NCBI RefSeq assembly: GCF_005938655.1
Contig: NZ_VCQT01000024.1
Coordinates: 1-41,480 of the forward strand
DNA: 41,480 nt
Direction of reading: 5' to 3'
DNA from: Alloalcanivorax gelatiniphagus
GTDB lineage: Bacteria > Pseudomonadota > Gammaproteobacteria > Pseudomonadales > Alcanivoracaceae
In this document: positions 1 to 41,480 of the stretch, piece by piece
How the letters are laid out: each line of letters starts with the position of its first letter
Numbering within the stretch: the first letter of the stretch is position 1
The notes under the pieces: generated by a model
The model's input: only the letters and a program-made list of their open reading frames with translations
Told to the model about the DNA's origin: nothing
Database searches by the model: none
Translations under genes and position numbers: made by a program

Positions 1-2
1 AA

Positions 3-170
3 CCCTACGCCGAGGGCATCACCGCCAGTGCCTGTTACCGCCTCAACACCAGCGTCCTGGAAGGCATGAACAACCGCATCAAGGTCATCAAGCGCATGGC
101 CTACGGCTACCGGGACAGCGACTACTTCTTCCTCAAGATCAAAGCCGCCTTTCCCGGGAATCCGCGATGA
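3..170 (+). CDS. ISL3-family transposase, C-terminal fragment (5' end outside window)
   Basis: The reading frame is open from the window edge to TGA at 168-170 and gives 55 residues. It contains LEGMNNRIKVIKRMAYGYRD and then YFFLKIKAAFPG. This matches the conserved C-terminal end of the ISL3-family DDE transposase catalytic domain, where an E-G-x-N-N-x-I-K-x-I-K-R motif carries the last catalytic glutamate. The start and the rest of the insertion sequence lie upstream of the window. A run of eight T follows the stop almost at once (173-181 region). I could not identify the element's right terminal repeat. Its position beside a nuclease-like gene and a truncated kdpE suggests it took part in rearranging this locus. 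Confidence 0.8.
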   Translation, partial: PYAEGITASACYRLNTSVLEGMNNRIKVIKRMAYGYRDSDYFFLKIKAAFPGNPR

Positions 171-210
171 ACCTTTTTTTTGCCTATCGGGAGGTCTCTC
201 CAGATGGGGC

Positions 211-321
211 GCGGCTCAGGGCGCGACGCCCTTCCGGGAACGCCGCGAGTACGTCCCTGTAGGCTCCCTTTCGAACGTCCTGTTCTCAAGGGTCCCGGAA
301 GGGCGTCGCGCCCTGAGCCGC
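211..321. repeat. 29-bp perfect inverted repeat with 53-bp spacer
   Basis: Bases 211-239 and 293-321 are exact reverse complements over 29 bp; the left arm begins GCGGCTCAGGGCGCGACGCC. The spacer is 240-292. A third, degenerate copy of the GCGCGACGCCCC core lies near 392-403, preceded by a GTTCTCAAAGG text that resembles the end of the spacer. This looks like a REP or miniature-element relic. The gap 171-521 between the transposase and the next gene otherwise holds only a candidate promoter. Confidence 0.75.
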
Positions 322-427
322 TTAGTAGTGAGCCTCCGCGCCACAGAGACCGCTCCGCCTGGCCTGGTTCTCAAAGGGGAGGGCGGTTCCAGCGCGACGC
401 CCCGACGTTCCAGTTGTTGATGATTAT

Positions 428-455
428 TTGACCTGACAAAGCGTTTCCTTACACT
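428..455 (+). promoter_or_regulatory. Candidate sigma70 promoter for the HsdR-N-like gene
   Basis: A -35 box TTGACC (428-433), a 16-bp spacer and a -10 box TACACT (450-455) lie about 66 bp before the start codon at 522. The match is five of six and four of six to consensus. The surrounding DNA is AT-rich compared with the rest of the window. Prediction by eye only. Confidence 0.4.
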
Positions 456-521
456 TCCTTGAAGGGCGTCACAATTTGAAATGGACGCCATGCCTACCAA
501 AAAAAGAAAAAGGGGAATGTC

Positions 522-1646
522 ATGTCCATGGATTTCGAGGATCGACTGGAACAAATGCGGGCCAAAGTAGGGCAGTTGGCAGGTGAACTCAGTACCGAGG
601 AAGCCACGAAAAACGCGCTGGTGATGCCTTTCATCAAGGATATTCTTGGCTACGATGTGTTCAACCCTTTGGAAGTGATTCCCGAGTTCACGGCCGACCA
701 GGGAATAAAGAAAGGCGAAAAGGTCGATTATGCCGTCAAGCAGAACGGCCTGGTTCAGATTCTTATCGAATGTAAACGAGCCGGCGACGAGCTCGGCTTC
801 AAACACGCTTCCCAGCTTTACCGGTATTTCTCGGTCACTGATGCCAGAATCGCCATCCTTACCAATGGAGTGCGATATCAGTTCTTCACCGATCTGGATG
901 CGGCGAACCGCATGGACAAAAACCCGTTCATGGAAATCGATTTCGCCAACTTCAACTGGCGGCTGTCCGATGAGATCCGCAAGCTTTCCAAGAACGATTT
1001 CGACCTGGGCGATGTCATCAACGCTGCCGGCGAGCTTAAGTATACGAACAGAATCAAGAAACTGGTGGCGGAGCAATTCAGTAATCCCTCCGAAGAATTC
1101 GTGACTCTATTTGCAAGTCAGGTCTACGACGGGCGACTCACGCAACGCACCAAAGAGGATTTTCGTGAAATTGTCCGGAAAGCCACGGCTCAGTTTCTGA
1201 ATGACAACCTCAATGATCGTCTTAAAGGCGCCGTACGCGACGACTACACCCAGAGACCGGAACCGTCGATGAGAGATGGCTCGGACGAAGAGCAAGGGCC
1301 GCAAGTGGAAACCACTGCGGAGGAACTTCAAGGTTTCTATATCGTTCGGGCGATCCTGTCGGACCATGTGGATATCAACCGCATCATTGACCGCGATACG
1401 TTGAGTTACTTCGGCGTATTGCTGGACGATAACAATCGTAAGCCGATCTGCCGTCTGCACTTTAACCGCGCACAGAAATACCTCGGGCTCTTCGATGAGA
1501 ACAAAAAAGAGACCCGACATCCAATTTCCGCGCCGACGGACATCTTCCAGTACAAAGACCAGATCAGGCATACCATCGGCTACTACGATACGGCCCCTGC
1601 GACCACCATGGAGCCACTGGATAGGGACGAGACCACGCAAGTATAA
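522..1646 (+). CDS. Orphan protein with type I restriction HsdR-N-like nuclease domain
   Basis: A 374-residue protein. Residues about 25-150 look like the N-terminal PD-(D/E)xK nuclease domain of type I restriction R subunits (HSDR_N families). There is an N-terminal helix with EEATKNALVMPFI (26-38), then KVDYAV with D69, then IECK with E83 and K85. These are the expected metal-binding and catalytic residues. No helicase motor domains follow, so this is not a full HsdR. The C-terminal half (about 160-374) is unassigned and may bind DNA or a partner. The start at 522 has AGGGGA six bases upstream; a second in-frame ATG is at 528. No HsdM or HsdS is nearby. GC is visibly lower than in the housekeeping genes, and an ISL3 transposase end lies just upstream, so transfer is likely. 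It could be a standalone defence nuclease or a conserved protein of unknown role; cleavage activity is inferred only from the motif. Confidence 0.75.
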   Translation: MSMDFEDRLEQMRAKVGQLAGELSTEEATKNALVMPFIKDILGYDVFNPLEVIPEFTADQGIKKGEKVDYAVKQNGLVQILIECKRAGDELGFKHASQLYRYFSVTDARIAILTNGVRYQFFTDLDAANRMDKNPFMEIDFANFNWRLSDEIRKLSKNDFDLGDVINAAGELKYTNRIKKLVAEQFSNPSEEFVTLFASQVYDGRLTQRTKEDFREIVRKATAQFLNDNLNDRLKGAVRDDYTQRPEPSMRDGSDEEQGPQVETTAEELQGFYIVRAILSDHVDINRIIDRDTLSYFGVLLDDNNRKPICRLHFNRAQKYLGLFDENKKETRHPISAPTDIFQYKDQIRHTIGYYDTAPATTMEPLDRDETTQV

Positions 1647-1950
1647 GCAGGCATAATTCCCGCTTATGGTTATGGGGCCGATGATCGGCGTAATTTATAG
1701 CCGGTCGCCGGCCCGACATCCGGCGTCGTGATAATCCCTGCGCCGCTCACAGTCGCGCTCGCACACAGTACCCTCCGCTCTCAGCTCTCCAAACTGACCT
1801 TCGCTGGAATCTTTATGCGTAATTTACGGCCCGCCCGCATTACGGAATAGAGAATTTACGCCGGCCTCGCCGATGCTTCGCCTATCCATTCCGTCGTATC
1901 CACGAATCCCGTGGTCGACGTTCTGAACGGAAAGGCGACGCCTGGTTCGC
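1647..1950. other. Gene-free junction between island gene and kdpE remnant
   Basis: No convincing gene is seen. The stretch has short repeats: GCGTAATTTA occurs exactly at 1688-1697 and 1817-1826, and AATTTACG at 1821-1828 and 1853-1860. ACGGAAT (1842-1848) is inverted at 1888-1894. These could be traces of an element end or a recombination junction. The downstream response-regulator frame has its first upstream stop at 1924-1926. Confidence 0.5.
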
Positions 1951-2559
1951 CTGGGTCGAGACGCCGATCTAGCGGCACTGGCCAGCAAGGGCGCCGACCT
2001 GGTGATCCTGGACCTGGGCCTGCCGGACATGGACGGCCGCGAGGTGCTGATTGAGCTGCGCCAATGGTCCACGGTGCCGGTGATCGTGCTCACGGTGCGC
2101 GCCGACGAGGCGGAAAAAGTGGCGCTGCTGGACGCCGGCGCCAACGACTACGTGACCAAGCCGTTCGGCATCGAGGAACTGATGGCCCGCATCCGGGCTT
2201 TCCTGCGCAACGTCCATGGCCGCCGGGACCTGAGCCCGGTGTACGACGATGGCGAACTGCGCATCGACCTGGCGGGCCGGGACGTGCGACTGCACGGTGA
2301 GCCGGTGACGCTGACCCGCAAGGAGTTCGCCTTGCTCGCCGCGCTGTCCCGGCAACCGGGCCGGCTGATCACCCAGTCGCAACTGCTGCGCGAGATCTGG
2401 GGACCGAGCCATGTGGAAGACGCCCATTATCTGCGCATCCTGGTGGCCAAGCTGCGCCAGAAGCTCAAGGACGAGGCCACGGCGCCGCGTTACATCATTA
2501 CCGACCCGGGAGTGGGCCTGCGATTTCTGGGACAGGACCCTGGCCCGGACCATCGGTAA
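1951..2559 (+). pseudogene. kdpE: kdpE response regulator, 5'-truncated
   Basis: The frame ending at 2559 is the C-terminal four fifths of a KdpE-type OmpR-family regulator, which in intact form controls the KdpFABC potassium pump with sensor KdpD. Present are the phospho-acceptor Asp in VILDLGLPDMDG (codon 2011-2013), the switch residue region VIVLTVRADE, the conserved Lys in VTKPFG, and a winged-helix DNA-binding domain ending in VEDAHYLRILVAKLRQKL, close to KdpE. Missing are the first beta strand and the paired acidic residues that bind magnesium, roughly 35-40 residues. Upstream in frame there is a TGA at 1924 and no start or kdpD. A GTG at 2002 is formally a start but lies inside the receiver core. 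The left boundary is approximate. I infer that the kdp locus was cut by the event that brought in the neighbouring accessory DNA. Confidence 0.75.
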
Positions 2560-2623
2560 GTACGTGTAATGTATATTATGTTAAATACAAGATATTAAGA
2601 TAGAAGACATTGAGGTTGAGCCC

Positions 2624-2656
2624 CTGGAGGCATCGGGCCTGAGCCCGACCCTCCAG
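2624..2656 (-). terminator. Hairpin beyond the hydrolase stop
   Basis: CTGGAGG (2624-2630) pairs with CCTCCAG (2650-2656), and an inner stem TCGGGC/GCCCGA (2633-2638 and 2643-2648) closes a CTGA loop. It lies 11 bp beyond the stop of the minus-strand hydrolase gene and 64 bp beyond the kdpE remnant. There is no T run on either side, so terminator function is uncertain. The flanking 2560-2620 is strikingly AT-rich. Confidence 0.4.
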
Positions 2657-2667
2657 CCACTTCCGCC

Positions 2668-3555
2668 CTATGCCGGACAGTGCTCTTTCAGGAAGCTGAT
2701 CTGGTCCGCCACCACCTGTTCGAAGGCCTCGCCCAGATAGATCTCGAAGTGCCCCGCCTGGTAATGCTTGATCTGGTGCCTGGGCGTGCGGCTGGCATGG
2801 CGAAGGGTTTGCCGGGCCGGCGCCACGGTGTCGTTGTCGCACACGCAGTACAGCACCGGCGCCTGGATGGCGGCGGTTTTGCGTCCCGGGTAATAGCGGA
2901 TGATGTCCAGGGCGAAGCGCGCGGCGGCTTCGTTGCGCACCTCGGCGCCGTCCGGCGCCAGGTTCATATAGCCGTCCCAGGCGTCCGGGGCGGTCATCAG
3001 GGCGGTTTCGCCGGGGCGCCCCGCCACCGCCACCATCACCGGTTCGGCGCGGGCCAGGGCGCCGAGCCGGTCACGCAGGGCGCGGACGGTGAGTTTCGCC
3101 GAGACCAGCGGTTCGGTGGCCAGGGTCGAGGCCAGGCCGTCGGTGAACGGGCATTGGGAGATCACCGCCGCCAGGCGCGGATCGTCGGCGGCGGTGGCCA
3201 GCACATGGCCGCCGGAGAAAGACGTTCCCCACAGGATCACCCGGTCCGGGTCGGCCTGGTCCAGGGTTCGGGCATGGGCCACCGCCGCCTTCCAGTCCTG
3301 CAGCTGCTTTTTGATGTCCAGCAGTTGCCGGGGCTGGCCGTCGCTGTCGCCGAAATGGCGATAGTCGAACAGCAGGCAGGCGTAGCCCTGGGCCACGAAC
3401 CGCTCGGCGTAGGCCGGCAGCCGCATATTGCGGGTGCCGCCCAGGCCGTGGGCCATGACCAGGACCGGTGCACGGCCGGGGGTGTCGGGCAGGTAAAGAT
3501 CGCCCCGACAGGTGACCCCGGCGGATGGGAATTGAATCGGTGTTACGGACGTCAT
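2668..3555 (-). CDS. Alpha/beta hydrolase
   Basis: A 295-residue alpha/beta-fold hydrolase with no signal peptide, so probably cytoplasmic. The oxyanion-hole region is VLVMAHGLGG (31-40). The nucleophile elbow is LWGTSFSGG, with Ser112 the likely nucleophile; this is a variant of GxSxG with serine in the last position. Candidate acid residues are Asp240 or Asp242 in VCDNDTVAP, and the histidine is His269 in AGHF. The domain between about 140 and 215 forms the usual lid insertion. This subgroup resembles acyl-peptide-hydrolase/dienelactone-hydrolase-like enzymes, but the substrate cannot be read from sequence. The ATG at 3555 is preceded by a purine-rich GGGGGGCAGGG. It lies downstream of bioA on the same strand with a 138-bp gap containing a hairpin, so it may be a separate unit. 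Confidence 0.8.
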   Translation of the reverse strand: MTSVTPIQFPSAGVTCRGDLYLPDTPGRAPVLVMAHGLGGTRNMRLPAYAERFVAQGYACLLFDYRHFGDSDGQPRQLLDIKKQLQDWKAAVAHARTLDQADPDRVILWGTSFSGGHVLATAADDPRLAAVISQCPFTDGLASTLATEPLVSAKLTVRALRDRLGALARAEPVMVAVAGRPGETALMTAPDAWDGYMNLAPDGAEVRNEAAARFALDIIRYYPGRKTAAIQAPVLYCVCDNDTVAPARQTLRHASRTPRHQIKHYQAGHFEIYLGEAFEQVVADQISFLKEHCPA

Positions 3556-3621
3556 CGCCCTGCCCCCCTGGAAAATTCTCGACGGCGGCAGCTTGCCTCG
3601 GATGGCTGGCCGGGCGGTAGG

Positions 3622-3643
3622 CCGGGGCGTCCGGGCGCCCCGG
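3622..3643 (-). terminator. GC-rich hairpin after bioA
   Basis: CCGGGGCG (3622-3629) and CGCCCCGG (3636-3643) form a perfect 8-bp stem with a 6-base loop, about 50 bp beyond the bioA stop. No T tract follows on the minus strand, so it is a weak terminator candidate or a simple attenuating structure before the hydrolase gene. Confidence 0.35.
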
Positions 3644-3693
3644 CGGCAGGTTCAATCGTGCATGAAGACCAGGTTCCGGGTCGCCGAAGCGCT

Positions 3694-4983
3694 CTAGAGT
3701 TCCGCCACCGCCGCCATGGCGGCGGTGAGCTCGCTGAGCTGGTCGGGCTGGATGCCGAAGGGCGGCATGATGTAGACCAGCTTGCCGAACGGGCGAATCC
3801 AGACGCCCCGCTCCACCAGCATTTTCTGGGTGGCGGCCACGTCACGGGGTTGCTCCAGTTCCAGCACGCCGATGGCGCCCAGGGCGCGCACGTCGGCCAC
3901 GCCGGGCAGGCGGCGGCAGGGTTCCAGTTCCCGGCGCAGCTGCGATTGGATGCCGGCCACCCGGCCGCGCCAGTCGCTTTCCAGCAGCAGTTCGATGCTG
4001 GCGTTGGCCACCGCGCAGGCCAGCGGGTTGCCCATGAAGGTGGGGCCATGCATCAGCACGCCGGCCTCGCCGTCGCAGATGCCGGCGGCCACCCGATCGC
4101 TGCACAGGGTCGCCGCCAGGGTCATGTAGCCGCCGGTGAGGGCCTTGCCCAGGCACAGAATGTCCGGGCAGACACCGGCGTGTTCCAGGGCGAACAGCTC
4201 CCCGGTGCGGCCAAAACCGGTGGCGATTTCGTCGAAGATCAGCAACACGCCGTGCTGGTCGCACAGGCGGCGGGCGCCGCGCAGATACTCCGGATGGTAG
4301 AGGCGCATGCCGCCGGCCCCCTGGACGATGGGCTCCAGGATCACCGCCGCCACTTCATCGGCGTGCCGCTCCAGCAGGTCGCGCAGGGAATCCAGGTCGC
4401 TCTCGTCCCAGTCGTCGTGGTAGCCGGTGCGCGGCGCCTCGGCGAACAGGTGCTGGGGCATCACCTTGCTGAACAGGTGGTGCATGCCGTTGACCGGGTC
4501 GCAGGTGGCCATGGCCCCGAAGGTGTCGCCGTGGTAGCCGTGGCGCAGGGCGATCAGGCGGTGCTTCTCCGCCCTGCCCTGGCTCAGCCAGTACTGCAGC
4601 GCCATCTTGATCGCCACTTCCACGGACACCGAGCCGCTGTCCGCCAGGAACACCTTGTTAAGGGGCTCCGGGGTCAGCGCCACCAGCTTCTTGCCCAGTT
4701 CCACCGCCGGCTCGTGGGTGAGGCCGCCGAACATGACGTGGGCCATGCGATCGATCTGGGCCTTGGCGGCCTGGTTCAGGCGCGGGTGGTTGTAACCGTG
4801 GATCGCCGCCCACCAGGAGGACATGCCATCGATCAGGCGGCGGCCGTCGTCCAGCTCCAGGTAGACCCCCTCGGCGCGGGCCACCGGGTACACCGGCAGG
4901 GGCTTGGAGGTGGAGGTATAGGGGTGCCAGAGGTGGTCGCGGTCGAAGGCGAGATCGATGGCACCGGGTCGGGAGCTGGGCAT
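3694..4983 (-). CDS. bioA: Adenosylmethionine-8-amino-7-oxononanoate aminotransferase
   Basis: BioA converts 7-keto-8-aminopelargonate to 7,8-diaminopelargonate using S-adenosylmethionine as amino donor, the antepenultimate step of biotin synthesis, in the cytoplasm with pyridoxal phosphate. The class III aminotransferase signature is clear: HLWHPYTS near the N-terminus, [44 protein letters not shown] with the cofactor-binding Asp251, [17 protein letters not shown] with the Schiff-base Lys280, and [16 protein letters not shown] chose the ATG at 4983, giving 429 residues, the usual length; the frame stays open for 20 more codons upstream, but that part has no family match. No strong ribosome site is visible before either. 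Other bio genes are not adjacent, so bioA stands apart from the bioBFHCD set here. Confidence 0.93.
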
Positions 4984-5060
4984 GGTGGAATCCGTGCGGG
5001 CAAGTGGGTGAGGAACCATGCCAATTCGGGGCCGCCGACTCAAGCCCTGGCGGCGGCTGT

Positions 5061-5969
5061 TTACAGCTGGGTCACCAGCAGCCGCGCCAGCACCCCGTAG
5101 CTGTCATCCGGATTGCGAATGCCGGAGATGTCGAAATTGAAACGCTCGAACAGGGAAAAGCCCAGCCCCACGGTGGCCGAGGTGTCCAGGTGATCGATCA
5201 GGTCGTGGCGGTAGCCCAGGCGCAGGGACGCCGGGCCGAAGCCGTCGAAGGACAGATTGGCGCCGGCGAAGCGGGCGTCGTCGTCCTGTTCAAAGGCATC
5301 CCGGGCGTCGATATTGATGTTGAGCCGGGCGCCGGGCCACCACCAGGCCGGGTCCAGATAGGTGGCCAGGCTGGCCAGGGCCGAGGTGCGGTAGGGGCTG
5401 GACACCAGCCGGCCGTCGTCCCGGTGCGGGAACAGCCGCTCCACCCGCAGCGCCATGTCCAGGTCGCCAAAGGTCTTCTTGAGGCCGGCATTGATGTTGA
5501 AGCCCTCACTGGCGGTGAGGGTGCCCGGGGCCTGGAAGGTGGGATTGAAGGCCGCTTCGGTGGGCCGGGTGTAGCTGTAGAGCATTTCCCGGCGGGCCTT
5601 GAACACGGCGTCGAAGCGGTAGTCCTGGCCGGGGCCGAACAGCCGGTCCAGGGTCACCCCGGCTTCGGTCAGGGAGCTGCCCTGCCCCCGCGTCATCGGG
5701 TCCCGGCGCGGCGAGGTGTCGGCGGGAAACAGGGCCGACAGCCGGGTCTGGCTGCGCGCCATCAGGCGGGGCGAGAAATAGCGCACCGGCAGTTCAAACT
5801 CGGTGCCGGCATCGGCGTTGACGCTGAGCCGGTCGCGGTTCAGTTCCTCGACCACCCCCGGGTTGCCGCCGGCCACCGGTTCGCCGACCACGTCGAAGTC
5901 GCCAAAGAAGCGCTCACCGTGGGCGGCGCCGGTCAGGCAAACAGTGATCAGTAAGGCAAACAGGCGCAT
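5061..5969 (-). CDS. Exported protein of unknown function, probable outer-membrane barrel
   Basis: A 302-residue protein starting [19 protein letters not shown], a typical signal peptide with cleavage probably after AAHG. The start at 5969 has CGGAG about ten bases upstream; the frame is open 16 codons further up but that part is not signal-like. The mature part has alternating hydrophobic/polar strands rich in aromatic residues (for example [16 protein letters not shown] and [16 protein letters not shown]) and ends RLLVTQL, compatible with an outer-membrane beta barrel. I recognise no named family. It ends 17 bp before the longer possible bioA start and shares its strand, so it could be cotranscribed with bioA, but no functional link is evident. 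Confidence 0.6.
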
Positions 5970-6108
5970 GGCCGTCCGCTCCGGAAAAACGCGCGGAAGT
6001 GGGATAACGATGGGCACTACTATGCAACAGCCGGGATAATTGTTAAAAGGCGACAGCGCGAATTTTACGTTTCCGCTTTTCAGTCCCCGTTTTTATGGTT
6101 CTATCGCC

Positions 6109-6137
6109 CTGGCATTCCCGTTGGGAATGAGTGCCAG
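6109..6137 (+). promoter_or_regulatory. Leader hairpin or operator upstream of the DMT exporter
   Basis: CATTCCC (6113-6119) and GGGAATG (6123-6129) are a perfect 7-bp inverted repeat with a GTT loop. CTGG (6109-6112) and CCAG (6134-6137) extend it across a bulge. It lies about 90 bp before the transporter start, in the divergent gap 5970-6224, and could be an operator or a leader structure. The rest of the gap is T-rich around 6060-6100 and may hold promoters, but none is convincing. Confidence 0.3.
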
Positions 6138-6224
6138 TCCCAGGTTTCATTGGATATCACGCCCCGCCGGGCGGAGCATGGTCGCTCCCCGGCCGCCCTA
6201 CCCCTTTCCGTCGTGAGCAGATTG

Positions 6225-7124
6225 ATGAATCAACGCGCCTTCTGGCAGTCCGGCCTGGTGCTGGTGGCTCTGGCCACCTTCGCCATGGCCTTCAAGGGCA
6301 TCTTTGCCCGCTTGGTATACCAATACGGCGTGTCCGTGGACGTGCTGCTGGTGTGGCGCTTCGCCCTGGCGGTGCCGCTGTTCTGGGTCGGCGCCCTGTG
6401 GATCAATCGCAACCGGCCCAAGGTCCGGTTGGACCGCCGCCAGTGGCTGCTGTGCGGGCTCAGCGGTCTGTTGTTCTTCTTCAGCACCTGGTGCGACTTC
6501 AGCGCCATCCATGAACTGGGCGCCAGCCTGTCGCGGATGTTGCTGTACCTGTTTCCGGCGCTGGTGATGCTGATCGAGGCGGCGCGGGCCCGGCGGCTGC
6601 CCTCGGCGCTGCACGCCCTGGTGTTCGCCGGCGCCTGGAGTGGCATTGCCCTGTTGCTGCTGCCCGGCTGGCAGGACGGCCGGGTGACCCTCCACGGGGT
6701 GCTTTACGGGCTGGGCGCGGCGGCCTGCTACGCCAGCTTCCTGACCCTGGGCCAGGGGCTGATGAAATCCCTGGGCTCGGTGCGCTTCAATCAGGTGTCG
6801 AACAGTTTCACGCTGGTGTTCATGGGCGTCGGGCTGCTGCCCGGCATTCCCGCCTCGGAGCTGATGCTGAGCGCGCAGGCGCTGGGTTGGATGCTGGTGA
6901 TGGTGGTGGTGTCCACGGTGTTGCCGTTCTTTTTGCTGTTCGAGGGCTTCCACCGGGCCAATGCCTCGGAGGCGGCGGTGGTGGCCATGTTCGGCCCGGT
7001 GGTGACGGTGGGGGCCGCCCTGGCGCTGTTTCCGGACGAGCAGCTGGGGCCGCTGCAATGGCTGGGGATGGTGGTGGTGCTGGCCAGTATCGGCGCCCTC
7101 AAGCTGGTGAAGGCGCCGAACTGA
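6225..7124 (+). CDS. DMT-superfamily (EamA-type) transporter
   Basis: A 299-residue inner-membrane protein of about ten hydrophobic helices arranged as two repeated EamA halves: residues about 5-140 beginning SGLVLVALATFAMAFKGIFA, and about 150-295 containing GVLYGLGAAACYASFLTLGQ and ending WLGMVVVLASIGALKLVK. The family exports or exchanges small metabolites such as amino acids, amines and nucleosides; the substrate is not predictable here. I placed the start at ATG 6225 because the first helix begins a few residues later. A GTG at 6213 and an ATG at 6150 are in frame, but the extra N-terminus is polar and non-conserved. It converges with the following gene, with only 9 bp between the stops. 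Confidence 0.85.
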   Translation: MNQRAFWQSGLVLVALATFAMAFKGIFARLVYQYGVSVDVLLVWRFALAVPLFWVGALWINRNRPKVRLDRRQWLLCGLSGLLFFFSTWCDFSAIHELGASLSRMLLYLFPALVMLIEAARARRLPSALHALVFAGAWSGIALLLLPGWQDGRVTLHGVLYGLGAAACYASFLTLGQGLMKSLGSVRFNQVSNSFTLVFMGVGLLPGIPASELMLSAQALGWMLVMVVVSTVLPFFLLFEGFHRANASEAAVVAMFGPVVTVGAALALFPDEQLGPLQWLGMVVVLASIGALKLVKAPN

Positions 7125-7133
7125 GCCGGTGGA

Positions 7134-7838
7134 TCAGAACTCCGCTTCCAGGGACCAGCGGTAGACCACGTCGTCGGCGCCGTCGCTGAGGCCAAGGATG
7201 GCGCCCGCTTCCCACTCCAGTTCGTGGCCGCCCAGCTTGAACTCGCCGAGCAGTACCGGGCCGGCGCCGTGGTTGCCGCTTTCACCGTAGTATTCCAGGG
7301 CCGGGGCCAGATCATCGTCCTCCAGCCAGGCCAGCTGGGCGGCGGCGGAGTATTCCACCTCGTCTTCCTCGGCGTCGTCGCCGTCCTGCTTTTCGGCGAA
7401 GGCGTTCAGGCGCAGGCGGAAGTCGCCGGGCAGCCGCTGTTCATAGAGCGGCCCGATCTTGTATTCCCACAGGTCCTCGTCACGCTCCTTTTCCACCTCG
7501 CCGAGCAGGGCCAGGGCGTAGTCCCGGTTCTGGAACAGGTTGAAGCGCCCTTCCAGCTCATAGGCTTCCAGTTCAAACGCCTCGCCGGGCAGCTTTTCCG
7601 TGTTCAGGTAGGCTTCCAGGGCGAAGCGGTCACTGAAGGCGTAGCCCAGAGAGAATTTCTGCAGCCAGCGTCCGTCTTCCTCCCGGTCGCCGTCGTCCAG
7701 GTAGGTGCCGCGGGTTTCCAGCTCCCACTCGCCGGCGTGGATGCGGGGGGAATAGACCTTGTCCACATCGGCCAGGGTCAGCGTCGGCAGCCCGGCGCAA
7801 CAGGCGAGCGCCAGCAGGCGTGGCAGGCGTTGGTTCAT
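7134..7838 (-). CDS. Acidic exported beta-barrel-like protein, unknown function
   Basis: A 234-residue protein with signal peptide MNQRLPRLLALACCAGLPTL, cleaved probably after LTLA. The mature part is very acidic, with a DGDDAEEDEVE stretch, and shows alternating strands ending in VVYRWSLEAEF. The terminal Phe preceded by alternating hydrophobics resembles the BAM-recognised end of outer-membrane barrels. AAGGACT lies just before the ATG at 7838. No catalytic motif is seen. Similar small barrels of unknown role occur in gammaproteobacteria; no name can be assigned. Confidence 0.6.
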   Translation of the reverse strand: MNQRLPRLLALACCAGLPTLTLADVDKVYSPRIHAGEWELETRGTYLDDGDREEDGRWLQKFSLGYAFSDRFALEAYLNTEKLPGEAFELEAYELEGRFNLFQNRDYALALLGEVEKERDEDLWEYKIGPLYEQRLPGDFRLRLNAFAEKQDGDDAEEDEVEYSAAAQLAWLEDDDLAPALEYYGESGNHGAGPVLLGEFKLGGHELEWEAGAILGLSDGADDVVYRWSLEAEF

Positions 7839-7946
7839 TCCGAGTCCTTGTTCGAGTCCGTGAACGGCAAGATTAGCGCAGAGGGCGTGTTGTTAGCTTA
7901 AGGAAAGCTTAAGGGATCGAGGGTTATCGCGGCTGAAGCGGTACAT

Positions 7947-8009
7947 CGCCGATCGCGGCTGAAGCCGCTCCTACAACCCCTGTAGGAGCGGCTTCAGCCG
8001 CGATCGGCG
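7947..8009. repeat. Paired REP-like hairpin, copy 1
   Basis: Two exact 29-bp inverted arms (7947-7975 and 7981-8009) with a 5-base loop ACCCC. Each arm contains the half-unit TGTAGGAGCGGCTTCAGCCG in one orientation. An extra partial half (ATCGCGGCTGAAGC) lies immediately upstream near 7926-7939. The element ends 2 bp before the stop codon of the VWA gene. No T run follows, so it is REP-like rather than a standard terminator, though it may end or stabilise the transcript. Confidence 0.9.
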
Positions 8010-8011
8010 CT

Positions 8012-9190
8012 TCACTTGCTCAGGTACTTCATGGCCCGCTCGATGCCCTCAAGGGTGAGCGGGAACATGTGCTGGTCGGCCAGCTGCTTGATCCACTGGG
8101 TGGAGGTGGTCATCTGCCAGGCGCGCTCCGGCTCCGGGTTCAGCCAGATCACCTTCTCGTAGGTCTCCATGATGCGCTGGAACCAGACCGCGCCGGGTTC
8201 GTCGTTCCAATGCTCCACGGAACCGCCCACGGAGTTCACCTCGTAGGGGCTCATGGCGGCGTCGCCGATAAAGATCACCTTGTAGTCGCTGCCGTACTTG
8301 TGCAGCACGTCCCAGGTGGAGACCTTCTCGTCCCAGCGGCGGCGGTTGTCCTTCCACACGTATTCGTAGATGAAGTTGTGGAAGTAGAAGTACTCCATGT
8401 GCTTGAACTCCAGCCGGGCGGCGGAGAACAGCTCCTCGCACATCTTGATGTAGGGGTCCATGGAACCGCCAATATCGAAGAACAGCAGCACCTTGACCCG
8501 GTTTTCCTTCTGCGGGCGCATCTTGATGTCGAGCAGGCCGGCGTTGCGGGCGGTGGAACGGATGGTGTCATCCATATCCAGCTCTTCGTCGCGGCCGGTG
8601 CGGGCGAACTTGCGCAGCCGGCGCAGGGCCAGCTTGATGTTGCGGATGCCCAGCTCCACGGAGTCGTCCAGGTTGCGGAATTCCCGCTTCTCCCAGACCT
8701 TCACCGCGCTCTTGTTGCGCGACGGGCCGACCATGCGGATGCCTTCCGGGTTTTCCCCATAGCCGCCGAACGGGCTGGTGCCGCCGGTGCCCACCCACTT
8801 GTTGCCGCCCTGGTGGCGTTTTTCCTGCTCTTCCAGGCGCTTGCGCAGCTCATCGAGAATCTTTTCCAGGCTGCCCAGGCCCTGGAGCTTCTCGCGCTCC
8901 TCGGCGGACAGGGTCTTTTCCAGCTGGGCGCGCAGCCATTCCTCGGGAATGGTGCGGCTCAGCCAATCCGGCTCGATGCTTTCCAGGCCCTCGAAGTAAT
9001 GGGCGAAGGCCCGGTCGAAGCGGTCATAGTACTTCTCGTCCTTGACCATCACCGCCCGGGACAGCATGTAGAAGTCCTCGATGGACCCGAACGCCACATG
9101 GTGTTTGAGCGCGTCGAACAGATCGAGCAGTTCGCGCAGGCTCACCGGCACCCGGTGGGCACGCAGGTCCTCGAAAAAACCGATCAGCAT
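8012..9190 (-). CDS. VWA domain protein, CoxE-like (MoxR partner)
   Basis: A 392-residue cytoplasmic protein of the CoxE-like VWA family (COG3552 type). Residues 1-120 are helical, and about 125-165 is a Gly-rich linker with GTGGTSPFGGYGENPEG. The C-terminal half is a von Willebrand A fold with VLLFFDIGGSMDPYI. The metal-ion site is D239-x-G-G-S243, the family's variant of DxSxS, followed by FSAARLEFKHMEYFYFHNFI and VIFIGDAAMSPYE. Such proteins work with a MoxR AAA+ ATPase in chaperone or metal-centre insertion roles. The matching ATPase lies immediately upstream on the same strand, with a REP hairpin between the two genes. The client is unknown: no dehydrogenase or Cox gene is nearby. Confidence 0.88.
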   Translation of the reverse strand: MLIGFFEDLRAHRVPVSLRELLDLFDALKHHVAFGSIEDFYMLSRAVMVKDEKYYDRFDRAFAHYFEGLESIEPDWLSRTIPEEWLRAQLEKTLSAEEREKLQGLGSLEKILDELRKRLEEQEKRHQGGNKWVGTGGTSPFGGYGENPEGIRMVGPSRNKSAVKVWEKREFRNLDDSVELGIRNIKLALRRLRKFARTGRDEELDMDDTIRSTARNAGLLDIKMRPQKENRVKVLLFFDIGGSMDPYIKMCEELFSAARLEFKHMEYFYFHNFIYEYVWKDNRRRWDEKVSTWDVLHKYGSDYKVIFIGDAAMSPYEVNSVGGSVEHWNDEPGAVWFQRIMETYEKVIWLNPEPERAWQMTTSTQWIKQLADQHMFPLTLEGIERAMKYLSK

Positions 9191-9217
9191 GGAGGTTGCC
9201 TCCCAAATCCTCGGTGC

Positions 9218-9284
9218 GGGTCGCGGCTGAAGCCGCTCCTACGGTACGCCGGAGCGACGGCAGGAGCGGCTTCAGCCGCGACCC
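9218..9284. repeat. Paired REP-like hairpin, copy 2
   Basis: GGGTCGCGGCTGAAGCCGCT and three more bases (9218-9240) are exactly inverted at 9262-9284, with a 21-base loop. The element lies between the MoxR ATPase stop (9295) and the VWA start (9190), the only copy inside what looks like an operon. It may set differential expression or mRNA stability of the two cistrons. Confidence 0.88.
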
Positions 9285-9294
9285 ACGGGCGCGA

Positions 9295-10137
9295 TCAGCG
9301 TTCGCGGCGGCTCATGAAGGCCAGCCGTTCCAGCAGCTGCACGTCGGCCTCGTTCTTCACCAGGGCGCCGTACAGGGGCGGCACCGCGCTCTTGGTGTCG
9401 CGGTTGCGCAGGATGTCCTGGGGAATGTCGTCGGCCATCAGCAGCTTGAGCCAGTCGATCAGCTCGCTGGTGGAGGGCTTTTTCTTCATGCCCGGCACCT
9501 TGCGCAGGTCGAAGAAGATCTCCAGCGCTTCGCTGACCAGCTCCTTCTTGATCTCCGGGAAGTGCACGTCGACGATCGCCTGCATGGTCTTGGCGTCGGG
9601 GAAGTTGATGTAGTGGAAGAAGCAGCGGCGCAGGAAGGCGTCCGGCAGCTCCTTCTCGTTGTTGGAGGTGATGATGACGATGGGCCGCTTCTCGGCGCGC
9701 ACGGTTTCGCCGGTCTCGTAGACGAAGAACTCCATGCGATCCAGTTCCTGCAACAGGTCGTTGGGGAACTCGATATCGGCCTTGTCGATCTCGTCGATCA
9801 GCAGCACCACCTGGTCGTCGGCGGAGAACGCCTCCCACAGGCGGCCCTTCTTGATGTAGTTGGACACGTCCTCCACACCCTCGGCGCCGAGCTGGGAGTC
9901 GCGCAGCCGGGACACCGCGTCGTACTCGTACAGGCCCTGCTGGGCCTTGGTGGTGGACTTGATGTGCCAGGACAGCAACGGCATGCCGAGGGACTCGGCC
10001 ACCTGCTCGGCGAGCAGGGTTTTGCCGGTGCCCGGCTCGCCCTTGATCAGCAGCGGACGCTGCAGGGCGATGGCGGCGTTGACGGCCATCTTCAGATCTT
10101 CGGTGGCCACGTACTGGTCGGTGCCCTGAAACTGCAT
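9295..10137 (-). CDS. MoxR-family AAA+ ATPase
   Basis: A 280-residue AAA+ ATPase of the MoxR group (CoxD-like). Walker A is GEPGTGKT (33-40). Walker B is VVLLIDEIDKAD with D115 and E116. Sensor 1 is VIITSNN (154-160), and the arginine-finger region is FLRRCFFH (169-175). A small helical lid follows. MoxR ATPases use ATP hydrolysis to remodel or mature partner complexes together with VWA proteins, and the downstream VWA gene is the expected partner. GGAGAGA precedes the ATG at 10137. It is divergent from rsmE. Confidence 0.92.
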   Translation of the reverse strand: MQFQGTDQYVATEDLKMAVNAAIALQRPLLIKGEPGTGKTLLAEQVAESLGMPLLSWHIKSTTKAQQGLYEYDAVSRLRDSQLGAEGVEDVSNYIKKGRLWEAFSADDQVVLLIDEIDKADIEFPNDLLQELDRMEFFVYETGETVRAEKRPIVIITSNNEKELPDAFLRRCFFHYINFPDAKTMQAIVDVHFPEIKKELVSEALEIFFDLRKVPGMKKKPSTSELIDWLKLLMADDIPQDILRNRDTKSAVPPLYGALVKNEADVQLLERLAFMSRRER

Positions 10138-10248
10138 GCGTGTCTCTCCACGTCATCGAGAATAACGAGGCGCACTCTAGCAACCCCCGGCGCCGGCGCA
10201 AAGGGCCGGAATCGCCACGTTGCGGGAGGATTGCGTCAGTCCCTGTGC

Positions 10249-10254
10249 CATAAT
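10249..10254 (+). promoter_or_regulatory. Possible -10 element giving a near-leaderless rsmE mRNA
   Basis: CATAAT ends 8 bp before the rsmE ATG at 10263, so a transcript from it would start at or next to the start codon. No Shine-Dalgarno sequence lies between (CCCGCCCC). No good -35 box is found at 16-18 bp. Tentative. Confidence 0.3.
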
Positions 10255-10262
10255 CCCGCCCC

Positions 10263-10979
10263 ATGAATCTGCTGCTGCTGCATCCCGATCAACGCCTGGA
10301 CGGCGACCGCTGGCGTCTGGACCCGCGCCAGGCCAGCCATGTGCGCCAGGTGCTGGGCCTGGCGGTGGGCGATCATTGCCGGGCCGGATTGCTCAATGGA
10401 GGCCTGGGAACGGGCCGCATAGAATCCATTGAAAACAATGAGATAGAAATTTCTTTTAAAGTGGATTCTCAGCCTCCGGCGCCGCTTCCGCTGAACCTGC
10501 TTCTGGCCCTGCCCCGGCCGAAAATGCTCAAGCGCCTGCTGATCGACGGAGCCAGCCTGGGCATCAAGCGCATCGTTCTGATCAATGCCTGGAAGGTGGA
10601 CAAGAGCTACTGGCGCACCCCCAACCTGAAGGCGGATCTGTTACGGGAGAAACTGCTGCTGGGCCTGGAACAGGCCGGCGACACGGTGCTGCCGGAGCTG
10701 GTGATGGCGCCCCGCTTCCGGCCGTTCGTGGAGGATGATCTGGACGCCTGGGCCGGGCCCGGCCCCCGTTTCCTGGCCCATCCCGGGGATTACCCCGCCC
10801 TGCCCCACGACCTGGACGGCCCGGCCACCCTGGCGATCGGGCCGGAAGGGGGCTGGACGCCGTTCGAGGTGGAGATGCTTGAGGCGCGGGGCTTCCAGGC
10901 GCACCGTTTCGGCACCCGCATTCTGCGGGTGGAAACCGCGTTGCCGGCGTTGGTGGGGGCGTTGATGCGGTTGCCCTAG
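10263..10979 (+). CDS. rsmE: 16S rRNA m3U1498 methyltransferase RsmE
   Basis: RsmE methylates N3 of U1498 in helix 44 of 16S rRNA on the 30S subunit, using S-adenosylmethionine. The 238-residue protein has an N-terminal PUA-like domain (about 1-70) and a C-terminal SPOUT trefoil-knot domain with ALPRPKMLKRLLIDGASLGI, AIGPEGGWTPFEVEML and GTRILRVETALPAL. The last two are the diagnostic RsmE motifs that form the cofactor-binding knot. Length matches the family (about 240). The ATG has no ribosome site ahead of it. It converges with rluB, another rRNA-modification gene, with a REP hairpin filling the gap. Confidence 0.95.
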   Translation: MNLLLLHPDQRLDGDRWRLDPRQASHVRQVLGLAVGDHCRAGLLNGGLGTGRIESIENNEIEISFKVDSQPPAPLPLNLLLALPRPKMLKRLLIDGASLGIKRIVLINAWKVDKSYWRTPNLKADLLREKLLLGLEQAGDTVLPELVMAPRFRPFVEDDLDAWAGPGPRFLAHPGDYPALPHDLDGPATLAIGPEGGWTPFEVEMLEARGFQAHRFGTRILRVETALPALVGALMRLP

Positions 10980-10984
10980 GCGCA

Positions 10985-11041
10985 ATCGCGACTGAAGTCG
11001 CTCCTACACAGGTTTTCCGTAGGAGCGACTTCAGTCGCGAT
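10985..11041. repeat. Paired REP-like hairpin, copy 3 (GACTTCAGTC variant)
   Basis: ATCGCGACTGAAGTCGCTCC plus TAC (10985-11007) is perfectly inverted at 11019-11041 around an 11-base loop. Both arms carry the variant core CGACTGAAGTCG instead of CGGCTGAAGCCG. It lies between the stops of the convergent rsmE and rluB, 5 and 10 bp from them. Confidence 0.9.
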
Positions 11042-11051
11042 AACCATCAAA

Positions 11052-11891
11052 TCAACGCCGGTAAGGATTACGGCGCGGTTTGCGCGGCGGCTTGTCACCG
11101 CGCTGGTGGCGCAGGCGCGCGCGGCCGTACAGGCCGGTGTACTTCTTGCCCTTGAGATCCACCCGGTCGGTGAGCGGCTTGATCTCATCGGCGGTGAGTT
11201 CTTTCCAGCGGCCCATGCGCAGGTCCGAGGGCAGGCTCAGGTCGCCGAAGCGGATACGGATCAACCGCGCCACTTCCAGGTCCTGGGACTGGAACAGACG
11301 GCGCACTTCCCGGTACTTACCCCCGGTGAGGCTGACCTTGTGCCAGTGGTTGGCGGCCTCCTCGGCGCCGCCGGCGTCCACGATGCTGTCGAACCGGGAA
11401 ACCCCGTCCTCCAGCAACACGCCGTCCAGCATCGCCCGCCGTTTCTCGTCGGTCAGCTCGCCGCGCACCCGTACCGCGTACTCGCGCACGAAGCCGTTGG
11501 ACGGGTGCATCAGGCGGTGCGCCAGTTCACCGTCGGTGGTGAACAGCATCAGGCCGGTGGTATTGATATCCAGCCGGCCCACCTGCACCCAACGCAGGCC
11601 CTGCAACCGGGGCAGATTGTCGAACACCGTGGGGCGCCCCTGCGGGTCGTTCCGCGAGCACACCTCACCGGCTGGCTTGTGATAAACAATCACGCGCCGA
11701 ATTACGTCTTCTTCCGCCTTCACTGGAATGATCCTGCCGTCCACTCTGATCGTGTCTTCCGGCTCCACCCGGTCACCCAGGGTCGCCACCTTGCCGTTCA
11801 CGGAGATGCGCCCGTCGGCGATCCAGGTCTCCAGTTCACGGCGTGATCCCAGCCCGGTGCGGGCCAGGACTTTCTGCAACTTTTCACTCAT
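11052..11891 (-). CDS. rluB: 23S rRNA pseudouridine-2605 synthase RluB
   Basis: RluB isomerises U2605 of 23S rRNA to pseudouridine. The 279-residue protein has an N-terminal S4 RNA-binding domain (about 3-60, EKLQKVLARTGLGSRRELE) and a pseudouridine synthase domain with the catalytic Asp108 in VGRLDINTTGLMLFT. The motif TGGKYREVRRLFQ follows, then a basic C-terminal tail RGDKPPRKPRRNPYRR that probably aids RNA binding. The start at 11891 is in ATGAGTGA, overlapping the scpB stop by 8 bp, which indicates translational coupling; an upstream in-frame ATG at 12017 lies inside scpB and has no family match. RluB versus RluE/RluF is judged from the S4 domain, length and the scpAB neighbourhood. Confidence 0.92.
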   Translation of the reverse strand: MSEKLQKVLARTGLGSRRELETWIADGRISVNGKVATLGDRVEPEDTIRVDGRIIPVKAEEDVIRRVIVYHKPAGEVCSRNDPQGRPTVFDNLPRLQGLRWVQVGRLDINTTGLMLFTTDGELAHRLMHPSNGFVREYAVRVRGELTDEKRRAMLDGVLLEDGVSRFDSIVDAGGAEEAANHWHKVSLTGGKYREVRRLFQSQDLEVARLIRIRFGDLSLPSDLRMGRWKELTADEIKPLTDRVDLKGKKYTGLYGRARLRHQRGDKPPRKPRRNPYRR

Positions 11892-12819
11892 GACGCGATG
11901 CTTCGTCCTCGTTGGCGGGCGTCCCGCCGTCGTCGTTGCCGTTCCGGTCGCTTTCCTGCTGCCCGGATCGGTCTTGCGCGTCCATTTCCGCCGCCACCGG
12001 TTCGGTGGGGGCGGCATCGTTTTCCGCTTCCGGTGACGCCTTGCGCCGGAATTCGGATTCGAAGCCCACGTTGACCTGGTCCACCTTGTCCATGCTCATC
12101 AGCGTGGACTCGTCGATCTCCGGCTCGTCCTCGAAGGCGCCGAACAGGCGCTCCTCGGCCTGCGAGCGCCGCTCTTTGTCGTGGTCACCGTCGCCCTGGC
12201 CGCGGTCCGGGTCCGGCGCGTCGCTCAGCGCCAGTTCCTCGTTGAGCTTGTCCAGATCCTTGATCTCGGACAGCGGCGGCAGGTCCTCCAGACTCTTCAG
12301 GTCGAAGTAGTCCAGAAACTGCCGGGTGGTGGCGAACATGGCCGGTCGCCCGGGGACGTCCCGGTGGCCCACCACCCGCACCCAGTTGCGTTCCAGCAGG
12401 CTCTTGATGATGTGCGAGCTGACCGAAACGCCGCGAATCTCCTCGATCTCGCCCCGGGTAATGGGCTGACGGTAGGCCACCAGCGCCAGGGTTTCCAGGA
12501 TCGCGCGGCTGTAGCGCGGTGGTTTTTCCTGCCACAGCCGGCTCACCCAGGGGCCCAGCTCCTTGCGCACCTGAAAGCGGAAACCGGAAGCCACCTCGCG
12601 CAGCTCGATGCCACGTTCGGCGTAGTCTTCCGCCACCTCTTCCAGCAGTTTCGACAGGGCCGCCTTGTCCGGCCGGTCCTGCTCGTCGAACAGCATCAAC
12701 AGGGCGTCCCGGTCCAGCGGGCCGTCGGCGGCGAAAATCGCCGCTTCCAGAATGTTCTTGATGTGCTGCGGCTCCACGTCAATCGTCCTCGGGCGTGTCG
12801 TCGGCGGTTTCGTCGTCAT
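11884..12819 (-). CDS. scpB: Segregation and condensation protein ScpB
   Basis: ScpB is the winged-helix kleisin-associated subunit of the SMC-ScpAB chromosome condensin. The core at about 15-190 has IKNILEAAIFAADGPLDRDA, IELREVASGFRFQVRKELGP, the hallmark LETLALVAYRQPITRGEIEE, and VVGHRDVPGRPAMFATT. A long acidic, low-complexity tail from about 200 to 311 is unusual compared with the roughly 190-residue compact family and is probably disordered. The ATG at 12819 overlaps scpA by 41 bp. A GTG at 12777 has GAGGA eight bases upstream, sits next to the scpA stop and begins right at the conserved core, so it is a serious alternative start. No smc gene is in the window. Confidence 0.92.
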   Translation of the reverse strand: MTTKPPTTRPRTIDVEPQHIKNILEAAIFAADGPLDRDALLMLFDEQDRPDKAALSKLLEEVAEDYAERGIELREVASGFRFQVRKELGPWVSRLWQEKPPRYSRAILETLALVAYRQPITRGEIEEIRGVSVSSHIIKSLLERNWVRVVGHRDVPGRPAMFATTRQFLDYFDLKSLEDLPPLSEIKDLDKLNEELALSDAPDPDRGQGDGDHDKERRSQAEERLFGAFEDEPEIDESTLMSMDKVDQVNVGFESEFRRKASPEAENDAAPTEPVAAEMDAQDRSGQQESDRNGNDDGGTPANEDEASRHE

Positions 12820-13708
12820 CGATTTCCAGCGCCGCCAGGGCCTCGGACTCCTCCAGAACCAGGGTCCTGGCCTTGACGTGAATGGGGCTGAAAGGCTCGG
12901 TCTGGATCAGCTCGATCAGCGAACCCTTGACCAGCTCCAGCACCGCCAGAAAGCTCACCACCACCCCGAGCCGGCCTTCCTCGGCCTCGAACAGCTCCAC
13001 GAACGGCACGAACTCGCGGCCCTTGAGCCGGTCCAGCACGTTCGCCATGCGCTCGCGGGTGGACAGTTTTTCCCGCGATACCTGGTGGTTCTCGAACATG
13101 TCGGCGCGGTACAGCACTTCCTTGAAGGCCAGCAGCAGCTCGCGCAGGTCCACGTCCGGCTCCGCCTTCTCGCGCACGTACTCCGGACGGCGGGCGGCGG
13201 CCAGCTGAAAATCCCGTTCCTGGCGCGGCAGCCCGTCGATGTCCTCGGCGGCCTGCTTGAAGCGCTCGTATTCCTGCAGACGGCGGATCAACTCCGCGCG
13301 TGGGTCCTCGCCGTCCTCTTCGTCGTCATGGCTGGGGCGCGGCAGCAGGCTGCGCGACTTGATCTCCCCCAGCATGGCTGCCATCACCAGATATTCGGCG
13401 GCCAACTCCAGGTTGAGCGCCTTCATCAGGTCCACGTATTCCATGTACTGGCTGGTGATCTGGGCCACCGGAATATCCAGGATGTCCAGATTCTGGCGCT
13501 TGATCAGATACAGCAGCAGATCCAGCGGCCCTTCGAACGCCTCCAGGAATACTTCCAGGGCGTCCGGCGGAATATACAGATCGTCCGGCAGCTTGGTGAT
13601 CGCCTGACCGTACATCAGACCAAACGGCATTTCCGCCTGTCGCGGACTGGCCGGCGCCAGGGGGTTGTCGGCGCCGGGCGCCGCTGGCTGGTCGACGACG
13701 TCGTTCAT
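12779..13708 (-). CDS. scpA: Segregation and condensation protein ScpA
   Basis: ScpA is the kleisin that bridges SMC heads in the bacterial condensin. The 309-residue protein contains FEGPLDLLLYLIKRQNLDIL, the N-terminal kleisin signature that contacts the SMC neck. The helical region EYLVMAAMLGEIKSRSLLP follows, and a C-terminal winged helix (about 200-285) with VVVSFLAVLELVKGSLIELI. The start at ATG 13708 has GGGAG upstream; the longer frame to 13786 runs into trpS and is not conserved. It lies 37 bp downstream of trpS and overlaps scpB, so the genes are likely one operon. Confidence 0.94.
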   Translation of the reverse strand: MNDVVDQPAAPGADNPLAPASPRQAEMPFGLMYGQAITKLPDDLYIPPDALEVFLEAFEGPLDLLLYLIKRQNLDILDIPVAQITSQYMEYVDLMKALNLELAAEYLVMAAMLGEIKSRSLLPRPSHDDEEDGEDPRAELIRRLQEYERFKQAAEDIDGLPRQERDFQLAAARRPEYVREKAEPDVDLRELLLAFKEVLYRADMFENHQVSREKLSTRERMANVLDRLKGREFVPFVELFEAEEGRLGVVVSFLAVLELVKGSLIELIQTEPFSPIHVKARTLVLEESEALAALEIDDDETADDTPEDD

Positions 13709-13745
13709 GCGTGCCGCTCCCGCTGGCCGCTCGCCCGCTGGTCGC

Positions 13746-14960
13746 TCACCGGTAGTGCAGCCCCATGGCGGAGCGCACTTCCTCAAGGGTGGCGCGGGCC
13801 GCCTCGCGGGCTTCCTCGCAGCCTTCCGTGACGATGGCGCGCACCAGGTCCGGGTTGCGCAGATGTTCCTCGGCGCGCTTGCGGATCGGTGCCAGCTCTT
13901 CCTGCACCGCCTCGATCACCGGCTTCTTGCATTCCAGGCAGCCGATGCCCGCGGAGGTGCAGCCCTCGCGCACCCATTCGCGGGTGGCGTCGTCACTGTA
14001 CACCTTATGGAATTCCCACACCGGACACTTCTCCGGATTACCCGGGTCGCTGCGGCGCACCCGGGCCGGGTCGGTGGGCATGCGCCGGATCTTGGCGTCC
14101 ACCTGGTCCGGCTCCTCGCGCAGGCTGATGAAGTTGCCGTAGGACTTGGACATCTTCTGGCCGTCCAGGCCCGGCATCTTCGAGGCCGGCGTCAGCAGCG
14201 CCTGGGGCTCGGGCAGAATCACCTTGCCGCCGCCCTCCAGGTCACCGCTCAGGCGTTCCTTGTCGCCCAGGGTGATGTTTTGCTGGCCCTGCACCAGGGC
14301 GCGGGCGGTTTCCAGGGCCGACTCGTCGCCCTGTTCCTGATATTTGCGGCGGTTGTCGGTGTAGATGCGCGCCTGCTTCTTGCCCATCTTGCGGATCGCC
14401 GCTTCCACCGCTTCCTCGAAGCCCGGCTCACGGCCGTACAGGTGGTTGAAGCGGCGCGCCACCTCCCGGGTCAGCTCCACATGGGCCACCTGATCGGCGC
14501 CCACCGGCACCTGGCCGGCCCGGTAGATCAGAATATCGGCGGCCTGCAGCAGCGGATAACCGAGGAACCCGTAGGTGCTCAGGTCCTTCTCGCGCAGCTT
14601 CTCCTGCTGGTCCTTGTAGGTCGGCACCCGCTCCAGCCAGGACAGCGGCGTCATCATCGACAGCAGCAGGTGCAATTCCGCGTGTTCCGGCACCTGGCTC
14701 TGAATAAACAGGGTGGCGGAGCCGGGATTGACGCCGGCGGCCAGCCAGTCGGTGACCAGGTCCCAGACATGGTCCTGAATGGCATGGGGGTTCTCATATT
14801 CGGTGGTGAGACCATGCCAGTCAGCGACAAAAAAGAAACATTCGTACTCGTGCTGCAAACGTGCCCAATTCTTGAGCACGCCATGGTAGTGCCCCAGATG
14901 CAGGCGCCCGGTGGCGCGCATGCCCGATACCACTCTTTGGGAGGGAACCACGGAACTCAA
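13746..14960 (-). CDS. trpS: Tryptophanyl-tRNA synthetase
   Basis: TrpS charges tRNA-Trp. The 404-residue class I synthetase has the HIGH-type signature GRLHLGHYHG (18-27), the ATP-binding KMSKS in DGQKMSKSYGN, and TYGFLGYPLLQAADILIYRA in the active site. It carries an insertion (about 190-260, EQGDESALETARALVQGQQN) and a long C-terminal part with three Cys in CTSAGIGCLECKKP, features of the longer TrpS form found in many pseudomonad relatives. The start is TTG at 14960: AGGAG lies seven bases before it, and the family N-terminus follows. The next in-frame candidates (GTG) lack this spacing. Confidence 0.95.
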   Translation of the reverse strand: MSSVVPSQRVVSGMRATGRLHLGHYHGVLKNWARLQHEYECFFFVADWHGLTTEYENPHAIQDHVWDLVTDWLAAGVNPGSATLFIQSQVPEHAELHLLLSMMTPLSWLERVPTYKDQQEKLREKDLSTYGFLGYPLLQAADILIYRAGQVPVGADQVAHVELTREVARRFNHLYGREPGFEEAVEAAIRKMGKKQARIYTDNRRKYQEQGDESALETARALVQGQQNITLGDKERLSGDLEGGGKVILPEPQALLTPASKMPGLDGQKMSKSYGNFISLREEPDQVDAKIRRMPTDPARVRRSDPGNPEKCPVWEFHKVYSDDATREWVREGCTSAGIGCLECKKPVIEAVQEELAPIRKRAEEHLRNPDLVRAIVTEGCEEAREAARATLEEVRSAMGLHYR

Positions 14961-14995
14961 AAGCCGACTCCTGTCGTAACGGCAAGAAAGCGGCG

Positions 14996-15024
14996 ATTAT
15001 AAAGGGAACCGCCGGGGTAAAGAC
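14996..15024 (-). promoter_or_regulatory. Candidate trpS promoter
   Basis: On the minus strand a perfect TATAAT (15001 to 14996) lies about 35 bp before the trpS start. The sequence at the -35 position is GTCTTT or TGTCTT (15024-15019 region, 17-18 bp spacer), a weak match. The predicted leader is about 30 bases and includes the AGGAG. This supports a transcript start separate from the upstream rnm-yciO pair. Confidence 0.45.
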
Positions 15025-15109
15025 AGGGCTGGCATACCGCCAACCCCGGGAAGATCCGCAATAAGGCCTTGCAGGGACAGTGCCAATCCGTCCCCGGGCT
15101 TACGGTTGT

Positions 15110-15733
15110 TCAGAAAATGGCGTCGAGAGGCCCGGCGCCCTCGCGCACCACCTCCGGCCCGGTGCCGTCGGCCAGGGAGATCACCGTGGTTTCGGTGACC
15201 CCGCAGAAGCCCCCGTCGATCACCAGATCCACCTGCCCCTGCAGGAAATCACGCACGTCCTGGGGGTCGGTGAGCGGGAATTCGTCGTCCGGCAGGTGGG
15301 CGGTGGAGGTCATGATCGGCCCGCCCTGCTCCGCCAGCAGCGCCTGGCAGATGCGGTGGTCGGGCACGCGGATGCCGATGGTGCGTTTTTTCGGGTGCAT
15401 CAGCCGCCGGGGCACTTCGTTGGTGGCTTTGAGAATAAAGGTGTAGGCGCCCGGGGTATGGGCCTTGAGCAGCCGGTAGTCCGGGTTCTCCACCTTGGCG
15501 AACACCGCCAGCACCGACAGGTCCGGGCACAACAGGGTGAACTGGTGTTTGTCGTCCAGCCGGCGCAGGCGGATCAGGCGGTCCAGGGCATCTTTTTCGC
15601 CGATACCGCAGCCCAGGGCGTAGGTGGTGTCGGTGGGATAGGCGATCAGCCCGCCCTTGCGGATCACGTCCACCGCCTGGCGGATCAGCCGTGGCTGGGG
15701 CGTTTCCGGGTGAATATGCAGAACCTCGGTCAT
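15110..15733 (-). CDS. yciO: YciO, Sua5/YrdC/YciO family protein
   Basis: A 207-residue YrdC-fold protein. IHPETPQPRLIRQAVDVIRK at the N-terminus, then GGLIAYPTDTTYALGC, LCPDLSVLA, PGAYTFILKATNEVPRRLM and TVISLADGTGPEVVREGAG match YciO closely in order and length (about 206 in E. coli). The fold binds ATP and threonylcarbamoyl groups. Relatives TsaC and Sua5 make threonylcarbamoyl-adenylate for tRNA t6A, but the role of YciO itself is less clear, so I do not call it TsaC. The ATG at 15733 overlaps the rnm stop in ATGA (4 bp), so it is translationally coupled. The yciV-yciO order is the same in enterobacteria. Confidence 0.92.
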   Translation of the reverse strand: MTEVLHIHPETPQPRLIRQAVDVIRKGGLIAYPTDTTYALGCGIGEKDALDRLIRLRRLDDKHQFTLLCPDLSVLAVFAKVENPDYRLLKAHTPGAYTFILKATNEVPRRLMHPKKRTIGIRVPDHRICQALLAEQGGPIMTSTAHLPDDEFPLTDPQDVRDFLQGQVDLVIDGGFCGVTETTVISLADGTGPEVVREGAGPLDAIF

Positions 15734-16629
15734 GGCGCGCACACCTCCGATGTCAGGGCTTGGGAACCCGCATGGCCGGCGGCCGGCAGTTGCCAGACCG
15801 GGGTGCCGTCCGGCGGGAACGGCGGCAGGCCGCCCAGCGCCAGCCATTTCTGTTGCGGGGAATGAAAATCACTGCCGCCGGACACCGCCAGGCCGAAGTG
15901 CCGCCAGCACTCCTCCAGCAGGCCGGCCTGATGGGGGCTGAGCCCCGGCATCACCGCCTCCATGGCCTGTCCGCCGGCGTTACGGAAATCCCGTACCAGC
16001 TCGCGCAGCCGTTTGCGGGTCAGGTTGTAGGCCTGGGGATGGGCCAGCACCGGCACGCCGCCGGCGGCCAGCAGGTCCTGAACGCCCTGCTCCAGGGTCA
16101 CCCAGGGGGTGGACACGAACGCGGACTGGCCCTTCTTGAGGAACCGGTTGAAGGCATGGCGCTGGTCGCGCACCACGCCCTCGTCCACCAGCACCCGGGC
16201 GAACCAGGGCCGGCCGGGGGTGTCCGAGGCGGCCCGCTCGCAGGCTTTGGCGTAGCTGTCTTCTATGCGCGCCGCCTTGTCCAGGCGGGCGCCGATGCGC
16301 CGGGCCCGCTCCCGGCGGGCGTCCAGCTGGGCCGCCACCCGGGCGCCCAGTACCGGGCATTGCGGGTCCACCCACAGGCCCAGCACGTGGATCTCCCGGG
16401 TGCCCCACAGCACCGACAGCTCAATGCCGTCGATCAGGGTCAGCCCGTGGGTGGCCGCGGCGGCGCGGGCCTCCGGCAGGCCGGCCAGGGTATCGTGGTC
16501 GGTGAGCGCCAGGGCGTCGACGCCGTATTCGGCGGCACGGGCGACCAGATCCGCCGGCGCCAGAACGCCGTCGGAGGCGAGGCTGTGGCAGTGCAGGTCG
16601 GGGCGTTGGAATGGCACGGTGTTGGTCAT
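15730..16629 (-). CDS. rnm: PHP-domain exonuclease/phosphatase (RNase AM)
   Basis: A 299-residue PHP-family metal-dependent phosphoesterase, the YciV/TrpH group. Metal-binding motifs are DLHCHSLASDG near residue 12, ALTDHDTLAG near 45, the Glu in DGIELSV, VLAHPQAY near 193, and the C-terminal SGGSDFHSP. In E. coli the protein removes nucleotides from RNA 5' ends, including 5S rRNA maturation, and hydrolyses 3',5'-nucleoside bisphosphates. The start is ATG 16629; a GTG three codons upstream (16638) is possible. No good ribosome site is seen before either. It heads the rnm-yciO pair and is divergent from yciB. A TATATA-containing stretch near 16662 may carry its promoter. Confidence 0.92.
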   Translation of the reverse strand: MTNTVPFQRPDLHCHSLASDGVLAPADLVARAAEYGVDALALTDHDTLAGLPEARAAAATHGLTLIDGIELSVLWGTREIHVLGLWVDPQCPVLGARVAAQLDARRERARRIGARLDKAARIEDSYAKACERAASDTPGRPWFARVLVDEGVVRDQRHAFNRFLKKGQSAFVSTPWVTLEQGVQDLLAAGGVPVLAHPQAYNLTRKRLRELVRDFRNAGGQAMEAVMPGLSPHQAGLLEECWRHFGLAVSGGSDFHSPQQKWLALGGLPPFPPDGTPVWQLPAAGHAGSQALTSEVCAP

Positions 16630-16755
16630 GGCGCGCACGTTACCACACTCGTGCCCGGGGCCCTATATAAGGCATACCGTCGGGACCGTGCCTGGCGGGA
16701 TGATTTAGGCGGCGGTTCCCGCTACCATCGGCGGTCCGAACGAGGAAACGACTTC

Positions 16756-17406
16756 ATGAAGCAACTGTTCGATTACCTCCCGGTGGTGGTGTTCTTCGGC
16801 CTGTACTTTCTCAGTGGCCGGGACATCATGCTCGCCACCTGGGGGATCATCGCCGCCACCACCTTCCAGGTGGTCGCCGGGCGCCTGATCTGGAAGCGCT
16901 GGCACCGGCTGCATCTGATGGTGCTGGCGGTGACCCTGGTGTTTGGCGGCCTGACCCTGCTGCTGCGCGACGATGTGTTCATCAAGTGGCGGCCGTCGAT
17001 CATCAGCTTCGTGCTCGCCGCGGTGCTGCTGGTGGGTCATTTCCTGCGCCAGCGCAACCTGCTGCAGAGGCTTTGCGAAAAACTGATGGTCAGCGGGTTC
17101 GGCTATGTGGTCACCCTGCCCCGCCGGGACTGGAACCGCCTCAATCTGGCCTTTATCACCTATTTCCTGGGCCTGGGCCTGCTCAATCTGTACATCGCCT
17201 ACAACTTCAGCACCGATTTCTGGGTCAACTTCAAGTTGTTCGGTTTCACCGCCCTGCAGATGGTGTTTTACGTGGGGGCGTTCCTGTATTTCTATAAGCG
17301 CATGCCGGACGCCGACCGCCAGCGCCTTTTTCACCAGCAAAAAGAACCGCCGGAGCCGCCGGCCAAGAAGGACGAAGACGACGATGCTGTACGCGATCAT
17401 CAGTGA
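16756..17406 (+). CDS. yciB: Inner-membrane protein YciB (IspZ/septation protein A family)
   Basis: A 216-residue polytopic protein starting [20 protein letters not shown], with about five to six hydrophobic helices including ILPLL-free segments such as [17 protein letters not shown] and [20 protein letters not shown]. The family motif [17 protein letters not shown] near the end is characteristic. YciB acts in envelope biogenesis and interacts with cell-division and elongation proteins. Compared with the roughly 180-residue enterobacterial protein it has a longer hydrophilic C-terminal tail, [22 protein letters not shown] 16756 has GAGGA nine bases upstream. The coding end overlaps yciI by 23 bp. 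Confidence 0.93.
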
Positions 17407-17683
17407 AGACGTGGCCGATTCCCTGGACAAGCGCGCCGGCGCCCGGGGTGATCATCTGGCGCGCCTGGAGCGGCTCCGCGATGAAGGCCGCCTGACCCTG
17501 GCCGGGCCGCACCCGGCGGTGGACAGCCCGGACCCGGGCCAGGCCGGCTTCACCGGCTCCCTGGTGGTGGCCGAGTTCGACTCCCTGGACGCCGCCCGGG
17601 CCTGGGCCGACGCGGACCCTTACATGGCCGCCGGGGTCTATGCCCGGGTCACGGTAAAGCCGTTCAAGGCGGTATTGCCCTGA
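17384..17683 (+). CDS. yciI: YciI family protein
   Basis: A 99-residue protein, [20 protein letters not shown] at the start, then [40 protein letters not shown] and [20 protein letters not shown]. This is the YciI dimeric ferredoxin-like fold, with the conserved His/Asp pair of the proposed active site (His24 in DHLARL, Asp in DADPY). The biochemical role is not established. It overlaps the 3' end of yciB by 23 bp, so it is probably cotranslated; yciB and yciI are also near each other in E. coli. Confidence 0.9.
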
Positions 17684-17729
17684 AAGCCGGCCGTACTCGC
17701 CGTTTTCTTGCCTGAAATGTGACTATATT

Positions 17730-17749
17730 CGGCGCCGCCGGTGGCGCCG
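17730..17749 (+). promoter_or_regulatory. Hairpin in the leader of the ygiM-like gene
   Basis: CGGCGCC (17730-17736) and GGCGCCG (17743-17749) form a 7-bp stem with a 6-base loop. It follows TATATT at about 17724-17729, which could be a -10 box. The hairpin would lie in the 5' leader or act as terminator for yciI. No T run follows. Confidence 0.35.
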
Positions 17750-17792
17750 GTTGCCTAAACTTCGCGCCTTCACCTTCAAGGAGTCCCCATCG

Positions 17793-18452
17793 ATGCTGGT
17801 TCGCTGGTTGTGTTTGTTGTTGCTCGCCGTGCTGTCCGTACCGGCCACCGCCGCCACCGCCTGGGTGAGCGATGAAATCTATGTGCCGGTGCGTTCCGGC
17901 GCCGGTTCCGGCTACCGCATCGTGCACCGGGGCCTGAAAAGCGGTACCCAGGTGGAGTTTCTCGGTGAGGAAGGCGACTGGGCGCACATCCGCCACGGCG
18001 ATGTGGACGGCTATATCGGCAAGCAGTACATCAGCCGCACCCCGGTGGCGGCGATCCGCCTGCGCGATGCGACTCAGAAAGCGGAAAAACTGGAGCAGCA
18101 GGTCAGCACCCTGCGCGAACAGCTGGGTCAGGCCCAGAGCGAGCGCGACCGGCTCAGCGGCGAGAACCAGGAACTGCAGGGCTCGCTGACCAGCCGGGGC
18201 CAGGAACTGGACAAGCTGCGCGATGTGGCCGCCGACCCGCTGCGGCTGGACCAGGCCAACCGCCGTCTCAATGAAGAACTGAGCATGCTGCGTTCCGACC
18301 TGGATCAGCTCAAGGCGGAAAACGCCATGCTGCGTAACGACAATACCTCACGGAAATGGATCACCGGCGTGGCCATTCTGATCCTTGGCGCGGTGGCCGG
18401 CCTGCTGCTCAAATCCCGTTCCGGACGCCGGCGCGGCGGCTGGGCCAACTAA
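17793..18452 (+). CDS. ygiM: SH3-domain, coiled-coil, membrane-anchored protein (YgiM-type)
   Basis: A 219-residue envelope protein of the TIGR04211 type. The signal peptide MLVRWLCLLLLAVLSVPATA is followed by a bacterial SH3 domain (about 22-85, WVSDEIYVPVRSGAGSGYRI, then GWVxGYI-like DGYIGKQYIS). A coiled coil of about 100 residues follows, with heptads such as LEQQVSTLREQLGQAQSERD. Next is a single transmembrane helix ITGVAILILGAVAGLLL and a basic tail SRSGRRRGG. It would sit in the inner membrane with SH3 and coil in the periplasm, probably binding peptidoglycan; the exact role is unknown. AAGGAG lies nine bases before ATG 17793. The frame extends to an ATG at 17751, but that part is not signal-like. 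Confidence 0.9.
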   Translation: MLVRWLCLLLLAVLSVPATAATAWVSDEIYVPVRSGAGSGYRIVHRGLKSGTQVEFLGEEGDWAHIRHGDVDGYIGKQYISRTPVAAIRLRDATQKAEKLEQQVSTLREQLGQAQSERDRLSGENQELQGSLTSRGQELDKLRDVAADPLRLDQANRRLNEELSMLRSDLDQLKAENAMLRNDNTSRKWITGVAILILGAVAGLLLKSRSGRRRGGWAN

Positions 18453-18472
18453 CCGGGCCCCGCCACCGGCGT

Positions 18473-19420
18473 TCACACGTCCACCTTGCCGAACAGGGTT
18501 TCCAGGCGCAGCACCACCCCGCTGATGCCCCGGTAATCCTGTTCGCGGGGCCACAGCATGAACGGCTCCACCTCCACGAACAGCCACGGCCGCCATACGT
18601 TGCGGCGGTAGCGCGCGTACAGCCGGTAATTGTCCACCACCCCGGGTTTGCTGCGCCCGCCGGCGCCCACGCCCAGGTTGAGCGCCGACTGGTTGCCCAG
18701 CTGCTTGAACAGGTTGACCCCCTGAAACAGCCCCAGGCCGGTGCCGGCCTGGTTGAATTCCTCGGTATAGCGCACTTCGGTGGAAAACCGCAGGATGGTG
18801 TCCGGCGACAGGGGCCGGTCCAGCTCCACCAGGGAGCGGCTGCCCCAGCCGTCCGGGTCTTCCCAGTAGATTCGCTGGGTATAGCGCAGCCAGGCGCTTT
18901 GGTTGGCGAGCGGATAAAGCCGCCGGTAGCGGGCGCGCACAAAGGTGGTCAGGTTCGAGCGGGCGCCCACGTCCACGTCCAGGTCCATGGCGTCGGTGCG
19001 GTCCACCACCCAGCGCAGGGCGCCGCGAAAGCCGCCATCGTCCTTGGTGCCGGGCAGATTGCGGGCCACCGGCTGTTCGTCCCGGTCCTCGTCGCGGCTG
19101 CGGAACAGCAACGACAGGCGGCGCTCGGCGCTGGGCAGCCAGACCCGGGCGTCCACGTCCACGTCGTTGGCGCCGTCGCCGTCCTCGCGCCACAGTTTCT
19201 CTCCGGTCACCCGCACCAGGCTGGAGGCGGGCTCGTTGTTTTCCCGCAGCGGGTCCTGGAAAAACCCGTCCACCCAGCGGCTCGGCCAGCACAGCGAACG
19301 GGACAACCAGCCATGGGTACGATCCACCAGGGTGTCGGCGCCCTGCCAAAAGCATTCATCCGGGGCCGCCCGGGCCAACCCACTGCACAACAGCAATCCC
19401 ACCAGTAACGTTCGCTTCAT
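18473..19420 (-). CDS. Exported outer-membrane-type protein, unknown function
   Basis: A 315-residue protein with signal peptide MKRTLLVGLLLCSGLARAAP. A pair of cysteines in the mature N-terminus (ECFWQGADTLV and SLCWPSRWVD) could form a disulfide. The remainder shows many amphipathic strands rich in Arg, Asp, Tyr and Trp (LRYTQRIYWEDPDGWGSRSL, YRLYARYRRNVWRPWLFVEV) and ends GVVLRLETLFGKVDV, consistent with a beta barrel of about 12 strands. No named family is recognised. It converges with the ygiM-like gene, with 20 bp between the stops. Confidence 0.65.
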   Translation of the reverse strand: MKRTLLVGLLLCSGLARAAPDECFWQGADTLVDRTHGWLSRSLCWPSRWVDGFFQDPLRENNEPASSLVRVTGEKLWREDGDGANDVDVDARVWLPSAERRLSLLFRSRDEDRDEQPVARNLPGTKDDGGFRGALRWVVDRTDAMDLDVDVGARSNLTTFVRARYRRLYPLANQSAWLRYTQRIYWEDPDGWGSRSLVELDRPLSPDTILRFSTEVRYTEEFNQAGTGLGLFQGVNLFKQLGNQSALNLGVGAGGRSKPGVVDNYRLYARYRRNVWRPWLFVEVEPFMLWPREQDYRGISGVVLRLETLFGKVDV

Positions 19421-19464
19421 GGCGCCAGCATAGCGTCCGCGAGCGACGGCGGGAATCCGTGTTA

Positions 19465-20655
19465 TCAGCCTTCGCCGCCGAGCGCGCCACTATCGCGCAA
19501 ACGCTGAATGGCGGCGTCGTCCAGGCCGCGCTCACGCAGCACCTCGCCGTTGTGCTGGCCCAGCCGGGCGCCGCTGAACCGGTAGGACACCGGGGTGGCG
19601 GAAAAACGGAACGGCGAGGCCACCTGCCGTTGCTGGCCGCCATCGTGGCGGGGCACTTCCACCACCATGCGGCGGGCGCGCAGTTGCGGATGGGCGGCGG
19701 CCTCGCTGAAGCTCAGCACCGGCTCCACGCAGCAATCCAGCTCGGCGAACAGCGCGCACCAGTGGTCGTAATCCTGGCTGGCCAGGGCCTCGGCGATGCC
19801 CTCTTTCACCTCCGCCACCGTGTCCGGATCGCGGCTCAGACCCTTGGCGGTCAGGTCCGGCCGGCCGATGGCCTGGCAGAACTGGCTGAAGAACTGGGGC
19901 TCCAGGCCGGCCACCGACAGATAGCGGCCGTCCCCGGTTTGGTAGCAGTCATAGAAGCCGCCGCCGTTCAGCGTGGTGCCCTCCAGGGCCGGGTCCTCGC
20001 CGCCCACCAGCGCCGGCGGCGCGGTCAGGCCGTGCAGGGCGAAGGCGGCGTCGGTCATGGAGATGTCCAGGTGCTGGCCCTCGCCGCTTTGCTGGCGATG
20101 TACCACCGCCGCCAGGATCGCCATCACCGCATGGCAGGAGCCGCCGGCCACATCGGCCACCTGGCACGCCATCGGCGCCGGGCCGCTGTCGCGGCGGCCG
20201 TTGTAGCCGGTGATGCCGGCGATGGACAGGTAGTTAAGATCGTGGCCGGCCCGGTCCCGGTAGGGGCCGTCCTGGCCGTAGCCGGTGATCGAGCAGTAAA
20301 TCAGGCCCGGGTTGATCGCCTTCAGGGTCTCGTAGCCCACGCCCAGCTTGTCCATCACCCCGGGGCGGAACTGTTCCACCACGATGTCGTAGTCCTTGAC
20401 CAGCTCATGAACCAGCTCCCGGGCGTCCGGCTTTTTCAGATCCAGGGCCAGACAGCGCTTGGAGCGGTTCAGATAACCGTGCACCGCCGACACGCCGTCC
20501 TCGGACGGCGGCAGCAGGCGTACCATGTCCGGCCGGGTGGGTGATTCCACGCGCAATACCTCGGCGCCCATGTCGGCCAGCATCAGGGTGGCGAAGGGAC
20601 CGGGCAACAGGGTGGAAAAATCGAGTACTTTCAGGGACGCCAGGGGACCGCTCAT
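19465..20655 (-). CDS. CaiB/BaiF family CoA-transferase, alpha-methylacyl-CoA racemase-like
   Basis: A 396-residue class III CoA-transferase-fold protein. The N-terminal motif LKVLDFSTLLPGPFATLMLA is typical. The closest subgroup is alpha-methylacyl-CoA racemase: YCSITGYGQDGPYRDRAGHD followed by LNYL places His138 and Asp168 (CQVADVAGG) exactly 30 residues apart, as are the catalytic His126/Asp156 pair of the mycobacterial racemase. Such enzymes epimerise 2-methylacyl-CoA esters, a step in degrading branched (pristane/phytane-type) chains. This would suit a hydrocarbon degrader, but a formyl- or other CoA-transferase role cannot be excluded. GAGGAGA lies before ATG 20655; a longer frame to 20748 overlaps the divergent promoter region. 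Confidence 0.85.
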   Translation of the reverse strand: MSGPLASLKVLDFSTLLPGPFATLMLADMGAEVLRVESPTRPDMVRLLPPSEDGVSAVHGYLNRSKRCLALDLKKPDARELVHELVKDYDIVVEQFRPGVMDKLGVGYETLKAINPGLIYCSITGYGQDGPYRDRAGHDLNYLSIAGITGYNGRRDSGPAPMACQVADVAGGSCHAVMAILAAVVHRQQSGEGQHLDISMTDAAFALHGLTAPPALVGGEDPALEGTTLNGGGFYDCYQTGDGRYLSVAGLEPQFFSQFCQAIGRPDLTAKGLSRDPDTVAEVKEGIAEALASQDYDHWCALFAELDCCVEPVLSFSEAAAHPQLRARRMVVEVPRHDGGQQRQVASPFRFSATPVSYRFSGARLGQHNGEVLRERGLDDAAIQRLRDSGALGGEG

Positions 20656-20808
20656 GGACTTCTCTCCTCGCTGAAAACCCCCGACCCTACCCCGAGCCGG
20701 GGGCGCCGCCAATGGCCGGGTGCATCGCCGAGTGACCGAATCGGACATGGGGCGGTGGCGCCAAACACGTTAGGATGCCCCGCTGTTTCGAGGACACTGC
20801 GGTACTTT

Positions 20809-21699
20809 ATGACTCCGATAATAAAACTGCGCGGCATCCTGGCCCTGGTGGGCATCACCCTGAACACCGCGCTGCTGATCATCCCCCTTTATCTGTTCGC
20901 CCTGCTGCGGCTGGTGCTGCCGTTCCATCCGGTGCAGGTGGCCCTGGCGCGGGTGCTGGTGGTGGTGGCGGAAAGCTGGATGGCGGTGAACAACGCCATC
21001 ATCAGCCTGTCCAGCGGCGTGCGCTGGCGGGTGGAAGGCATGGAGGGCCTGGCTCGCCAGGAGTGGTACCTGGTCACCGCCAACCATCAATCCTGGGCGG
21101 ACATCCTGGTGCTGCAAAAGGTCACCAACCGGCGGGTGCCGTCGCTGAAGTTCTTTCTCAAGCAGGAACTGATCTGGGTGCCGCTGCTGGGGCTGGCCTG
21201 GTGGGCCCTGGATTTCCCGTTCATGAAGCGCTACAGCCGCGCCCAGTTGGAAAAGCACCCGGAACTCAAGGGCAAGGACATGGAAACCACCCGCCGGGCC
21301 TGCGCCAAGTACGCGCACTTTCCGGTGTCAGTGATGAACTTCTTTGAAGGCACCCGTTTCACCCGCGCCAAACACGACGAGCAGGATTCCCCCTACCAGC
21401 ATTTGCTCAAGCCCAAGGCCGGCGGCGCCGCTTTCACCCTCAAGGCCATGGGCGGGCAGTTGCACAAGCTGCTGGATTTCACCATCGTCTACCCGCCGGG
21501 CACCACCCGTTCGCTGCTCGGTTTTCTCGGTGGCGCCATGGATCAGGTCCAGGTGATCGTGCACCAGCGGCCGATCCCGGACTGGGCCGCCGACGGCGAC
21601 TATGAGAACGATCCGGAATTCCGCGCCCGCATTCAGGGCTGGATCAGCGAAATCTGGGCGGAAAAAGACGTACTGATCCAGTCTCGCCTTTCCGCCTAA
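20809..21699 (+). CDS. yihG: 1-acylglycerol-3-phosphate acyltransferase-type protein (YihG-like)
   Basis: A 296-residue inner-membrane acyltransferase of the PlsC superfamily, YihG subgroup. An N-terminal hydrophobic segment LALVGITLNTALLIIPLYLF is followed by the catalytic NHQSWAD (H93-x4-D98), the substrate site FFEGTR (179-183) and KPKAGGAAFTLKAM. It would transfer acyl chains from acyl-CoA or acyl-ACP to lysophosphatidate on the cytoplasmic side. I start at ATG 20809, where the membrane helix begins shortly after; a GTG-like extension to 20755 is not conserved. It is divergent from the racemase-like gene, with a 153-bp gap. Confidence 0.88.
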   Translation: MTPIIKLRGILALVGITLNTALLIIPLYLFALLRLVLPFHPVQVALARVLVVVAESWMAVNNAIISLSSGVRWRVEGMEGLARQEWYLVTANHQSWADILVLQKVTNRRVPSLKFFLKQELIWVPLLGLAWWALDFPFMKRYSRAQLEKHPELKGKDMETTRRACAKYAHFPVSVMNFFEGTRFTRAKHDEQDSPYQHLLKPKAGGAAFTLKAMGGQLHKLLDFTIVYPPGTTRSLLGFLGGAMDQVQVIVHQRPIPDWAADGDYENDPEFRARIQGWISEIWAEKDVLIQSRLSA

Positions 21700-21719
21700 G
21701 CCGCAAATTGCCTATAGTA

Positions 21720-21741
21720 GGAGCGGTCGAACGACCGCTCC
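21720..21741. repeat. Short perfect hairpin related to the REP half-unit
   Basis: GGAGCGGTCG (21720-21729), AA, CGACCGCTCC (21732-21741): a perfect 10-bp stem. It is preceded by TA and shares TAGGAGCGG with the paired REP elements, but it is a single hairpin with its own core. CCACCGGTGG just after (21741-21750) is also a palindrome. It lies 20 bp beyond the acyltransferase stop and may terminate or protect that mRNA. Confidence 0.75.
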
Positions 21742-21825
21742 CACCGGTGGATCGGCCGGGGATCGCGGCCGAACCGACACCACCGACCACGACGATACCG
21801 ATCAGAAAGCCATAACAGGGGTGAC

Positions 21826-24411
21826 ATGGCACTACGCAACCTTTTCAAGCCACGGTGGCGACACCGTGACGCCGCCGTGCGCGCCGACGCCGCCGCCGGC
21901 CTCGATCCGCACCGTGACGGCGACACCCTGACGGCCCTGGCCGAGCGTGACGACAGCCCGCGGGTGCGGGCGGTGGCCGCCGCCGCCCTGCTCGATCTGG
22001 CGGTGCTCGACCGGCTGATCCGCGACGACGGCGACGCCGACGTGCGCGAGGCCGCCTCGCAACGGATCATGGCGCTGCTGGCCGGTGAGGTCAGCGGTGG
22101 TCCGGACCCGGCCACCCGCCAGCGTCTGATCGCCCATACCGACAACCCCCGGGTACTCCAGCATGTGGCGCGGCACAGCCCCGACCCGGACAGTCGCCGG
22201 GCGGCCCTGGCCGCCATCAACGATGCCCAGGGCCTGTACGAGCTGGCCCTGCACGGCCAGGACGCGGCACTGCGTCTGGCCGCCGCCGAGCGTCTGGACG
22301 ACGACGCCCTGCTCCGCCAGCTGGGCCGCGACGGCCGCGACAAGAAAGTCGTGCGGCTGGCCCGGGAACGGATCAAGGACCATCAGAAGGCCGCCGCCGA
22401 GCACCAGCAGCGCGACCAGGAACGGGACCAGGCCCTGGCCGCCCTGGAGCAACTGGCCCAGCGCGCCAACGACCCGCTGTTCGACGCCCGCCTGGGGCAA
22501 CTGGAACAACGCTGGCGGGCGGTGGCCGAGGACGCCTCCGCCGACCAGCGCGCCCGCGCCGAGCGGGCCCTGGCCCAGGGCCACGAACAGATCGAAGCAC
22601 GCCACCGCGAGCAACGGGCGGTGGCGGTCCATGACGCCGCCGTGGCCGAGCGGCAGGCGGCCCTGGATACCCTGCGCGCCCTGCTCAGCGACCTGACCAC
22701 CGACACCTGGGACCAGCAACTGGGGGAACTGCGTTCCGCCGTGGCCACCCAGGAGCGCCGCTGGCAGGCCGCCGCCGAGGACGCCCCCGGCGACGACGAC
22801 CAGGAACTGGCGTTCCGCTCCCAACTGGACGAATGGCGGCGGCTGATCAGCCTGGCCGAAGCGGCCCGGGAACAGGAGGAGCCGGAACAGCGCCTGGAGC
22901 TGGCCCGCCAATGGCCGGCCCGGGTGGCGCCGCCTTCCACGCTGCTGGGCCTGTCGGAGGCCGCCGAGGAAGCCGCCCCGGAAACTCCGCCCCCGGCGCG
23001 GCGCGGCGCCGACAAGGCCGCCCCCAGCCGCCACCGGGGTCTGGTGGTGTCACTGCGCCGGGAGCTGGAGCGCGGCAACCTGAAACACGCCAACCGGCTG
23101 TGGCTGAAGGCCGAGGCGGTGCTGGCCGAGGAAAGCGATCCCTGGCTGGCCCGGCAGCTGGAGCGGCACAGCGCCCGCCGGGAGGAACTGCGGGACTGGC
23201 ACGCCTTCGCCGCCCAGCCCAAGAAAGAGGAACTGTGCCAGCGCATGGAGACCCTGGCGGACGCGGACATGGACCCGGAAGAACGGGCCAGCGCGATCCA
23301 GGCCCTGCACGACGAATGGCGCTCGCTGATGAGTTGCGACCAGGATCAGGACCAGGCCCTCTGGGATCGTTTCAAGGCGGCCTCGGACCGGGCCTATGAG
23401 CCGTGCCGGGCCCATTTCCGGGAGCTGGACGCGCAGCGGTCGGAGAATCTGGAAAAACGCCGCGCCCTGTGTGCCCAGCTGGCGGAGTTCGTGGCCGGCG
23501 AAAACTGGGAGAAGGCGGACTGGGAATCGGTCTGGGAGATTCGCCGGCGGGCCCCCCGGGAGTGGCAGAGCCACGCGCCGGTGCGCTTCACCGATGCCCG
23601 CGACCTGCAGAAACGCTTTTCCGCCCTGCTCACCGAGATCGACGAACGGCTGGACCAGGCCTGGCAGCAGGCGGAAAGCCAGCGCCAGGCCATGATCGAG
23701 GAGGCCCGTGCACTGACCGAGCAGCAGGATGTGCACGCCGCCGCCCGCCAGGCCCGGGAACTGCAGACCCGCTGGCGCGCGGCCTCCTGGCTGCCGCCGG
23801 CCCGCCACCGCAATTATCAGAAAACCTTCCGGGGCCTGATGGACGCCCTGTTCGGCGCCCGCCAGGCGGCCAGCCAGGCCCGGGACGAGCAACGCCGCGA
23901 GCAGCGGGAAAAGGCCAGCGCGATACTGGCCGAGTGCGAACAGTGGCTGGAACGGCCGCTGGGCGAACAGGACGACGGCGACCTGGCCGCCCGCGCCGCC
24001 GCCCTGGACGAACTGGTGCCGGCGGCCCTGGACAAGGGCCAGCAACGGCGCCACCAGCAGCTGCGCGAGCGGCTGCGGCAATGGCGCGCCGAACTGCCGC
24101 GCTGGCGCCGCTGGCGCAACGCCCGCCAGCGGCTGGCCGATGCCCCAGACGGCGACGGCGACGACGGCACCCTGGCGGTGGCCCTGGAAGCCCTGGCCGG
24201 GGTGGAATCCCCGCAGCAGGCCCGCCAGGAACGGCTGGCCTGGCAACTGGAGCAACTGCCCCGGGCCATGAAGTCCGCCGGCCAGGCCCCGCTGGACGAA
24301 GCGCTCAAACTGGTGGAGGAACGCCCGGAAACGGCGCCCCTGGAAGCCGACACCCGCCAGCGGCTGCTGGCCGCCCTGGATGCGCTGGAACCGGGCGAAG
24401 GGCGCGGCTGA
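21826..24411 (+). CDS. Large DUF349 protein
   Basis: An 861-residue, highly charged, largely alpha-helical protein. Residues 1-190 are HEAT-like repeats (for example DDSPRVRAVAAAALLDLAVL and DPDSRRAALAAIN). From about 190 onwards it is coiled coil with several DUF349-type modules, recognisable by LEQRWRAVAEDAS, QALHDEWRSLMS, LWDRFKAASDRAYEPCRAHF and YQKTFRGLMDALFGARQAAS. No signal peptide or membrane helix, so cytoplasmic. The function is unknown; proteins of this size and layout occur in pseudomonads and relatives. Strong ATG at 21826 with AGGGG upstream. The sequence is extremely GC-rich and Arg/Ala/Glu-rich. Confidence 0.88.
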   Translation: MALRNLFKPRWRHRDAAVRADAAAGLDPHRDGDTLTALAERDDSPRVRAVAAAALLDLAVLDRLIRDDGDADVREAASQRIMALLAGEVSGGPDPATRQRLIAHTDNPRVLQHVARHSPDPDSRRAALAAINDAQGLYELALHGQDAALRLAAAERLDDDALLRQLGRDGRDKKVVRLARERIKDHQKAAAEHQQRDQERDQALAALEQLAQRANDPLFDARLGQLEQRWRAVAEDASADQRARAERALAQGHEQIEARHREQRAVAVHDAAVAERQAALDTLRALLSDLTTDTWDQQLGELRSAVATQERRWQAAAEDAPGDDDQELAFRSQLDEWRRLISLAEAAREQEEPEQRLELARQWPARVAPPSTLLGLSEAAEEAAPETPPPARRGADKAAPSRHRGLVVSLRRELERGNLKHANRLWLKAEAVLAEESDPWLARQLERHSARREELRDWHAFAAQPKKEELCQRMETLADADMDPEERASAIQALHDEWRSLMSCDQDQDQALWDRFKAASDRAYEPCRAHFRELDAQRSENLEKRRALCAQLAEFVAGENWEKADWESVWEIRRRAPREWQSHAPVRFTDARDLQKRFSALLTEIDERLDQAWQQAESQRQAMIEEARALTEQQDVHAAARQARELQTRWRAASWLPPARHRNYQKTFRGLMDALFGARQAASQARDEQRREQREKASAILAECEQWLERPLGEQDDGDLAARAAALDELVPAALDKGQQRRHQQLRERLRQWRAELPRWRRWRNARQRLADAPDGDGDDGTLAVALEALAGVESPQQARQERLAWQLEQLPRAMKSAGQAPLDEALKLVEERPETAPLEADTRQRLLAALDALEPGEGRG

Positions 24412-24414
24412 TTT

Positions 24415-24473
24415 ATCGCGGCTGAAGCCGCTCCTACATCTTGAGGTACCGTAGGAGCGGCTTCAGCCGCGAT
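24415..24473. repeat. Paired REP-like hairpin, copy 4
   Basis: ATCGCGGCTGAAGCCGCTCC plus TAC (24415-24437) is perfectly inverted at 24451-24473 around a 13-base loop. It fills the gap between convergent stops of the DUF349 gene (3 bp away) and the DUF924 gene (12 bp away). Confidence 0.9.
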
Positions 24474-24485
24474 CCGGAGGTCGAG

Positions 24486-25103
24486 CTACTGCCCATACCG
24501 CTTGGCGGTTTCCAAAAACGTCAGCTCCTCGGCGCTGCTTTCCCGCCCCAGCGCCTGGTTGCGGTGGGGAAAACGTCCAAACCGGCGGATAATGTCCCGG
24601 TGCTCTTCGGCGAAGCGCAGGTTTTCCTCGATGTGCGGCCGCAGGGCCTCCGGCACCCGCTCGCACAGGTCCCGGTAACAGCCCACCGCCCGATTCTGCA
24701 GGTCCTCGTCCTCGGCGTGCATCAGCGGCATATAGAAAAACACCTGGCCGGGCCAGTCCAGGCGCCGCTCCTGGCCGGTGGAGAGCCCTTCCAGACACAG
24801 GGTGGCGGCGCGATGGTCGCCGGCGAAGGCGTCGGCACTGCCCCGGTAAATATTGCGGGTGAACTGATCCAGCAGCAGGATCAGCGCCAGCCGCGAGCCG
24901 GCCTCCCGTTCCCAATCCACCAGTTCCCGCTCCAGGGCGGCCCGCACCCGGTCGCCGAAGCGCGCTTCGATGTCCGCGTCCCGGGCCGGGCTGCTCTGGA
25001 ACCAGCCCCGGGTGATTCCCGCCGGCGGCCAGCCGTGTTCGTCCCGTTCCTCACCGAACCAAAACGTCAGAATGTCCTCATGGGGCGCGTGCAGATCCAT
25101 CAT
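24486..25103 (-). CDS. DUF924 family protein
   Basis: A 205-residue, soluble, all-helical protein. The family features are the N-terminal LTFWFGEE, the central LALILLLDQFTRNIYRGSAD and AFAGDHRAATLC, QVFFYMPLMHAEDEDLQNRA and the terminal FGRFPHRNQALGRESSAEE. The fold is tetratricopeptide-like; the biochemical function is unknown. ATG 25103 has GGAG seven bases upstream (a second ATG follows directly). It lies 18 bp downstream of tesA on the same strand, so the two are likely cotranscribed. Confidence 0.88.
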   Translation of the reverse strand: MMDLHAPHEDILTFWFGEERDEHGWPPAGITRGWFQSSPARDADIEARFGDRVRAALERELVDWEREAGSRLALILLLDQFTRNIYRGSADAFAGDHRAATLCLEGLSTGQERRLDWPGQVFFYMPLMHAEDEDLQNRAVGCYRDLCERVPEALRPHIEENLRFAEEHRDIIRRFGRFPHRNQALGRESSAEELTFLETAKRYGQ

Positions 25104-25121
25104 GGTCGGTCTCCGTGGGGG

Positions 25122-25733
25122 TTAGCGGCAGCTCGCCGGCAGCGCCGGCTCGATCACCGGCCAGGCATTGTCCAGCAGAGTCGGCTGGGCGGCCACGGTG
25201 GGGTGAATACCATCATCCTGCAACTGGCCGGCCTCCACCACTCCGTCCAGCAGGAACGGCAGCAGCGGCGTATCGCCCTGCTCGGCGGCATCGCGGAACG
25301 CCTGCTCGAAGCGTTCGGTGTAGGCGCGGCCGTAATTGGGCGGAATGCGCATGCCCAGCAGCACCGGCTCGGCGCCGGCTTCACGGCTGATCCGTATCAT
25401 GGTGGCCAGGTTGTCCGTCAGCCGGGGTGGCGGCAGACCGCGCAGGCCGTCGTTGCCGCCCAGCTCGATCACCACGGTGTCCGGGTGGTGCCGTTCCAGC
25501 AGGGCCGGCAGCCGCACCCGGCCGCCGTCGCTGGTGTCGCCGCTCACCGAGGCGTTGATCACCGGCAGGCCGGAACATTGCGTCTCCAGGCGCTGTCGGA
25601 GAAGCTGTACCCACCCCTCCGACTCGTCGATGCCATAGGCCGCGCTGATGCTGTCACCCAGCACCAGCACGCCCTCGGCGCGCACGGCGGCGGGCACAAT
25701 CAAACACAATACGATCAGCAGGCGTCCCCACAT
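25122..25733 (-). CDS. tesA: Multifunctional acyl-CoA thioesterase I / lysophospholipase L1 (TesA)
   Basis: A periplasmic SGNH hydrolase of 203 residues. The signal peptide MWGRLLIVLCLIVPAAVRAE is cut probably before EGVLVLG. Block I is GDSIS with nucleophile Ser28, block II Gly is in NASVSGDTSDGG, block III Asn is in ELGGNDGLRG, and block V has the Asp/His pair in DDGIHPT. TesA cleaves long-chain acyl thioesters and esters. ATG 25733 lies immediately back to back with the ybbA ATG on the other strand (CATATG), so its ribosome site GGAG and promoter lie inside ybbA. A TTG at 25766 is in frame but would precede the signal peptide with polar residues. Confidence 0.93.
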   Translation of the reverse strand: MWGRLLIVLCLIVPAAVRAEGVLVLGDSISAAYGIDESEGWVQLLRQRLETQCSGLPVINASVSGDTSDGGRVRLPALLERHHPDTVVIELGGNDGLRGLPPPRLTDNLATMIRISREAGAEPVLLGMRIPPNYGRAYTERFEQAFRDAAEQGDTPLLPFLLDGVVEAGQLQDDGIHPTVAAQPTLLDNAWPVIEPALPASCR

Positions 25734-26408
25734 ATGGTTTCCACTCCGGTACTCGACGCGCGTCAACTTAGCAAAACGGTCCCCGCGCCGGAAGGCACGC
25801 TGACCCTCCTGGATGATATCAACCTGACGCTGAACCCCGGTGATAGTTTGGCCATCACCGGGCCATCCGGTTCCGGAAAATCCACTTTACTGGGCCTGCT
25901 GGCCGGTCTCGACGTGCCCAGCGGCGGCGAGGTACGCCTGCGTGGCGAGCCGTTCAGCGCCCTGGATGAAGATGGCCGCGCCGCCCTGCGCGGGCGCTAT
26001 TGCAGCTTCGTGTTCCAGGCCTTCCATCTGGTCGCCGACCTGAATGCCCTGGAAAACGTGATGCTGCCGCTGGAGATCGCCGGCGCCGACGGCGCCCGGG
26101 AGCGCGCCCGGCACTGGCTGGAGCGGGTCGGCCTGGGGCACCGGGAACGGCACTTCCCGGCCCAGTTATCCGGCGGCGAACAACAGCGGGTGGCCCTGGC
26201 CCGGGCCTTCGCGGTGGAGCCGGACCTGCTGTTCGCCGACGAACCCACCGGCAGCCTGGACCGGGCCAACGGCGACCAGGTGGCGCGCCTGCTGTTCGAC
26301 CTGAACCGGGACCACGGCACCGCCCTGGTGCTGGTCACCCACGATCCGGCCCTGGCCGCCCACTGTGCCCATCACCAGGAACTGGTGGAGGGGCGTCTGA
26401 GTGCGTGA
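25734..26408 (+). CDS. ybbA: ABC transporter ATPase YbbA
   Basis: A 224-residue ABC ATPase of the LolD/MacB group. Walker A is GPSGSGKST, Q-loop VFQAFHLVADLNALENV, signature LSGGEQQRVALARAF, Walker B LLFADEPTGSLD and H-loop VTHD. It pairs with the downstream permease, with which it overlaps by 8 bp (GTG start inside the stop region). The tesA-ybbA-ybbP arrangement is conserved in gammaproteobacteria and suggests a role in lipid or envelope traffic, but the substrate is not known. Its ATG directly abuts the tesA ATG. Confidence 0.93.
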   Translation: MVSTPVLDARQLSKTVPAPEGTLTLLDDINLTLNPGDSLAITGPSGSGKSTLLGLLAGLDVPSGGEVRLRGEPFSALDEDGRAALRGRYCSFVFQAFHLVADLNALENVMLPLEIAGADGARERARHWLERVGLGHRERHFPAQLSGGEQQRVALARAFAVEPDLLFADEPTGSLDRANGDQVARLLFDLNRDHGTALVLVTHDPALAAHCAHHQELVEGRLSA

Positions 26409-28851
26409 CCCGCGATTGTTGCTGCGACCCTGGCGCTCCGGCGCGTTCCGCATTCAGGCCCTGGCCCTGCTGGTGGCGTCCCTGGCCATCGCCGCGGTGG
26501 TGTTGCTGCGCGGGGAGCTGGAGCAGCGCTTCGCCCAGCGCACCGCCGAGGCGATCGGCGGCGATCTGATTCTGGAAGGCAGCCAGCCCGCCAGCGAACA
26601 GCAGATCGCTCTGCTCGGCGATCGCCCCCGTTCGGCGATCAGCCGCTTCTCCACGGTGCTGGTGCGCGACGACACCTTCGTGCTGGTCAGCGTCAAGGCG
26701 GTGGACGACGGCTATCCGCTGTTCGGCCAGGTGCAGGTCAGCGACCGACGCTTCGGCGACGGGGTGGCGGTGGATCACGGCCCGCCGCCGGGCCAGGTGT
26801 GGCTGGCCGGTACCGCCCTGGACCGGCTCGGCCAGCAGCCCGGTGAGTTCGTCACCGTGGGCGAACGGGCCTTGCTGGTGAGCAAGGTGCTGGTCCGTGA
26901 ACCGGACCAGGGCGCCGGCTTCTACAGCATGAACCCGCGCCTGATGATGAACCTGGCGGACGTGGACTCCACCGGCGTGCTCGGCCCCGGCACCCGGGTG
27001 CGCCACGAACTGCGCATCGCCGCCCCCGGCGACCAGCTGGCGCCACTGGAAGCGGCGCTGCGCCCGACCCTGGCGGTGAATCAGGAGATCGACAGCCGCG
27101 AGGACGCCGGCCTGCGCTCCATGGGACCGCTGCGCCAACTTACCCTGTGGGGCCAGCTGGCGGTGATGATGGTGGTGCTGCTGTGCGGCGGCGCCATCTA
27201 TCTGGCCGCCGGCGTGCGCGGCGCCGAGCAGGCCGGCCGCTGCGCGGTGATGAAAACCTTTGGCGCCAGCCGCCGCCGCATCCTCACCCAGGTGCTGGGC
27301 CGCGAGCTGCTGGCCCTGCTGCCGTCGCTGCTGCTGGGCCTGGCCCTGGCGGCGTTGTCCTTTGCCCTGCTGCGCCAGTGGCTGGGTGAGGAACTGTCCT
27401 GGCGGCCGCCCTGGCACACCTGGCTGCTGCTGGCGCTGGCGCCGGTGGTGATCTGGGGCGGCTTCGCCCTGCCCCGCCTGTGGCGGCTGGCCCATCTGCC
27501 GGCCCGGGCGGTTCTCGGCGACCGGCCGGAGGCGCCCAGCGCCCGCGCCGGCCTCAACCTGGTGGGCGCCCTGGCGGCGCCGGTGCTGGTGGCGATGATG
27601 CTGTCCGGGTCGCTGGCCGACCTGGGGCAACTGCTGGCGCTGATGGTGGCGGTGGCGGTGGGCCTGCCGCTGCTGCTGTGGGCCCCGCTGCGGCTGGCCG
27701 ACCGGGCCGGGCAGCGCTGGCCACTGAGCGCCCGGCTGGCGTTGCGCCGGCTGTCGCGGCGGCCGCTCACCACCCTGCCGATGCTGGCCGCCATGGTGCT
27801 GGCCCTGTCGATCATGTCGCTGGCCACCCAGGTGGGCCAGCAATTGCTGGCCGACTGGCGGGACCGGCTGCCGGACGACGCCCCCAACTATTTCGTGCTT
27901 AATCTGTTCGACCAGGACCTGGACGACTTCCGCGCCTGGCTGGACCGGCACCACGCCCGGGTGCCCGGCTTCTATCCGGTGGTGCGGGGCCGCCTCACCG
28001 CCATCAACGGTGAGCCGGTGCGCCGGGCGGTGACCAAGGAAGAACAGCAGGAGGACCAGGGCCAGCGGGCGCTCAACCGGGACCTGTCGCTCACCGAGGC
28101 GGAGCGCCTGCCGGACAGCAACCGCACCCTGGAGGGCCGCTGGGTGGGCGACCGGCCCGGCCAGGTGTCGGTGGAATCGGAGCTGGCCGAAGCCCTGGAT
28201 CTGACCGTGGGCGATACCCTCACCTTCACCGCCCAGGCCGGCGACCTGCAGGCCACCGTGGTGGGCCTGCGCGAGGTGGACTGGGAAAGCTTCGAGCCCA
28301 ACTTCTACTTTATGTTCAGCCCCGGCACCCTGGACGGCCAGAGCCGCTACTGGCTGACCAGCTTTTATCTGGACGAGGACCAGGCCGGGGAACTGGCCGA
28401 TCTGGTGCGCCGCTTTCCACAGATCACCTTGCTGGACGTGAATGCCCTGCTCGACCAGGCCCAGGGCCTGATCGCCCAGGCCAGCCGCGCGGCCCTGGCC
28501 CTGGCGGCGCTGCTGCTGGCCGCCAGCATTCTGGTACTGGCCGCCGCCTGGCTGGCCGCCGGCCAGCAACGGCGCCGGGACGAAGCCCTGCTGCGGGTGC
28601 TGGGGGCACGCAGTGCGCTGCTGCGTCGGGTGGCGGTGCTGGAGCAGTTACTGCTACTGGGCGGCGCCGCCCTGTTCGCCCATTTGCTGCATCTGGCGGC
28701 GCTGGTGCCCCTGGGGATCAAGCTGTTCGACGGCGACATGCCCCTGTCCGCCTGGATTCTGCTGCCCTGGGCGGTGGTGCTGCCGCTGCTGGCGCTGGAG
28801 GCCCTGCGCCCCCGTGGCCGGGACGCGCCGCTGGCGCGGCTGGCGGGGTGA
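26401..28851 (+). CDS. ybbP: ABC transporter permease YbbP (FtsX-like, MacB-type)
   Basis: An 816-residue permease of the ABC3/FtsX-like class. The first transmembrane helix is near residue 20 (IQALALLVASLAIAAVVLLR), followed by a periplasmic domain, then helices near 250-380 (first FtsX unit), a pair near 390-430, another helix near 465 (MLAAMVLALSIMSLA), a second periplasmic domain (about 490-680), and three C-terminal helices (ALALAALLLAASILVLAAAW and following). This two-unit layout is that of YbbP, a mechanotransmission-type transporter rather than a channel. The GTG start at 26401 has GGAGGGG eight bases ahead and overlaps the ybbA stop. Confidence 0.92.
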   Translation: MRDPRLLLRPWRSGAFRIQALALLVASLAIAAVVLLRGELEQRFAQRTAEAIGGDLILEGSQPASEQQIALLGDRPRSAISRFSTVLVRDDTFVLVSVKAVDDGYPLFGQVQVSDRRFGDGVAVDHGPPPGQVWLAGTALDRLGQQPGEFVTVGERALLVSKVLVREPDQGAGFYSMNPRLMMNLADVDSTGVLGPGTRVRHELRIAAPGDQLAPLEAALRPTLAVNQEIDSREDAGLRSMGPLRQLTLWGQLAVMMVVLLCGGAIYLAAGVRGAEQAGRCAVMKTFGASRRRILTQVLGRELLALLPSLLLGLALAALSFALLRQWLGEELSWRPPWHTWLLLALAPVVIWGGFALPRLWRLAHLPARAVLGDRPEAPSARAGLNLVGALAAPVLVAMMLSGSLADLGQLLALMVAVAVGLPLLLWAPLRLADRAGQRWPLSARLALRRLSRRPLTTLPMLAAMVLALSIMSLATQVGQQLLADWRDRLPDDAPNYFVLNLFDQDLDDFRAWLDRHHARVPGFYPVVRGRLTAINGEPVRRAVTKEEQQEDQGQRALNRDLSLTEAERLPDSNRTLEGRWVGDRPGQVSVESELAEALDLTVGDTLTFTAQAGDLQATVVGLREVDWESFEPNFYFMFSPGTLDGQSRYWLTSFYLDEDQAGELADLVRRFPQITLLDVNALLDQAQGLIAQASRAALALAALLLAASILVLAAAWLAAGQQRRRDEALLRVLGARSALLRRVAVLEQLLLLGGAALFAHLLHLAALVPLGIKLFDGDMPLSAWILLPWAVVLPLLALEALRPRGRDAPLARLAG

Positions 28852-28858
28852 TTCTTGG

Positions 28859-28917
28859 GTATCGCGGCTGAAGCCGCTCCTACAGGGTCCGTGTAGGAGC
28901 GACTTCAGTCGCGATAC
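28859..28917. repeat. Paired REP-like hairpin, copy 5 (hybrid of two core variants)
   Basis: The left arm (28859-28884) carries the CGGCTGAAGCCG core and the right arm (28892-28917) carries the other variant, CGACTTCAGTCG. Arms otherwise match as inverted repeats over 26 bp. The element lies between the convergent stops of ybbP (7 bp) and the MFS pump (4 bp). Confidence 0.9.
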
Positions 28918-28921
28918 CGCC

Positions 28922-30115
28922 TCACAACCGGTTAGCGATCCGCTCCCCGGCGATCAGCCGGAACGACAGCAACGCCGCCAGGGCGCTGGCCGCCATCAAC
29001 GCGGCCATGGGCAGCGGCGTGCCGTCGTGGATCATGCCCAGGGCGGTGCCGATCAGGCCGGCGAGCAGGAACTGCAGACAGCCATTGAGGCCGGTGGCGG
29101 CGCCGCTGTCCTTGTCGAAATAGGCCAGGAAGCTGGCCATGGCATTGGGAATCCCCAGCGCCGCCATCCCCGCCACCAGCATGATCAGCGGCACCGTGGT
29201 CCACAGGGTCAGCTGGCCCAGCAGGGTCAGGGTCAGCAGCAGCGCCGCCGACAGACACTGGATCGTCACCGCCACACCGAGAATGGTGACGCTCTCGTAG
29301 CGCCGTAGCAGCAACACATTGACCCGGTTGAGGGTGAGCATGGTCACCACGTTGGCGCCGAAGTACAGCGGGAAGGCGGTCTCGCCCACGTCGAAATACT
29401 CGATGTAGAGAAAGGCGGCGTCGGTGATGAAGGTGAACATGGCGGAGAACGCCAGCCCGTTGGCGAGGATAAAACCCATCGCCTTGCGCTGGCGCAGCAC
29501 CCGCCCGTAGGCGGCGAACATGCGGTGCCGCAGGGGCTCCACCGCCACCTGGGGGGTCACCGACGGCAGACCGAATCTGAGAATCAGGCCCACCACCACC
29601 GCGTAGGCGGCCAGCATCACGAAGATGCTCTGCCAGCCGGCCAGCTTCAGCAGGGCGGCGCCGATGGCCGGCGCCAGCAACGGCGCGATCAGCAGCACCA
29701 GCCCCACCGAGGTGAGCACCCGGGCGGCTTCGCGGCCGTTGAAATGGTCCCGTACCGAGGCCGCCGCGATCACCACCGTGGCGCCGCCGCCCAGGGCCTG
29801 CACCACGCGCAGCAGGTACAGCTGCTCGACACTTTTGCAAACGGTGATCGCCAGGCTGGCCAGCAGGAACACCACCAGCCCCACATAGGCCACCGGCTTG
29901 CGGCCGAAGTGGTCGGACAGGGGCCCGCCCAACCACTGGCCGGCGGCCACCCCGATCACATAGAGGCTCACCGACAGCTCCACCCGGTGCACGGCAACGC
30001 CAAAGTCGTTGGCCATGGTCGGCAAGGCGGGCAAATAGGTATCAATGGCCAGCGGCCCGAGGGCCACCAGCCCGCCCAGCAGAATCGCCAGGCGCAGGGG
30101 AGAAATCGCGGACAT
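28922..30115 (-). CDS. Bcr/CflA-type multidrug MFS transporter
   Basis: A 397-residue, 12-helix major facilitator, the usual length of Bcr. The first helix carries LGPLAIDTYLPALPTMA, the motif of the DHA1 Bcr/CflA group. The loop 2-3 motif A is GGPLSDHFGRKPV, and motif C-like residues are in LLIAPLLAPAIGAAL. This family exports drugs such as bicyclomycin and chloramphenicol, or sulfonamides, in exchange for protons. ATG 30115 is chosen because the first helix follows directly; the frame stays open 74 codons upstream, overlapping the divergent antiporter promoter, without family resemblance. The gap to the antiporter start is 162 bp. Confidence 0.9.
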   Translation of the reverse strand: MSAISPLRLAILLGGLVALGPLAIDTYLPALPTMANDFGVAVHRVELSVSLYVIGVAAGQWLGGPLSDHFGRKPVAYVGLVVFLLASLAITVCKSVEQLYLLRVVQALGGGATVVIAAASVRDHFNGREAARVLTSVGLVLLIAPLLAPAIGAALLKLAGWQSIFVMLAAYAVVVGLILRFGLPSVTPQVAVEPLRHRMFAAYGRVLRQRKAMGFILANGLAFSAMFTFITDAAFLYIEYFDVGETAFPLYFGANVVTMLTLNRVNVLLLRRYESVTILGVAVTIQCLSAALLLTLTLLGQLTLWTTVPLIMLVAGMAALGIPNAMASFLAYFDKDSGAATGLNGCLQFLLAGLIGTALGMIHDGTPLPMAALMAASALAALLSFRLIAGERIANRL

Positions 30116-30277
30116 TAAAGGGTCCCGGGAAACACGAAAGAGTAAAGGGGCAAGGGTACCATTCGGCGGCGCGGGGCGCGCTATCAGAATGGCTGGGCGC
30201 CCTGCCCCCAACGTATATTTCTTGCGGCCTATCGGATTCGCTGGGACCATAGCCGCTCGCTCGTGACAAGGAAGCCC

Positions 30278-32098
30278 ATGGAACTGTCTCTCCCCTTTCA
30301 GCTTGCCGTGATCACCGTGGTGGCCTTTCTTTGCCAATGGGCCTCATGGCGGATCAAGCTGCCGGCGATTCTGCCCCTGCTGATCTCCGGCCTGCTGCTT
30401 GGCTCGGTGACCGGTCTGATTCAGCCCCGCGATCTGTTCGGCGACCTGTTGTTGCCCGGCGTGTCCCTGGCGGTGTCCATCATTCTGTTCGAGGGCGCCC
30501 TGACCCTGCGCTTCGATGAGATTCGCGGGCTGGAAAAAACCGTGCGCCGGCTGGTGACCTGGGGCGCGCTGGTGACCTGGGGCGTGGTGACCCTGTCCGC
30601 CTGGGGCCTGCTGGAGATGCCGTTCGGCCTGGCGCTGCTGTTCGGCGCCCTGGTGGTGGTCACCGGCCCCACCGTGATCGTGCCGCTGCTGCGCAGCGTG
30701 CGCCCCAAGGCCAACGTGGCGCGGCTGTTGCGCTGGGAAGGCATCGTTATCGATCCGCTGGGCGCGATTCTGGCGGTACTGGCCTATGAGCTGGTGGTGG
30801 CCACCGGTCAGCAGGGCGCCCTGCTCCATGGTCTGTGGCTGTTCTTCCAGGCCATCGCCGTGGGCACCGCCATCGGCGCGGTGGTGGCCTTCGTGCTCAG
30901 CTTCCTGCTGTCGCGGCAGCTGGTGCCGGAATACCTGCGCAGCTTTCTGGTGCTGTCCATGGTGATCGGCTCCTTCGTGCTGGCCAACGGCATCAGCGAG
31001 GAATCCGGGCTGGTGGCGGTGACCGTGGCCGGCATCGTGCTGGCCAACCGCAAGGGGGTACGCACCGACGACATCCTGCACTTCAAGGAAAACCTGTCGG
31101 TGATGCTGATCTCGGTGCTGTTCATCGTGCTGGCCGCGCGCCTGGAGATGGACCAGCTGCTGAGCCTGGGCGCCACCGCCCTGCTGGTGCTGGCGATTAT
31201 CCAGCTGGTGGCGCGGCCGCTGTCGGTGTGGGTGTCGACCCTGGGCAGCAGCCTGAACTGGCGGGAAAAGGCCCTGCTCGCCTGGATCGCCCCGCGCGGC
31301 ATCGTGGCGGCGGCGGTGTCCGCCCTGTTCGCCCAGCGGCTGCAGGAAAACGGCGTGGAAGGCGCCGACCTGCTGGTGCCGCTCACCTTCATGGTGATCA
31401 TCGGCACCGTCGCCCTGCAGAGCGTGACCGCCCGGCCCCTGGCCCGCTTGCTGAAGGTGGCGGAGCCGGGCCCGCGCGGTTTCCTGATTATCGGCGCCAA
31501 CCCGGTGGCCAGGGCGGTGGGCGCCGCACTCAACGAGAACAACTTCCCGGTGATTCTGATCGACTCCAGCTGGGAGAGCATCCGCGCCGCGCGCATGGAG
31601 GGCCTGGGTACTTTCTATGGCAACCCGGTTTCCAGCCACGCGGATCAGCATCTGGATCTGGTCGGCTACGGCAAGCTGCTGGGGCTGAGCCCGCGCCGGG
31701 AGCTGAATACCATGGCGACCATGCGCTACCGGCTGGAATTCGGTGAAGCCAACGTCTACAGCCTGCCCTGGGTCAGCGAGAAGGAAGACAAACACGAGGT
31801 GGCCGCCCATCACCGTGGCGCCACCCTGTTCAGCAGCGAGGCCAGCTATGCGCGGCTCGCCAGCCTGATCAGCCAGGGCGCGGAAATCCGCCGCACCCGG
31901 ATCACCGATGAATTCAGCTTCGAGGCCTATCTGAAGGTGGAGGACCGGCAGGTGATGCCGCTGTTCGCCATCGATACCCGGGACCGGGTGCAGGTGTTCA
32001 CCGCCGAGCAGCAGCCGGAACCCAAGGCCGGCTGGTCGGTGATCGGCCTGATCAAGGAAGAGGAAACGGAGAAGACCGAGGCGGCGGCGCGCGAGTGA
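30278..32098 (+). CDS. Na+/H+ (cation:proton) antiporter, NhaP/CPA1 type
   Basis: A 606-residue inner-membrane antiporter. Residues about 1-395 are 12-13 helices. They contain FEGALTLRFDEI, ALVVVTGPTVIVPLLRSVRP, EGIVIDPLGAILAVL with the conserved Asp of the ion-binding ND/DP motif, and WIAPRGIVAAAVSALFA. Residues about 405-480 are a Rossmann-like RCK domain (FLIIGANPVARAVGAALNEN), which would bind a nucleotide or sense ions; its glycine motif GANPVA is degenerate. A C-terminal cytoplasmic region follows. It exports Na+ (or K+) in exchange for protons, as expected in a marine bacterium. AAGGA lies five bases before ATG 30278; a GTG five codons upstream is less likely. Confidence 0.88.
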   Translation: MELSLPFQLAVITVVAFLCQWASWRIKLPAILPLLISGLLLGSVTGLIQPRDLFGDLLLPGVSLAVSIILFEGALTLRFDEIRGLEKTVRRLVTWGALVTWGVVTLSAWGLLEMPFGLALLFGALVVVTGPTVIVPLLRSVRPKANVARLLRWEGIVIDPLGAILAVLAYELVVATGQQGALLHGLWLFFQAIAVGTAIGAVVAFVLSFLLSRQLVPEYLRSFLVLSMVIGSFVLANGISEESGLVAVTVAGIVLANRKGVRTDDILHFKENLSVMLISVLFIVLAARLEMDQLLSLGATALLVLAIIQLVARPLSVWVSTLGSSLNWREKALLAWIAPRGIVAAAVSALFAQRLQENGVEGADLLVPLTFMVIIGTVALQSVTARPLARLLKVAEPGPRGFLIIGANPVARAVGAALNENNFPVILIDSSWESIRAARMEGLGTFYGNPVSSHADQHLDLVGYGKLLGLSPRRELNTMATMRYRLEFGEANVYSLPWVSEKEDKHEVAAHHRGATLFSSEASYARLASLISQGAEIRRTRITDEFSFEAYLKVEDRQVMPLFAIDTRDRVQVFTAEQQPEPKAGWSVIGLIKEEETEKTEAAARE

Positions 32099-32120
32099 CG
32101 CGGCCGGGTCGCGGCTGGAT

Positions 32121-32179
32121 CGCGGCTGAAGCCGCTCCTACATCCAAGGTAGCCATGTAGGAGCGGCTTTCAGCCAGCG
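32121..32179. repeat. Paired REP-like hairpin, copy 6, overlapping the MerR gene end
   Basis: The left arm CGCGGCTGAAGCCGCTCCTA plus CAT (32121-32143) is inverted at 32155-32179, where an extra T interrupts the core (GGCTTTCAGCC) and the end is degenerate. A partial extra half (GGGTCGCGGCTGG) lies just upstream at 32106-32118. The right arm overlaps the last codons of the MerR gene, whose TGA stop (32172-32170) is the TGA of the element's core. Confidence 0.85.
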
Positions 32180-32577
32180 TTAAACGAATCAATCAACCCG
32201 CACACGCGGCCATCCTCCAGCCGGCAATCCGGGGCGTCTTCCCAGGCCGCCATGGCGGCGCGCATGCGGTCGCTGAGGCCGCGCAATTCCCGGATGCGCG
32301 CTTCCACCTCATCCAGCCGCGTCTCGATCAGGGCCCGCACCCGTGGGCACGGCGTGGCGCCGCTTTCCGATTCCTCGATCAACTCGCGCACATCCCCCAG
32401 GGTGAAGCCCAGCCCCCGGGCCTTCAACGCGAAACGCAGCCGGCGCAGGTCGTCGCCGCCGTAGCGGCGGTAGCCATTGGCCGCGTCCCGCTGGGGGCGC
32501 AGCAGGCCCAGTTCGGTGTAATGGCGAACGGTTTCGGCGGTGGTGTCGGCCCGCCGGGCCAGATCGGTGACGCGCAT
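32170..32577 (-). CDS. MerR-family metal-type regulator
   Basis: A 135-residue MerR protein. The winged helix MRVTDLARRADTTAETVRHY with TELGLLRPQRDAANGYRRYG is canonical, followed by a dimerisation helix (about 80-112). Cysteines at 77, 118 and 126 match the positions of the metal-binding triad of MerR, ZntR and CadR proteins. Cys77 (serine in CueR-type sensors) favours a divalent metal such as Zn, Cd, Pb or Hg. No efflux pump or metal gene is adjacent, so the target is elsewhere or lost. GGGAGG precedes ATG 32577. The stop lies inside a REP element, so the last residues may not be original. Confidence 0.87.
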   Translation of the reverse strand: MRVTDLARRADTTAETVRHYTELGLLRPQRDAANGYRRYGGDDLRRLRFALKARGLGFTLGDVRELIEESESGATPCPRVRALIETRLDEVEARIRELRGLSDRMRAAMAAWEDAPDCRLEDGRVCGLIDSFNAG

Positions 32578-32641
32578 GGGGCCTCCCGGTGATGGTGAAA
32601 CCGTAAGTGGTAGCAACGGGCGGTTATTGTAGCACCGGTAC

Positions 32642-34243
32642 TCAGACCCGGCCGGGGTAGCCGGTGATCTGACGAATGGCCCGGTACAGGGGTCCCAGGC
32701 GCGGATACAGGCGGCGGTAAACCCGCCGGTAGAGTTGGTCGTAGAGGGCGGTCTCCGCCGGGCGCGGATCGAAACGGCGGCCGGGCCGGGTCATGGCCGC
32801 CACGGCGGCGGCATGGTCGTCGAACAGCCCGGCGCCCACCGCCGCGTTGATGGCGGCGCCCAGCCCGGAGGTCTCGAAGGTGTGCGGGCGCACCGCCGGC
32901 AGCCCGAACAGGTCGGCGGTGATCTGCATCACCGCGTCGCTCTGGGAGCCACCGCCGGACACCAGCAGCCGCCGCACCGGGGTGCGGTTGCGCTTTTCCA
33001 GGCGCTCGCGGCCTTCGCGCAGGGCATAGGCGATGCCCTCGATAATGGCCCGGTACAGATGGGCGCGGGTGTGCACGTCGCCGAAGCCGATGATGGCGCC
33101 CTTGGCCTCCGGCCCGGGAACCCGCACCCCCGGGTTCCAGAACGGCTGCAGGGTCAGCCCCAGGGCCCCCGGCGGTGACGCCTCCAGAAGCTGTTCGAAC
33201 AGCTGCTCCGCCGGCACCCCCAACTGCTCCGCCTGGCGCACTTCCTCGGCGGCGAACTGCTGCTTGAACCAGTTCACCATCCAGTAGCCGCGCTGCACGA
33301 TGATCTCCGAGTTATAGCGGCCCGGGGCGGCGGCGCCGTAGGCCGGCACGAACGGGATCGGCTCCACATAGGCGGCGTTGCAGGTGTTGAAGGTGGCGGT
33401 GGTGCCGTAGCTGAGGTGGCCGGTGTCCGGCTCGAAGGCGCCGGAGCCAAGCACTTCACAGGCTTTGTCGGCGCCGCAGGCGATCAGCGGCAGCCCGGCG
33501 GGGATGCCGGTGTCGGCGGCGGCGGCCTCGGTGATGGCCCCCAGGGGCCGGCCCGGCGGCACCAGCTCCGGCAGCTGCTCACGGCGCACCCGCAGGGCGT
33601 GCCATTTCATGTCGCCGGGGGACGCCCAGCACTGCTTCTTGTAGTCAAACGGCAGATAGCCCACCTGGCTGGCGGTGCAATCCCGGCGCTGGCCGCACAG
33701 CCGCCAGGTCAGGTAGCCGGACAGCAGCAGGTAGGAATCGGTGCGCGCCCACAGGTCCGGTTCCTGGGCGGCCAGCCAGTTGCATTCCGCCTTGGCCTGG
33801 AACTGGCGCAGGGTCTCGCCCTGCCCCAGGGCCGCCACCGGCCAGCGCCAGTACGCCGGCAGCCGGGGATAGTCGTCGGTGCGGCGCTGGTCCAGCCAGA
33901 TCACCACCGGGCGCAGCGGCGTCATCGCCTGATCCAGGCACACCACCGAGGCGCGCTGGGTGGTCAGAGCCACCGCCACCACCCGCTGGCGCAGCTCGCC
34001 GTGCGTCTCCCACAGGCCCTGGCAGGCCAGGCTCAGCTGCCGCCAGAAGTAGTCCGCGTGCTGTTCCGCGTGGCCGGGGCCACCGTCCCGGTAGGGCTGG
34101 ATCGGCTGCTGGTAGCGGCCCACCAGTTCACCGCTGGCGTCGAACAGCATGGCCCGGCTGCTTTGCGTGCCCTGGTCCAGCGCCAGCAGCAGCGGCGCGC
34201 CGGAGCCCGGCCGGTTGGCGCTGCCGCTCACATTGCCGCTCAC
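32642..34243 (-). CDS. FGGY-family carbohydrate kinase, glycerol-kinase-like
   Basis: A 533-residue FGGY kinase with two ribonuclease-H-like ATPase halves. Phosphate-binding LALDQGTQSSRAMLFD is near residue 20, and the catalytic base is Asp259 in ACGADKACEVLG. The adenosine-binding LVSGGGSQSDAVMQITADLF is in the second half. Compared with GlpK, the Arg/Glu pair NQRE that binds glycerol is TQRA here (R97, A98): the glutamate is lost, while Trp116 in VIWLDQRRT is kept. This argues for a substrate other than free glycerol. I chose GTG 34243, which overlaps the GlpD-like stop as GTGA, the last gene of a three-gene operon. The C-terminus is longer than GlpK with a basic YRRVYRRLYPRLGP stretch. Confidence 0.85.
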   Translation of the reverse strand: MSGNVSGSANRPGSGAPLLLALDQGTQSSRAMLFDASGELVGRYQQPIQPYRDGGPGHAEQHADYFWRQLSLACQGLWETHGELRQRVVAVALTTQRASVVCLDQAMTPLRPVVIWLDQRRTDDYPRLPAYWRWPVAALGQGETLRQFQAKAECNWLAAQEPDLWARTDSYLLLSGYLTWRLCGQRRDCTASQVGYLPFDYKKQCWASPGDMKWHALRVRREQLPELVPPGRPLGAITEAAAADTGIPAGLPLIACGADKACEVLGSGAFEPDTGHLSYGTTATFNTCNAAYVEPIPFVPAYGAAAPGRYNSEIIVQRGYWMVNWFKQQFAAEEVRQAEQLGVPAEQLFEQLLEASPPGALGLTLQPFWNPGVRVPGPEAKGAIIGFGDVHTRAHLYRAIIEGIAYALREGRERLEKRNRTPVRRLLVSGGGSQSDAVMQITADLFGLPAVRPHTFETSGLGAAINAAVGAGLFDDHAAAVAAMTRPGRRFDPRPAETALYDQLYRRVYRRLYPRLGPLYRAIRQITGYPGRV

Positions 34244-35775
34244 GCCGCCGCCCGCTCCGCCGGCGGCACCCCGTAGAAGCGCTCGCGCAGTTCCTGGTAG
34301 CGGCTCCATTCCTGTTCCCAGCGGGCCTGGTCCCAGCCCAGGATCTCACCGGTGAGCGCTTGCAGGCGCGGTGCCAGGGCGGCGCCGCCGTCCCGGCGCA
34401 GCAGGCCCAGGCGGGTGCGCCGCAGCAGCAGGTCGTCCAGGTGCACCACCGCCTCGTTTTCCAGCATCCAGCGAATCAGGGCGTCGTCGTCCTGGTTGCC
34501 GTGCAGGAACTGGTCCACCTGCAGCGGCGCCTCCGGCAACGGCCGGAACATGGGCGCGTTGCTGCGCCGGGCCCGGCGTGCCGCGCGGGCGTCCAGCAGG
34601 CCGGCGGCGGCCAGGGCGTCCAGGGCGATCAGGCGGAAAGTAGTGAGCTTGCCGCCACTCACCGTGACCACGCCGTTGCCCTGCCACACCGCATGGTCGC
34701 GGCGCTCCTTGGAGGGCGCCCGGTCGCCGGGCTTGCCGGCGGCCGCTTTGCGGGCGGCGTCGGAGGCGATCACCGGGCGCACCCCGGCCATGGTGGAGAG
34801 CACATCCTGGCGGCCCAGGGCGGCGCCGGGAAACTGGCTGTTGATCAGCTCCAGCAGGTAGTCCACTTCGCCGGCGCTGGCGCTGGCTTCCAGGTCCAGA
34901 TCGTCGCCGTGGTCCAGGTCGGTGGTGCCCACGCAGGTGACCCCCTCCCAGGGGAACACGAACACCGGCCGGCCATCCCGGGGGTGCATTACCGTCAGGC
35001 AGTCGTCCACCGGCAGCCGCGCCGGGTCCACGAACAGATGGCTGCCACGCAGCGGCCGGATACGCGGCGGCGTGCCCGGCTCCGGCGCCCCCAGCCGGTC
35101 GGCCCAGGCGCCGGTGGCGTTGATCACCACCGGCGCGCTGAGGGTGGCGCGCTCGCCGCTGACCCGGTCTTCCACGGTCAGCTGGGTGCGGTCGCCCTCC
35201 CGGCGGGCGTCCAGGGCCTGGGTGTAATTAAGGCTCTCGCCGCCCAGGCGGGCGGCTTCCAGCAGGCAGCGGATCACCAGGCGGCAGTCGTCGGTGAGCG
35301 CGTCGGTGTAGCTCATGGCGCCGCTCAGGCCGGTGGCGTCCAGGCCCGGCACCCGCGCCAGCAGTTCCCGGCGGGGCACGAAACGGTGGTCACGGATGCC
35401 GGCCAGGAAGTCGTACAGGGACAGCACCGCGGTCATCGGCCAGCGGCCGGGAAATTTGCCCTTGCGCAGGGGAAACAGGTAGGTGGCCCGTTCCACCAGG
35501 CCGGGCAGATCGCGCAGCAGCCGCTCGCGCTCGCGCAGGGCGTCGCGGGTCAGGCGCACATCGCCCTGGGCGATATAGCGAAGACCGCCGTGGACCATCT
35601 TCGAGGAGCGGCTGGAGGTGCCCCAGGCGAAGTCCCGCTGCTCCAGCAGCAGCACCTTGTGGCCCTGGCGCGCCGCCTCCAGCAGCACCCCGGCGCCGGT
35701 GATACCACCGCCCACCACGATCAGATCCCATTGCCGTTCCGCCAGTGTGGCCAGCGCCGGACGTGCTCCCAGCAT
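34240..35775 (-). CDS. GlpD-like FAD glycerol-3-phosphate dehydrogenase/oxidase
   Basis: A 511-residue DAO-type flavoprotein. The FAD dinucleotide-binding motif is IVVGGGITGAGVLLEAARQG (residues 19-38). Then come WGTSSRSSKMVHGGLRY, which matches the GlpD SSKLIHGGLRYL element, STMAGVRPV with the phosphate-binding Arg, and VSGGKLTTFRL near the end of the FAD domain, all landmarks of GlpD. It would oxidise sn-glycerol-3-phosphate, or a substituted form, to the ketone at the membrane and feed electrons to quinone. The start at ATG 35775 lies 3 bp after the AGPS-like stop with GGAGGA upstream. The C-terminal cap (about 385-511) is less conserved. Classic glpD is usually beside glpK, glpF or glpR, none of which is here, so it may be a paralogue. 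Confidence 0.88.
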   Translation of the reverse strand: MLGARPALATLAERQWDLIVVGGGITGAGVLLEAARQGHKVLLLEQRDFAWGTSSRSSKMVHGGLRYIAQGDVRLTRDALRERERLLRDLPGLVERATYLFPLRKGKFPGRWPMTAVLSLYDFLAGIRDHRFVPRRELLARVPGLDATGLSGAMSYTDALTDDCRLVIRCLLEAARLGGESLNYTQALDARREGDRTQLTVEDRVSGERATLSAPVVINATGAWADRLGAPEPGTPPRIRPLRGSHLFVDPARLPVDDCLTVMHPRDGRPVFVFPWEGVTCVGTTDLDHGDDLDLEASASAGEVDYLLELINSQFPGAALGRQDVLSTMAGVRPVIASDAARKAAAGKPGDRAPSKERRDHAVWQGNGVVTVSGGKLTTFRLIALDALAAAGLLDARAARRARRSNAPMFRPLPEAPLQVDQFLHGNQDDDALIRWMLENEAVVHLDDLLLRRTRLGLLRRDGGAALAPRLQALTGEILGWDQARWEQEWSRYQELRERFYGVPPAERAAA

Positions 35776-35778
35776 GTG

Positions 35779-37374
35779 TCAGTCCTCCAGCAGGCAGCCC
35801 GGATTGAGCCGCCCTTGCGGGTCAAAATGTGTGATCAGGCCGCGTATCGCCGCCAGACCCTGCTCGCCTTTTTCGTGCCCCAGCCAGGGGGCGTGGTCGC
35901 GGCCCACCCCGTGCTGGTGGCTGATGGTGCCGCCGTGTTCCACGATGGCGTCGCTGGCGGCGCTCTTCATCGCCCACCAGCGCCGCCGGGTGCTCTGGTA
36001 ATCCTCCGAACACCGGAACACATAGGTGGTATAGATACTGGAACCTTGCGCATACAAATGCGACAGATGCGTGAATACGTGGGCCCGCTCGCCCTCCCCG
36101 GCGTGCTCCCGCAGGGCCTTTTCGATGGCCGCCACGGTGTCCGGCACCCGCGCCCAGTCCACGCAGGTTTCCAGGGTATCCACCGCGTAGCCCTGTTCCC
36201 AGAGGCCGTGGCGCAGATACGGCGAGCGGAAGCGGGCCTCCTCCCATTTGCGGCCCAGCACCCGGCCGGTGGTGACGCCGCCGGCGGCGCGCAGATAACG
36301 GCGCGCTTCGCCGAGGGCGTGGCGGCAATGGCGCCGGTCACCGGTGACCCCGAAGGTGACCATGCATTTTCCGTCCAGGGGCTGGCCGCGCCAGGACAGA
36401 TACCGATGCAGAGCGCTCACCAGCCGCTCGTGGCCGGCCAGGGTCAGTTGGGTGCGGGTCTCCTCCGGGTTGGAGACGCGCACCATGGACAGCGGCACCC
36501 GCTCCTGCACCAGCCGCCGGGCCAGGGCCACGGCGCTGGCCCAGTCCGGCATGAAGGCCACATGGAACTGTTCGTCCCGGGGGGCGGCGCTGACCCGCAC
36601 CTTGACCTCGGTGATCACCCCCAGGCGCCCCTCCGAGCCCATCACCATTTCGCGCAGGTCCGGCCCGGCGGAGGACGCCGGAATGGTGGGCAGCTCCAGG
36701 GTTCCCCGTGGCGTCTCCACCCGGCCGCCGGCGAACAGCTGCTCGATGCGGCCGTAGGCCAGGGACTGCTGGCCACTGGAACGGCTGGCCACCCAGCCGC
36801 CCAGGGTGGACAGCTCCCAGGACTGGGGATAGTGGCCGAGCCGGTAGCCCCGCTCCTTCAGTTGCCGCTCCACCTCCGGGCCCGGCGTGCCGGCGCCGAA
36901 GGTGGCCAGGCGGCTGTCTTCGTCCAACGCCAGCAGGCGGTTCATCCTGGCCAGGCTCAGGGTCAGCACCGGCCGCTCGCCGGCGGGCGGATTGATATGG
37001 CCGGCCACCGAGGTGCCGCCACCGTAGGCGATCAGGCGCACGTCCTGTTGCTGGCACCAGTCCAGCAGCTCGCGGACCTGGTCGCCGTGCTCGGGAAAGG
37101 CGACGCCGTCGGGAAACACCTGGACCTGGCCGGAGCGCAACGCCAGCCAGTCCGCCAGGCTCTGACCCCGGGCATGGCGCACGCGGGTCTCCGCGTCGGT
37201 ATCGATCAGCGGGTGCGGCGGCAGCCGGCTGGCCGGCACCCGGGCCAGCACCGATTCCAGGCTGGCGTCCGGCAGCGGCCGTCCCGGCCCCAGGGTCTGG
37301 CGCAGAAAGGCCGCCCCGGCCGGTTTCAGCGGATAGTCGTTGGCGCTGTCGCCCCAGCCGTTCCAGCGTCTCAT
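35779..37374 (-). CDS. FAD-binding oxidase similar to alkylglycerone-phosphate synthase (AGPS)
   Basis: A 531-residue VAO/PCMH-type flavoprotein. It starts MRRWNGWGDSANDYPLKPAG, like the MKWNGWGYNDSKF of animal AGPS. The FAD-binding domain has AYGGGTSVAGHINPP (116-130), GHYPQSWELSTLGGWVASR (180-198) and MGSEGRLGVITEVKVRVS (245-262), and the C-terminal motif GGTISHQHGVGRDHAPWL (481-498) matches the animal AGPS SHHHGVG segment with one histidine replaced by Gln. In eukaryotes AGPS swaps the acyl chain of acyl-dihydroxyacetone phosphate for a fatty alcohol, making the ether bond of plasmalogens. A D-lactate-dehydrogenase-type oxidase is the alternative. First gene of the operon; GAGGAGAG lies before ATG 37374. 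Confidence 0.85.
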   Translation of the reverse strand: MRRWNGWGDSANDYPLKPAGAAFLRQTLGPGRPLPDASLESVLARVPASRLPPHPLIDTDAETRVRHARGQSLADWLALRSGQVQVFPDGVAFPEHGDQVRELLDWCQQQDVRLIAYGGGTSVAGHINPPAGERPVLTLSLARMNRLLALDEDSRLATFGAGTPGPEVERQLKERGYRLGHYPQSWELSTLGGWVASRSSGQQSLAYGRIEQLFAGGRVETPRGTLELPTIPASSAGPDLREMVMGSEGRLGVITEVKVRVSAAPRDEQFHVAFMPDWASAVALARRLVQERVPLSMVRVSNPEETRTQLTLAGHERLVSALHRYLSWRGQPLDGKCMVTFGVTGDRRHCRHALGEARRYLRAAGGVTTGRVLGRKWEEARFRSPYLRHGLWEQGYAVDTLETCVDWARVPDTVAAIEKALREHAGEGERAHVFTHLSHLYAQGSSIYTTYVFRCSEDYQSTRRRWWAMKSAASDAIVEHGGTISHQHGVGRDHAPWLGHEKGEQGLAAIRGLITHFDPQGRLNPGCLLED

Positions 37375-37528
37375 GCGGATTGCTCTCCTCGATTCACGGG
37401 CCAACGGACATGGTAGCCGGCGGCGCCCGACCTTTCACTGGCCCTGGCGGACACCAATGGACTTTTCAGGACAGCGTGCCCGGCGGCCAGCATATCGTGA
37501 CGCCGGTCGCTATTCGCGGGTACGCGAC

Positions 37529-37557
37529 TTTACCGATTTTTACCGGCTCACTATGGT
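37529..37557 (+). promoter_or_regulatory. Candidate sigma70 promoter for yiaD
   Basis: TTTACC (37529-37534), a 17-bp spacer and TATGGT (37552-37557) lie about 60 bp ahead of the lipoprotein start, in the 244-bp divergent gap to the AGPS-like gene (37375-37618). The rest of that gap shows no gene. No clear promoter for the AGPS operon was recognised. Confidence 0.45.
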
Positions 37558-37618
37558 TTCGCCCGTTCGCTGGGCTAAGGTATGGCGGACGGAATCAAAA
37601 TGAATCAGAGGAGCGACA

Positions 37619-38284
37619 ATGAAACGTCTTGCGGGAAGCTTGATGCTGGCGGGGGCGGTAACGCTGGCCGGCTGTAGCACCATCAATCCTTACACTGGTG
37701 AAAAGCAGACCTCGAAGGCCGGCGCCGGCGCCGCCATCGGCGCGGTGAGCGGTGCCCTGATCGGTATCGCCACCTCGGACAGCGCCAAGCAGCGCAAAGA
37801 GCGCGCCCTGGCCGGCGCGGGCATCGGCGCCATCGCCGGCGGCGGCGTGGGCTACTACATGGACGTACAGGAAGCCAAGCTGCGCCAGAAGCTGGAAGGC
37901 ACCGGCGTTTCGGTAACCCGGAACGGCGACCGCATCATCCTGAACATGCCCGGCAACATCACCTTCGCCACCGACTCCACTGACGTGCAGAGCAACTTCC
38001 GCCCGGTGCTGGATTCCGTGGCCGAAGTGCTGAAGGAATACAAATCCACCATGGTCCAGGTGGCCGGTCACACCGACAGCACCGGTGGCGAGCGCTACAA
38101 CCTGCTGCTCTCCCAGCAACGGGCCCAGGCCGTGTCCCAGGTCCTTCAGGGCTTCGGCGTGCAGGCCGTGCGCATCGATACGGTGGGCTTCGGCGAAACC
38201 CAGCCGGTGGCCGACAACGGCACCGCCAATGGCCGCCAGCAAAACCGTCGTGTGGAACTGACGTTGATTCCGTACGAGGGCTGA
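37619..38284 (+). CDS. yiaD: OmpA-family lipoprotein YiaD
   Basis: A 221-residue outer-membrane lipoprotein. The signal peptide ends in the lipobox LAGC (Cys19). Residues 30-85 form a glycine-zipper segment (AGAGAAIGAVSGALIGIATS and ALAGAGIGAIAGGGVGYYMD). The OmpA C-terminal peptidoglycan-binding domain follows (about 110-221), with ITFATDSTDVQSNFRPVLDS, VAGHTDSTGGERYNLLLSQQ and NGRQQNRRVELT. GVGYYMDVQEAKLRQKLEGT and the following GVSVTRNGDRIILNMPGN are close to E. coli YiaD, hence the name. It tethers the outer membrane to peptidoglycan. GAGGAG lies just before ATG 37619. Confidence 0.93.
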   Translation: MKRLAGSLMLAGAVTLAGCSTINPYTGEKQTSKAGAGAAIGAVSGALIGIATSDSAKQRKERALAGAGIGAIAGGGVGYYMDVQEAKLRQKLEGTGVSVTRNGDRIILNMPGNITFATDSTDVQSNFRPVLDSVAEVLKEYKSTMVQVAGHTDSTGGERYNLLLSQQRAQAVSQVLQGFGVQAVRIDTVGFGETQPVADNGTANGRQQNRRVELTLIPYEG

Positions 38285-38292
38285 ACGACGTG

Positions 38293-38319
38293 GGAGCCGC
38301 CCCACCCCGGGGCGGTTCC
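38293..38319 (+). terminator. Hairpin after yiaD
   Basis: GGAGCCGCCCC (38293-38303) pairs with GGGGCGGTTCC (38309-38319) with one G-T pair and a 5-base loop, starting 8 bp after the yiaD stop. There is no T run, so it may stop transcription only weakly. Confidence 0.5.
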
Positions 38320-38334
38320 GATCACCCAGTTACA

Positions 38335-38396
38335 AGTTGAAAGTTAAAAGTTAAAAGGAAAAACCCTCCACGGAGCCGCCCTTTTAACTTTCAACT
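38335..38396. repeat. AT-rich inverted repeat beyond the MFS gene
   Basis: AGTTGAAAGTTAAAAG (38335-38350) is exactly inverted at 38381-38396, and both arms continue with degenerate AGTTAAAAG and TTTAAACTTTCAACT repeats (to 38410). It is strikingly AT-rich in a GC-rich genome. It lies between convergent yiaD and the MFS gene and overlaps the 3' end of the latter. Confidence 0.8.
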
Positions 38397-38404
38397 TTAA
38401 ACTT

Positions 38405-39652
38405 TCAACTCCCCTCTACTTCCTTCTTCTTGACCCGCAACCGCCAAACCAACACCGCCAACGGAACCATCAACACCACCACCAACATATACGGAAACCG
38501 GTGGTCCACGGCGTAGAGGCTGGTGCCCACCAACGGCCCGAGCACGAACCCCAGAGACGGACAGGCGCTGGCCAGGCCGGCCACCCTGCCCTGTTCTTCA
38601 TTGGATACCCGCAGGCTGGCCAGGGCCATGATCGCCGGCATGCCGAAGCCGATGCCCAGGCCCACCAGCATCACCGCCGCGGTCATGCCGACCCGGTTGT
38701 CGAACATCCACAGCAGCGCCGCGCCCAGGCCGATGGCGGGTACCGCCACCGCCAGCAGCGCCAGGGCCGGGGCGCGCAGCCATTGCACCACCAGCAACTG
38801 CCCGAGCAGGGAGGTCACCGCCGCCGCCATCATGGTGGTGCCCAGGGCGCCGGCGGCTTCCGCCGGGGTCATGTGCAGCGCATCCTGGAACAGAAAGCCC
38901 AGGGTCTGCTGGATCAGCGCCAGGCACATGAACAGCACCACGCCGGTGATCAGCAGGTCCCGGAAGCGGCGGTCGCCGTAGGCGCGCAGCCCGGTGGCCA
39001 GCACCGCCCGGACCCGCTGGTCCGCCGGTTGGCCCCGGTACGGCGACGGCGGCAGAAACAGCAGCACGGTGAGCGCCATCAGCCCCACCAGCGCCGCCAC
39101 CAGGTACAGCGGCAGCACCAGGGACACGGCGGCCAGCAGGCCGCCCACGCCGGGGCCCAGCACCGTGCCCAGGTTGTTGGCGGCACCGATGCGCGCCATG
39201 CCCCGGGTACGGGCCTCCGGGGTGGTGATGTCGGCGGTGTAGGCCGCCGCCGCCGGCGGCGTGGCGGCCATGATCAGGGCCTGGGCCATGCGCGCCACCA
39301 CCAGCAGCGTGAGCAGGCCGCCGCCGAGCAGAACCTGATTCAGGCCCAGGTGGAAGATCACGCCGAACACCAGGGTGCCCAGGGCGTAGCCGCTCAGACC
39401 GATAATCAGCACCGGCCGGCGGCCGCGCAGCTCGCTCAGGTAACCCCAGATCGGACTGGCCAGGGCGAACGCCAGGGACGAACAGCTGATGATCAGCCCC
39501 ACCTGCACCTCCGCCAGCCCGGCGGCGCGGCCCAGGGACGGCAGCAGAATGAACACCAGGGTCTGGCCCAGGGCGGTGACCCCCACCGCGCCCAGCAGCA
39601 GGGCCTGGGTGAGGCCCGGGGCGAGCGTGGGAACGATGGGGAAACGGGGCAC
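38405..39652 (-). CDS. MFS transporter
   Basis: A 415-residue, 12-helix major facilitator. Motif A is GYLSELRGRRPVLIIG. TPPAAAAYTADITTPEARTR and GAANNLGTVLGPGVGG fit the drug:proton antiporter DHA1/TetA-like group. The C-terminal half includes SNEEQGRVAGLASACPSLGF, a loop 10-11 motif. The substrate is unknown. I chose GTG 39652 because AGGAG lies six bases upstream; the TTG seven codons earlier has no ribosome site. A short imperfect inverted repeat lies upstream of it and another overlaps its 3' end. Confidence 0.88.
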   Translation of the reverse strand: MPRFPIVPTLAPGLTQALLLGAVGVTALGQTLVFILLPSLGRAAGLAEVQVGLIISCSSLAFALASPIWGYLSELRGRRPVLIIGLSGYALGTLVFGVIFHLGLNQVLLGGGLLTLLVVARMAQALIMAATPPAAAAYTADITTPEARTRGMARIGAANNLGTVLGPGVGGLLAAVSLVLPLYLVAALVGLMALTVLLFLPPSPYRGQPADQRVRAVLATGLRAYGDRRFRDLLITGVVLFMCLALIQQTLGFLFQDALHMTPAEAAGALGTTMMAAAVTSLLGQLLVVQWLRAPALALLAVAVPAIGLGAALLWMFDNRVGMTAAVMLVGLGIGFGMPAIMALASLRVSNEEQGRVAGLASACPSLGFVLGPLVGTSLYAVDHRFPYMLVVVLMVPLAVLVWRLRVKKKEVEGS

Positions 39653-39685
39653 TTGGGACTCCTGGTATGGCAAGGAACGATTCAG

Positions 39686-39754
39686 GATACAGGCTGCAGG
39701 ATACAGGGAATGGCATGGCGCCGGCCCTTCACCCTGTACCCTTCACCCTGTATC
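39686..39754. repeat. Imperfect inverted repeat made of GATACAGG units
   Basis: The left arm 39686-39708 and right arm 39732-39754 match as inverted copies at 20 of 23 positions. The left arm itself contains two GATACAGG units in tandem (GATACAGG, CTGCAG, GATACAGGG). It lies in the 121-bp gap between the thioesterase stop and the MFS start, similar in build to the AT-rich repeat at the other end of the MFS gene. Confidence 0.8.
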
Positions 39755-39773
39755 GCGGCCGCGAGGCCGCCGG

Positions 39774-40226
39774 TCAGTTGTTTTCTTCGGATAGCAAGAA
39801 ATGGGCCCGGGCGATGGTGATGGGCTCCTCCCGACGTTTCTGCCAGGCGCTGATATGCACATTGGCGATGCGCCGGCCCAGCCGGGTGACGCGGCATTCC
39901 GCGAAGGTATCGCGGAACAGGCCGGCGCGCAGATAGTCGATGGTGAAATCGATGGTCTTCGGCACCTTGGGCTCGCCCATCTCCAGCAGAATGAAGATGA
40001 TCGCCGCTTGCTCCATGAAGCCGGCCACGGCGCCGCCGTGCAGCGCGGGCAAGGTGGGGTTGCCAATATTCTCCGGGTTTTTCGGCAGAATAAAGGTGAG
40101 TTCCTCGCCCTGGGCACGCACCTCGATGCCGAGGAAACGGGCGTAGGGTACCCGGTCGATCAGGTCCTGGTGGGCGGCTTCGCCCTTGCGGCAGGCCTCG
40201 ATAAGGGCTTTCAGACTGTTGGTCAT
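39774..40226 (-). CDS. PaaI-type hotdog thioesterase (second of pair)
   Basis: A 150-residue acyl-CoA thioesterase of the PaaI hotdog family. The fold shows FLGIEVRAQGEELTFILP, then PTLPALHGGAVAGFMEQAA with the HGG motif that lies on the hotdog helix at the active site, IDFTIDYLRAG and RVTRLGRRIANVHIS. The catalytic acidic residue is probably the Glu in FMEQAA. The substrate is unknown. ATG 40226 overlaps the preceding gene's stop by one base (TGATG), so translation is coupled. Confidence 0.88.
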   Translation of the reverse strand: MTNSLKALIEACRKGEAAHQDLIDRVPYARFLGIEVRAQGEELTFILPKNPENIGNPTLPALHGGAVAGFMEQAAIIFILLEMGEPKVPKTIDFTIDYLRAGLFRDTFAECRVTRLGRRIANVHISAWQKRREEPITIARAHFLLSEENN

Positions 40227-40696
40227 CAGGATACCACCCGACCTTTCTTATCCAGTTTCATGCGCGTGTAGGTGGCCAGGGCGGTGGCCACCGGCTCGCC
40301 GTCTTCCTTGCCCTCTTCCCAGGTGGTCAGCCGCACGAAGGTGACGTGCTCGGTGAGCCGGTAGCAGCTGGCATGGCACACCACCGCCTTGCCCGGAGTG
40401 GGCGCGTGCAGGTGATCGACCCGGAAGTCGATGGTCGGGGTGATTTCGAAGTTGGGGAACAGACGGCAGCTGTTCGCCATGCCGCCGGCCTGGTCCATCA
40501 TGGCGAAGATGGCGCCGCCGTGCAGTACCCCGGTGTCCGGGTTACCGACCAGGTCCTCGCGCCAGGGCAGGCGCACGCGCACCCCGTCCTCCTCGGCGCT
40601 GAGCACTTCCATGCCCAGGTTACGGGAATGTCTCACCGTTTCCAGGGAGCGGTTGCAAACGTCCATTCGGGTGTAGGGAATGCTGGTATCCGTCAC
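40226..40696 (-). CDS. PaaI-type hotdog thioesterase (first of pair)
   Basis: A second thioesterase of the same family, 156 residues, with LGMEVLSAEEDGVRVRLPWR, GNPDTGVLHGGAIFAMMDQA, IDFRVDHLHAPTPG and FVRLTTWEEG. The HGG helix and the acidic residue (Asp in MMDQA) are present. It forms an operon with the next gene and is divergent from the PhaC-like gene. The start is uncertain: GTG 40696 is used; TTG 40705 and ATG 40666 are in frame, and none has a clear ribosome site. Tandem thioesterases with similar but distinct active-site residues (Asp here, Glu in the partner) suggest two substrates or a heteromer. Confidence 0.85.
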   Translation of the reverse strand: MTDTSIPYTRMDVCNRSLETVRHSRNLGMEVLSAEEDGVRVRLPWREDLVGNPDTGVLHGGAIFAMMDQAGGMANSCRLFPNFEITPTIDFRVDHLHAPTPGKAVVCHASCYRLTEHVTFVRLTTWEEGKEDGEPVATALATYTRMKLDKKGRVVS

Positions 40697-40787
40697 GGGG
40701 GCCAATGCTCGGTTATTGCGGGCACGGCAAGATTACCGCCTTGTCAGTACAGCTTCAATTCCGCACACGTTCAATTGGCGAGGATGC

Positions 40788-41480
40788 ATGGCTTCACGCC
40801 CGTCCCTGAGACCGTCCCTGAAAAATTCCGCCCGCGCGCTCGGCCACATGGTGGAGCGGCGCCGGCACCCGCACCGGTTTATCCAGACCGACAAGACCCC
40901 GTGGGAAGTGATCCACCGGGACGGCATCATGGCCGTGCGCCACTACAGCCTGCCGCCCATGGAACAGATCGCCCTGGGCGAGGAGTCGGTGCCGGTGCGC
41001 CGCGACAAGCACCGCGTGCCGCTGATTCTGGTGCCGGCGCTGGGGATTCGCTGCTGGACCTTCGATCTGATGCCGAACCGTTCCCTGGTCCGCTATCTGA
41101 TGGCCCGTGGCCACGATGTCTATCTGATCGATTGGGGGCAGCCCTCCCAGGCCGACCGGGAACTGGACCTGGACACCTACGTGAACCACTGGCTGCCCCG
41201 GGCGGTGGACGCGGTGCGCGCGGCCAGTGGCAGCGATCAGGTCAATCTGCTCGGTTACTGCATGGGCGGCCTGCTCTGCCTGCTGTATCTGGGCGGCCAT
41301 CCCCAGGCGCCGGTGCGCAGCCTGGCGACCATCGCCAGCCCGGTGAATTTTCACAAGAGCGGCCCGTTCGGCAAGGTGTTCAGCCTGGCGGCGATTCCCG
41401 CCATGAAGATCCACGACTGGTTCCAGTTCCGCCTGGAGCCGCTGGACAGCAAGCTGTTCCATATCCCCGCCGATCTGCTG
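40788..41480 (+). CDS. PhaC-like (class III PHA synthase type) alpha/beta hydrolase, N-terminal part
   Basis: The reading frame runs from ATG 40788 to the window end (231 codons) with no stop, so the 3' part is missing. The translated protein contains HRFIQTDKTPWEVIHRDGIM, then VPLILVPALGIRCWTFDLMP, SLVRYLMARGHDVYLIDWGQ and LGYCMGGLLCLLYLGG. The nucleophile is Cys158 in GYCMGG, replacing the Ser of lipases, as in PHA synthases. The order and DVYLIDWG block fit class III PhaC, which polymerises hydroxyacyl-CoA, usually with PhaE. Whether it makes polymer cannot be told without the C-terminus and partner. GAGG lies four bases before the chosen ATG; another ATG at 40784 is out of frame. Confidence 0.85.
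   Translation, partial: MASRPSLRPSLKNSARALGHMVERRRHPHRFIQTDKTPWEVIHRDGIMAVRHYSLPPMEQIALGEESVPVRRDKHRVPLILVPALGIRCWTFDLMPNRSLVRYLMARGHDVYLIDWGQPSQADRELDLDTYVNHWLPRAVDAVRAASGSDQVNLLGYCMGGLLCLLYLGGHPQAPVRSLATIASPVNFHKSGPFGKVFSLAAIPAMKIHDWFQFRLEPLDSKLFHIPADLL

What the first reader, a model, noticed from the sequence alone, without database searches (positions are those of the whole stretch)
32642..37374. Three-gene operon of AGPS-like, GlpD-like and FGGY kinase proteins: possible glycerol-ether pathway
The genes are packed with a 3-bp gap and a 4-bp GTGA overlap, so the products are made together. The first looks like alkylglycerone-phosphate synthase (including the N-terminal WNGWG segment and a C-terminal SHQHGVG), the second like GlpD, the third like a glycerol-type kinase. 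In order they could phosphorylate an alkylglycerol, oxidise it to alkyl-DHAP, and exchange the alkyl chain, or run in reverse to make ether lipid. Known: AGPS makes ether lipids in eukaryotes, and AGPS-like genes occur in some bacteria. Inference: that these three act on one pathway. A pathway for glycerol ethers is plausible in a lipid-rich marine bacterium.
Basis: partly seen in the sequence, partly recalled or inferred. Interest (0 to 1): 0.7.

Follow-up and report, generated by a model that had tools for sequence, protein, structure and literature searches.

The report
Likely bacterial ether-lipid breakdown operon
Three neighbouring genes form a conserved bacterial operon, already described in Pseudomonas without a known function, whose enzymes may phosphorylate, oxidise and then split glycerol ether lipids, a reaction that reviews credit to a single unrelated enzyme.

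Summary
In detail: a flavoprotein, a GlpD-like dehydrogenase and an FGGY kinase lie on the minus strand with a 3-bp gap and a 4-bp GTGA overlap. The trio is real: 19 of 20 genomes with a close flavoprotein relative in two even-drawn samples have all three, as do the 80 best public matches. The flavoprotein lies on the AGPS side of its family, not with D-lactate/glycolate-type oxidases (100/100 split). It keeps AGPS's key Arg, Arg and Tyr, but most of its clade has HQH where AGPS has HHH. The GlpD-like protein keeps the G3P-type active site in its own clade. The kinase is not a canonical glycerol kinase. Two AGPS-like operons that look biosynthetic carry an acyltransferase and a reductase; this one carries a kinase and an oxidising dehydrogenase, so breakdown (alkylglycerol, alkyl-G3P, alkyl-DHAP, then DHAP plus fatty alcohol) is the better fit, though 2 of 80 loci have an acyltransferase just upstream. 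The operon is not new: it has the layout of PA3026-PA3024 of Pseudomonas aeruginosa (2021), for which the biosynthetic direction was suggested and no deletion phenotype found. The breakdown reading was not found in the papers searched and is untested by experiment.

The parts
35779..37374 (-). AGPS-like flavoprotein (first gene of the operon; 531 aa)
34240..35775 (-). GlpD-like FAD dehydrogenase (second gene; 511 aa)
   Evidence: Pfam DAO; NCBIfam GlpD 259.6 bits against a cut-off of 360 (a strict cut-off, control); six G3P-site residues kept in 91 of 91; separate clade from canonical GlpD in a small tree
32642..34243 (-). FGGY-family kinase, not a canonical glycerol kinase (third gene; 533 aa from GTG; ATG at 34309 possible)
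   Evidence: Pfam FGGY_N and FGGY_C; below the cut-off of all 12 NCBIfam models it matches; E84 and Q246 of glycerol kinase replaced
35776..35778 (-). 3-bp gap between first and second gene
   Evidence: ORF coordinates
34240..34243 (-). GTGA overlap of the second gene's stop and the third gene's start
32170..32616 (-). MerR-family regulator 25 bp downstream of the kinase on the same strand; possible fourth gene in this lineage only
   Evidence: Pfam MerR_1 and MerR-DNA-bind; next to the trio in L033 and L036, about 1 kb away in L034 and L035, no match in the other 76 of 80 loci

Best explanation
The operon most likely breaks down 1-O-alkylglycerols (from ether lipids in the surroundings or of other organisms). 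Step 1: the FGGY kinase phosphorylates the alkylglycerol to 1-O-alkyl-glycerol-3-phosphate. Step 2: the GlpD-like flavoprotein oxidises carbon 2 to the ketone, giving alkyl-DHAP and passing electrons to the respiratory chain. Step 3: the AGPS-like flavoprotein runs AGPS chemistry backwards: a carbanion at C1 adds to N5 of FAD, the fatty alcohol leaves, and water or a fatty acid attacks the flavin-bound intermediate, freeing DHAP or acyl-DHAP. DHAP goes to central metabolism and the alcohol to beta-oxidation. Shown here by sequence: the operon, its conservation, AGPS-type and G3P-type active sites, a changed kinase pocket. Inferred: the substrate, the direction, the order of steps and the release of alcohol.
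For: (1) Trio in 89 of 90 loci measured, 89 of 89 on one strand, and in 19 of 20 even-sampled genomes. (2) The flavoprotein is on the AGPS side with 100/100 support; residues equal to R419, R515, Y578 of guinea-pig AGPS (R352, R447, Y508 of Dictyostelium, important for catalysis per PMC3509576) are kept in 91 of 91. All 18 lactate/glycolate-type rows used have Glu and His at 419 and 578. (3) The GlpD-like protein keeps R54, Y55, H233, R317, R332, K354 (E. coli numbers, recalled list) in 91 of 91 and is sister to the actinobacterial partner GlpD, apart from canonical GlpD, in a 29-row tree. Canonical GlpD over the family cut-off coexists in 11 of 19 trio genomes (one of the 11, in G489, has a stop inside). 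(4) The kinase loses E84 in 90 of 90 and Q246 in 89 of 90, while a true glycerol kinase (728 bits, cut-off 590) is elsewhere in this genome. (5) Two AGPS-like sets look biosynthetic, with an acyltransferase and a reductase-type protein (L150, L145); the trio has a kinase and an oxidising FAD enzyme instead, and genome G112 has both sets. (6) In actinobacteria GlpD, TetR and AGPS-like genes sit with a lipid kinase in 2 of 3 examined; Rv2249c-Rv2252 has the same content (PMC4564863, table passage). In Pseudomonas-type loci a lipid kinase lies downstream in 23 of 80, and the GliR regulon adds a phospholipase C (PMC8151288). (7) Weak: no recurrent multi-membrane-span gene lies within 600 bp of the trio in the 80 loci (crude hydropathy test), which would suit a membrane-soluble substrate.
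Against: No substrate or product is known. The middle His of AGPS's HHH is Gln in 88 of 91, and the model is least sure exactly there (pLDDT under 50 at 487-490). A separate clade of 8 AGPS-like rows keeps R419 and Y578 in 8 of 8 and R515 in 7 of 8, though annotated neighbours there are CoA-transferases and TRAP transporters (L166, L167) or a sterol-desaturase-family gene (L165), so these residues do not prove AGPS chemistry. Acyltransferase genes do occur near some trios: 135-139 bp upstream on the same strand in L034 and L035 (2 of 80), and 3.5 kb away in G112, which suits synthesis. Deleting PA3026-PA3024 gave no growth phenotype on rich medium, citrate, glycerol or nine Biolog plates (PMC8151288), though ether lipids are not mentioned there. 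In 5 of 19 trio genomes the trio GlpD is the only one found, this genome included. The GlpD cut-off is strict: only 1 of 14 control genomes passes it while 10 match, so missing it says little. The reverse AGPS reaction on an ether is not documented in what I read. G038 lacks the kinase. The published lipid-linked neighbours (lipid kinase, AraC regulator) are not beside the window's trio.
Confidence: 0.42

Rival explanations
1. Ether-lipid synthesis: the kinase and GlpD-like protein supply G3P and DHAP, another enzyme acylates DHAP, and the AGPS-like flavoprotein swaps the acyl chain for a fatty alcohol. This is the direction suggested in print for PA3026-PA3024.
For: AGPS-type active site; the published in silico proposal (PMC8151288, section 2.5); an acyltransferase gene 135-139 bp upstream of the flavoprotein on the same strand in L034 and L035, and one 3.5 kb away in G112.
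Against: In the other 78 of 80 loci no such acyltransferase cluster was caught by the ORF clustering beside the flavoprotein (clustering misses genes). No alkyl-DHAP reductase was seen in the trio, unlike L145 and L150. GlpD-type enzymes work in the oxidative direction (established knowledge), the opposite of the reduction that synthesis needs next. The kinase pocket is not that of a glycerol kinase. G112 has a separate biosynthetic-looking set besides the trio.
Confidence: 0.23
2. A polyol or sugar-type pathway: the kinase and the GlpD-like enzyme work like EryA/EryB of erythritol use (recalled), and the flavoprotein is an ordinary dehydrogenase of a related acid or alcohol.
For: In Roseibium a distant AGPS-like gene lies in an operon with an FGGY kinase and a Ugp-type ABC transporter (L168). 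An AGPS-like clade in non-lipid contexts keeps the key residues. The kinase scores highest on the xylulokinase model (235.7 bits, below the 380 cut-off), but a true glycerol kinase also scores 211.6 on it, so this is weak. A GntP permease is 4.1-5.4 kb from the trio in 8 of 80 loci.
Against: No recurrent multi-span gene within 600 bp of the trio (crude test). The deletion mutant showed no phenotype on nine Biolog plates (PMC8151288). Lipid kinases and a phospholipase are linked to the same set (PMC8151288). Roseibium's flavoprotein falls outside the clade of trio, actinobacterial and true AGPS rows (99/99, with a long-branch warning).
Confidence: 0.2
3. Breakdown of monoacylglycerols or lysolipids rather than ethers: the same three steps, with acyl-DHAP as the substrate of the flavoprotein and fatty acid as the leaving group.
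For: The first half-reaction of AGPS is release of fatty acid from acyl-DHAP (PMC3509576 passages). Same lipid-linked context (PMC8151288).
Against: Ordinary lipases already remove acyl chains, so a three-enzyme route would be needed only for a bond they cannot cut (inference).
Confidence: 0.12

Closest known systems
PA3027-PA3023 gene cluster of Pseudomonas aeruginosa (GliR regulon; PMC8151288)
   Same: Same three genes in the same order, described as FAD-binding oxidoreductase, GlpD homologue and FGGY carbohydrate kinase; the published 4711-bp deletion is close to the window trio's 4733 bp; many Pseudomonas loci here have the divergent AraC gene and a downstream lipid kinase.
   Different: The window lacks the adjacent AraC gene and lipid kinase; it has a MerR gene downstream and an OmpA-type lipoprotein divergent. 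The published proposal is the biosynthetic direction. The PAO1 sequences themselves were not compared here.
Alkylglycerone-phosphate synthase (AGPS/ADPS; 2uuu, 4bby)
   Same: Whole-length fold including the N-terminal WNGWG segment; key Arg, Arg, Tyr plus H300 and T309 kept.
   Different: HQH instead of HHH and Thr for S527; own clade (100/100); operon partners are a kinase and an FAD dehydrogenase.
Aerobic glycerol-3-phosphate dehydrogenase GlpD
   Same: Six active-site residues (recalled list) kept in 91 of 91.
   Different: 232-304 bits against a strict cut-off of 360; separate clade in a small tree; coexists with canonical GlpD in 11 of 19 genomes.
Actinobacterial set GlpD-TetR / AGPS-like flavoprotein-YegS lipid kinase (Streptomyces, Tsukamurella; Rv2249c-Rv2252)
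   Same: AGPS-like and GlpD-like proteins plus, in 2 of 3 examined, a kinase; its GlpD is sister to the trio GlpD in the small tree.
   Different: The kinase is of the diacylglycerol-kinase family rather than FGGY, the layout is divergent, the flavoprotein has HHH, and the relation of its flavoprotein to the trio's is unresolved in the tree.
Alkylglycerol monooxygenase (AGMO)
   Same: Would share the net result: ether-bond cleavage of alkylglycerols.
   Different: AGMO is an oxygen- and tetrahydrobiopterin-dependent membrane enzyme, described as the only enzyme known to do this (PMC7911779 passages, PMC3617469 abstract).

Membership tests
AGPS (alkylglycerone-phosphate synthase) | FAD_binding_4 plus FAD-oxidase_C architecture | tested here: met
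AGPS (alkylglycerone-phosphate synthase) | Groups with AGPS rather than D-lactate/glycolate-type oxidases | tested here: met
AGPS (alkylglycerone-phosphate synthase) | Catalytic R352, R447, Y508 (Dictyostelium) = R419, R515, Y578 (guinea pig) | tested here: met
   91 of 91; importance from PMC3509576 passages; but nearly all also kept in an AGPS-like clade of other context
AGPS (alkylglycerone-phosphate synthase) | HHH motif (H615-H617) | tested here: not met
   HQH in the window; 88 Gln and 3 His of 91 at the middle position (the 3 are L049, L050, L149). So it is called AGPS-like, not AGPS
AGPS (alkylglycerone-phosphate synthase) | Exchange of acyl for alkyl on DHAP | not testable with these tools
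   needs an assay
Ether-lipid biosynthesis operon | Acyltransferase and alkyl-DHAP reductase next to AGPS | tested here: not met
   None among the window's neighbours; both types beside AGPS-like genes in L145 and L150. In related loci L034 and L035 an acyltransferase, but no reductase seen, is just upstream
GlpD | NCBIfam GlpD equivalog cut-off | tested here: not met
   259.6 bits, cut-off 360; strict, only 1 of 14 control genomes passes
GlpD | G3P active-site residues (R54, Y55, H233, R317, R332, K354; list recalled) | tested here: met
   91 of 91
Glycerol kinase GlpK | NCBIfam GlpK cut-off | tested here: not met
   136.1 bits, cut-off 590; the genome's other kinase passes with 728
Glycerol kinase GlpK | Glycerol-site R83, E84, W103, Y135, D245, Q246, F270 (list recalled) | tested here: not met
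   R83, W103, D245 kept in 90 of 90; E84 lost in 90 of 90; Q246 lost in 89 of 90; Y135 mostly Phe but the alignment is unsure there; F270 could not be aligned
Xylulokinase XylB | NCBIfam XylB cut-off | tested here: not met
   235.7 bits, cut-off 380
GliR cluster (PA3027-PA3023) | Flavoprotein-GlpD-FGGY kinase in this order | tested here: met
   by layout and annotation only
GliR cluster (PA3027-PA3023) | Divergent AraC regulator and downstream lipid kinase | tested here: not met
   The window's neighbours are an OmpA-type lipoprotein and a MerR gene; this genome's two YegS-type kinases are on another contig
GliR cluster (PA3027-PA3023) | Sequence orthology to the PAO1 proteins | not tested
   PAO1 sequences were not fetched

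The most novel reading that the evidence does not exclude
Bacteria cleave glycerol ether bonds without oxygen, by running AGPS-type flavin chemistry in reverse on alkyl-DHAP made by a dedicated kinase and a dedicated GlpD-like dehydrogenase; a parallel version in actinobacteria uses a diacylglycerol-kinase-type lipid kinase instead.
Probability: 0.33. Interest if true: 0.82.

Novelty: new variant of a known kind. Interest (0 to 1): 0.57.

Why it matters
Ether lipids are common in marine animals and animal tissues, and the reviews seen name a single enzyme (AGMO) that cuts their ether bond. A second, oxygen-independent route would explain how bacteria recycle them. It would also give a function to an operon whose flavoprotein is present in 55 of 148 sampled genomes of one bacterial family (Pseudomonas by inference) and in 23 of 38 relatives of this genome, itself included, and it would offer a reading for the actinobacterial GlpD/flavoprotein/lipid-kinase set. 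One growth test and one enzyme assay would decide it.

Tried and rejected
D-lactate, glycolate or 2-hydroxyglutarate dehydrogenase for the flavoprotein: rejected by sequence scores, tree, active-site residues and fold. Plain glycerol catabolism (GlpK + GlpD): rejected for the kinase by pocket residues and cut-off, and made unlikely for the dehydrogenase by the canonical GlpD in 11 of 19 trio genomes. But in 5 of 19, this genome included, the trio GlpD is the only one found, so a part in ordinary G3P oxidation is not excluded.

Literature: 10 searches, open-licence papers only. The GliR paper appeared only in the last. No listed paper that I opened proposes the breakdown direction; subscription papers and preprints were not searched. 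Seen: PMC8151288 (abstract, section 2.5 whole, passages); PMC4564863 (one table passage); PMC7911779 and PMC3509576 (passages); PMC3617469 (abstract and outline); PMC9192799 (abstract start in a listing).
Full report
What is there. On the minus strand of the window three genes follow each other: a flavoprotein (37374-35779), a GlpD-like dehydrogenase (35775-34240) and an FGGY kinase (GTG at 34243 to 32642), with a 3-bp gap and a 4-bp GTGA overlap. Pfam confirms the three families. The nearest relative of the flavoprotein in the genome scan is in Alloalcanivorax mobilis (78% identical, which may leave out the genome's own near records).

Conservation. Of the 80 best public genome loci, 80 hold the three genes in the same order and strand. 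This set is biased to close kin. Two even-drawn samples correct for that: 185 genomes of the class and 398 of the phylum. Together they hold 20 distinct genomes with a close flavoprotein relative (7 in the class sample at 388 bits or more, 15 in the phylum sample at 747 bits or more, two shared). GlpD is adjacent in 20 of 20. The kinase follows in 19 of 20; in G037 it is 1.3 kb away behind another ORF, and G038 lacks it. In all, 89 of 90 loci measured have the trio, 89 of 89 on one strand. The flavoprotein alone is in 55 of 148 sampled genomes of the family of G235 (two of the 55 are partial). I take this to be the Pseudomonas family because contigs of G432 and G321 (same family) have the same lengths as contigs of named Pseudomonas. 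It is in 23 of 38 relatives of this genome, itself included. The 2021 paper found the cluster in a 'very limited number' of 1748 genomes.

The GlpD-like protein. It scores 259.6 bits against the GlpD cut-off of 360; the cut-off is strict, since 10 of 14 control genomes match the model and only 1 passes it. Six active-site residues (recalled list) are kept in 91 of 91. In a tree of 29 rows the trio proteins, with one stand-alone copy from G007, form a group (96/97) whose sister is the actinobacterial GlpD that sits beside an AGPS-like gene (99/91); the five canonical GlpD rows are outside. Canonical GlpD over the cut-off coexists in 11 of 19 trio genomes, one of them with a stop inside; in 5 of 19 the trio GlpD is the only match. 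This genome is one of the five.

The kinase. It is below the cut-off of all 12 NCBIfam models it matches. Against the genome's own true glycerol kinase (728 bits, cut-off 590), R83, W103 and D245 are kept in 90 of 90, E84 is replaced in 90 of 90 (mostly Gly or Ala) and Q246 in 89 of 90; Y135 is mostly Phe, where the alignment is unsure, and F270 could not be aligned. A smaller residue where glycerol's hydroxyl would be held fits a glycerol bearing a chain, but does not prove it. Fold comparison does not separate substrates.

Context and direction. Two other AGPS-like loci look biosynthetic: L150 has an HMG-CoA reductase, an acyltransferase and a short-chain reductase around it, L145 a GPAT-like acyltransferase and an epimerase/reductase-type protein. 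G112 carries the L145 set and the trio. The window's trio has neither partner beside it and has instead a kinase and an FAD dehydrogenase of a type that oxidises. Against this, an acyltransferase gene lies 135-139 bp upstream of the flavoprotein in L034 and L035 (2 of 80) and one lies 3.5 kb from the trio in G112. In actinobacteria the flavoprotein and GlpD come with a TetR gene, and with a YegS/Rv2252-type or diacylglycerol-kinase-family gene in 2 of 3 examined. Rv2249c, Rv2250c, Rv2251 and Rv2252 (GlpD1, regulator, flavoprotein, diacylglycerol kinase) are listed consecutively in one table of PMC4564863. In the 80 loci a lipid kinase lies downstream on the same strand in 23, within 63 bp in three, and an AraC gene upstream in 51, divergent in 50 (Pfam of one representative each). 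No recurrent multi-span gene lies within 600 bp of the trio by a crude hydropathy test; a GntP permease is 4.1-5.4 kb away in 8 of 80.

What is known. The layout is that of PA3027-PA3023 of P. aeruginosa (PMC8151288). There, excess GliR (PA3027) raised PA3026-PA3024 mRNA 135- to 173-fold, the lipid kinase PA3023 47-fold and the phospholipase C PA3464 130-fold. The authors suggested a path from glycerol to alkylglycerone phosphate and found no growth phenotype for the operon deletion on rich medium, citrate, glycerol or nine Biolog plates. No word beginning with 'ether' occurs in the text. They report no glpD or glpK homologues in the identified strains outside Pseudomonas; this genome has no second GlpD but has GlpK.

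Verdict. The best reading is breakdown: phosphorylate, oxidise, then split the ether by AGPS-like chemistry in reverse. Reviews call AGMO the only enzyme known to cut this bond (PMC7911779 passages, PMC3617469 abstract). Nothing here shows the substrate, and synthesis or a polyol route remain possible.

Noticed in passing
window 32170-32616: A MerR-family regulator lies 25 bp behind the kinase on the same strand; it is next to the trio in L033 and L036 and about 1 kb away in L034 and L035, with no match in the other 76 of 80 loci.
   Followed up: partly
window 37619-38284 and 38405-39673: A YiaD-type OmpA lipoprotein is divergent to the operon, 244 bp away, followed by an MFS transporter gene; both are near the trio in four of 80 loci.
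   Followed up: no
L087 12015-13304 and ten like it: In 11 of 80 loci, all Pseudomonas, a gene for a 429-aa protein with a signal-peptide-like start follows the kinase on the same strand by 139-240 bp; no Pfam match, though by eye it recalls zinc-dependent phospholipase C.
   Followed up: partly
L034 6002-6862 and L035 6048-6866: An acyltransferase gene (Pfam Acyltransferase and DAGAT for L034) sits 135-139 bp upstream of the flavoprotein on the same strand.
   Followed up: partly
own genome (G000): No GlpD-type dehydrogenase other than the window's was found, though a true glycerol kinase is on contig C50.
   Followed up: partly
L193 5845-7377 (G007 contig C45): A stand-alone second trio-type GlpD in a genome that also has the full trio; an acyltransferase and an epimerase-type gene lie about 2.4 kb away on the other strand.
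   Followed up: partly
L156-L160, L165-L167: A well-supported clade of AGPS-like flavoproteins keeping HHH; where annotated, beside a CaiB/BaiF CoA-transferase, LysR-type gene and TRAP transporter (L166, L167) or a sterol-desaturase-family gene and an SDR gene (L165); function unknown.
   Followed up: partly
L168 6944-9893: In Roseibium aggregatum a distant AGPS-like flavoprotein is followed by an FGGY kinase annotated xylulokinase (363.5 bits, cut-off 380) and a Ugp-type ABC transporter.
   Followed up: partly
L145 and L144 (G112): One genome carries both a biosynthetic-looking AGPS/acyltransferase/reductase set and the trio, a good organism for separating the two functions.
   Followed up: partly
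L049 and L050: Two metagenome bins labelled Actinomycetota carry the gammaproteobacterial-type trio with HHH instead of HQH; whether the label is right was not checked.
   Followed up: no
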